Of a stretch of DNA of 42,386 bases, positions 1 through 42,386 are shown in pieces. The notes under the pieces were generated by a model that saw nothing but the letters and a program-made list of their open reading frames with translations, searched no databases and was not told the DNA's origin. A program made the translations under genes and the position numbers. Position 1 is the first letter of the stretch. Each line of letters opens with the position of its first letter. This stretch comes from Anaerolineae bacterium (GTDB lineage: Bacteria > Chloroflexota > Anaerolineae > Aggregatilineales > Phototrophicaceae), in contig JABWBO010000060.1 of assembly GCA_013360465.1 (NCBI GenBank), positions 1 through 42,386 on the forward strand. Reading direction: 5' to 3'.

Positions 1-340
1 CGCCCCGCTGGCGAACAGCGCCGACGGTCTGCTCAACGTCGATGGCGACCGGGCAGCGGCGGCGGTGGCGGCGGCGCTCGGCGCGCGCGACCTGATCATC
101 CTCAGCAACGTGCGCGGGCTGTACCGCAGCTTCGGCGATGAATCGTCGTTCGTGGAACAGGTCGGCGGGCGCGACATCGCAGTCGCGCTGGACTGGGCGC
201 AGGGGCGCATGAAACGCAAAGTCCTGGGCGCGCAGGAAGCGCTCGAAGGCGGCGTGACCCGCGTGCTGATCGCCGACGGGCGGATGCACCAACCGGTTTC
301 GCGGGCGCTGGCGGGCGTTGGAACCGAGTTCACCCGATGA
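1..340 (+). CDS. lysZ: LysW-aminoadipate/glutamate kinase, C-terminal part
   Basis: This is the C-terminal end of an amino-acid kinase of the acetylglutamate kinase family; its 5' part lies outside the window, and the reading frame is open from base 2. The visible residues include NVDGDRAAAAVAAALGA, LSNVRGLYR and AQGRMKRKVLGAQEAL. These match the nucleotide-binding half of LysZ, which phosphorylates the side-chain carboxyl of alpha-aminoadipate (or glutamate) attached to the carrier protein LysW. The stop codon overlaps the start of the next gene in an ATGA, and that gene and the one after it are lysJ and lysK, which favours LysZ over ArgB. The carrier gene lysW, lysX and lysY are not in view and may lie upstream. 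Whether the product is lysine, arginine or both cannot be told from this sequence. Confidence 0.88.
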   Translation, partial: APLANSADGLLNVDGDRAAAAVAAALGARDLIILSNVRGLYRSFGDESSFVEQVGGRDIAVALDWAQGRMKRKVLGAQEALEGGVTRVLIADGRMHQPVSRALAGVGTEFTR

Positions 341-1545
341 ACCTGATGACACCCGCCGCATCCGCCGACAAGGATCAGATGGATACGCTGCGTTCGCTCG
401 AAGATCGGCACACATCCGGAGCGTACAGCAAACGCCCGCTGGCGCTGGTGCGCGGATCGGGCTGCACCGTGTGGGACGACGCCGGCAGGGCTTACCTCGA
501 CGCCACCAGCGGTCAGGGCGTAGCGCTGATCGGTCACAGCCATCCGGCGGTGGTCGCGGCGGTGACGGCGCAGGTGGCGCAGCTGATCACCTGCGCCGAA
601 GCCTTCTACAACGACCGCCGGGCGGAGCTTTACGCCCTGCTGGCGTCGCTGCTGCCCGCCGAACTCGACCGCTTCTTCCTGTGTAACAGCGGCGCCGAGG
701 CGACCGAGGGCGCGCTCAAAGCTGCCCGCCTGCTCACCGGGCGCGACCAGATTGTGGCGGCGCGGCGCGGCTTTCACGGGCGAACGCTGGGCGCACTCGG
801 TCTGACCTGGAACAGGGACTACCGCGAACCCTTCGCCGGGTGGGCGCTGGGCAGCGTGACCCACATCGCCTACAACGATCTGGACTCGGCGGCAGCCGCC
901 ATCGACGAGCGGACGGCGGCGGTCGTCGTCGAGCCGGTGCAGGGCGAGGGCGGCGTCCACCCCGCCGACGCCGACACTCTGCGTGGGCTGCGCCGCCTGT
1001 GCGACGAGCGTGGGGCGATGCTGGTCGTGGACGAGATTCAGACCGGGCTGGGGCGTACGGGGACCTGGTTCGGCTGGCAGGTCGCGCCGGAGATCACCCC
1101 CGACGCCGTCATCCTGGCGAAAGGCATCGCCGGCGGCGTGCCGATGGGGGCGGTCGCCTGGCGCGGCGCACTGGGAACATTGCCCGCCGGCAGTCACGGC
1201 AGCACGTTCGGCGGTAACCCGCTGTCCTGCGCGGCGGCGATTGCGGCGCTGACATCGATCCGCGACGAGGGGCTGCCCGCCCGCTCGGCGGAATTGGGCG
1301 CCCGGCTGCTCGAAGACTTGAGGGCGCGCAGCCTGCCGGGGGTGCGCGAGATTCGCGGGCGCGGCTTGATGATCGGCATCGAACTGCGCGACCGGGTGAC
1401 GCCCGTGCTTCAGGCGCTTCAGGATCGCGGTGTGCTGGCGCTCCCCGCCGGCAAGACCGTTCTGCGCCTGCTGCCCCCGCTGATCATCACCTGGGACGAA
1501 CTGATGCGCATCGCCGACGCCATCGAGGAGGTGCTGCGTGGCTGA
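337..1545 (+). CDS. lysJ: LysW-gamma-L-lysine/ornithine aminotransferase
   Basis: A 402-residue class III PLP-dependent aminotransferase, full length for the LysJ/ArgD family. It transfers an amino group to the LysW-bound semialdehyde to give LysW-lysine (or LysW-ornithine). Visible signatures are CNSGAEATEGALKAAR (PLP phosphate region), GFHGRTLGALGLT, VVDEIQTGLGRTG, and ILAKGIAGGVPMG with the Schiff-base lysine K262. The ATG overlaps the lysZ stop by 4 nt, and the 3' end overlaps the lysK start by 8 nt, so translation of the three genes is probably coupled. Without the neighbours, plain acetylornithine aminotransferase would be an equally good name; the lysZ-lysK context decides for LysJ. 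Confidence 0.9.
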   Translation: MNLMTPAASADKDQMDTLRSLEDRHTSGAYSKRPLALVRGSGCTVWDDAGRAYLDATSGQGVALIGHSHPAVVAAVTAQVAQLITCAEAFYNDRRAELYALLASLLPAELDRFFLCNSGAEATEGALKAARLLTGRDQIVAARRGFHGRTLGALGLTWNRDYREPFAGWALGSVTHIAYNDLDSAAAAIDERTAAVVVEPVQGEGGVHPADADTLRGLRRLCDERGAMLVVDEIQTGLGRTGTWFGWQVAPEITPDAVILAKGIAGGVPMGAVAWRGALGTLPAGSHGSTFGGNPLSCAAAIAALTSIRDEGLPARSAELGARLLEDLRARSLPGVREIRGRGLMIGIELRDRVTPVLQALQDRGVLALPAGKTVLRLLPPLIITWDELMRIADAIEEVLRG

Positions 1546-2647
1546 TCAGCGGTTTCCCCAGGCGCTCCACACGCTTCAAGCAGAAGACGACGCCGTCGAA
1601 GCGCTCCTGCGCGACCTGGTCGGCATCCCCTCACCGTCAGCGCACGAAGCGGAAGCCGTCGGCGCGCTGGTTGACTGGATGACGGCGTACGGCGCGGCGC
1701 AGGCGTTCATCGACGACGCCGGGAATGCCATCGGGGTTTTCGGCTCGACCGATCCGGCGGCGCGGCAGATCGTCCTGCTCGGTCATATCGATACGTTCGG
1801 GGCGGCGCTGCCGGTCTACCTCGAAGGGCGCATCCTGCACGGGCGCGGCGCGGTCGATGCCAAAGGATCGCTCTGCGCCTTCGCGGCGGCGGCGGCAAGG
1901 GCGGCGCTCCCGCCGGAGACCAGCCTGATCGTGATCGGCGCGGTCGAAGAAGAAGCGCCGACCAGCAATGGGGCGCGCTTCGCCGCCGGTCAGTATCGCC
2001 CGGCGCTCTGCCTGATCGGCGAACCCTCTAACTGGGATCGCATCACGCTGGGGTATAAGGGGCGGCTGCTGCTTGAATGGCGCTGGCAGGGCGATCTGGG
2101 GCACAGCGCCGGGCAGACCGACACCGCCGCCGAACACGCCTTCGCCTTCTGGGAACAGGTGCGCGCCGCCGTCGATCAGCACAACGCCGGGCGCGACAAG
2201 GTTTTCGCGCGGCTGGACTCGGCGCTGCAAGCCATCAACACGGGTTCGGACGGCGTGCGCGGTTGGGCGGAGATGACGATTGGCTTCCGGCTGCCCCCGA
2301 ACATCCATCCGGCGGCGCTGGCGGACGAGATGAAGTCCCTGGCGCAGGCGTCAGCCGGCGGCGGGACGCTGCGGACATTCGGCATGGAACATGCCTGTGT
2401 GGCGGAAAAAGATACGCCGCTCACCCGCGCCCTGCGCGGGGCGATCCGCGACGAAGGCGGCAGCCCGGCGTTCGTCCACAAGACCGGCACGAGCGATATG
2501 AACATCGTCGGAAGGGTCTGGGGCTGTCCTATCGCCGCTTATGGACCGGGCGACTCGGCGCTCGACCACACCCCACAGGAACGGATCGACCTGGATGAAT
2601 ACCTGCGCGCGGTGCGCGTGCTAACCCGCGCGCTGGAACGGCTCTAG
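1538..2647 (+). CDS. lysK: LysW-lysine/ornithine carboxypeptidase (M20 family)
   Basis: A 369-residue M20-family metallopeptidase that releases lysine (or ornithine) from the C-terminal glutamate of the LysW carrier, the last step of the pathway. It shows the di-zinc pattern of the family: LLGHIDTF (H83, D85), GRGAVDAKGSLCAF, the catalytic glutamate region GAVEEEAP (E137-E139), LIGEPSNWD and, near the end, KTGTSDMNIVG. It starts at a GTG inside the end of lysJ (8-nt overlap), which is the only start fitting the family N-terminus. It is the last gene of the operon: the next gene lies on the opposite strand and ends 9 nt away. No clear terminator hairpin is seen in that short gap. Confidence 0.9.
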   Translation: MADQRFPQALHTLQAEDDAVEALLRDLVGIPSPSAHEAEAVGALVDWMTAYGAAQAFIDDAGNAIGVFGSTDPAARQIVLLGHIDTFGAALPVYLEGRILHGRGAVDAKGSLCAFAAAAARAALPPETSLIVIGAVEEEAPTSNGARFAAGQYRPALCLIGEPSNWDRITLGYKGRLLLEWRWQGDLGHSAGQTDTAAEHAFAFWEQVRAAVDQHNAGRDKVFARLDSALQAINTGSDGVRGWAEMTIGFRLPPNIHPAALADEMKSLAQASAGGGTLRTFGMEHACVAEKDTPLTRALRGAIRDEGGSPAFVHKTGTSDMNIVGRVWGCPIAAYGPGDSALDHTPQERIDLDEYLRAVRVLTRALERL

Positions 2648-2656
2648 GGGCAACGT

Positions 2657-2881
2657 TCAGCGGTGCGCGTGGCGCAGCGTCAGATGCAGATGCGGGCGGC
2701 GCGGCGTCTCGTGCCAGTGCGTCCAGAGGTCGCGTTCGCGCTCGGTGATCGCGACGGCTTCGACGGGCGGATCAGCGCTTTCCCTCTGGGCGATATCCGC
2801 CAGACGGTACATCTTCGCCGCCTCGTAGAGCGGTTCGACGTGTGCTTTGACGAGAAGATTCATCATGTAGACGCTCAACAT
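2657..2881 (-). CDS. small protein, paralogue of the next gene, unknown function
   Basis: A 74-residue protein I do not recognise. It is supported by a GGAGG ribosome site 5 nt before its ATG and a TATAAT box at 2916-2921. It also clearly resembles the neighbouring small gene at 3061-3282. The shared N-terminal pattern is M-x-L-x-x-[KE]-A-H-V, then [YH]-E-x-A-x-M-x-R-L-A; both proteins also end in a PHL-rich, basic tail. The N-terminal 35 residues look like one or two amphipathic helices. There is no signal peptide or membrane segment, and the tail has several histidines and arginines (HETPRRPHLHLTLRHAHR). It could be a small regulator or a structural peptide; nothing in the context tells which. 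Confidence 0.6.
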   Translation of the reverse strand: MLSVYMMNLLVKAHVEPLYEAAKMYRLADIAQRESADPPVEAVAITERERDLWTHWHETPRRPHLHLTLRHAHR

Positions 2882-2915
2882 GAAACCTCCACCAACGAGC
2901 GGTAAAGATGCTTCT

Positions 2916-2921
2916 ATTATA
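2916..2921 (-). promoter_or_regulatory. -10 box of the 74-residue protein gene
   Basis: A perfect TATAAT on the minus strand, about 35 nt upstream of the ATG at 2881. It sits inside a short inverted repeat (GATGCT...AGCATC, 2907-2926), which might be an operator. No convincing -35 box is seen at 17 nt. Confidence 0.45.
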
Positions 2922-2990
2922 GCATCATTGGCGTAAGTTCTATCGTAATGTGAATAAATCGCGGCAGCGCCGGCAGGCGGCTTTCAGATC

Positions 2991-3042
2991 AAAAGAAACC
3001 GCCCGCCCCATCATCCCGTCAAGGGATCACGGAGCAGGCGGC
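2991..3042 (-). terminator. probable terminator after the small gene at 3061
   Basis: Read on the minus strand, the sequence after the 3061 stop forms an imperfect GC-rich hairpin (GCCGCCTGC pairing with the GGGCGGGCGG side, with an inner ATCCC/GGGAT stem) and then runs into TTTCTTTT. This is consistent with an intrinsic terminator separating the two small paralogous genes, so each would be transcribed on its own. Stem pairing is imperfect, hence moderate confidence. Confidence 0.45.
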
Positions 3043-3060
3043 ACGCCCGAATTCGGTCGC

Positions 3061-3282
3061 TCAGCGCTGGGCGGGTTGAAGCGCCAGGTGCGGCAGCGCG
3101 CCGGAGTGCGCCGGGCTGCCGGCGATTCGCCGGACCAGCGCACGCGCGGAGAGGACATCCTCCAGACCAAGCGACGCCCCCTTGTTGCCGCGCGCGGCTT
3201 CGGCGAGGCGCGCCATATCGGCGTCTTCGTGGAACGAATTCACATGTGCTTCGTTGATGAGCTTCATCTCATACCAGTTCAT
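3061..3282 (-). CDS. small protein, paralogue of the previous gene, unknown function
   Basis: A 73-residue protein. The start at 3282 (MNWYEMKLINEAHV) is chosen because AAGGAGG lies 8 nt upstream; a longer frame from 3315 exists but has no ribosome site. Aligned with the 74-residue neighbour, it shares AHV, the following aromatic/His-Glu pair, M-x-R-L-A-[DE]-x-A and a C-terminal PHLxL...A-x-R motif, over a less conserved middle. A TATAAT box lies at 3323-3328 on the minus strand. No domain, signal peptide or membrane helix is evident. The tandem arrangement with separate promoters points to duplication followed by divergence. Function is unknown. Confidence 0.6.
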   Translation of the reverse strand: MNWYEMKLINEAHVNSFHEDADMARLAEAARGNKGASLGLEDVLSARALVRRIAGSPAHSGALPHLALQPAQR

Positions 3283-3322
3283 CACGGCATCCTCCTTGAT
3301 TTCCGAACGATGCACGCAGCAG

Positions 3323-3328
3323 ATTATA
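3323..3328 (-). promoter_or_regulatory. -10 box of the 73-residue protein gene
   Basis: TATAAT on the minus strand about 40 nt upstream of the chosen ATG at 3282, in an AT-rich stretch. The -35 position has no good match. Confidence 0.4.
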
Positions 3329-3413
3329 TCAGATCGCTCGTTAATTACAGTTGAAATTTTTATGAAAATCGCCGCACGTAGGCTAATCGTCAGGCAGACC
3401 GATCTGCACCCGT

Positions 3414-3893
3414 TCAGTCAAACAGGAAGCGCGTCGGCGTATTGGGATAGGTCGTCCAGGCGAGTACTTTTTCCGGGATGAGGGCGAACTGCGCGCCTTC
3501 GCCCGCGCCGTACTTGACAGCATAGTCTGCCTCGATGCGCGCCAGCAGGTCCGGCGGCAGATCGTTGGCGCGCTCGGCGCGTCCGTAAACGATCACGACC
3601 CGGTCGCCGCTTTCCAGATGGGCGATCATCGTCGGATTGACCAGCAGATTCTTGGCGTGACGGGTCATGTCGCCGCCGCTGAAGTAAAGCCGGTTGTCGA
3701 TCCACGATCCCCAGGAGGGTACGGTATGCGGGCGTCCGTCCGGGTAGCTGGTGATCAGCCAGTAGTGACGGGCGCTGGTGAGCTGTTCCACCACCCACCC
3801 CCGTTCGACCATATCCGTCTCGTCGTCCGGGATGCCGTATTCCTTGGGGATGTCCGGGCGGGTGCGGCGCGGTTCATGAGGGGCAGATGTCAT
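3414..3893 (-). CDS. pyridoxamine 5'-phosphate oxidase-like FMN/F420 split-barrel protein
   Basis: A 159-residue protein with the flavin-binding split-barrel fold. The core reads HYWLITSYPDGRPHTVP, then WIDNRLYFSGG, MTRHAKNLLVNPTMIAHLES and RVVIVYGRAERAND. That is the usual order of strands and the cofactor-phosphate-binding region of PPOX-class proteins, and the WxTxPNTPTRFLFD end is typical of the group that acts on small molecules with F420 or FMN. The substrate is unknown. It is a single gene between unrelated small genes; nothing indicates vitamin B6 synthesis. The start at 3893 (MTSAPHEPRRTRPDIPKEYG) gives a plausible N-terminus. Confidence 0.75.
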   Translation of the reverse strand: MTSAPHEPRRTRPDIPKEYGIPDDETDMVERGWVVEQLTSARHYWLITSYPDGRPHTVPSWGSWIDNRLYFSGGDMTRHAKNLLVNPTMIAHLESGDRVVIVYGRAERANDLPPDLLARIEADYAVKYGAGEGAQFALIPEKVLAWTTYPNTPTRFLFD

Positions 3894-4006
3894 ACGATCG
3901 CGCTCCTGAAGCTTCGCTGTGGCTCATCTGTCATTATGGCGTCGGCTCATCAATAACGGCTATAGTGGCGGCAATCGATTCGCACAGCGCCATAAAAGGT
4001 GATGTC

Positions 4007-4198
4007 ATGAGATCTGGAACAGCCGTCCTTGCCGGGTTGATGATCGTCGTCGGCGCGATCTGGTCGCTGCAAGGCGCGGGCATCCTGCCCGGCAGCTTCA
4101 TGAGCGGAGATCCGCGCTGGCTGGTGATCGGCATCGTGGTGATCGTCCTGGGAGCCGGGATACTGCTGGTCAGTCGGCGGCGCGCGGCGAAACCGTAG
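4007..4198 (+). CDS. small two-helix membrane protein
   Basis: A 63-residue protein starting at ATG 4007, preceded by AAAAGGTGATGTC. It has two hydrophobic segments (residues about 5-25, TAVLAGLMIVVGAIWSLQG, and 37-55, WLVIGIVVIVLGAGILLVS) joined by a short loop, and a basic RRRAAKP tail. Short proteins of this type are common in actinobacteria and Chloroflexota, with no assigned function. The frame is open further upstream, but the 5' part lacks a ribosome site and is not protein-like. Confidence 0.6.
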   Translation: MRSGTAVLAGLMIVVGAIWSLQGAGILPGSFMSGDPRWLVIGIVVIVLGAGILLVSRRRAAKP

Positions 4199-4233
4199 AG
4201 ACGAGCCGTCAGCCCGTCCCGGTTCTCCCCGCC

Positions 4234-4803
4234 CTATTCACGTTCATCCGCCGTCTGAAGCGCCAGCGCCGTCGGCAAGCCATCCTGGCTGCACAGGTTG
4301 TTCTTGCTCTGGTAGGTGGCGACTCCATCGTCGCCCTTCGCCTCCCAGCTTTTCACCAGCGTCGCGCGCTCATGTTTGAACCCGTACAGCGGCACGGCAA
4401 AACCGCACGAGGTCTGCACCTTGTGGATGTCCGCCACGATGATCTGCCGGACGCCCGTCCAGAGCGTGAAGTGCGGGCTGAGCGCCTCCCATTCCGGCGT
4501 GCCGGGCAGCACCGTCCGCCCCTGACCATACAGGCGGAGGATCAGCGGCGACCCGGTGAAGCTGCAAAACATGAACGTGATTCTGCCGTTCTCCTCCAGG
4601 TGCGCCGAGGTCTCGTTGCCGCTGCCGGTCATATCCAGGTAGGCAGCCTGGTTCGGCGACAGCACCCGCAGGCAGTCCAGCCCCTTAGGCGACAGGTTGA
4701 CGTGCCCGTCGGCGCTCAGCGGCGCGGACGCCACGAAGAACATGTGCTGTTTGGCGATGAACTTCCGGTGATCATCGTTGATCGAGTCGAAGAACTTGCC
4801 CAT
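4234..4803 (-). CDS. pyridoxamine 5'-phosphate oxidase family protein
   Basis: A 189-residue flavin split-barrel protein of a different subgroup from the one at 3414. The N-terminus (MGKFFDSINDDHRKFIAKQH, then MFFVASAPLSADGHVNLSPKG) and the GSGNETSAHLEENGRITFMF segment are characteristic of the stand-alone PPOX family proteins found across bacteria. Their physiological substrate is mostly unknown. The length is typical. It converges with the small membrane protein gene that ends 35 nt away and is followed upstream, after 15 nt, by the DUF3592 gene on the same strand, so the two may be co-transcribed. Confidence 0.8.
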   Translation of the reverse strand: MGKFFDSINDDHRKFIAKQHMFFVASAPLSADGHVNLSPKGLDCLRVLSPNQAAYLDMTGSGNETSAHLEENGRITFMFCSFTGSPLILRLYGQGRTVLPGTPEWEALSPHFTLWTGVRQIIVADIHKVQTSCGFAVPLYGFKHERATLVKSWEAKGDDGVATYQSKNNLCSQDGLPTALALQTADERE

Positions 4804-4818
4804 CCGTGAACGCTGCTC

Positions 4819-5358
4819 CTAGAAGAAGTTACCGAGAATGCCATTCAGGAATCCGCCCATGCCCACCGTCATGGCAAGGCTCACGGCGAGGATGATGAGT
4901 AGGATCACCACGATCAGCCACAGCAGCCCGGAACCGCGCGCGGTCGTCTCCAGCGTCGCCTCGGCGGGATTCTCCGGGTTGTAGTGGACCACTACCATCG
5001 ACCCCGCCGGATACTTGCTCGCCGTCCGCTCGGCGATGCCCGACGAGCCGTAGCCGACGCTCAGCCCCAGGCTCATGCGGTCAGAGGCATACTGCCTGCC
5101 GTTCACCGTGTAGAGGTAGCTGACTGCCGGGCGATACATGGTCGTCGAGCCGCCCGTGCCAGAACGCGACCGGTACGCCTGCGCGCCGGAAGCCACCACC
5201 TGCCCGGTCGTCGTCGCCCAGCTCGACGCTGCGCTGCGCGCCCTGCGTGTGCGCGTGACGGCGACCCCTGCCAGGATGACCACGATCACCAGGACGGGCA
5301 GCGTCGTAGCGATGATCACGAAATTCTGGGTATTCCCGAAAATGCCGCTGAAATCCAC
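4819..5358 (-). CDS. DUF3592 membrane protein
   Basis: A 179-residue protein with one transmembrane helix near each end (residues about 13-33, FVIIATTLPVLVIVVILAGV, and 148-172). Between them is an extracytoplasmic beta-rich domain containing RPAVSYLYTVNGRQYASDRMS and YPAGSMVVVHYNPENPAEATLE. That last sequence is the hallmark of DUF3592, where the protein is usually anchored by two helices and has no known activity. The start is a GTG (5358) with GGGAG about 10 nt upstream. The next gene on this strand begins 15 nt downstream. Confidence 0.8.
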   Translation of the reverse strand: MDFSGIFGNTQNFVIIATTLPVLVIVVILAGVAVTRTRRARSAASSWATTTGQVVASGAQAYRSRSGTGGSTTMYRPAVSYLYTVNGRQYASDRMSLGLSVGYGSSGIAERTASKYPAGSMVVVHYNPENPAEATLETTARGSGLLWLIVVILLIILAVSLAMTVGMGGFLNGILGNFF

Positions 5359-5460
5359 GATAGCACGCTCCCGGCAGAACCATCAAGCTCCACGATAATC
5401 AGCCATTATATGCGAAGTCGCGGGGGACGCTGCCGGCAGCGCGCAATTGACTGCCCCCGG

Positions 5461-6555
5461 CTATGTCTCGCGGTTCAGGCGGCGGCGGTTGCGGGCAATG
5501 ATGGCGTTGACATTGCTGTGTCGAGAAAAAATGGTGACGAAATCGCCCTCCGCTACCGGGATTTCTCCCTCCGGATGGACGGACACCTGCTCGCCCCGCT
5601 CCAACAGCACGACATCGACTTCGTTGTCGCTCTGCAGCCGGTCGATGGTGATGCCGCACATGAACGATCCCGGTTCAACCTGAAGACGGATCAGGCTGTA
5701 GTGCGTGCCGTGAATCTGGAACATCGGCGAGATGTCCGCGCCGACCGCCATGCCGACGAACGCCGGCGCTGCCAGGTCGGACGCGCTGACCACCTCGGCG
5801 TTGATCGAATGCTTCAGGTGGCTGCTCAGCTGATCGTCCCACATGCGCACGACGATGCGCATGCCGTCGTTCAGCTCGCGGGCGCGCACGCCAATTTCCA
5901 GGTTGGTGAAATCATCGCTTGAGGCGATGATCAGCGCGTCGGCGTAGGCAACACGGGCGCGTTCCAGGGTTTCGCGCTGGCGGGCATCGCCGTAGATCAG
6001 GCGGACGCCCAGGCGCTTGAGCGTCTCGTTCAGGTCCTGGCTCTCGTCGAGGTTGACAACCACCACATCGATGCCCATCTCCACCAGGGAGCGCACCACG
6101 CGCAGCCCGACATGCCCCGCCCCGACGACGACGAAGTGATTGCTGTAAGTCGAGACCACTGCTTCCTCCCAGGCGCTGCGCCTTTCCCCGCGATTGAAGA
6201 ACAGCCGGACAAAATCCACCGCCCCGCGCCCGACGACGTACAGGGCGATCAGCGGGAGCGCATACCAGAAGAGGATCAGATACCACTGCGGCGGCGGATC
6301 GCCCACCGGCTCGAAGGTCATGAGGGCGATCATGATATAGGGCAGATCATGATAGGGAAGACGCTCATAGCCGGCGCGGACGAGCAGCTCGCCGTAGAGC
6401 CAACCGCCGCCCAGGATGGTCGCCAGGAAGATCAGCAGCGGGCGGTGAAATTCGCGCCAGAGCGCCTGGGAATCGCGCCAGACGGCGCGGGTGAGGCGCA
6501 TCCAGCGGGTGACGCGGCGGTGCTGGACAGGGACGACGACGCGAATCTTTGCCAT
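5461..6555 (-). CDS. RCK/TrkA-N channel-like protein with an altered pore
   Basis: A 364-residue protein built like a two-helix potassium channel with a cytoplasmic regulatory domain. TM1 is at about 32-52 (PLLIFLATILGGGWLYGELL), a pore region follows, and TM2 is around WYLILFWYALPLIALYVVG. Then comes a Rossmann TrkA-N domain (HFVVVGAGHVGLRVVRSLVE, with VVVNLDE binding the ribose) and a TrkA-C domain at the end. The odd point is the pore: where a K+ channel has T-V-G-Y-G, this protein reads ALMTFEPVGDPPPQ, so normal K+ selectivity is doubtful. The start at 6555 is chosen over 6612 because a promoter sits directly in front of it, suggesting a leaderless mRNA. Confidence 0.78.
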   Translation of the reverse strand: MAKIRVVVPVQHRRVTRWMRLTRAVWRDSQALWREFHRPLLIFLATILGGGWLYGELLVRAGYERLPYHDLPYIMIALMTFEPVGDPPPQWYLILFWYALPLIALYVVGRGAVDFVRLFFNRGERRSAWEEAVVSTYSNHFVVVGAGHVGLRVVRSLVEMGIDVVVVNLDESQDLNETLKRLGVRLIYGDARQRETLERARVAYADALIIASSDDFTNLEIGVRARELNDGMRIVVRMWDDQLSSHLKHSINAEVVSASDLAAPAFVGMAVGADISPMFQIHGTHYSLIRLQVEPGSFMCGITIDRLQSDNEVDVVLLERGEQVSVHPEGEIPVAEGDFVTIFSRHSNVNAIIARNRRRLNRET

Positions 6556-6562
6556 AACCGCG

Positions 6563-6590
6563 ATTGTACCGCAGGTCGGGCGCGCGGCAA
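6563..6590 (-). promoter_or_regulatory. promoter giving a probable leaderless transcript
   Basis: On the minus strand, TTGCCG, a 16-nt spacer and TACAAT end only 7 nt before the ATG at 6555. That distance is what is expected between a -10 box and a transcription start, so the mRNA would begin at or next to the start codon. No ribosome site is visible, which agrees with leaderless translation. Confidence 0.5.
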
Positions 6591-6677
6591 CCCGCCGCCG
6601 AAGTGAGTCCACGCAGCGAAAGGCGATCAGCGGTATAGTTATCTCGTGACGGCATTGGATAATAAGGAGTTACAGAA

Positions 6678-6899
6678 GTGGACATTGACTGCCCGGTCTC
6701 TGCAAAAGACGCGAGGGACATCCTCTACAGCTTCGACAGCACCGACTCGCTGGCTGTAGGGAAGGATGGGTGGATTTACGCCATCGGCGGGCTGGTCGTC
6801 GCCGGCATGTTCGTCCTGGATGCCTACGTCCTGTTTCGCGTCGTGGAATGCCTGAAGACGGGGATTTCCAGGACAAGTCGTTACCCTTACGAACAGTGA
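6678..6899 (+). CDS. small single-helix membrane protein
   Basis: A 73-residue frame starting at GTG 6678, with AAGGAG 8 nt upstream. A single hydrophobic segment (residues about 33-54, WIYAIGGLVVAGMFVLDAYV) follows an acidic N-terminus, with a short basic tail after it. It is divergent from the channel-like gene and convergent with the CopC/CopD gene that ends 24 nt away. I do not recognise a family. The good ribosome site and clean topology support it; the short length keeps confidence modest. Confidence 0.5.
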   Translation: MDIDCPVSAKDARDILYSFDSTDSLAVGKDGWIYAIGGLVVAGMFVLDAYVLFRVVECLKTGISRTSRYPYEQ

Positions 6900-6922
6900 C
6901 AGTTCTCTCGAAACAATGCTGA

Positions 6923-9520
6923 TCACCCGCCGCCGGCGAGGGTAACTGCCGCCGCCGACCAGGTGCACCCGTCGCGCGTGGAAACCAGCGTCATCGCCGC
7001 CGCATCGAGCGCCCACAGCGTATCAGGATACTGAAACGCCATGTCGCTGACGCCACCCTCGGAAGCGAACGCCGCCTCGCGCGCGCCATCCGCCATCAAG
7101 CGCACCACCTGCCCTTCGCTCAATCCGTACAGCGCGCCTTTGAACTCCACCAGTTCGTCGATAGGCGCGCCGCCGCCGAGCGCCAGCCGCAGCGACCAGG
7201 TATTCGTACTCCACTCCCAGCGGGTGATGGTGGCATCGCCCACCGCCAACAGGTTGCCGGCGGCGTCGGTGGTGATGCGCCGCACGTCGGCGGGCGCGTC
7301 AAGCGGCGTCCAGCCCAAGCCCAGGCTGCCGGTCATGTAGACATCCGTCCCGTTGAGCAGCGCATGGCTGTGGCTGCCGAGCATGACAAAATCGGCAGCG
7401 CGCTGATCGCTTTCCGGGGCGTCGATCTGACGAACGTCCTGCTCCAGCACCCCCTCGGCGGCGCGCAGAAACCCGCCTGCGCCGAGCGCGAACAGATAGC
7501 CGTGCGTGCTGACCAGCGTCCGCGCCGGGAAGTCACTGATGCGTTCCCAAACCCCATCGCGGCTGCGATAAACGCCCTCGTCCGCCGCCGCCCAGATGAC
7601 TCCACCGAAGCCGATGGTGGCGTCGCGCACCTGCGCCGCCAGCGGCTCGCGCGCCCACCCGCCCGTCTCACCGGGGCGGAACAGCGCGCCGGCGGATGTG
7701 ATCAGCCAGGGCGCGCCGGACCGCGCCGGGACCAGCCGAACCGGGTCGCCAACCGCATCCCTGCTGTCCCCCGCTTCTACGTCGCTGGAGTTCTGAGAGG
7801 CGGACTCCGGCGATTCCACCGGCGGGGCGGCGGCAGGGATCGACGGCGCAAAATCGACCAGGGTATCGAACTGATCGGGGCGCTGCACCGTGATGCGCAC
7901 CCGCCAATCGCCCGGCAGGCTGAGGTTGGAGCCGACGGCGACGTAGCGCCCATCGGCTTCGTGGACGGGGCGCAGCTCGCTTTCGCCCAGGTTCGCCGTC
8001 CGATGTTCCAGCCGCAGGCGGATCAGCGAGGCGTCGGTGATCGGCGCGCCGGTCGCGTCATCCAGCAGCTCGACGATGAACGTATTCTCGCCGACCAGCC
8101 CCGGCGTGATCGTCAGATGCACCATCACGCCGCCCTCGACCTCCATCTCGAAATAGCTGCTGTCGGGCGGCGGCGGCGCTCCCAGCCGCTCCGCCAGGGC
8201 GACGCGCGCCGGCGGGATCGCCGTCATCAGACCGGCAGCGACGAGGATCGCCAGCGCCAGCGCCAGCTCGACGCCCGCCAGCAGACGCAGCCGCCCTGCC
8301 CAGACCGCCGCCCCGGCGCGCAGCCGCCTACCGTTCAGCAGCAGGTTGACGGCGGCGATCAGCAGAAGCGGCGCGAGAAGGATCAGCTTGACGATCAGCG
8401 CCGCGCCGTGAGCGGTGGTGGTCAGCGCTTCGAACGACCCGACCTGCGCCAGCGCCGCCGACGCACCGGTGACGATCAGCAGGGCGACGGCAGCCCGCGC
8501 CAGGTTGGAGAAGCGCGCGACGACGCGCCCCAGCGCGGCAGGCTCGGCATGCAGGAGCGGTGCGGCAGCGATCACCCCCACCAGCCCGCCAACCCACGCT
8601 GACATGGCGATCAGATGCAGCCAGTCGGCGGCGATGACCAGTGCGGCGTTCGCCTCTACCCCGGCGGCATGGCTGAACAGGCTTTGGGTCGCCTGGATGC
8701 CGGCGGCGAGCATCACCCCTGCCACCAGCGCGGCGCGGCGGCGCGGCGCGTTCCCCGCAGACCCTGCGCTCGGCTGCCACAGCAGCATCACCGCCAGCCC
8801 GTACAGCACCCACAGGGCGATGCGCGCCAGCCAGAGCGCGCCGAAACGGCTGGAGAAGAGGGCGTTCGCCAGGGCGGACGGCGTGATCTCTCCCGCCAGG
8901 ATCGCTGTTTGCAGGAGAAGGAGCAGGATCGACGCCGCACCCACCGCCAGCCAGCCGGTCCAGCTCAGCGCCCACAGGCGGCGTTCCGTCCGCGCATCCC
9001 GGCACACCCACAGCGCAAAGGCGGGCAGCCCGCCCAGCAGCGCCAGGCTGATCAGGTTGATCCAGCGGACGGCGGCGCTGTCGATGGGGATCGTCACGGC
9101 GTCTGCGCCATCAGAAGCGAGGGATGCAGCGGGCGCTGCCGCGCCGATCACGACCGGATAGCTGCCCTGGGTTGGATGCCCATCCGCCGCCGAGACCACC
9201 CGCCAGACGACGGTGTACACCCCATCCGGCAGATCGCCCGTCGTCAGAGTCATGCCCATCCCGTCAGCGCTGACGGCGGCAGGCGGCGACTCCACCAGCG
9301 CGCCGGAAGAGTCGCGCAGCGCGACGCGGCTGAACTCCGGCTCCACCGGCTCGGTGAACCACAGATGGAAGGCATCGGGCGTCCGACCCAGGCGGGCGTT
9401 GGGCGACGGATCGGCGCGGTCCAGCGAGGCGTGGGCGCGCACGAACGACGCGCCCACGCTCAGCAGCAGGATCAGCGTCAGGCAGGTGGCGAGGCGAAAG
9501 CAGCGGGATGTGTTTTGCAC
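6923..9520 (-). CDS. CopC-CopD copper protein with C-terminal propeller-like domain
   Basis: An 865-residue protein in four parts. Residues 1-29 are a signal peptide ending at RAHA. Residues about 30-125 are a CopC domain, with the new N-terminal His and the SAADGHPTQGSY motif that bind copper. Residues about 150-430 are a CopD-type multi-helix membrane domain (about eight helices). Residues about 445-550 are a beta-sandwich resembling the extra domain of YcnJ-like proteins, and 560-865 are a repeated W/G-rich region (APWLITSAGALFRPG, GVIWAAADEGVYRSRDGVW) that looks like a beta-propeller sensor. CopC-CopD fusions import or handle copper; the propeller part is unusual. Upstream on the same strand lies a secreted His-rich protein gene (60-nt gap), likely the same operon. 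Confidence 0.82.
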   Translation of the reverse strand: MQNTSRCFRLATCLTLILLLSVGASFVRAHASLDRADPSPNARLGRTPDAFHLWFTEPVEPEFSRVALRDSSGALVESPPAAVSADGMGMTLTTGDLPDGVYTVVWRVVSAADGHPTQGSYPVVIGAAAPAASLASDGADAVTIPIDSAAVRWINLISLALLGGLPAFALWVCRDARTERRLWALSWTGWLAVGAASILLLLLQTAILAGEITPSALANALFSSRFGALWLARIALWVLYGLAVMLLWQPSAGSAGNAPRRRAALVAGVMLAAGIQATQSLFSHAAGVEANAALVIAADWLHLIAMSAWVGGLVGVIAAAPLLHAEPAALGRVVARFSNLARAAVALLIVTGASAALAQVGSFEALTTTAHGAALIVKLILLAPLLLIAAVNLLLNGRRLRAGAAVWAGRLRLLAGVELALALAILVAAGLMTAIPPARVALAERLGAPPPPDSSYFEMEVEGGVMVHLTITPGLVGENTFIVELLDDATGAPITDASLIRLRLEHRTANLGESELRPVHEADGRYVAVGSNLSLPGDWRVRITVQRPDQFDTLVDFAPSIPAAAPPVESPESASQNSSDVEAGDSRDAVGDPVRLVPARSGAPWLITSAGALFRPGETGGWAREPLAAQVRDATIGFGGVIWAAADEGVYRSRDGVWERISDFPARTLVSTHGYLFALGAGGFLRAAEGVLEQDVRQIDAPESDQRAADFVMLGSHSHALLNGTDVYMTGSLGLGWTPLDAPADVRRITTDAAGNLLAVGDATITRWEWSTNTWSLRLALGGGAPIDELVEFKGALYGLSEGQVVRLMADGAREAAFASEGGVSDMAFQYPDTLWALDAAAMTLVSTRDGCTWSAAAVTLAGGG

Positions 9521-9580
9521 ATCAGCTCCATGATTACGGTGCGGGAACAGCCTGTCCGCCGAGAGAGTCGAGACCTCAGG

Positions 9581-10126
9581 TCAGCCGCCCTCCAGTTCAG
9601 CAAGGCGGGCTTCCAGCGCGGCGATCTGTTCCAGCAGTTCGACCGTCGAAGGCAGTGCATCCGGGAAGGTAACATCCGATGCCGGCACGACGCTGCTGAA
9701 TTCACCGTCGGCAGACGAGAATACCTCATCCACCGCCACATCGCCGATCGTGCCAAAGACGCGGAACGTGTAGTCGCCAGGGCGGGTCGGGATGAGGTCG
9801 GCGACGTAGTGATCGGTCGTCCCCCACGCCGGTTCGAGCGGCAGCACCCGACTGGCGGGTCCGAAGGTGACTTCGACCTGAAGGCTGATGGCGACGCCCG
9901 CCAGCGGGTCTTCGTCGTGTTCGTGATCGCCGCCCTCTTCATGCCCATGCAGGGCGATGGTCAGTTCGGGACCATTGGCGGAACCGACGACTGCGGGTTC
10001 CACCCGCCAGCCGAAGCTGAGCAGGTAGTCGCCGACTTCGCGCCCCTCATGCGCCCCGGCAGGGGCGATGGCGAGCGCCAGCAGCAGGGCAGTTGACAGC
10101 AGACTCAGGAGTTTCAGAAGACGCAT
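9581..10126 (-). CDS. secreted His/Asp-rich protein, probable metal handling
   Basis: A 181-residue protein beginning at ATG 10126 (AAGGTG ribosome site, MRLLKLLSLLSTALLLALAI signal peptide, cleavage near GAHEG). The longer upstream frame runs through an intergenic repeat and is rejected. After the signal, a beta-rich domain carries an acidic and histidine-rich loop (HGHEEGGDHEHDED, residues about 60-73) well suited to metal binding. The C-terminus (STVELLEQIAALEARLAELEGG) is a short predicted coiled coil with no membrane anchor. It sits 60 nt upstream of the CopC-CopD gene on the same strand, which suggests a copper-binding periplasmic partner. The family is not recognised. Confidence 0.65.
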   Translation of the reverse strand: MRLLKLLSLLSTALLLALAIAPAGAHEGREVGDYLLSFGWRVEPAVVGSANGPELTIALHGHEEGGDHEHDEDPLAGVAISLQVEVTFGPASRVLPLEPAWGTTDHYVADLIPTRPGDYTFRVFGTIGDVAVDEVFSSADGEFSSVVPASDVTFPDALPSTVELLEQIAALEARLAELEGG

Positions 10127-10169
10127 GGGACACCTTTTTATCTCGTAAACGGCGCGTTGGAGGTTAGAG

Positions 10170-10261
10170 ACTGTTTGCAAACTGCTCACCTCACCCCGTT
10201 TCGCTGCGCTCAACCGCCCCTCTCCAATTGGAGAGGGGCAGGAAACCGTCAGGTTTCCGGG
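10170..10261. repeat. truncated copy of a palindromic intergenic repeat
   Basis: These 92 bp match the reverse complement of the element at 41789-41915 with about two mismatches, from the terminal ACTGTTTGC through the CCTCTCCAATTGGAGAGG palindrome and the GGAAACC/GGTTTCC hairpin. The last 35 bp, containing the second terminal repeat, are missing. It lies in the gap between the sugar permease gene and the secreted protein gene, and may terminate or stabilise transcripts there. No transposase is present. Confidence 0.85.
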
Positions 10262-10367
10262 TCTCTTACAGATCGAAAGCATTGTAGTGTTCAGCATCGT
10301 CGCCGAAAAGCAGCAGAAGTGGTGGGGCGCGCGGCAGGGAGCGCTGCGCGTCCCACAGGGGAAATCA

Positions 10368-11264
10368 CTACTTGCCAGAGCCGAGCGTCAAACCCTGGAT
10401 GAAATAGCGCTGCAAGAAAGCGAAGACGAACAGCGTTGGCACGACGCCGATCAGCGATCCGGCGGTGATCAGGGGCCAGTTGGTGGTGAACTGCCCTTGC
10501 AGGCTGGCGAGTCCGGCGGTGATCGGCTTGAGCGCGTCGTTCTGCACCAGGATCAGCGCCCACAGGTAATCGTTGAAAATCCAGGTGAATTCCAGCGTCG
10601 CCAGCGCTGCCATCGCCGGCAGAGTCAGCGGGATGATGATCTGCCAGTAGATGCGGAAGTCGCTGCATCCATCGACCCGCGCCGCCTCAACAATGTCGTT
10701 GGGGATGGTCTTCATGTAGTTGCGCAGCACCATCGTGCAGAAGCCCATCTGGAAGGCGGTGTGAATGATGATCAGCGCCCAGTGGGTGTTGTAGACTTTC
10801 CAGTCGTTGGCGAGCTTGAAGACCGGCAGCAGCAGAATTTGAAATGGCAGCATCGTCCCGGCGACGAACATGAAGTAGAGCGGCAGCGCCAGACGGAACT
10901 TGTAGCGCGCCAGGGCGAAAGCCGAGAGCGATGACAGGAACAGCGTGGCAAACAGCGACGGCAGGGTGATAACGAAGCTGTTGCCCAGGTAGCGCGAGAC
11001 GCGCGCCTGCTCCCACGCCTGGGTGAAATTCTCCAGCGTCAGCGTGTTCAGATCAGGACGCCAGAAGCCGTTGAGCGAGATCTCGTCCATCGTACGGACG
11101 CTGGTCAGCAGCGCCGAGAAGAACGGCAGCAGCCAGATCAGCGTCAGGATGAGCAAACCGGCGTACAGCAGGGCGCGGCGAACAGTGAGCGGCTTACGCC
11201 GTGGCTGGAAAAGCGCGCCCGACGCTTGGGGCGAAAACTGCCCGTTATAGGTGGTGTCGGTCAT
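10368..11264 (-). CDS. sugar ABC transporter permease, MalG type
   Basis: A 298-residue inner-membrane permease of the carbohydrate uptake (CUT1) family. It has six predicted helices and the EAA loop EAARVDGCSDFRIYWQIIIP, which contacts the ATPase. The N-terminal MDEISLNGFWRPDLNTLTLENFTQAW segment is typical of MalG-like partners. It is the last gene of a three-gene cluster (binding protein, MalF-like, MalG-like); the 25-nt gap to the MalF-like gene indicates one transcript. No ATPase gene is present, as is common for CUT1 systems that share one ATPase. The substrate is not predictable from the sequence; an oligosaccharide is likely. Confidence 0.88.
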   Translation of the reverse strand: MTDTTYNGQFSPQASGALFQPRRKPLTVRRALLYAGLLILTLIWLLPFFSALLTSVRTMDEISLNGFWRPDLNTLTLENFTQAWEQARVSRYLGNSFVITLPSLFATLFLSSLSAFALARYKFRLALPLYFMFVAGTMLPFQILLLPVFKLANDWKVYNTHWALIIIHTAFQMGFCTMVLRNYMKTIPNDIVEAARVDGCSDFRIYWQIIIPLTLPAMAALATLEFTWIFNDYLWALILVQNDALKPITAGLASLQGQFTTNWPLITAGSLIGVVPTLFVFAFLQRYFIQGLTLGSGK

Positions 11265-11289
11265 GGTTCAGCCTCCTTCAGGCGACGGG

Positions 11290-12252
11290 TCAGTATTCCA
11301 GCTCGGTCTTGACCGTGCGGTACAGATATGGGACGACGATGAACAGCGACAACCCCAGCAGGACGACGGCAATCGACGCGCCATAGCCGAAGTTGTAGTT
11401 GTTGAAGGCTTCGATGTACATGAAGTTCGCCAGCACGTTTGACGCGCCGCCGGGACCGCCGCGCGTCATCACCTGCACCAGGTCGAAGGCGCGCAGCGAG
11501 TCGATCACCGAGACGACGATGACCACCGTCGTGATCGGACCCAGCAGCGGGAAGATCACCCGGCGGAACAACTGCCAGCCGTTCGCGCCGTCCACCCGCG
11601 CCGCCTCGATCAGCGACGGATCGAGGTTCTTCAGCCCGGCGAGGTACAGGATCATGACATAGCCGCACTGCCGCCACACCGCCGCGCCCATGATCGACCA
11701 CAGCGCCAGGTTGCGGTCTGCCAGCCAGCCGGGACCGCGTTCCAGCGGGGTGACGAAGGGGAAGATCGACGCCAGCAGCTGCGAGACGCCGACGATGACG
11801 CTGTTGAGCAGCCCGGCGCGCGGCTCATAAATCCACGCCCAGATCGTGCCGATGACGACAAAGGACAGGATGAGCGGCGCATAGAAGCTGATTTTGAACC
11901 AGCGCGACCCCCGGATGTCGGTGTTGAAGATCATCGCCAGCCCCAGCCCGACCGTCGTCGGCACGGTCAGGAAGACGATCATCCACTTCACGTTGTTGCC
12001 GAAGGAGACACCGAAATCCCGGTCGGTAAACAGGCGGTTGTAGTTGTCCAGGCTCAGCGCGTTGGGCGCAGGAATCGGCGAAATGCCATCCCAGTTGGTC
12101 AGGCTGAGATAGACCGAAAAAAGCATGGGAAAAACGATCCAGATGAAATAAACCGCCAGCGGGACGAGCAGAAACAGATACGGCGTGGCGTTGATTCGCA
12201 TCCGCCGCCGCTCTCTCTGCGCGCCGCGCTGTGCCGCAGAAATTGTGGTCAT
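11290..12252 (-). CDS. sugar ABC transporter permease, MalF type
   Basis: A 320-residue CUT1 permease with a basic cytoplasmic N-terminus (RGAQRERRRMRINATPY), about six helices and the EAA loop EAARVDGANGWQLFRRVIFP. It would form the heterodimeric channel with the MalG-type protein encoded just downstream. The gap to the binding-protein gene upstream is 140 nt and contains a strong hairpin (12313-12336), so the permeases are probably made at a lower level than the binding protein. Confidence 0.88.
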   Translation of the reverse strand: MTTISAAQRGAQRERRRMRINATPYLFLLVPLAVYFIWIVFPMLFSVYLSLTNWDGISPIPAPNALSLDNYNRLFTDRDFGVSFGNNVKWMIVFLTVPTTVGLGLAMIFNTDIRGSRWFKISFYAPLILSFVVIGTIWAWIYEPRAGLLNSVIVGVSQLLASIFPFVTPLERGPGWLADRNLALWSIMGAAVWRQCGYVMILYLAGLKNLDPSLIEAARVDGANGWQLFRRVIFPLLGPITTVVIVVSVIDSLRAFDLVQVMTRGGPGGASNVLANFMYIEAFNNYNFGYGASIAVVLLGLSLFIVVPYLYRTVKTELEY

Positions 12253-12312
12253 GCCGAAGACTCCTCAGCCTAGTTCGAGCGTTTCCCGCGCGGAGATGCT
12301 GCGGGTAAACAG

Positions 12313-12336
12313 AGGGGCGCACGGTTGTGCGCCCCT
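12313..12336 (-). promoter_or_regulatory. intercistronic hairpin between binding protein and permeases
   Basis: A perfect 10-bp stem (AGGGGCGCAC / GTGCGCCCCT) with a 4-nt loop, inside the 140-nt gap of the sugar transporter operon. It has no following U-run, so it is more likely an mRNA-stabilising or partial-termination element than a full terminator. This arrangement is familiar from malE-malF-type operons, where the binding protein is needed in excess. Confidence 0.55.
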
Positions 12337-12392
12337 GAGGTGTGGCAAGTCGGTTATGAGGTGGCGCACAGCGCGCCCCCCCTCCCTACAGG

Positions 12393-13667
12393 CTATTCAG
12401 CAGCCTGCTCCGCAGCGATGCGAACGCGGTCGGCTTCCAGGCTCTCCAGCAGCGCCGTCACGTCGGCGTTCATCGGGTCGGAGATGAATTCGGCAAAGGC
12501 GTTCAGACCGGCTTCCGCCATCTCCGGCGTGGTGTCGCGGTCATAGAACTGCGCGACGTAGTCGGCGCTCTGAACCAGCCCGATACCCTTCTGCTGCGCC
12601 TCGCTGAAGCCGCTGGTATCGACATCCATGCGGGTGGGCAGGCGTCCCAGATTGTCCGCCGCGAACTGCTGCTCTTCCGCCGAGCCGATGAAGGCGAGGA
12701 AGTCATAAGCGCCCTCGGGGTTGCCGCTGGCGGCGCTCATGAAGAAGCCGTCGGTCGGGGCGTCGATGCCGATCGGCATATCGGGGTTGATGACCGGGAA
12801 CATCTCGAAGTCAAGGTCGCTTTCGATCTCATCCGGCACGCTGTCGCGGATGAAGTCGCCCATCAGGTACATCGCCGCTTCGCCGCGATTCATGAAGTCC
12901 AGCGCCTCCTGCCATTCGTAGGCAGCGCTGTCGGGCAGGAAGCAGTTGTGTTCGTAAAGCTGACGCCAGTGATCGAAGACCGCCACGACGCGCTCGTCGG
13001 TGTAGCTTTCCTTGAGCAGCATCAGGTTGATGTGGAACTCCGGTCCGTTGATGCGCATGTTCAGGAAGTCGAACCAGGCGGCAGCCGTCCAGGGCGCGCG
13101 CGTGCCGATGGTGATCGGGGTGATTCCCGCCGCACTCAGCGTGTCGCAGGTCGCCAGCAGTTCGTCCCAGGTCGCCGGGGCAGTCAAGCCGTTGGCTTCC
13201 ATGATACTCCTGCGGAAATACATCGCCCACCAGTAGTAGGAGGTCGGGACGAAGTACTGCCCTTCGCCAGCGGTCGCCAGCGCCACGAAGCCGGGGGCAT
13301 AGCTGTCGTACCAGCCTTCGCGCTCGTACAGCGGGCTGAGATCCGCCGCCAGACCGCGATCGACGAAGAACGCCATGCGGTTGCCGGCGAACCAGGTCAG
13401 CACATCCGGCGCAGGATCGGCGACCAGGTAGGTGCGGATCGCCTGTTTGAAGGCTTCGTGATCGGTCACCGAATGTTCAATCGGCTGATCAGGGTGCTGT
13501 TCATTCCAGCGGGCGACCATCGCCTCGTCCTGCCCGCGCGGACCTTCGTCGCTGGCATTCGAAGCATAGCGAATGAGGCTGTCCTGAGCCGAGACACCCG
13601 CAACCACCACGACGGCGATCAGCACGGCAGCGAGGACCAGGAAACGGCGGTTAAGCAACTTCTTCAT
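12393..13667 (-). CDS. sugar ABC transporter substrate-binding protein
   Basis: A 424-residue extracellular solute-binding protein (family 1). The start at 13667 gives MKKLLNRRF, a hydrophobic core and cleavage after GVSAQ, with AAAGGA as ribosome site; the longer frame from 13883 runs into non-coding sequence and is rejected. No lipobox cysteine is seen, so it is either freely secreted or held by the N-terminal helix. Motifs typical of the family are MVARWNEQHPDQPIEH, YWWAMYFRRSIMEANGLTAPATWDELL, MNRGEAAMYLMGDFI and DGFFMSAASGNPEGAYDFLAFI. It delivers a sugar or oligosaccharide to the permease pair encoded downstream. Confidence 0.9.
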   Translation of the reverse strand: MKKLLNRRFLVLAAVLIAVVVVAGVSAQDSLIRYASNASDEGPRGQDEAMVARWNEQHPDQPIEHSVTDHEAFKQAIRTYLVADPAPDVLTWFAGNRMAFFVDRGLAADLSPLYEREGWYDSYAPGFVALATAGEGQYFVPTSYYWWAMYFRRSIMEANGLTAPATWDELLATCDTLSAAGITPITIGTRAPWTAAAWFDFLNMRINGPEFHINLMLLKESYTDERVVAVFDHWRQLYEHNCFLPDSAAYEWQEALDFMNRGEAAMYLMGDFIRDSVPDEIESDLDFEMFPVINPDMPIGIDAPTDGFFMSAASGNPEGAYDFLAFIGSAEEQQFAADNLGRLPTRMDVDTSGFSEAQQKGIGLVQSADYVAQFYDRDTTPEMAEAGLNAFAEFISDPMNADVTALLESLEADRVRIAAEQAAE

Positions 13668-13758
13668 CGTGAAAAATCCTTTGGTTATCTTTTTGCTGAT
13701 GTGGTCATCGACGACCGCAGCCGAGTGTAACATGTTTTGAGGGAACGGGGCGAGGTCT

Positions 13759-13779
13759 GCTTGTATGATTTGAACAAGC
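13759..13779. promoter_or_regulatory. possible operator upstream of the sugar transporter
   Basis: An inverted repeat with 6-bp arms, GCTTGT and ACAAGC, separated by 9 nt, lies about 92 nt upstream of the binding-protein start. Its position and size fit a repressor site such as that of a LacI-family regulator, but no regulator gene is in the window and the match is short, so this is tentative. Confidence 0.25.
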
Positions 13780-13800
13780 CTTATCCTCTTTCGGGTTTCT

Positions 13801-14070
13801 CTCATTTTTGGACTTGCGGCAAAGGCGCACCTGCAACGCCGCGCCGGCGGACAGCGTATTCCAGTTATCGTTCGGGCGTTCACGACCTACTGTAACGACA
13901 TCATCGCCTTCTTCGCGCCGGATTACGTCTGATGGGCATCGAGGTCAACCTGCTGCGGGTGAGAGGATTTGACCATCGCCTGGCGCGATACCGGCTTGTA
14001 CGCCGAAGATGGCGCGGAGCGTCCGGCGCTGGCGATCTGGCGGGAGTGGCTGGGGCGTCCTCAGCCTTAA
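13801..14070 (+). pseudogene. remnant of a probable glycosidase gene
   Basis: Protein-like fragments occur in two frames. In one frame, VIVRAFTTYCNDIIAFFAPDYV ends at TGA 13930. Starting at 13932 in another frame, MGIEVNLLRV follows, which fits directly after APDYV as in glycosidases with a catalytic Glu in a GxEVN-type motif. From 13963, back in the first frame, EDLTIAWRDTGLYAEDGAERPALAIWREWLGRP resembles a glycosidase C-terminus and ends at TAA 14068. The pieces are too short and too close together for an intact enzyme, so an internal deletion plus frameshift is likely. It sits next to a sugar importer, as glycosidase genes often do. The exact family is not determinable. Confidence 0.5.
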
Positions 14071-14100
14071 GGGGGCGAACCGGTATCGGTTCGCCCCCTT
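14069..14100. terminator. perfect 14-bp hairpin, bidirectional terminator
   Basis: AAGGGGGCGAACCG pairs perfectly with CGGTTCGCCCCCTT around a GTAT loop. It lies between the end of the glycosidase remnant (+) and the end of gcvPB (-). The stem is very stable but the U-run is only two bases on each side. The likely role is ending the gcv operon transcript on the minus strand. Confidence 0.7.
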
Positions 14101-14121
14101 GCGGTCAAGCGAGGATCAGGA

Positions 14122-15606
14122 TCAGTCGCCCGCCTGGGTGTGCGCCCAATCGGGCAGCGGACGGCAGCACAACACCAGTTCCTTGGCGGCGCGCACTTCG
14201 TCCAGCCGCCCCACCGGCGTGACGTGCGGCGCTTCGGTCAGGAGCGTCGGGTTCTCCTTCGCTTCGCTGGCGATTTGCAGCATCACATCGACGAAGGCGT
14301 CGAGCGTGGCTTTGTCTTCCGTCTCGGTCGGCTCGATCAGCAGCGCCTCATGGACGATCAGCGGGAAGTAGTTGGTCGGCGGGTGAATGCCGAAATCCAT
14401 CAGCCGCTTGCTGATGTCCAGCGCATGGACGGACTCCACGCCTTCGAAGCGCCCTTCGGTGACGAACTCGTGCGCGCAGATGCGATCATAGGGCATGGTG
14501 TACACGCCGCGCAGCCTGGAACGCACGTAGTTGGCGTTCAGCACGGCATGACGCGATACTTCACGCAGCCCCGCCGCGCCGTAGGTGCGAATGTAGGCGT
14601 AGGCGCGGACGTGCATCCCGAAATTGCCCTGGAACGCCTTCAGCCGACCGATCGACTTGGCGGGCATACGCAGCGCATAGAGCGGCGCATCGTCTTCATG
14701 CTCCGCCTCTTCGGCGATCACAGCAATGGGACCCGGCAGGAAGGGCGTCAGCTTTTCGCCGACCGCCACCGCGCCGCAGCCCGGTCCACCGCCGCCGTGC
14801 GGCGTGCTGAAGGTCTTGTGCAGGTTGTAGTGCATGACATCGAAGCCGAGTTCGCCCGGCTTGACGATGCCCAGCAGCGCGTTCATATTCGCGCCATCCA
14901 TGTACATCAGTCCACCACAGCCATGCACGGCTTCGATCACGTCGAGGATGTGTTCTTCGAAGACGCCAAGCGTCGAAGGCACGGTGATCATCATGCCGGC
15001 GACGGTGTCGTCACAGGCGGCGCGCAGCGCGATCAGATCGACATCGCCGTTTTCGTCGGAGGGCAGTTCCACCACGCTCAGCCCCGCCATCGAGACCGTC
15101 GCCGGGTTGGTCCCGTGCGCGCTGTTGGGGACCAGAATCTTCGTGCGCCGGCTGTCGCCGCGATCGGCATGATAGGCGCGGATCATCAGGATGCCGGCAA
15201 GCTCGCCCTGCGCGCCCGCTGCCGGGACGAGGCTCGCCCCTTTGAAACCGGCGATCTCCGCCAGCCACCCCTGAAGCGTATGCATCAGCGCCAGCGCCCC
15301 CTGCGACCCGTCGTCGTCGGAAAGCGGATGCAGCTGCGCGAAACCGGGCAGGCGGGCGGCGTCCTCGTTGATCTTCGGGTTGTACTTCATGGTACATGAG
15401 CCGAGCGGGTAGAACCCCTTGTCGATGGCGTGGTTCAAGCCCGACAGATTGGTGAAGTGGCGCACCACCTGAAGCTCGCTCACCTCCGGCAGGTCCAGAT
15501 TATCGCGCAGCAGGTCGCCGGGCAGGTCGCTGGTGGGCACATCCACCTTCGGCAGGACGACGCCAACGCGACCGGGGACGCTCTTGTCGTAAATGGTCTC
15601 GGTCAT
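14122..15606 (-). CDS. gcvPB: glycine decarboxylase subunit 2
   Basis: A 494-residue PLP-binding half of the split P-protein of the glycine cleavage system, which decarboxylates glycine and passes the aminomethyl group to the lipoyl arm of GcvH. The PLP lysine is in YNLHKTFSTPHGGGGPG (K264). PLGSCTMKYNPKIN, GSQGALALMHTLQGWLAEI and SAHGTNPATVSMAG are characteristic of the B subunit. The start at 15606 (MTETIYDKSVPGR) overlaps the gcvPA stop by 4 nt. It is the last gene of gcvH-gcvPA-gcvPB; gcvT is not in the window. Confidence 0.95.
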   Translation of the reverse strand: MTETIYDKSVPGRVGVVLPKVDVPTSDLPGDLLRDNLDLPEVSELQVVRHFTNLSGLNHAIDKGFYPLGSCTMKYNPKINEDAARLPGFAQLHPLSDDDGSQGALALMHTLQGWLAEIAGFKGASLVPAAGAQGELAGILMIRAYHADRGDSRRTKILVPNSAHGTNPATVSMAGLSVVELPSDENGDVDLIALRAACDDTVAGMMITVPSTLGVFEEHILDVIEAVHGCGGLMYMDGANMNALLGIVKPGELGFDVMHYNLHKTFSTPHGGGGPGCGAVAVGEKLTPFLPGPIAVIAEEAEHEDDAPLYALRMPAKSIGRLKAFQGNFGMHVRAYAYIRTYGAAGLREVSRHAVLNANYVRSRLRGVYTMPYDRICAHEFVTEGRFEGVESVHALDISKRLMDFGIHPPTNYFPLIVHEALLIEPTETEDKATLDAFVDVMLQIASEAKENPTLLTEAPHVTPVGRLDEVRAAKELVLCCRPLPDWAHTQAGD

Positions 15607-16940
15607 GACGCAGCCTCCTCCAGCGCGTGTACCAGGGTATCGATCTCGTCCTTGCTGTTCATCTCGGTCACACACAGCAGCATGTGATCCTGAAGCGCCG
15701 GGTAGTCCTTGCCCAGGTCATAACCGCCGATCATGCCGGCGTCGTACAGCGCCGCGTTGATTTCGGCGACCGGCTTCGGACATTTGACGACAAATTCGTG
15801 GAAGAACGGCTCGCCGGCAGCGACGCTGTAGCCTTCAAGCGCGGCGATGCGCGCAGCGGCATAGTGCGCCTTGTGGTAGCACAACTTCGCCGCCTGGGTC
15901 AGCCCCTGCTTGCCCATCAGCGACATGTAGATCGTCGCCGCCAGCGCCATCAACCCCTGGTTGGTGCAGATGTTGCTGGTGGCACGTTCACGGCGGATGT
16001 CCTGCTCGCGCGGGCGCAGGGTCATGACATACGCCTTCTTGCCGGTCTTATCGACCGTCTCGCCAACGATGCGCCCGGCGATGCGCCGCACCTGCGCCAG
16101 TTTGGTGGAGAAGAATCCGACATACGGACCACCGTAGCTCAGCGGGATGCCGAGCGCCTGCCCGTCACCGACGACCATATCCGCGCCAAGCTGCCCCGGA
16201 CTCTTGAAGATCGCCAGCGCCATCGGGTTGGCGACGACGCACAGCAGCGCCCCGGCGGCGTGAACCTTTTCCGCCAGCGCGCGGAAGTCGCGCACCCGTC
16301 CGAAGAAATCGGGATAGGCGACGGCGACCAGCGCCGTATCCTTGTCGATCAGCGCCGCCAGCGCCTCGTAGTCGCGCTCGGCGTCGTCGCCCGTGATGGT
16401 CAGCCCGTTCCATTGATGATAAGTGCGCACGACGGCGCGATAATGCGGGTGAATGCCGTAGCTCAGGATGATCTTCTTGCGGGCGCGGCGCGACGCTTCC
16501 AGCGCCACCGTGACCGCCTCCGCCAGACTGGTCGCGCCGTCGTAGTGGCTGGCGTTCGCCGCGTCCATGCCGGTCATCTGGCTGATCATCGTCTGATACT
16601 CGAAGATGGCTTGCAGCGTGCCCTGGCTCATCTCCGGTTGGTAGGGCGTGTAGGCGGTCAGGAATTCGCCGCGCAGCAGCAGATGACCGACAGCAGCGGG
16701 GGTGTAATGGTGATACGCGCCCGCGCCGCGAAAGATGGCGAAATCGCCGCCGTGATCGTTGGCTTCGGCGAGCGCCTGCATTTCGGCGCTCACTTCCAGC
16801 TCGCTCATCCCTTCCGGCAGGTCAAGCTCCGGGAAACGAAAACGCGCCGGGACGGCTTCAAACAAGTCTTCTATGGTGGTCACGCCGATGGCGGCGAGCA
16901 TCTGCTGCCGCTCGACGTCGGTGTGCGGTATATAGCTCAT
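15603..16940 (-). CDS. gcvPA: glycine decarboxylase subunit 1
   Basis: A 445-residue N-terminal half of the split P-protein, forming the active tetramer with GcvPB. It opens with SYIPHTDVERQQMLAAIGV, and contains FRGAGAYHHYTPAAVGHLL, TPYQPEMSQGTLQAIFEYQ, ASHYDGATSLAEAV and the GRIVGETVDKTGKKAYVMTL / REQDIRRERATSNICTNQGL segments, all diagnostic of the family. The ribosome site is weak; the gap to gcvH is 41 nt, so it is read from the same transcript under the glycine riboswitch. Confidence 0.95.
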   Translation of the reverse strand: MSYIPHTDVERQQMLAAIGVTTIEDLFEAVPARFRFPELDLPEGMSELEVSAEMQALAEANDHGGDFAIFRGAGAYHHYTPAAVGHLLLRGEFLTAYTPYQPEMSQGTLQAIFEYQTMISQMTGMDAANASHYDGATSLAEAVTVALEASRRARKKIILSYGIHPHYRAVVRTYHQWNGLTITGDDAERDYEALAALIDKDTALVAVAYPDFFGRVRDFRALAEKVHAAGALLCVVANPMALAIFKSPGQLGADMVVGDGQALGIPLSYGGPYVGFFSTKLAQVRRIAGRIVGETVDKTGKKAYVMTLRPREQDIRRERATSNICTNQGLMALAATIYMSLMGKQGLTQAAKLCYHKAHYAAARIAALEGYSVAAGEPFFHEFVVKCPKPVAEINAALYDAGMIGGYDLGKDYPALQDHMLLCVTEMNSKDEIDTLVHALEEAAS

Positions 16941-16981
16941 GTGGAGACTGCTTTCATCAACTTAGCGTGTGCGATTCCGTT

Positions 16982-17374
16982 CTAGCGCGTCTGACAGTAT
17001 GCCGCATAGGCGGCGGCGTCCATCAGATCAGGATTGTCGGCGTCGCCGGTGATCCTGACTTTGGCGATCCAGCCGCTGCCGAATGGATCAGCATTGACCT
17101 GATCCGGGCGCGACTTCAAGCTGGTATTGACCTCGATCACTTCGCCGCTGACCGGCATCAACAGGTCGGACGCTGCCTTGACGGACTCGATCACGCCCAG
17201 CACATCGCCCTTCTTCAGCGCCTTGCCCACTTCGGGCAGTTCGACGAAGACCACATCGTTGAGCTGGTCCTGGGCATAGTCGCTGACTCCAATCGTGCCG
17301 ACCTCGCCCACGATGCGAATCCACTCGTCCGACTTGAGATACTTCAGATCTTCAGGAGTATTCCAGTTTGCCAT
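16982..17374 (-). CDS. gcvH: glycine cleavage system H protein
   Basis: A 130-residue lipoyl carrier that shuttles the aminomethyl intermediate between the P, T and L proteins. The lipoylated lysine is K66 in IESVKAASDLLMPVSGEV. The start at 17374 (MANWNTPEDLKYLKSDEW) has GAGGAG upstream; a longer frame from 17422 would begin inside the terminator hairpin and is rejected. It is the first gene of the operon and lies 34 nt after the riboswitch-controlled terminator, so its expression should depend directly on glycine. Confidence 0.95.
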   Translation of the reverse strand: MANWNTPEDLKYLKSDEWIRIVGEVGTIGVSDYAQDQLNDVVFVELPEVGKALKKGDVLGVIESVKAASDLLMPVSGEVIEVNTSLKSRPDQVNADPFGSGWIAKVRITGDADNPDLMDAAAYAAYCQTR

Positions 17375-17408
17375 CGCCTTTGCTCCTCGTAGCACTTGTC
17401 TTCCAAAC

Positions 17409-17440
17409 AAAAAAGAGCGCACAGGATCGCTGTGCGCTCT
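17409..17440 (-). terminator. riboswitch-controlled intrinsic terminator
   Basis: On the minus strand, AGAGCGCACAG pairs perfectly with CTGTGCGCTCT around a 5-nt loop and is followed by TTTTTTG. It sits between the glycine aptamer and gcvH, which is where the expression platform of an 'on' riboswitch is expected: glycine binding should prevent this hairpin from ending transcription. Confidence 0.9.
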
Positions 17441-17454
17441 GTCGTGAACGTCAG

Positions 17455-17580
17455 ACGTTCAGCTTTCAGAGACCTGCCAATCGGTGCGTCCTGAAGCCTG
17501 AGAGTTTCGCCGCCCAGCCCAGCCTGCTGGCGGCTTGCCCCTTCGGCGGCGCTGGGTTGAGTCCCGGCGCACTCTCCGCA
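17455..17580 (-). ncRNA. glycine riboswitch, apparently single aptamer
   Basis: The minus-strand leader of gcvH contains the conserved glycine aptamer core in order: GGAGAG, then GCCGCCGAAGGGGCAAGCC, a GC-rich P3b-like stem, then CGAAACTCTCAGGC and CAGGAC. Only one full aptamer is visible; the following GCAGGTCTCTGAAAGC stretch may be the reduced 'ghost' partner seen beside singlet glycine riboswitches. Glycine binding is expected to switch on the glycine cleavage genes downstream. Boundaries are estimated by eye. Confidence 0.92.
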
Positions 17581-17592
17581 CTGACAGACAAC

Positions 17593-17621
17593 ATTCTAGC
17601 CATACTTGTTCAGACGCGCAA
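17593..17621 (-). promoter_or_regulatory. promoter of the gcv operon
   Basis: On the minus strand TTGCGC and TAGAAT are separated by 17 nt and end just upstream of the riboswitch, so that transcription would start about 10 nt before the aptamer. The position is the best argument; the -35 match is partial. Confidence 0.6.
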
Positions 17622-17649
17622 CGTCCGCCTCTGTCGATCTGTCGCCGCG

Positions 17650-19038
17650 CTATTCCCCCTGTTCGATGGGCAGCATGACGACGCGGTCCAGGGTGCGTTC
17701 GGCGATGCAGTGCCCGATTCGCCTGCCGTTTTCAATCGCCGTACGGTAGTGAATGCCGCCGTACAGCCGCGAGATCGCCGCCTCGTCCGCCGCCTGCTCG
17801 AAAGAGTAGAAGGAGCGCACAACGCCCAGCGATTCCGCCGCCGTCATGTCGGTGAAAGGCACGATGTCAAACAGGAAAGTCAGGATATCCGCCGCCGCCG
17901 CCGAGACAATCGAGTGATTCGAGGGATATTCCGGGAACTGCGGCGTCACCAGGTAAGGCTGCCAGCGCCGGCTGATGTAGCGGTTGATGTAAGTCACCGG
18001 GCGAAGGAGCGGCAGCTCGTATTTGATGCCGAAGCCGACCACGAACGAGTCGTGCAGCACCATCCCCAGCATCCCGTACATCATCGCCGCCCGGTCCAGC
18101 GTCAGGTCGAGATGATCGACCATCTGATTGGCAATCGAAATCCAGTGACCGGCGGGCGTCGTCGATTCGCCTGGCGTGTCGATCCAGAACTGGGCGATCT
18201 CCTGCTGTTCTTCGGTCAGATTGTTGCCGACCTCGAAGACTTCCATCGTCTGCTGATAAAACGCCGACTCCGGGTCGATGCTGAAATCCATGTTGTTGGG
18301 GACGATGCAGTCGTAGCGGTTCTCCACGCCGATGGTGCGCACCGTGCCATATGTCGGTTCGACCAGCGGCATGTTCAGGTCGGTCTGCACGTAGAGCCAA
18401 TCTTCCGTCTCCGTCAGCCCCCACTCTTCAGCGGTCGGCAGTTTATAGTCGGCAGCCGCCTGTGCCGCCGCCTTGTAATTGTCGTTGGCGATCCAATCCA
18501 GCAGCCCGGTGCCGAGTTCTTCGCCAAATTCCAGCGACCGCGCGACGATCTCCGCGCCGACTTCTGCGGTGCGCGCCGCCGCCTGCTCGTCGCGCAGGGC
18601 GTCAAAAGCGCCCAGCGTCTCGCTCGAGGCGTCGAACATCAGCCCGTGCAGCACGGTGTGAATCGCCCCATTGCTGACCGAAAGCCAGTCATACAGTTCT
18701 TCATCGTCCCAGTAGGGCAGGTCGCCCAAGCCGTTCAACTGGAAGACCAGCGAACGGAAAGCGGGCATACCGGGGATGAGTGATTCGTAGACGGTGATGC
18801 TCGTGTAGCCATAGATACGCGCGGCTGCCGGCGCGCTGGTCGCCTCCAGCCAGATACGCTGCCGCAGCAGTTCCATCCACTCTACGATGGGAGCAGGATC
18901 GAGATCGCTGGTCAGCGGCGAATCAGCCTGCGCCGCAGCTCGTCCCGACTGCAAGGGGGCGACCAAAAGCAGCAATAGGATCAGCGCCGGGAAAACCGTT
19001 CTCATGACCTTCTTGGCAAACCGAGTCATCTGTTTCAT
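17650..19038 (-). CDS. secreted vanadium-dependent haloperoxidase / PAP2-type phosphatase
   Basis: A 462-residue exported protein. An N-terminal signal (residues about 13-36, TVFPALILLLLLVAPLQS) is followed by a helical domain. The C-terminal active site shows FPEYPSNHSIVSAAAADIL with H375 and SRLYGGIHYRTAIENGRRIG with H430, the phosphate/vanadate-binding and nucleophilic histidines of the PAP2/haloperoxidase superfamily. The more common PSGH is PSNH here. Members oxidise halides with peroxide or act as phosphatases; sequence alone does not decide, and length and domain order favour the haloperoxidase-like group. The start may be Met1 (19038) or Met4 (19029). It is divergent from a flavin oxidoreductase gene 61 nt away. 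Confidence 0.78.
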   Translation of the reverse strand: MKQMTRFAKKVMRTVFPALILLLLLVAPLQSGRAAAQADSPLTSDLDPAPIVEWMELLRQRIWLEATSAPAAARIYGYTSITVYESLIPGMPAFRSLVFQLNGLGDLPYWDDEELYDWLSVSNGAIHTVLHGLMFDASSETLGAFDALRDEQAAARTAEVGAEIVARSLEFGEELGTGLLDWIANDNYKAAAQAAADYKLPTAEEWGLTETEDWLYVQTDLNMPLVEPTYGTVRTIGVENRYDCIVPNNMDFSIDPESAFYQQTMEVFEVGNNLTEEQQEIAQFWIDTPGESTTPAGHWISIANQMVDHLDLTLDRAAMMYGMLGMVLHDSFVVGFGIKYELPLLRPVTYINRYISRRWQPYLVTPQFPEYPSNHSIVSAAAADILTFLFDIVPFTDMTAAESLGVVRSFYSFEQAADEAAISRLYGGIHYRTAIENGRRIGHCIAERTLDRVVMLPIEQGE

Positions 19039-19099
19039 CCTGGTGGGCGAAGAATAGTTGTAGTATCAGTCTATACCTGAAATCACTGGTAAAGCCATC

Positions 19100-20515
19100 G
19101 TGAGGACAATTATACCCCTACGGAATCACGCCGTCGTCATCGGCGGCAGCATGGCGGGCTTGTTCGCCGCCCGCGTACTCAGCGACCACTTCCAGCGCGT
19201 CACCGTCATCGACCGGGATGACCTGTCGGAAGACACCGAGTTCCGCGGCGGCGTGCCGCAGTCGCGCCACCTGCATCAACTGCTGATGCGCGGACAGCAG
19301 ATCATGGAACGGCGCTTTCCTACCCTGCCCGATGATCTGCGCGCCATCGGCGCGCCGAGCCTGGAATGGGGCATCAACGGCATCGTCGCCACCCGTGAGG
19401 GTTTCACCCCGCCCAAGCCGACCGGACTGCGCAGCAACACGGTATCGCGCTCGGCGCTGGAAGCGCTGATCCGCCGGCGCGTTCCGCAACGCGCCGGCGT
19501 CACGTTCAGCGGAGGCTGTACCGTCACCGGGCTGCTGACCGATTCCACCGGCACAACTGTCACCGGCGTCCGCGCCGAAAAGCGCATCACCCGCGAGGCT
19601 GCCGAATTCACCGCCGACCTGGTGGTGGACGCCGGCGGACGCCGTTCCGACGCGCCGGAATGGCTGGCGGCGCTCGGCTATGAGCGTCCGTCTCGAACGA
19701 TGGTAGACGCCCACGTCGGCTACGCCTCCTGCTGGTTCGAGAAGCCCACCTACATGCCCCCCGATGTGCCGATCATGCTGGTCAAAGCCGACCCGCAGAG
19801 CGGGCGCGCCGGGATGATCCTGGAAGTCGAGGGCGGGCGCTGGACGGTCATCCTGACGGGCAAGAACCGCGACTACCCGCCTTCCGACATGGACGGCTAC
19901 CTGGAATACGCCCGCTCGCTGCAATCACCCCTCATCTACAACTACATCAGGGGCGCTAAACCGCTTTCGCAGGTCTATGGCTACCGCAACACCAACAACG
20001 TCTGGAACCACTACGAGAAGCTGACGCGCCGCCCAGAAGGATTCGTCGTCACCGGCGACGCCGCCTGCGGCTTCAACCCGATCTACGGGCAGGGTATGAG
20101 CGTGGCGGCGATGGATGCCGAGCTGCTGGATGGTCTGCTGCGGGGTTGGGAGAATCGTCCGCTGACCGGTTTCGCCGAAGCCTTCCAGAAGCGCCTGGCG
20201 GAAGCGGTGCGCGTGCCCTTCGCCCTGGCGACGGCGGACGACCTGCGCCAGCCGTCGGTCGAAGGCGATATCCCCAGACAGCCCTGGGTGCTGAAGCAGA
20301 TCGGGCTGTATTTCCGGGCGCTGATCGACGTGACGGATACCGACGCCGTCGTCTTCAGGCAGTTCGTCCGGGTGATGAATCTGCTGGACGCCCCGACCAC
20401 CCTGCTCAAGCCCAGAATCGTCTGGCGCGTGATGCGCTACTATCTGGGAGGAAGCCGCCGGCTGAGCGATCACGGACACCTGGGAGTGACGCTGAGTCCG
20501 GCGGCGAAGCCCTGA
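19100..20515 (+). CDS. FAD-dependent oxidoreductase / monooxygenase
   Basis: A 471-residue flavoprotein of the PHBH-like family. A GxGxxG variant, VVIGGSMAGLFAARVLSDHF, lies at residues about 11-30 with VIDRDD binding the adenosine ribose. GVPQSRHLHQLLMRGQQIMERRFP and the second FAD motif VVTGDAACGFNPIYGQGMSVAAMDAELL complete the pattern. Proteins of this sub-family oxidise lipophilic or polyketide-like compounds; the actual substrate is unknown. The start is a GTG at 19100, forced by the early position of the FAD motif. Shared intergenic space with the haloperoxidase-like gene may mean common regulation. Confidence 0.82.
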   Translation: MRTIIPLRNHAVVIGGSMAGLFAARVLSDHFQRVTVIDRDDLSEDTEFRGGVPQSRHLHQLLMRGQQIMERRFPTLPDDLRAIGAPSLEWGINGIVATREGFTPPKPTGLRSNTVSRSALEALIRRRVPQRAGVTFSGGCTVTGLLTDSTGTTVTGVRAEKRITREAAEFTADLVVDAGGRRSDAPEWLAALGYERPSRTMVDAHVGYASCWFEKPTYMPPDVPIMLVKADPQSGRAGMILEVEGGRWTVILTGKNRDYPPSDMDGYLEYARSLQSPLIYNYIRGAKPLSQVYGYRNTNNVWNHYEKLTRRPEGFVVTGDAACGFNPIYGQGMSVAAMDAELLDGLLRGWENRPLTGFAEAFQKRLAEAVRVPFALATADDLRQPSVEGDIPRQPWVLKQIGLYFRALIDVTDTDAVVFRQFVRVMNLLDAPTTLLKPRIVWRVMRYYLGGSRRLSDHGHLGVTLSPAAKP

Positions 20516-20527
20516 GCGCGCGCCGCC

Positions 20528-20944
20528 CTATTTTGCCCCTGCGCAGTCTTCGATCCAGCGCGCCATCACCGCCCGCACCGCTGAGGTCAGGCGGAAGTTA
20601 AGCCGAAGATGACCGGACGCATCCCCGACGATGACCGGGCGCAGGATCAGCGTATCGTCGGTCTTCAAGCCAATGCCCAGATACGCCTGCCCTGTCCCAA
20701 CCTGGCGCGAGGTCGTCAGCCCATCGTTCGGCTGTAAATACTGCATCGCCTGGCGCAGCTCGTCATAGCGCAGCCGCAGCGCGACCTCGATCACCCCGGT
20801 CCCCGCCGCGATGACGATCAGCGCCCCCTCACGGCGCATGGATATTTCCGGCGCGTAGCTGTCCTGAACCTGCCCGCGCAGCGTCAGGATGCCGGCGGTC
20901 GTATCCACGGTGGAGTCATCAAGCAAAGCGAATGTGCGGGTCAC
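20528..20944 (-). CDS. conserved-looking protein of unknown function
   Basis: A 138-residue protein not recognised. The GTG start at 20944 has AAAGGGATC 4 nt upstream and gives MTRTFALLDDSTVDTTAGIL; the longer frame has no ribosome site. The sequence is rich in beta-strand-like segments (GALIVIAAGTGVIEVALRLRYDEL, AYLGIGLKTDDTLILRPVIVG) with a short helical, tryptophan-containing C-terminus (AVRAVMARWIEDCAGAK). There is no signal peptide or membrane helix. It converges with the flavin oxidoreductase gene (12-nt gap). Confidence 0.55.
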   Translation of the reverse strand: MTRTFALLDDSTVDTTAGILTLRGQVQDSYAPEISMRREGALIVIAAGTGVIEVALRLRYDELRQAMQYLQPNDGLTTSRQVGTGQAYLGIGLKTDDTLILRPVIVGDASGHLRLNFRLTSAVRAVMARWIEDCAGAK

Positions 20945-21123
20945 AGCAGATCCCTTTCTAAAACGTTTGCACAAGTATAACGCGCCTGACCTGATGGCGT
21001 AGGATGTGACAAATTGCACGGTCTCCCGTGTCGTCTGTCACATGACCATCGATGACCCACTTTGTAAGATGGGTGAAGAGTGAGACTACGCCAAATTACA
21101 TACTTTCACAAACGGAATCAGCC

Positions 21124-21663
21124 ATGAGACGACTTCGCGTACTGCTGCTCATCCTGGTCATCCTGCTGTTTGCCGCCTGCGGGCGGACTGACATCAGCAT
21201 GACGTCGGTCCCAACACGGGTGGAGAACCCGACCGCCGCCGCCGTCATGCCGACTGACATCCCCGCGGACGCCACCGCCGAGGCGACTGCTGAGGCGGAG
21301 CCACCCGTTGTCGAGGCGACCACCGCTCCGCTTGGTGACGCTGCGCGCGGCGCGACGCTGTTCACCACCACCTATACCACCACTCAGGGTCCTTGGTCGT
21401 GCAATCAGTGCCACAACCTCAGCGATCAGCGCCTCGTCGGTCCTGGTTTGGGCGGTCTGCGGGCGCGGTTTGCGTCCTACGGTGTGAGTGAGCCGATTGA
21501 GAATTACGTGCATAACTCAATTTTGCACCCGAACGACTTCATCGTTCCGGCGGACGCCGGGGGCGCTTACCCGCCGAACCTGATGCCGCAGAACTACGCG
21601 GAACTGCTTTCGGCGCAGGATGTGGATGATCTGGCAGCATACGTACTCTCGCTTGGGGGTTAA
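21124..21663 (+). CDS. lipoprotein c-type cytochrome, probable oxidase electron donor
   Basis: A 179-residue exported mono-heme cytochrome c. The N-terminus MRRLRVLLLILVILLFAAC is a lipoprotein signal, with the cysteine at position 19 as anchor. A flexible Ala/Thr/Glu-rich linker (about 30-65) leads to the heme domain with C93-N-Q-C96-H97 and the likely axial Met154 in NLMPQNYAELLSAQDVDDLAAYVLSL. It directly precedes the ba3 oxidase genes (stop 21663, next start 21666), so it is most likely the membrane-tethered electron donor to the CuA site. The start at 21124 is preferred over 21052 because only it gives a signal peptide. Confidence 0.88.
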   Translation: MRRLRVLLLILVILLFAACGRTDISMTSVPTRVENPTAAAVMPTDIPADATAEATAEAEPPVVEATTAPLGDAARGATLFTTTYTTTQGPWSCNQCHNLSDQRLVGPGLGGLRARFASYGVSEPIENYVHNSILHPNDFIVPADAGGAYPPNLMPQNYAELLSAQDVDDLAAYVLSLGG

Positions 21664-21665
21664 AC

Positions 21666-21839
21666 ATGGCTGTTGAGTCGAATACACAAGATGCCGCTGC
21701 GCCGCCGCAGACAGTCGAACAGGAAGACGAGCGCGACTGGGGCGCACCGCGCGGCGCAGCCGCCTTCACAGCGCTGATGCTGATCGGCTATGTGATCTAC
21801 CTCGTGTATATGTGGCTCACCGTGATGTCAAGAGGGTGA
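21666..21839 (+). CDS. ba3-type cytochrome c oxidase small subunit IIa
   Basis: A 57-residue protein, short enough to be missed by ordinary gene callers. It has an acidic N-terminus (QTVEQEDERDWG) and one transmembrane helix (residues about 32-53, AAFTALMLIGYVIYLVYMWLTV) ending in SRG. It lies 2 nt after the cytochrome c gene and 7 nt before subunit II. In Thermus-type ba3 oxidases a one-helix subunit IIa (CbaD) provides the helix that a short subunit II lacks, and its gene sits at this position. Identification is by topology and context; sequence similarity is only in general character. Confidence 0.72.
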   Translation: MAVESNTQDAAAPPQTVEQEDERDWGAPRGAAAFTALMLIGYVIYLVYMWLTVMSRG

Positions 21840-21846
21840 CGCGACC

Positions 21847-22365
21847 ATGCATATTGATCGCTTAGAACGGAATTATCTCATCGCGGTGGCGCTCGTCCTG
21901 GGCGTGTTCTTCGCAGCCCTGATCGCCGGGGCGCTGGTCTTCGGCGTTCGTCTCCCCACCGCCACCGCCTTCGTCAACCCGCTGGCGCTGGCAGATACCC
22001 CGTTCGCCAATCCGGGTCTGCGCGATCTCGGCGATGGCAAGTATGAAGCCGTGATCGTGGCGGGCATGTGGCGTTTCCAGGTCGGCACGAACGAATTCGA
22101 CGAGACCGGACATGAAATCATGCGCGTTCCCGTCAATTCAGAGGTGACCTTCACCATCACCAGCCGCGACATCACGCACGGATTCATGATCGAATTCCAT
22201 AACGCCAACATGGAAATCGTGCCCGGTCAGGTCGCCCGGCAGACGATCACCTTCCGCCGCCCTGGTGAATATCATGTTCAGTGCCATGAGTACTGCGGGC
22301 GCGACCATGCCAATATGTTCTTCACGATTATTGTTGAGGATGCTGCCGTCCGGGCGCCGGCGTAA
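21847..22365 (+). CDS. ba3-type cytochrome c oxidase subunit II
   Basis: A 172-residue subunit with a single N-terminal helix (residues about 10-35) and a cupredoxin domain holding the binuclear CuA centre. The ligands are all visible: H111 in DITHGFMIEFH and C146, C150, H154 and M157 in CHEYCGRDHANM. The short length and single helix are typical of B-type (ba3) oxidases, as opposed to the two-helix subunit II of A-type enzymes. It accepts electrons from the cytochrome c encoded just upstream and passes them to subunit I. Confidence 0.93.
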   Translation: MHIDRLERNYLIAVALVLGVFFAALIAGALVFGVRLPTATAFVNPLALADTPFANPGLRDLGDGKYEAVIVAGMWRFQVGTNEFDETGHEIMRVPVNSEVTFTITSRDITHGFMIEFHNANMEIVPGQVARQTITFRRPGEYHVQCHEYCGRDHANMFFTIIVEDAAVRAPA

Positions 22366-22385
22366 TCTTACAGGGAGAGTCGATC

Positions 22386-24068
22386 ATGCAGGCAGTTTCA
22401 CCTGCCCCGAAGTCAGAGGCGAACATCCTCACCTTCCCTCGCCTGGGCATGCTCAGCAGTGAACGCGCGCTGATCGGCGCGCACATCCTGGTCGCCCTGC
22501 TGGCGATCAGCATCGGGCTGCTGCTCGGACCGGCGCAGGCGTACCGCCGCGCCCCCGCGCTTCAGTGGGAAATCCCGGTCTTCTCATACTACTATCAGGC
22601 GCTCACGCTTCACGGTGTACTCAACGCCCTGGTCTTCACGACCTTCTTCATCGTCGGCTTCAGCTACTTCGTCGTACAGCGCAGCCTTCAGCGGGCGCTG
22701 GCGAGCGTCACTGTCGGCTGGATCGCCTGGGTTCTGATGTTCGTCGGCACCCTCCTGGCGGGCTATGCCATGCTCACCGGTCAGGCGAACGTCCTCTACA
22801 CCTTCTACGCGCCGATGCTCGCCCACTGGACGTTCTACCTGGGGCTGGCGCTGGTCATCGTCGGGTCGTGGGTCGCCGGCGGCGACATCTTCGCCACCTA
22901 CCTCCTGTGGCGCCGCGCCAACCCCGGTAAAGCAGCGCCGCTGGCGGTCTTCGCCACCGTCGCCAACTTCATCATGTGGATCAGCGCCTCGCTCGGCGTC
23001 GCCATCGAAGTGCTGACCATGCTCCTGCCTCTGTCGCTGGGCATCGTGCAGACGACCGATCCACAGGTCTCGCGCATCCTCTTCTGGTTCTTCGGTCACC
23101 CACTGGTGTACTTCTGGCTGCTGCCCGCCTACACCTCCTGGTATACCATGATGCCGATCCAGTTCCGGGTTCCCATCTTCAGCGAAACCCTGGCGCGTGT
23201 CGCTTTCATCATGATCATGATCGTCTCCATCCCCATCGGCGTGCATCATCTGTTCGTCGATCCCGGTGTGAGCGAAGTCGCCAAAGTCATGCATTCTCTG
23301 CTGACCTTCACGGTGAGCGTGCCCAGCTTCCTGACGGCGTTCAACATCGCCGCCACGCTGGAACGCGCCGGGCGGGCGCGCGGCAGCACGGGCTTGCTCG
23401 GCTGGATGCTCAAGCTGGAGTGGAGCAACCCGGTGATGGTCAGCCAGATTCTCGGCATGATGATGTTCATCATCGGCGGCGTCACCGGTCTGATGAATGC
23501 CTCGTTCACCCTCAATGTCGCGCTGCACAACACGACCTGGGTCCCAGGGCATTTTCACACCACCCTGGCGGGCGGCGTCTTCATGACCTACATGTCGATC
23601 CTCTACTGGATGCTCCCGATCATGCGTGGGCGCAAGCTGTTCAGTCGTCCCCTGGCGACAGCGCAGGCGTACACCTGGTTCGTCGGCATGCTGCTGTTCG
23701 GCGTTTCGATGGGGCGCGCCGGTCTGGAAGGCGCATCGCGGCGCACCGATGTCGGCAGCATGCAGGTCATCAGCGAATACTGGGCGCCCTGGCTGAACAT
23801 CACCGCCGTCGCCGGCACTATCCTGTTGATCAGCATCGTGCTGCTGTTCATCGTGGTCATCGGAACCTGGTTCTTCTCTAAGGGTGACCCGGAGGACCCC
23901 GCGCCGATCACTACCGCTGCGCCCAGCAGCGCGCCGCTCTGGACGGAACGCTGGAGTTTGTGGATCGCCCTGATCGTGATCAGCAACGTCGTGATGTGGG
24001 GTCCAGTGCTGTTCGAAGGTTTGAACTTCGTCAACGGCTTCTGGTCCGTCGGCTATCCGATGAACTAG
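22386..24068 (+). CDS. ba3-type cytochrome c oxidase subunit I
   Basis: A 560-residue, about 13-helix catalytic subunit of the heme-copper oxidase family, B type. Metal ligands are complete: heme b His76 (LTLHGVLNALVF) and His391; CuB His238 with the cross-linked Tyr242 (FGHPLVYFW), His287 and His288 (GVHHLFVDP); and high-spin heme His389 (GHFHTTLAGG). The enzyme reduces oxygen to water and pumps protons, and B-type members work at low oxygen. The gene starts 20 nt after subunit II. Copper-assembly genes of the PCuAC and Sco types follow downstream. Confidence 0.95.
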   Translation: MQAVSPAPKSEANILTFPRLGMLSSERALIGAHILVALLAISIGLLLGPAQAYRRAPALQWEIPVFSYYYQALTLHGVLNALVFTTFFIVGFSYFVVQRSLQRALASVTVGWIAWVLMFVGTLLAGYAMLTGQANVLYTFYAPMLAHWTFYLGLALVIVGSWVAGGDIFATYLLWRRANPGKAAPLAVFATVANFIMWISASLGVAIEVLTMLLPLSLGIVQTTDPQVSRILFWFFGHPLVYFWLLPAYTSWYTMMPIQFRVPIFSETLARVAFIMIMIVSIPIGVHHLFVDPGVSEVAKVMHSLLTFTVSVPSFLTAFNIAATLERAGRARGSTGLLGWMLKLEWSNPVMVSQILGMMMFIIGGVTGLMNASFTLNVALHNTTWVPGHFHTTLAGGVFMTYMSILYWMLPIMRGRKLFSRPLATAQAYTWFVGMLLFGVSMGRAGLEGASRRTDVGSMQVISEYWAPWLNITAVAGTILLISIVLLFIVVIGTWFFSKGDPEDPAPITTAAPSSAPLWTERWSLWIALIVISNVVMWGPVLFEGLNFVNGFWSVGYPMN

Positions 24069-24146
24069 TCGTGGTATCAACCAGGGGCGTGGCGGTGTCA
24101 TGCCCCTGAGCATCGTCAGTAACCCGACCTCAGGTTTTGATGGGCT

Positions 24147-24446
24147 ATGGGGCACAACATTGTGGTTAATCCGACAGCGGAATCGCAGTCACCAGCACAA
24201 GACAGCATTTGGATTACGCTGAGCATTGCGCTCCTCTTCAGCTTCGGTTTGACGCTGTTGGTTTTTACCTTCTTCTACGTGCGCGACCTCCGGCTGCTTA
24301 GGGAAATTCCTGAGGCAGTCTGGGCATTCATCTGCGGCACACCGCGCGAGGACGGAATCGTCCTTCCGGTACTGGTGCTGATGAGTACCCTCTCCTTCTT
24401 ATCTGCCGCCGGCATTTGGGGCTGGCGGTGGTCTCGTCGGCGGTGA
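24147..24446 (+). CDS. two-helix membrane protein, oxidase-associated, unknown
   Basis: A 99-residue protein with two hydrophobic segments (residues about 22-45, IWITLSIALLFSFGLTLLVFT, and 71-92, IVLPVLVLMSTLSFLSAAGI) separated by a cytoplasmic-looking loop, and a basic C-terminus. It follows subunit I of the oxidase by 78 nt and precedes the operon terminator, so it is probably co-transcribed and may be an accessory or assembly subunit. The family is not recognised. The ATG at 24147 is used because an earlier ATG lies in a frame that closes at once. Confidence 0.62.
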   Translation: MGHNIVVNPTAESQSPAQDSIWITLSIALLFSFGLTLLVFTFFYVRDLRLLREIPEAVWAFICGTPREDGIVLPVLVLMSTLSFLSAAGIWGWRWSRRR

Positions 24447-24477
24447 CGCCGGCGTTCCTCGCATCCAATTTCAACAC

Positions 24478-24513
24478 AATGAGCGGCAGCCAGCGCACGG
24501 GCTGCCGCTCATT
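24478..24513 (+). terminator. terminator of the cytochrome oxidase operon
   Basis: A perfect 14-bp stem (AATGAGCGGCAGCC / GGCTGCCGCTCATT) with an 8-nt loop, followed by TTC, lies 32 nt after the stop of the two-helix protein gene. It separates the oxidase genes from the copper-chaperone genes. Confidence 0.8.
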
Positions 24514-24562
24514 TCATGTCTGCCCTGTACCTCCACGTCGTTTGGAACAGTCCCCCGTCTGT

Positions 24563-24568
24563 TATAAT
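24563..24568 (+). promoter_or_regulatory. -10 box upstream of the copper chaperone gene
   Basis: A perfect TATAAT 40 nt before the ATG at 24609 and after the oxidase terminator. A TTGGAA at 24542-24547 could be the -35 box, but the spacer would be a short 15 nt. Confidence 0.4.
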
Positions 24569-24608
24569 CCTCACAAGATTCGTCAACCCATACCAGAGGC
24601 GCTCAACG

Positions 24609-25565
24609 ATGATAAAACGATTGGCATTCTCGCTGCTGGCGGCGGTCTTCCTGGTCACGGGCGGCGCGGCGGCACAGGAGGGACGCGGTGGCGGTGTCGG
24701 TCCGCAGCAGACAGGTGGCGAACTGCTGATCTTCGCCGCCTGGGTCCGCCCGACCGCCGCGCCACCCTCCGAAGGCGCTGAAGCCGCACCCGAAAGCAGG
24801 AGCGGCACGGACCAGGACGCCGGCAGGACGAGCGCCGCCTATATGCTGATCCAGAACACCACCGCCATCGGCTATACGCTGGTGAGCATCGCGACTTCCT
24901 TCAGTGCCGAGTCGCAGTTTCACGAAACGGTGATGAACGGCGATCTCATGCAGATGCGCCAGCTTGAAACAGGAATGGCGATTCCCGCCGGGGCGTTCGC
25001 CGAGCTGACACCAGGCGGTTATCACGCCATGTTGCTGGGCGTGACCCAGGACATCACTGCCGATTCGGCGGTGGCGCTGCGCCTGACCTTCCGGGGTGAC
25101 GATGGCTCGACTCTGGAAAAGATGGTTGCGGCGCTCGTCACCGACAGCCCGCCGGAACTCGGCTTGATCGCGGCGGTGGACGCCTACGCGCTGCCCGCCC
25201 CCCAGGAGGTCACGCCGGGACTCGCCGTCGCAGCGACGCCGGAGGCTGCCGACGCGGCGCTGGCGCTGTACCTCACCCTCATCAACCTGCGCGCACCGAC
25301 GGTCAACCTGATCGGCGCGCGGCTGGATTTCGCCGGCGCGGTCGAAGTGCGCGAGTCCTACATGCAGGAAGGCGTCATCACCAGCCGGGCGATCCCCTTC
25401 GCGCCGGTCCCCGTTCAGGCGCGTCTGCTGCTTCAGCCGAACGGCTACTTCCTGCGTGCGGCGGATCTCACCATCGGCGGGCTGCCGCCGGCGGGCAGCG
25501 CCTTCCTGGCGACGCTGTTGTTCGACGAGGGCACGGAGCTGCTCGTGCCTTTCCTGGTTCGCTGA
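24609..25565 (+). CDS. exported double PCuAC-domain copper chaperone
   Basis: A 318-residue secreted protein (MIKRLAFSLLAAVFLVTGGA signal). The first PCuAC domain (about 40-195) has the copper-binding pattern: the H and M residues of FHETVMNGDLMQMRQLETGM, then GGYHAML. The second half (about 210-318) follows the same fold pattern (ALYLTLINLRAPTVNLIGAR, EVRESYMQEGVITSRAIPFA, LQPNGYFLRAADLTIGGLP), but the histidine positions read R/Q and Y, so it probably no longer binds copper. PCuAC proteins deliver Cu(I) to the CuA site, often with Sco, whose gene follows 27 nt downstream. The start is chosen for the signal peptide. Confidence 0.82.
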   Translation: MIKRLAFSLLAAVFLVTGGAAAQEGRGGGVGPQQTGGELLIFAAWVRPTAAPPSEGAEAAPESRSGTDQDAGRTSAAYMLIQNTTAIGYTLVSIATSFSAESQFHETVMNGDLMQMRQLETGMAIPAGAFAELTPGGYHAMLLGVTQDITADSAVALRLTFRGDDGSTLEKMVAALVTDSPPELGLIAAVDAYALPAPQEVTPGLAVAATPEAADAALALYLTLINLRAPTVNLIGARLDFAGAVEVRESYMQEGVITSRAIPFAPVPVQARLLLQPNGYFLRAADLTIGGLPPAGSAFLATLLFDEGTELLVPFLVR

Positions 25566-25592
25566 AACTGTCAGATTCGGAGAGGATTTCTC

Positions 25593-26239
25593 GTGGCTGG
25601 TTCAGACGGAGCGATTCAGCAGCGGCGGATGATCGTCGTCGGCGTGCTGGTCTGCATCATCTTCCTGTTCGGCATTGGCGCGCTGCTCTTCTTTCGGTCA
25701 CAGCTTGACGCGCCCACACCGACGCCGACACCGTCCAGCGGCGTCACCATCATCGATCCGCCGCGCGCGCTGGTCGATTTCACGCTGCCAGGGCGAAACG
25801 GCGCGCCGCTGGCGCTCAGCGACCTGCGCGGCAGGTTCACGCTGATCTTCTTTGGCTACACCCACTGCCCTGATTTTTGCCCGACAACCCTGGCGGAGTT
25901 CAGGCAGGTCAAGCGCGCGCTCGATGCGCAAGCCGACCAGCTTCAGTTCCTCTTCATCAGCGTCGATGGCGAGCGCGACACGCCGGCTGTCCTGGAGGAG
26001 TATGTCGCCCGCTTCGACCCTCAATTCCTGTTCATGCGGGGCGACACGGCGACGCTGGCGCGAATCAGCGCGGACTACGGTCTGTACTACGAACTGCGTA
26101 AGGAAACTCCTGAGGACATCGACTATGTGGTGGATCACACCACGCCGTCGTACCTGGTGGACCCGGAGGGACGGATGATCGCGGTCTTCTCGTTCACCGC
26201 CGAACCGGAGGTGATCGTCGAGACGATTCGCGGGCAGTT

Positions 26240-26243
<4 letters not shown>
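25593..26243 (+). CDS. Sco/SenC copper chaperone for the oxidase CuA site
   Basis: A 216-residue thioredoxin-fold protein tethered by an N-terminal helix (residues about 13-33, MIVVGVLVCIIFLFGIGALLFF). The copper and redox ligands are C92 and C96 in GYTHCPDFCPTTLAEF and H182 in VDHTTPSYLVDPEGR. Sco reduces or metallates the CuA cysteines of subunit II. The GTG start at 25593 has GGAGAGG 8 nt upstream. The stop codon overlaps that of the convergent murF-alr gene within a CTAG palindrome. Confidence 0.93.
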
Positions 26244-29958
<3,715 letters not shown>

Positions 29959-30037
29959 GGGAGAGCCAAACGATTCGACACGACACAGTTGTGCAGCGGT
30001 CTCGCGAACGCAGTATCCTTTAGCGTTCGCTGTGCCC

Positions 30038-30865
30038 ATGTTTCGACCGAAGCGCACGCTCGCCGTGATCGCCTTCACACTGGCAAGCTGCAGCAGCCAG
30101 CTGGTGCCGGTGACCACGCCGCCCGCGCCGCTGCCTCCGCTGCGGCTGTATGTCGCTGCGCCTACTGCGGGTCTGGTCAGCGCCCTGACCACTGCTTACA
30201 GTCTGCGCAATACCGATGTCACCTTCGAAGTGATCGCCGTCGCCGAGCGCGCCGCCAGGGAAGCTCTGCGCGACCCGAACGCCTACGCGATCACCCATCA
30301 TCTCGATGAACACTTCGACGGATGGGCTGCGCCGATCGGGCAGGATGGCATCGCTCTGATCGCCCATCCAAGCAGCGGCGTACAGGGGCTGTCGCTCAAG
30401 CAACTGCGGGCGATCTATTCCGGCGAACTGACGCAGTGGAGCCAGATCGGCGGCGAGTCTTTGCCCATCGTCGCGTTCACCCGCGAAGACGGCGCAGGCG
30501 TTCAGGACCTGCTGATCCGGCAGGTGATGGGCAGCGCGCGGATAGATTCAAATATCCGCATCGCCCCGTCTGATGCCGCCATGCGCTTCGCGGTCGAGCG
30601 CACGCCGGGTGCGCTCGGCTATGTGCCGATCAGCCAGCTTGACGGGACAGCGGTGGCGCTCACCCTGGACGGGGCTGTCCCCTCGCTGGATGCGCTCGCC
30701 CCGCAGGCATATCCGCTGCGAATGATCCTCTACGTGGCGGGTGCGCGCGAGCCAAACGCCGACGATCCTCAGGGGCAGCATTACCGCGCGTTCATCGGTT
30801 GGGTGCAAAGCCCTGAGGGTCAGGCGCTCGTGGCGCGCCATGTCGCCCCGCTCGCGCTGGATTGA
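30038..30865 (+). CDS. PstS-like substrate-binding lipoprotein
   Basis: A 275-residue periplasmic-binding-protein domain of the phosphate (PstS) type. The start at 30038 gives MFRPKRTLAVIAFTLASCSS, a lipoprotein signal with the lipid cysteine at position 18; the frame extends further 5' but that part overlaps tgt and looks non-coding. The core includes GIALIAHPSSGVQGLSLKQL, AIYSGELTQWSQIGG, IVAFTREDGAGVQDLLIRQV and APGALGYV-like TPGALGYVPIS, the usual order for PstS-like proteins. No permease or ATPase genes follow, so it may be a stand-alone binder, and the ligand need not be phosphate. Confidence 0.75.
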   Translation: MFRPKRTLAVIAFTLASCSSQLVPVTTPPAPLPPLRLYVAAPTAGLVSALTTAYSLRNTDVTFEVIAVAERAAREALRDPNAYAITHHLDEHFDGWAAPIGQDGIALIAHPSSGVQGLSLKQLRAIYSGELTQWSQIGGESLPIVAFTREDGAGVQDLLIRQVMGSARIDSNIRIAPSDAAMRFAVERTPGALGYVPISQLDGTAVALTLDGAVPSLDALAPQAYPLRMILYVAGAREPNADDPQGQHYRAFIGWVQSPEGQALVARHVAPLALD

Positions 30866-30869
30866 CCCT

Positions 30870-31277
30870 TTACCCCTGGGAAGCGGCAATCGACATGAAG
30901 GTGGCGAACGAGGCGAGCAGGATCAGAAGGATCATGCCCCACAGCGCGCTGAAGGCGATATCGCGCGTCAGACGAAGTCGGGCACGGCGCTCGGTCATCT
31001 GCATTTCCGGGATGCGAATCCGGTAGAGGGCGCTGGCGGCGGCGCTGTTCTTCGGGTTGACACGCAGTACGTTGTCCAGACAGATCGAACTCTGGTCGAG
31101 CGAATCGACGGCAACGCTCATCCACAGCCAGGCATGTTCGGAATCCACATCCTCGCGGATCAGATCGCGCAGGATGGCGCGAGCGTGTTCCGCGCGGTTC
31201 TCCTTGACATGCTCGATAGCATCCAGCAGCCGGTCCACCCGTTCACTGCGGTTGGCGTCGTCGGTCGGTTCGCTCAT
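30870..31277 (-). CDS. TPR-like protein with a C-terminal membrane anchor
   Basis: A 135-residue protein. Residues about 10-85 form helices resembling tetratricopeptide repeats (RVDRLLDAIEHVKENRAEHA, SEHAWLWMSVAVDSLDQSSI, CLDNVLRVNPKNSAAASALY). A transmembrane helix near the end (ALWGMILLILLASFATFMSI) anchors it with the helical part in the cytoplasm. The ATG lies 4 nt after the PIG-L gene stop, indicating one transcript and coupled translation. Helical scaffolds like this bind other proteins; the partner is unknown. It converges with the PstS-like gene 4 nt away. Confidence 0.65.
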   Translation of the reverse strand: MSEPTDDANRSERVDRLLDAIEHVKENRAEHARAILRDLIREDVDSEHAWLWMSVAVDSLDQSSICLDNVLRVNPKNSAAASALYRIRIPEMQMTERRARLRLTRDIAFSALWGMILLILLASFATFMSIAASQG

Positions 31278-31281
31278 GATG

Positions 31282-32139
31282 TCAGCGAGCGTCTTCGAGG
31301 ATGACGCCGGTGAAGAGATCGCGCTCATCGACGCCGCCGTTCGGCGCAGGGTGGACACGGGTGAACCCCTGCGAGCGCGCCAGGAAGCGGCGCAGGGAAT
31401 CCGGAAAGCGCAGCGACCGCCCACCTAACTGGCTGCGGTGACATGCGCTGGCGGCTTCCCAGTGGTCGAAATACTCGGCAATGGAGACGCGGGCGTGAAT
31501 CGGCTCGACATGATCCAGGATCGCCACCAGATCGATATCCTGGTTTCGCCCCATGCGTCGAGGGTCTTCGCGCATGACACGAGCCTGCAGGATGCGCAGT
31601 TGCAGCATGAAGGTGGCGATACCGGAATAGTAGAGTTTCTGCGGCGCATAGGGCGGCTGCCCGGTGAGATATGCCGCATCACCCGCCAGGGTGAAGGCGC
31701 GTGTGGCGGCGCGCTGAATTGCGATGTGATCGGGGTGTCCATAACCGCCGTACTTGTTGAAGGTGATCACCACCTGCGGCTTGAGATCGCGGATCACTTC
31801 AACCACGCGGCGCGTCACCTCATCGACATCCGCCTGCCACAGCGACTGCGGGTCATCGTTCGCCTCGGTCCCCATCATGCCGCTGTCCTTATAGCCCAGG
31901 GTGATCACGTTGCTCAGCCCCAGCAGGCGCGCCGCCTCGTCAAGCTCTGCCAGACGTACCGCCGCCGGGGAACCGTGATGCTCCAGGTATTGAGAGGAGA
32001 TCGTCCCCGCCTCTCCGTTGGTGGCACAGATCAGGTCCACCTGGGTGTTTTCAGCGACATATTTGGCGATCAGCCCTCCCAGCCCGAAGCTTTCATCGTC
32101 GGGGTGAGCGTAGACAATCAGCAGGCGGCGTTTCGACAT
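31282..32139 (-). CDS. PIG-L/LmbE family deacetylase
   Basis: A 285-residue zinc-dependent N-acetyl-sugar deacetylase. The zinc site is seen in VYAHPDDESFGLGGL (H12, D15), and the third ligand in GYGHPDHIAIQRAA. Family members remove acetyl groups from GlcNAc conjugates, for example in mycothiol, bacillithiol or glycolipid pathways. The substrate here is unknown, as no thiol-biosynthesis neighbour is present. The start MSKRRLLIVYAHPDD is unambiguous. Confidence 0.88.
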   Translation of the reverse strand: MSKRRLLIVYAHPDDESFGLGGLIAKYVAENTQVDLICATNGEAGTISSQYLEHHGSPAAVRLAELDEAARLLGLSNVITLGYKDSGMMGTEANDDPQSLWQADVDEVTRRVVEVIRDLKPQVVITFNKYGGYGHPDHIAIQRAATRAFTLAGDAAYLTGQPPYAPQKLYYSGIATFMLQLRILQARVMREDPRRMGRNQDIDLVAILDHVEPIHARVSIAEYFDHWEAASACHRSQLGGRSLRFPDSLRRFLARSQGFTRVHPAPNGGVDERDLFTGVILEDAR

Positions 32140-32236
32140 GAGCGGCGTAGTCCTTCCACGCGACGACCGAGATCAGCAAAACTGAGCAGCGCATCTTCTT
32201 TCGGGTGAACATGGGTGAACAGCAGTTGCACCCTGC

Positions 32237-32242
32237 ATTATA
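32237..32242 (-). promoter_or_regulatory. -10 box upstream of the PIG-L gene
   Basis: A perfect TATAAT on the minus strand, 98 nt before the ATG at 32139. This would leave an untranslated leader of about 90 nt in which I see no obvious structure. The -35 match is poor. Confidence 0.35.
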
Positions 32243-32312
32243 CGCCCGATTGCGCCGCGTCGTAGAGGCTGCGTAGGACGAACATCCCCTATCACGCGCC
32301 GTGAGCAGCGCG

Positions 32313-32318
32313 TATACT
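32313..32318 (+). promoter_or_regulatory. -10 box upstream of the DUF3048 gene
   Basis: TATACT, 57 nt before the ATG at 32376. No convincing -35 box is found. The 236-nt gap between the PIG-L and DUF3048 genes contains only these two candidate promoters. Confidence 0.35.
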
Positions 32319-32375
32319 CTTACGCTGTTTGCCGCCGCGCGAAAGCGCCGGAGTCTAGACCATTCTGGAGTAGCC

Positions 32376-33767
32376 ATGCGTCGTTTATCACAGCGTTTCA
32401 CCGTGCTGATGCTGGGGTTGGTGCTGGCGGGGGCACTCATCGTCAGCCCTGCCTCGTACGCGCAGGATGTCGTCTTTGCGACGAACACCCCGCTGCCAGC
32501 CGGGTTATTTGTCACCAATACGCCTATCCCCTCATCGACGCTGACGCCTACCAGCACACTCACGCCCACTTTCACCCTGACGCCGAGCGACACGCCAACG
32601 CGCACGCCGACGCCAACGGCGACCTTCACGCCGACCTACACGCCGTCGCCAACCCCGACGCTGGTCGGTCCCTTCGACTATCCGGAAGGATTCAGCCCGC
32701 TGACCGGGCTGCCCTATACCAGCGACGAGGCGCGCAGCCGCCGCAGTTTCATCATGAAGATCAGTAACTACCCGCCGGTCGTGCGCCCGCAGAGCGGCGT
32801 GAACGCGGCGGATGTCGTCTGGGAATACGAGGTCGAGGGCGGAGTCACCCGCTTCGCAGCGATCTATCGCGAAAACGCGCCCGACCATGTCGGTCCCGTG
32901 CGCAGCGGACGCCTGATGGATGTCGAGCTGGTGCAGATGTATGATGCCCTGTTCGGTTACAGCGGCGCGAGCGAGCCGGTCAATAACCTGATCCGGTCTC
33001 AGCCCTGGTTCCCGCGCGTCATTTCGCCGACGCGCGGCGACAACTGTGTCGAGGCGGGTTACTGCCGCTTTGAGGAAGAAGGCAAAGCCTTCGAACACAC
33101 GCTTTACGTCGATATGACTCTGGCGTGGGCGCGGGCAACGGCGCGCGGCGGGACGGTCAACGAGGGGCGGCGGGCGCGCGGCTTCTCCTTCAGTGACATC
33201 CCCGACGCCGACGGCAGGGCGGCGAACGACATCTTCATCGATTATTACGGGCAGACCGATGCTCGCTGGCAGTACGCTGCCGCCGATGGACGCTACCGGC
33301 GCTTCACCGACGGCGTGGCGCATTTCGACGCCGCCGATGGCGAACAGCTTTGGGCGGATAATCTGGTGATCCTCGAAGTGGAACACCTGGAGCGCCCCGA
33401 CCTCTTCGAGCCGGAAAGCAGTTCGGCGTCGCAGCAGATCGTCATGTGGGGTCAGGGACGCGCCTACGTCTTCCGCGATGGGCGCTGGTATGAAGGATTC
33501 TGGCGGCGAGAATGCAAGGGCACGGAACCCGACCCGGAGATGCCGCCGGAGCGCGAAGACCCCTGCTGGTCGCGCGCCGGCGATGCGCTTCAGCTGCTCT
33601 TCGGCAACAACACGCCGATCCACCTGAAGCCGGGGCGCACCTGGGTGATGGTCACGCGCTGGATGAACTACGTAGCGATCAGCGACTCGCCGGCGGATAT
33701 GGTCGGCACGCAGACGGCGATGCCGCCTTCCATCACGCCTGAGGCGACGGTCGAGACGGTCGGCTGA
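32376..33767 (+). CDS. exported DUF3048 (YerB-type) protein with Thr-Pro linker
   Basis: A 463-residue exported protein. A signal peptide (LMLGLVLAGALIVSPASYAQ) is followed by a low-complexity Thr/Pro linker at about 45-95 (repeats of the type TPTxTxTPT). Then come the two DUF3048 domains: NPLTGLP-like SPLTGLPYTSDEARSRR, IMKISNYPPVVRPQSGVNAADVVWEYEVEGGVTRFAAIY and VGPVRSGRLMDVELVQMYDA. The C-terminal part ends in PGRTWVMVTRWM. YerB-type proteins are secreted or lipid-anchored and have no proven activity. No lipobox is seen here. The start at 32376 has CTGGAG upstream and gives the signal peptide. Confidence 0.85.
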   Translation: MRRLSQRFTVLMLGLVLAGALIVSPASYAQDVVFATNTPLPAGLFVTNTPIPSSTLTPTSTLTPTFTLTPSDTPTRTPTPTATFTPTYTPSPTPTLVGPFDYPEGFSPLTGLPYTSDEARSRRSFIMKISNYPPVVRPQSGVNAADVVWEYEVEGGVTRFAAIYRENAPDHVGPVRSGRLMDVELVQMYDALFGYSGASEPVNNLIRSQPWFPRVISPTRGDNCVEAGYCRFEEEGKAFEHTLYVDMTLAWARATARGGTVNEGRRARGFSFSDIPDADGRAANDIFIDYYGQTDARWQYAAADGRYRRFTDGVAHFDAADGEQLWADNLVILEVEHLERPDLFEPESSSASQQIVMWGQGRAYVFRDGRWYEGFWRRECKGTEPDPEMPPEREDPCWSRAGDALQLLFGNNTPIHLKPGRTWVMVTRWMNYVAISDSPADMVGTQTAMPPSITPEATVETVG

Positions 33768-33830
33768 GCGTGAACCGGCGGCGTCCTGTTGTACAATGAG
33801 CATGTCGCAAACAGCGTTGAGGACGATGCC

Positions 33831-34379
33831 ATGACGCTTTCGCCAGCCAGAGGGGTCACCGTCGAGGAGTTCGAGCGCTTCGCCCTACTGCCCGAAAACC
33901 TGGGACGCAAACTCCAGCTCATCAACGGAGAGATCGTCGAAGAGATGCCGACACCGCTGCACGGAATCATCGCCGTTGCGTTGATCAAATGGCTGCTGAA
34001 GTTTCTCGAAGATCAGCCCGTCGGAACCCTGCTGACCGAAGTGCGTGTAAGACTCGACGACGATGAGGGGCAGAGCCGCATCCCCGACATCGCGCTCATC
34101 CGCAGCGAACAGGGTGCGTTCGACCTTTCGCTGCCCCTGCCTTTCGTGCCGGCGCTCTGCATCGAGATCGGATCGCCCGGTCAGGGCGACCGCCACATGC
34201 GCGATCTGGCGGACTACTATCTGGCACGCGGCGGACAGATGGTCTGGCTGATCTACCCGGATCGCAAACTGGTCGAATGGCTGACCCCGACCGAACGCCG
34301 CCTGCTCACCCTCGACGGGACGATCCCCTACTCCTGCAAACGCTGTTCGCCTGAGCGCCTCGTGAGGATGATGCCATGA
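33831..34379 (+). CDS. Uma2 family (PD-D/ExK-like) protein, copy 1
   Basis: A 182-residue member of the Uma2/DUF820 family, a PD-(D/E)xK nuclease-like fold expanded in Chloroflexota and cyanobacteria, with no proven cellular role. Landmarks are GRKLQLINGEIVEEM, VRVRLDDDEGQSRIPDIALI (the PD), ALCIEIGSPGQG (the ExE/ExK strand) and ARGGQMVWLIYPDRKLVEWL. The lysine normally found after the EVxS strand is replaced in RHMRDLADYY, so catalysis is uncertain. The start at 33831 has GAGGA upstream. The gene overlaps its tandem copy by 4 nt (ATGA). Confidence 0.85.
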   Translation: MTLSPARGVTVEEFERFALLPENLGRKLQLINGEIVEEMPTPLHGIIAVALIKWLLKFLEDQPVGTLLTEVRVRLDDDEGQSRIPDIALIRSEQGAFDLSLPLPFVPALCIEIGSPGQGDRHMRDLADYYLARGGQMVWLIYPDRKLVEWLTPTERRLLTLDGTIPYSCKRCSPERLVRMMP

Positions 34380-34927
34380 CGCTTTCGCCAGCCAGAGGGG
34401 TCACCGTCGAGGAGTTCGAGCGCTTCGCCCTACTGCCCGAAAACCTGGGACGTAAACTCCAGCTCATCAATGGGGAGATCGTTGAAGAGATGCCCAAACT
34501 CGCCCATGCGCGCATTTCGGTGCGCCTGATCGCCTGGCTGCTGGAGTATCTCAGACGGAGCCCAATCGGCGAGGTCTTCAACGAGCTTCGCATCACCCTG
34601 GAGGACGAAAGCCACAACGCCGTCGTGCCGGACATCTGCGTAGTCGTCGAACGGCGCGGCGAGCTTGGGGCGCTGGGCGATAACGATCCGCTCCCGTTCA
34701 TGCCCGACCTGCTGATCGAAATCCAGTCGGAAGGTCAGGGCGACCGCCACATGCGCGATCTGGCGGATTACTATCTGGCGCGCGGCGGACAGATGGTCTG
34801 GCTGATCTACCCGGATCGCAAACTGGTCGAATGGCTGACCCCGACCGAACGCCGCCTGCTCACCCTCGACGGGACGATCCCCTACCCCTGCAAACACTAT
34901 TCACCTGAATATGCACCGCGCCGCTGA
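34376..34927 (+). CDS. Uma2 family protein, copy 2
   Basis: A 183-residue tandem paralogue of the preceding gene. The first 40 codons and the last 60 are nearly identical to copy 1 at DNA level, while the middle (about residues 42-115, from MPKLAHARISVRLIAWLLEY to LGDNDPLPFMPDLLIEIQS) has diverged strongly. VPDICVV and LLIEIQSEG mark the nuclease-like core. Start and stop are coupled with copy 1, so both are probably made from one mRNA. The pattern suggests recent gene conversion of the ends, or diversifying change in the centre. Confidence 0.85.
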   Translation: MTLSPARGVTVEEFERFALLPENLGRKLQLINGEIVEEMPKLAHARISVRLIAWLLEYLRRSPIGEVFNELRITLEDESHNAVVPDICVVVERRGELGALGDNDPLPFMPDLLIEIQSEGQGDRHMRDLADYYLARGGQMVWLIYPDRKLVEWLTPTERRLLTLDGTIPYPCKHYSPEYAPRR

Positions 34928-35021
34928 TGACCGCTGTGCAGGTTGGTCATCAGCGGCGTCAGGATTTCGCCCTCCATGCCGATTTTATGCGGCGCTCACC
35001 ACTCATTCATCTAATGTTCTG

Positions 35022-35050
35022 TTGAAGCCGCCGTCCTGGTGGGCTATAAT
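35022..35050 (+). promoter_or_regulatory. promoter of uvrA
   Basis: TTGAAG, an exact 17-nt spacer, then a perfect TATAAT, ending 50 nt before the uvrA ATG. It is the best sigma-70-like match in the window. No LexA box is recognised. Confidence 0.75.
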
Positions 35051-35100
35051 CGAACATCTGTACTCCACAACACCCCTCGGTCAGAAAGAAGCGATGCGTC

Positions 35101-38001
35101 ATGACTCAGGACAAGATCGTCGTTCGCGGCGCGCGTGAACACAACCTGAAGAACATCGACGTGGAAATCCCGCGCAACAAGCTGGTGGTCGTCACGGGGC
35201 TGTCCGGTTCGGGCAAGTCCTCGCTGGCGTTCGATACGATATTCGCCGAAGGGCAGCGGCGCTATGTCGAAAGCCTGAGCGCCTACGCCCGACAGTTCCT
35301 CGGACAGATGGAGAAGCCCGATGTCGATCAAATCGAAGGGCTAAGCCCGGCGGTCTCCATCGATCAGAAGGGCGTGAGCCACAACCCCCGTTCGACGGTC
35401 GGCACGGTGACGGAGATCTACGACTACCTGCGTCTGCTCTATGCCCGCGTCGGCGTGCCGCACTGTCCTGTGTGCGGTGCAAAGGTCGAAGCGCAGACCG
35501 CCCAGCAGATCGTGGACGAGGTGAAGCTGCTGCCCGACGGCACGCGCGTGCAGGTCCTCGCCCCGCTGATCAAAGGGCGCAAGGGGACGCACGAAAAGGT
35601 CTTCGAAGATGCGCGCAAAGCCGGCTTCGCCCGCGTGCGCGTCGATGGCGAGGTGCGCGAGCTGGAAGAAGAGATCAAGCTCGACCGCTACAAGATTCAC
35701 AACATCGAACTGGTCGTGGACCGCCTGGTCATCCGCCACTATGCCGATGTCAAGTCGGAAGAAGCCCGCAATGCCGAGACCCGCCTGACCGACAGCATCG
35801 AGACGGCGCTGGAGATGGGCGACGGCGTGATGATCGTTAACAACATCAGCCTGGACTCACCCGCCGATACGGTTTACAGCGAGCTGCTGGCGTGCGTCAA
35901 CGGTCACGGCAGCCTGCCGGAGATCGAGCCACGCACCTTCAGCTTCAATACGCCGACAGGAGCCTGCCCCGCCTGTCAGGGGTTGGGCTTCCGCCTGCAA
36001 ATCGACCCCGATCTGGTGGTGCCGAATCCCGATCTCACGCTCGCCGAAGGGGCGATCAGCGGCAACGGCTGGAACACCGACGACGCGAACTCCTGGTCCG
36101 GCAGCCTGACGCGCGCCGTCGCCGACGCCTACAACGTGCCGTTTGACACGCCCTGGCGCGACCTCACCCAGGAGCAGCGCGACATCTTCCTGTATGGCAC
36201 AGGTAAGAACCGGGTGCGCGTGCGCTATACCAACCAGAACGGCGACTGGCGCGAATACATGACCACCTATGAAGGCGTGGTCAACAACCTGGAACGCCGC
36301 TACAAGGAGACGACCAGCGACTACATCCGTGAGCAGATCGAGATGGTCATGGCACAGGTCCCCTGCGCCACCTGCAACGGCAACCGGCTTCGCCCAGAAG
36401 CGCTGGCGGTCACGGTGGCAGATTACGCCATCAACGCCGTCACCGCCCTGCCCGTCTCCAACCTGGTCGAATGGGTCAACGCGCTGCGCGGTAAGAATGG
36501 GACGCCTCCCCTGCTCAACGAGCGGGAGCGACAGATCGCCCATCAGATCCTCAACGAGATCGAAGCCCGTGTCAACTTCCTGAACAACGTCGGTCTGGGG
36601 TATCTGAGCCTGGCGCGCTCGGCGGCGACGCTGAGCGGCGGCGAAGCGCAGCGCATCCGCCTGGCGACGCAGATCGGCAGCCGGCTGACCGGCGTGCTGT
36701 ACGTCCTGGACGAACCGAGCATCGGGCTGCACCAGCGTGACAACGCCAAGCTGATCCAAACTCTGATGGAGCTGCGCGATCTGGGCAACACCCTGCTGGT
36801 GGTGGAACACGACGAAGAGACGATGCGCTGTGCCGACTGGCTGATCGATCTGGGACCGGGCGCGGGCGAACACGGCGGACATGTCATCGCCGCCGGCACG
36901 CCGGAAGAGGTGGCGCAGGTCGAGGACAGCCTGACCGGAGCCTACCTTTCCGGTCGGCTGCGCATCGACATCCCGCCTACCCGCCGCCCCGGCAGCGGCA
37001 AGGCGCTGGTGGTGCGCGGCGCGCGCGAAAACAATCTGAAGAACATCAATGTCACCTTCCCCCTGGGCAAGTTCGTCTGCATCACCGGGGTGAGCGGCAG
37101 CGGCAAGAGTACGCTCATGGTGGATATCCTCTACCGCCGTCTGGCGCAGATCATCAACGGCAGCCGCGAACGTCCCGGAGTGCATGACGCTCTGGACGGC
37201 ATCGAGCATATCGACAAGATCATCAATATCGACCAGTCGCCCATCGGGCGGACGCCGCGCAGCAACCCCGCCACCTACACCAAGCTCTTCGACCAGATTC
37301 GCACGCTCTACAGCGAGCTGCCGGAAAGCAAGGTGCGCGGTTACAGCGCCGGGCGCTTCAGCTTCAACATCAAGGGCGGGCGCTGCGAGAAGTGCGAGGG
37401 GCAGGGGCAGCTCAAGATCGAGATGCAGTTCCTGCCCGACATCTACGTGCCCTGCGATGTCTGTCATGGCTCGCGCTACAACCGCGAGACGCTTCAGGTC
37501 CATTACAAGGGCAAGAGCATCGCCGAGGTACTCGACATGACGGTGAGCGAGGGCGTGGAGTTCTTCGCCAACATCCCCAGCATCGTCGTCAAGCTGGAGA
37601 CTTTAGAAGAGGTCGGTCTGGGCTACATCCACATCGGGCAGCCCGCCACCACGCTCAGCGGCGGCGAGGCGCAGCGCATCAAGCTGAGCCGCGAGCTAAG
37701 CAAACGGGCAACCGGGCAAACGCTCTACATCCTGGACGAGCCGTCCACTGGCTTACACGCGGCGGATGTGAAACGGCTGATCGCCGTGCTTCAGCAGCTC
37801 GCCGACGCCGGCAACACCGTGCTGGTGATCGAACACAACCTCGACATCATCAAGGTGGCGGATCATCTGATCGACATGGGACCGGAAGGCGGCGATGGCG
37901 GTGGATTGGTGATCGCCGAGGGGACGCCGGAAGAAGTGGCGCAGATCGAGATCAGCTACACGGGGCAGTTCCTGCGGCACGTCCTGGGCGTGCCCGCCTA
38001 A
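35101..38001 (+). CDS. uvrA: excinuclease ABC subunit A
   Basis: A 966-residue DNA-damage sensor of nucleotide excision repair, full length. It has two ABC ATPase modules: Walker A motifs [16 protein letters not shown] (about residue 33) and [16 protein letters not shown], and signatures [20 protein letters not shown] and [20 protein letters not shown], with LDEPSIGLH and LDEPSTGLH. The zinc-finger cysteines are [15 protein letters not shown] in the first half and [15 protein letters not shown] in the second, plus an additional CPVCGAKV site near residue 122. The start at 35101 ([20 protein letters not shown]) is standard. Its stop overlaps the convergent Uma2 stop. Confidence 0.97.
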
Positions 38002-38579
38002 TCCTCTTCGACGGGGAGATCGGGGAAGAGGGTGCTGACCTGGGCGCGAAAGCCGGGCAGGACCTCTTCTCCGTCAAGCCAGTCGTCGCCGCTCAGCGTG
38101 CGCACCAGGACCGCCCCATCCGCCTGCATCCGGTGAACTCTCACCGTTTTGTGTTCCGGGTACATCAGGATGACCAGTCGAGACCCATAACGCAGGTATT
38201 TTTCGACCTTCTCCACCATCTCGGCGGCGGTGTTGCCGGGCGAGATCACCTCGACGGCGATATCTGGCGCGCCTCGGAAATGTTTCACCAGCTTGGGCAG
38301 ACGATGTCGAGCGATGAACGACACGTCGGACTTGTAGATCAGCCCCGGTGCTAGAACATAGTCGTTAGAGTCACCAAAAACGAATCCGATGGGATGATCG
38401 CGAACGAAAAGCATGAAAACGAATAGCGTTTGAGCAGCGACTAATCCGTGCAGTTGGCTTGGCGAAGGCATGTCAAGGATCACTCCATCGTGCAGTTCCA
38501 GGCTGCGCAGCGCATTCTCTGGACGTTCAGCATAGGCGAAGAACTCCTCCGCCGTCATCGTCACATCTTTGAGGGTCAT
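37998..38579 (-). CDS. Uma2 family protein, diverged copy
   Basis: A 193-residue Uma2/DUF820 protein, only distantly related to the tandem pair at 33831-34927. It contains [78 protein letters not shown] and [17 protein letters not shown]. Unlike the pair, it keeps the EVxSP...K arrangement of the nuclease-like core. The start at 38579 has GGAGATCG upstream. Its stop codon overlaps the uvrA stop on the other strand by 3 nt. Confidence 0.82.
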
Positions 38580-38611
38580 CGTCACGATCTCCACTCTTTG
38601 CAACCCGTATA

Positions 38612-38923
38612 TCACTCGGCGGGGACGTCCCACGCTCGCCCATAGTTGACCTTCAGCTTGTCCATCACCGCCTGCCCCAGGTCTACGCCGCTGATGCTGG
38701 CGAGCTGCAGCAGATAGAGCATCACATCGGCAAGCTCACCGGGCAGGTCTTCGGGGTGGCGCGGCTGATCGTCCCACTGGAAGTGTTCCAGCACTTCCGA
38801 CGCCTCCAGCGCAAGCGAGATGGCGAGGTTGCGCGGCGTCTGCGGACGCTGCGAATCGGCAGCATACCAGCCTTTGCTCTCCACGAAGGCGTGCATGGCG
38901 TCGGTCAGCGTTTTCAAGTCCAT
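38612..38923 (-). CDS. MazG-type nucleotide pyrophosphohydrolase
   Basis: A 103-residue single-domain all-alpha NTP pyrophosphohydrolase. The magnesium-binding pattern ExxE...ExxD is visible in EASEVLEHFQW and ELADVMLYLLQLA. Enzymes of this kind (RS21-C6/dCTPase-like) hydrolyse non-canonical or excess dNTPs. The start at 38923 (MDLKTLTDAMHAFVESKGWY) is the family start; the longer frame from 39031 runs over the end of the upstream gene. It lies 11 nt after the sugar-transferase gene, probably in one transcript. Confidence 0.85.
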   Translation of the reverse strand: MDLKTLTDAMHAFVESKGWYAADSQRPQTPRNLAISLALEASEVLEHFQWDDQPRHPEDLPGELADVMLYLLQLASISGVDLGQAVMDKLKVNYGRAWDVPAE

Positions 38924-38934
38924 GTGAGCCTTGC

Positions 38935-40413
38935 TCAATAGGCATTCTGATCGCGGCGCAGGACGGTGTTGAGGATGGTGCGAATGACGATCTTGATGTC
39001 CAGCCAGAGCGACCAGTTCTCGATGTACCACAGGTCATAGATGGTGCGTTCGCTGATGCTGGTATCGCCGCGCAGCCCGTTGACCTGCGCCCAGCCAGTC
39101 ATGCCGGCTTTCTCGCGGTGGCGTTCCATGTAGCGCGGAATCTGTTCGCGGAACTGCTGGACGTACACCGGGCGTTCCGGGCGGGGACCGACCAGGCTCA
39201 TTTCGCCAATCAGCACATTGATCAGCTGCGGGAACTCGTCCAGATTGGTCTTGCGCAGAAAACGCCCGGAACGGGTGACGCGCGGGTCATTCTCCACCGT
39301 CCATCCCGGTCCGGTCGCTTCGGCGTCGATGCGCATCGAACGGAATTTGATCATCTCGAAGGGGCGCTCGTCCAAACCCATGCGGGTCTGCGTGTAGAAG
39401 ACCGGTCCGGGCGATTCCAGCTTGATCAGGATGGCGGTCAGCAGCATGAACGGCGACAGGAAGATCAGCCCGACCATCGCGCCGACGATGTCCATGCCGC
39501 GCTTGAAGCTGAGCCGCCAGCCGCGCATGGCGACATCGCGCACCGTGACCAGCGGCGTGCCGCCCAGGTCATCGACGGACAGATCGCGGGCGATATAGGC
39601 GAACATGTCGGGATAGATCTTGATGTCCACCCGCCCGCGCCGGCAGAACGAAATCAGCTCGACCAGTTCATCGCGGTGGGCATCCGGGACGGCGATGATC
39701 ACCTGCTCGACATTGTGCTGGTCGATCAGATACGCCAGTTCGGGGTAATGCCCCAGGATCGGCGCGCCAAGGTCCCGGCTCTTCTGATCGGAGCGCACGG
39801 TGACTACGCCGACCAGATGATAGCCGAGTTCCGGGCTGCCCTCGATCTTGCGGATGATCTCACGGGCGATCTTGCCCATGCCCACGACGATGAGATTGGC
39901 TTTCTCGATACCGCGCCGCCGCAGGAAGCGTCGCACCGCAGCGTTGATCTCCCGCCCCAGTATGACCAGGGCGACGCTGAAAATCCAGACGTAGAAGAAC
40001 ATGCTGCGCGGATAATCGACCGGCTCCAGCAGCGTATTTTTGAAGACCAGCTCCTGGATGCCGTTGACCATCAGCGCGCCGACCGTAACCGCGCCGAAGA
40101 TGTTGCGCGCGTGGTCGATGCGGCTGATCGCGCGGCGCAGATGATACATCTGGGTGAGGTAGAAGATGATGACGATGGTGCCAACATGGAGCAGCAGAGT
40201 CGGCACATATTTGTCGAGAGCGGGCTGCGCCGGCGGCGCGGTGAACAACGGCAGGTTCTCGCGCGCCCAGTAGCCCAGGATGAACGCCGCCGTCAGCGCG
40301 GCAATATCGGTGGCGATCAGCAGGATGCCGAGCAGCGCCTTGGCGAAGTCGGTACGACGCGAGGGGTCGCCGAGAGGCTCCGGCGGTCCGTCCAGCGATA
40401 CCGGTTCGATCAT
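38935..40413 (-). CDS. undecaprenyl-phosphate sugar-1-phosphate transferase
   Basis: A 492-residue WbaP/WcaJ-type membrane enzyme that starts assembly of an exopolysaccharide or cell-surface glycan by moving a sugar-1-phosphate onto undecaprenyl phosphate. The N-terminal half has about four helices, followed by a CoA-binding-like Rossmann domain ([21 protein letters not shown]). The C-terminal catalytic domain shows [53 protein letters not shown] and [17 protein letters not shown]. The start at 40413 ([15 protein letters not shown]) overlaps the glycosyltransferase stop by 4 nt; the longer frame from 40680 lies inside that gene and is rejected. Confidence 0.9.
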
Positions 40414-41327
40414 CCCGTCGGTTTCGGCAGAACGGTCGGGCGGCGTATCTCCGTCCACAGCGGACGCCCGCCTTTCAGCAGTAACCCGCCGAGGATCAGC
40501 GTGTGCAGCCACAGGGGGGTAGTGCGGCGATAGTGCTTTTGGTAGAACAGCAGCATAGCGCGCCAGAACTCGAACTGCGCCCGCTTGCTTTGCCGACTTG
40601 CCGCCCTCTTGACGTGCTGCACGACGACCTGCGGATGGTACATCACGCGCCAGCCGGCGCTTTTTATCCTGAACGCCCAATCGATATCCTCTCCATACAT
40701 GAAAAAGGTCTCGTCCAGCAGCCCGACATCGCGGATCGCTTCGCGGCGCACCTGCATGTATGCTCCGACGACGGAGTCGACTTCCGCCTCTTCGTCAGCG
40801 GGAAGATACGTCATATTATAACGACCAAAACGCGGACTGCGAGGGAACACCTTCGCCAGACCGCTGAAGTGATAGAGCGAGACCATCGGCGTGGGGAAGC
40901 CGCGACGGCAGGCTTTATCCAGGCTGCCATCGGGCAGCACCAGCCGGGGACCGGCGACGCCGACCGAAGGGTTGGCGTCCATATAAGCGACCATGTTGTA
41001 CAGGGCACTCGGCGGGACTTCGGTATCCGGGTTCAGCAGCAGGGCGTAACGCGGCGCGCCGGCGTCGAACTCGCCCGCGCCATGAAACCCCAGATGGCGC
41101 AGCCCGACGTTGTTGCCCGCCGGGTAGCCGAGATTCTGGTCCAGGGCGATCAGCACAGTCTGCGGGAATTCAGCGCGCACCATCTCGGCGCTGCCATCCG
41201 CTGAAGCGTTGTCCACCAGGATGGCGCGGAAGGTGAATTCGCCCTGGCTGGCGTACACCGTTTGCAGGCAGGTGCGCAGCAGATCGCGCGTGTTCCAGTT
41301 GACGATGACGATTCCCAGATCGAGCAT
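40410..41327 (-). CDS. family 2 glycosyltransferase, rhamnosyltransferase-like
   Basis: A 305-residue GT-A fold enzyme with GIVIVNWNTRDLLRTCL (nucleotide-binding start), LVDNASADGSAEMVRAEFP, NLGYPAGNNVGLRH, LLLNPDTEVPPSAL (the DxD-like motif) and DETFFMYGEDIDWAFRIKSAGW (catalytic-base region). It transfers a sugar onto a growing surface glycan. The coupled gene downstream encodes the undecaprenyl-phosphate sugar transferase, so the two probably serve one polysaccharide. A C-terminal basic region, KRAASRQSKRAQFEFWRAML, may lie against the membrane. Confidence 0.9.
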   Translation of the reverse strand: MLDLGIVIVNWNTRDLLRTCLQTVYASQGEFTFRAILVDNASADGSAEMVRAEFPQTVLIALDQNLGYPAGNNVGLRHLGFHGAGEFDAGAPRYALLLNPDTEVPPSALYNMVAYMDANPSVGVAGPRLVLPDGSLDKACRRGFPTPMVSLYHFSGLAKVFPRSPRFGRYNMTYLPADEEAEVDSVVGAYMQVRREAIRDVGLLDETFFMYGEDIDWAFRIKSAGWRVMYHPQVVVQHVKRAASRQSKRAQFEFWRAMLLFYQKHYRRTTPLWLHTLILGGLLLKGGRPLWTEIRRPTVLPKPTG

Positions 41328-41395
41328 GTATTCTTCCCTTATCGGCGTGTACTCAGCGACTGGCGATTCTGAACACGAATCGGGACGCGCCGGGT

Positions 41396-41512
41396 TCAGT
41401 ACGGCTCAACCGCCAGGGCGTCAAGCAGCGGTACGAGGTGTTTGAGGTTGCGGGTGAACAACGGGATTTTCAGCCGCGCGCTGGGCGCGGCGATCAGGCA
41501 GTGGTCTACCAT
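41396..41512 (-). pseudogene. remnant of a PIN-domain (VapC-type) toxin gene
   Basis: This 38-codon frame reads MVDHCLIAAPSARLKIPLFT, then RNLKHLVPLLDALAVEPY. The LIAA...LxIPLxTRNxKHxxP...L.VxxPY pattern is the C-terminal third of a PIN-domain ribonuclease toxin. The N-terminal two thirds with the first acidic residues are missing. Its ATG overlaps the antitoxin stop (ATGGTAG), the normal place for the toxin start, so MVD may be the original start joined by a deletion of about 85-90 codons to the C-terminus. The product cannot be an active nuclease. Confidence 0.7.
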
Positions 41513-41780
41513 GTAAAGCGATCTCTAGATGCCTGACGGTGCGCCTCGACCCATTCGGCGGCATCTCCCCCGCCCCACGAGTCAGTGCCTTCGCAGCTGC
41601 CGATCAATCCAGATACCAGGATTTCGGCGGCAGACTTTCCGGCGAAACTCAGCGGCTCGCCCAGTTCGCCTCCGGCGCTTCGGGACTCGTCTGAAGCTAC
41701 AGCAATCGTGACGAACACATCAACCGACTTGAGCGCCAATGGCTGTTCCAGTTCAAGCCTCCCATCCGCGTCGATGCGGC

Positions 41781-41788
41781 CTCTGAGA
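41781..41788. repeat. left 8-bp target duplication CTCTGAGA
   Basis: CTCTGAGA is repeated exactly at 41916-41923, on either side of the element at 41789-41915. Removing one copy and the element restores a continuous antitoxin frame. Confidence 0.75.
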
Positions 41789-41915
41789 AACTGTTTGAAA
41801 AGCCGGTTTTCACACAACCTCACCCCGGAAACCCGACGGTTTCCTGCCCCTCTCCAATTGGAGAGGGGTGGTTGAGCGCAGCGAAACGGGGTGAGGTGAG
41901 CAGTTTGCAAACAGT
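41789..41915. mobile_element. MITE-like non-autonomous palindromic element
   Basis: A 127-bp element with short terminal inverted repeats (ACTGTTTG at one end, CAAACAGT at the other), longer sub-terminal complementarity (CCTCACCCC / GGGGTGAGG), a perfect palindrome around CCTCTCCAATTGGAGAGG and a GGAAACC/GGTTTCC hairpin. It is flanked by an exact 8-bp direct repeat. It encodes no transposase and would be moved by one acting in trans. ISL3, IS66 and IS1595 relatives make 8-bp duplications, but the terminal sequence does not identify a family. A truncated copy in reverse orientation lies at 10170-10261. Confidence 0.75.
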
Positions 41916-41923
41916 CTCTGAGA
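41916..41923. repeat. right 8-bp target duplication CTCTGAGA
   Basis: The exact partner of 41781-41788. The bases just outside the pair differ, so the duplication is exactly 8 bp. Confidence 0.75.
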
Positions 41924-41974
41924 GTCACGGTTTGCATCACGGTCTAGCTCCTCTCGCCTTACTTCTCAAGTGTA

Positions 41975-42386
41975 TCACGCTTTCGCCGTCGGCAGCGTGC
42001 GCGGCGGGTCTCCCTGAATCGCCGCTCGCAGCGCCGCCCGATCATCCCAGGGATACTCCGTCCCGCCGAACGCCATGCTCTGCTCGTGCCCCTTGCCGCA
42101 GGCGATCACCACATCGCCGGGGCGCGCCATCTGGCAGGCGGCGTACAGCGCCGCACCGCGATCTGGCACGCGGATGAAGGTCTGACCTTCCGTGCCGCCC
42201 GCCGCTTCCGCCGCCGCCGCCATCGTCGTCAGGATGTCATCCAGCGGCTCGCTGCGCGGGTCTTCAGCAGTCATAATAGTGAAATCGGCGAGGCGCGCGG
42301 CGGCTTCCGGCATCAGCCGGCGCTTCTCGCGGTCGCGCAGCCCGGCGCAGCCGAACACGGCGATCACTCGCCCGCCGTCGCCGGTC
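41975..42386 (-). CDS. murE: UDP-MurNAc-dipeptide ligase (MurE), C-terminal part
   Basis: The C-terminal domain of a Mur ligase, with its 5' end beyond the window. The frame is open to the edge. Visible are VFGCAGLRDREKRRLMPEAA, the MTAEDPRSEPLDDIL segment and IACGKGHEQSMAFGGTEYPWDD, the last being the substrate-binding motif of MurE, which adds the third peptide residue to UDP-MurNAc-L-Ala-D-Glu. The usual DNPR motif that selects meso-diaminopimelate is EDPR here, so the amino acid added (DAP, lysine or ornithine) is uncertain. Confidence 0.88.
   Translation of the reverse strand, partial: TGDGGRVIAVFGCAGLRDREKRRLMPEAAARLADFTIMTAEDPRSEPLDDILTTMAAAAEAAGGTEGQTFIRVPDRGAALYAACQMARPGDVVIACGKGHEQSMAFGGTEYPWDDRAALRAAIQGDPPRTLPTAKA

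Follow-up and report, generated by a model that had tools for sequence, protein, structure and literature searches.

The window analysed here, the whole of contig C70 (42,386 nucleotides) in a fragmented MAG of 5.93 Mb and 256 contigs (G000), carries a MITE in frame within a VapB-like antitoxin gene. We consider it about 90% probable that this is a non-autonomous IS5-type MITE which inserted in frame into an antitoxin gene with a mostly deleted toxin partner, and which is carried there as a tolerated passenger. This reading draws on observed copies of the element, their ends and 3-bp duplications, an empty site in a relative, the open frame and the toxin deletion; the MITE insertion itself is well supported and ordinary in kind. 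Three genomes are named below in comparisons: G028, from the same genus, G040, from another genus of the same family, and G029, from the same bacterial family. The only Rfam match of the window at gathering thresholds is a glycine riboswitch aptamer (RF00504, 61.6 bits) at 17476-17589 on the minus strand.

An interrupted antitoxin gene beside a toxin remnant

The minus-strand ORF at 41506-41940 is open throughout and predicts an antitoxin of 144 aa, with a start at GTG 41940 or ATG 41937. Within it, comparison of copies places the element at 41787..41918, a length of 132 bp, with ends GAAACTGTTTG (left) and GAGACTGTTTG (right, minus strand). TGA stands on either side, at 41784..41786 on the left and 41919..41921 on the right, as a 3-bp target duplication, and with 135 bp removed the ORF reads (M)MQTVTLRGRIDADGRLELEQPL. 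An earlier note on this DNA described repeats, palindromes, an open frame and an in-frame insert of 135 bp, and all of these are present in the sequence; the 127-bp element that it had placed at 41789-41915 gives way to the limits above. Inside the element, an outer palindrome, ACCTCACCCCG, has its left arm at 41817..41827 and its right arm at 41887-41897, and a central perfect palindrome, CCCCTCTCCAATTGGAGAGGGG, lies at 41847..41868; the pairs ACCTCACCCCG/CGGGGTGAGGT and CCCCTCTCCAA/TTGGAGAGGGG are exact. Folded as RNA, both strands are much more stable than shuffled sequences (z -6.3 and -6.6).

The open ORF and the intact antitoxin of relatives support the view that the element entered an antitoxin gene in frame. 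The empty site that the earlier note had proposed to look for is present in G028, at the locus compared with the window (L124), where the antitoxin has 99 residues and lacks the insert, and where Mur ligase, antitoxin and toxin follow one another as in the window. The 45 extra residues are absent from all 15 antitoxin sequences at 14 relatives' loci (alignment without four weak rows of 18: L137, L138, L140 and L141).

A PIN-like ORF follows the antitoxin at -4 nt in 7 of the 14 loci and at -10 nt in one more, as judged by eye, with Pfam applied to L124 only. In G028 the toxin is complete, with 127 residues; it overlaps the antitoxin and matches PF01850 (E 1.6e-10), and by sequence it matches VapC (7by2, E 3.1e-5). 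An antitoxin followed by a PIN-domain toxin is the VapBC layout, which G028 thus displays. In the window, the partner toxin is a PIN-domain remnant of 38 codons, against 127 in the relative, at 41399..41512 on the minus strand: its first codons are joined to about the last 36, and about 89 codons are missing relative to L124. No Pfam match was returned for this remnant or for the antitoxin, interrupted or intact, and no NCBIfam match for the interrupted antitoxin. The loss of about 89 toxin codons makes the antitoxin an orphan, in which tolerance of an insertion is unsurprising.

Over the 92 residues after the insert, the antitoxins of G028 and the window are 68% identical, compared with 91.5-97% for the DNA flanks of six MITE copies common to G000 and G028; the locus may therefore be other than a simple vertical orthologue. 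The genes beyond the toxin differ between L124 and the window.

In the course of events that we favour, the 132-bp MITE would have transposed, probably mobilised in trans by an IS5-family transposase, into the VapB-like antitoxin gene at codon 7 or 8, where CTC-TGA-GAG offers a TNA site, with duplication of the TGA. The ORF would stay open and encode 45 extra residues, because 132 + 3 = 135 bp and the element, which is open in two phases, was entered in one of them. Toxin loss may have come before the insertion or independently of it. With the PIN toxin largely deleted, there would be little selection on the antitoxin, whose function was presumably lost, and the insertion would most simply be a tolerated passenger. 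The extended antitoxin is probably a relic; a structure model of it (mean pLDDT 56.5) is too poor to judge.

Genomic copies, open frames and stop codons

Further copies, for which the earlier note had suggested a search of the genome, were located by DNA search and two end patterns. This yielded 125 ends in 253 kb of merged stretches, namely 38 pairs and 49 single ends, and nine further single ends bring the places with one or both ends to 96, or about 90 in the genome, some single ends lying at contig ends and being possibly halves of one copy. A sequence found in so many places is no chance pattern. The element has the features by which a MITE is recognised, being shorter than about 300 bp (132 bp), with terminal inverted repeats, no transposase and many copies, which bears out its description as MITE-like.

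Most often the unit measures 132 bp and bears two end types, GAGACTGTTTGCAAAC and GAGCGTGTCTGCAAAG (consensus of 16 copies), and a sister subfamily of about 114-130 bp, with ends such as GGGTCTGTCTGC, is located at TA sites. The consensus and the open-frame scans were each based on 16 hand-chosen copies. The window copy departs from this consensus at seven positions, five of them within the left end; four of the five are common to C1 and C76:23644, and the fifth is common to C78:6105. A second family copy in the window, at 10167..10265, has lost internal sequence, measures 99 bp and is flanked by TTA on each side. This copy (C70:10167) and four others in the single-ended set (C136:16151, C91:21299, C46:5648 and C84:76498) resemble internally deleted copies with matching flanks.

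Setting aside two nested or double pairs (C160:7490 and C41:6220) and one with a degenerate right end (C58:1608) leaves 35 two-ended copies, and the duplication counts refer to these, without the 49 and the nine single ends. Identical 3-bp flanks occur in 17 of the 35 (8 TAA, 4 TGA, 2 TTA, 2 TCA and 1 ATA), the core being TNA in 16 of the 17. By hand count, TA is common to the flanks of 11 more, and the other 7 lack a duplication of 2-3 bp where the ends are modelled.

Six of the 35 copies have a counterpart at the corresponding position in G028, matched through both flanks for C195, C199 and C52 and through one flank for C225, C256 and C27; C52 is of the 3-bp type and four of the six are of the TA type. 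Since only MITE-bearing stretches of G028 were compared, the other 29 copies are uninformed by this result. The transposition had been called recent; the antitoxin insertion is absent from G028, which gives no finer date.

The element had also been taken for a protein-extending cassette. Such a MITE would behave like the Rickettsia palindromic elements (RPE), and the 144-residue antitoxin would be expressed and functional. The open frame in the window speaks for this possibility, and so do the frames of the family: all eight 132-bp copies scanned are open in two of six frames, one per orientation, so that about a third of in-gene landings of 132-bp copies would be expected to stay open by phase, and over the 16 copies scanned 27 of 96 frames are open, with 10 copies keeping the frame when the 3-bp duplication is included. 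In-frame MITE fusions and RPEs are described in a review, PMC10969869, and RPEs share with this element a length of about 130-150 bp, a palindromic structure and the ability to sit in frame within genes. According to the same review, however, RPEs are often found in frame within genes (PMC10969869), whereas here in-frame spanning has independent support in 1 of the 35 two-ended copies, the antitoxin only, far from the large share that would be RPE-like.

The contexts of the 35 copies, as given by simple longest-ORF gene calls, are a spanning ORF for 6, an adjoining stop codon for 9, an ORF end within the copy for 5 and intergenic sequence for 15. Besides the antitoxin, five ORFs span a copy, and the Pfam check covered four of them: two are antisense to ORFs with Pfam domains (a subtilase with dockerin and a solute-binding protein), and those at C64 and C256 gave no match; the fifth is at C167 (100 aa). 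At C54, a methyltransferase frame is closed by a stop that the copy within it brings in; when the element is removed both sides form one frame, and the downstream part matches Methyltransf_11. A cassette role is thus not supported as a property of the family, given a single supported case and a methyltransferase copy that stops translation, and with the toxin partner mostly deleted we regard a functional extended antitoxin as unlikely.

A related proposal, to which we attach equally little credence, is that the family is shaped for tolerated landing, through an open phase per orientation of the 135-bp unit and a sister subfamily sitting on stops that the duplication restores, and that the extended antitoxin is live with its N-terminal part changed. 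Like-for-like stop tests covered 28 of the 35 copies (17 TNA type and 11 TA type, the seven without duplication being left out), with simple gene calls and a control unmatched for CTAG context. TNA-type junctions coincide with the in-frame stop codon that closes an ORF of 100 aa or longer in 2 of 17 cases, compared with 83 of 1860 control TNA sites (P 0.17), and outside called genes in 1 of 11, compared with 26 of 333 control sites. For the TA type, 8 of 11 junctions are at a stop, compared with 30 of 570 TA sites, and outside called genes 7 of 11, compared with 10 of 88 TA sites (P 5e-5). A family-wide stop-codon effect (12/35; 9/35) was discarded as overstated, having mixed the types and used controls without TAG; like for like, the effect is found in the TA type only. 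The TA-type copies on stops of called genes are C101:8064, C118:59528, C13:53951, C194:2696, C204:6677, C46:9323 and C82:5509. The TA that is duplicated at TA-type copies either preserves the stop or re-creates it.

Target duplication and relationship to IS5-family elements

Exact copies of CTCTGAGA at 41781-41788 and 41916-41923, spaced 135 bp apart, had been read as an 8-bp target duplication. They arise because TGA sits between the element ends and a target reading CTC-TGA-GAG: the left repeat is made of target CTC, TGA and the element's first two bases (GA), and the right repeat of the element's last three bases (CTC), TGA and target GA. The 8-bp duplication is an illusion produced by the likeness of the target to the element ends, and the duplication proper is 3 bp. 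Among the 17 copies with identical 3-bp flanks, the longest exact direct repeat can be as short as 3 bp or as long as 11 bp, which leaves the 3-bp core as the one constant part. The counter-case that the earlier note had set, further copies without an 8-bp duplication, has thus been observed, and it tells against the 8-bp claim but not against the insertion itself. The core is preceded by C in 12 of 17 copies and followed by G in 11 of 17; targets therefore often resemble the element ends, and an apparent repeat is easily lengthened. A true 8-bp duplication, generated by a transposase of a different family, would account for the exact 8-bp repeats in the window copy and in one other copy only, but the remaining 15 have longest repeats of 3, 4, 5, 6, 7, 10 and 11 bp and the IS with nearly the same ends is of the IS5 family, which makes this explanation highly improbable.

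An assembly artefact, in which repeat reads joined unrelated flanks, is hardly credible, for although the MAG is fragmented, with many contigs ending inside copies of the MITE and many single-ended copies, judged by eye, stopping some 95-100 bp away from their intact end, the window copy has both of its ends and a TGA next to each, and its two flanks are one gene, continuous in G028 and other relatives. The break-off in single-ended copies, seen within contigs of G000 too, looks like a short-read assembly effect.

The MITE ends and duplication fit IS5-family elements of the IS1031/IS427 type. PMC12016507 describes the IS1031 subgroup of the IS5 family as preferring TNA and making 3-bp repeats, and ISLrh, of this subgroup, resembles the MITE in its terminal repeat, GAACCTGTCTAG..., and TGA duplication but is a full 857-bp IS of Lacticaseibacillus with its transposase present. 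TNA target and 3-bp duplication go together in the 16 of 17 duplications noted above. Closer at hand, an 866-bp IS in G040 (L239:914-1779), from another genus of the family, has GGGCGTGTCTGCAAA at both ends, with 14 of 15 bases the same as the B end of the MITE; unlike the MITE, it carries a transposase of the IS5 family, whose two frames match NF033580 (E 1.2e-43 and 7.8e-30), and it also matches PF13340/PF01609. G029 has an IS5-family transposase with ends GAGCCTGTTAG. The G040 IS is placed at the level of the IS5 family; IS1031/IS427 type is used here as a name for ends of this kind.

The partner in the host would be an IS5-family element with ends GAGNNTGTYTGCAAA. An autonomous partner with the same ends in the genome is usual for a MITE and no requirement. 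Profile, protein and DNA searches found no IS or transposase with matching ends in G000 or G028. Specifically, PF13340 has no match in G000; PF13359 has none in G000 and one in G028; NF033580 gave one match below the cut-off in G000 (27.5 bits) and two pieces below it in G028, at C345 (84.4 and 28.1 bits), a locus without matching ends. Neither the congener's transposase nor the G040 IS as a DNA query matched anything in G000 or G028. Five PF01609 loci in G000 were rejected as partner, none having a pair of matching ends around the transposase; the matching end at L094 is part of the adjacent MITE copy and not of the PF01609 transposase. Since a multi-copy IS is easily lost from fragmented MAGs, the absence of a partner is weak evidence.

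Like other MITEs with IS5-family ends, the present one has GAG/GAA..TGTYTG starts, a 3-bp TNA duplication, a length of about 130 bp, no coding capacity and a high copy number; it differs in that no partner transposase was found in the genome and in that its core palindromic module is also present in relatives without these ends. Matches to this core (query about 36-121) were obtained in further genomes, both of the genus and of the family, with the MITE ends absent from the match (e.g. L143 and L145); a widespread repeat may therefore have been captured by the MITE. A second MITE family, at L169-L173, L175 and L176 (L174 partly), has the same kind of ends (GAGGGTGTTTGAAAATTG...) and a different palindromic core (GTAGGGGCGCG...). 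Some copies of the first family are broken at the hairpin centre (CCAATTGG or CCAATTGGAG) and continue into CTATGCATTACCCA, apparently the end of another element (L048, L049, L052, L065, L094, L116, L165 and L166); at L094, the broken copy and CTATGCATTACCCA are followed by a transposase that matches PF01609.

As far as literature word searches go, which compare words and not sequence, the MITE family is new. A search combining MITE, toxin-antitoxin and in-frame insertion found no account of the three together, and the one paper that combines MITE, Anaerolineae and inverted repeat appears from its listing to deal with retroelements. Phage and plasmid collections searched with the MITE gave no match. 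A 27-base exact pattern of one MITE end matched, among named records, only 21 stretches, all from a single Anaerolineae MAG (MAG-265, JAEURA01), the window's own genome being possibly outside that search.

The antitoxin locus thus provides a well-supported example of an in-frame MITE landing, with an empty site, a real 3-bp duplication and a likely reason for tolerance. It also serves as a warning that, where the target resembles the element ends, direct repeats flanking a MITE can make the duplication seem longer than it is. The stop-codon landings of the sister subfamily would suit a study of gene-sparing target choice.
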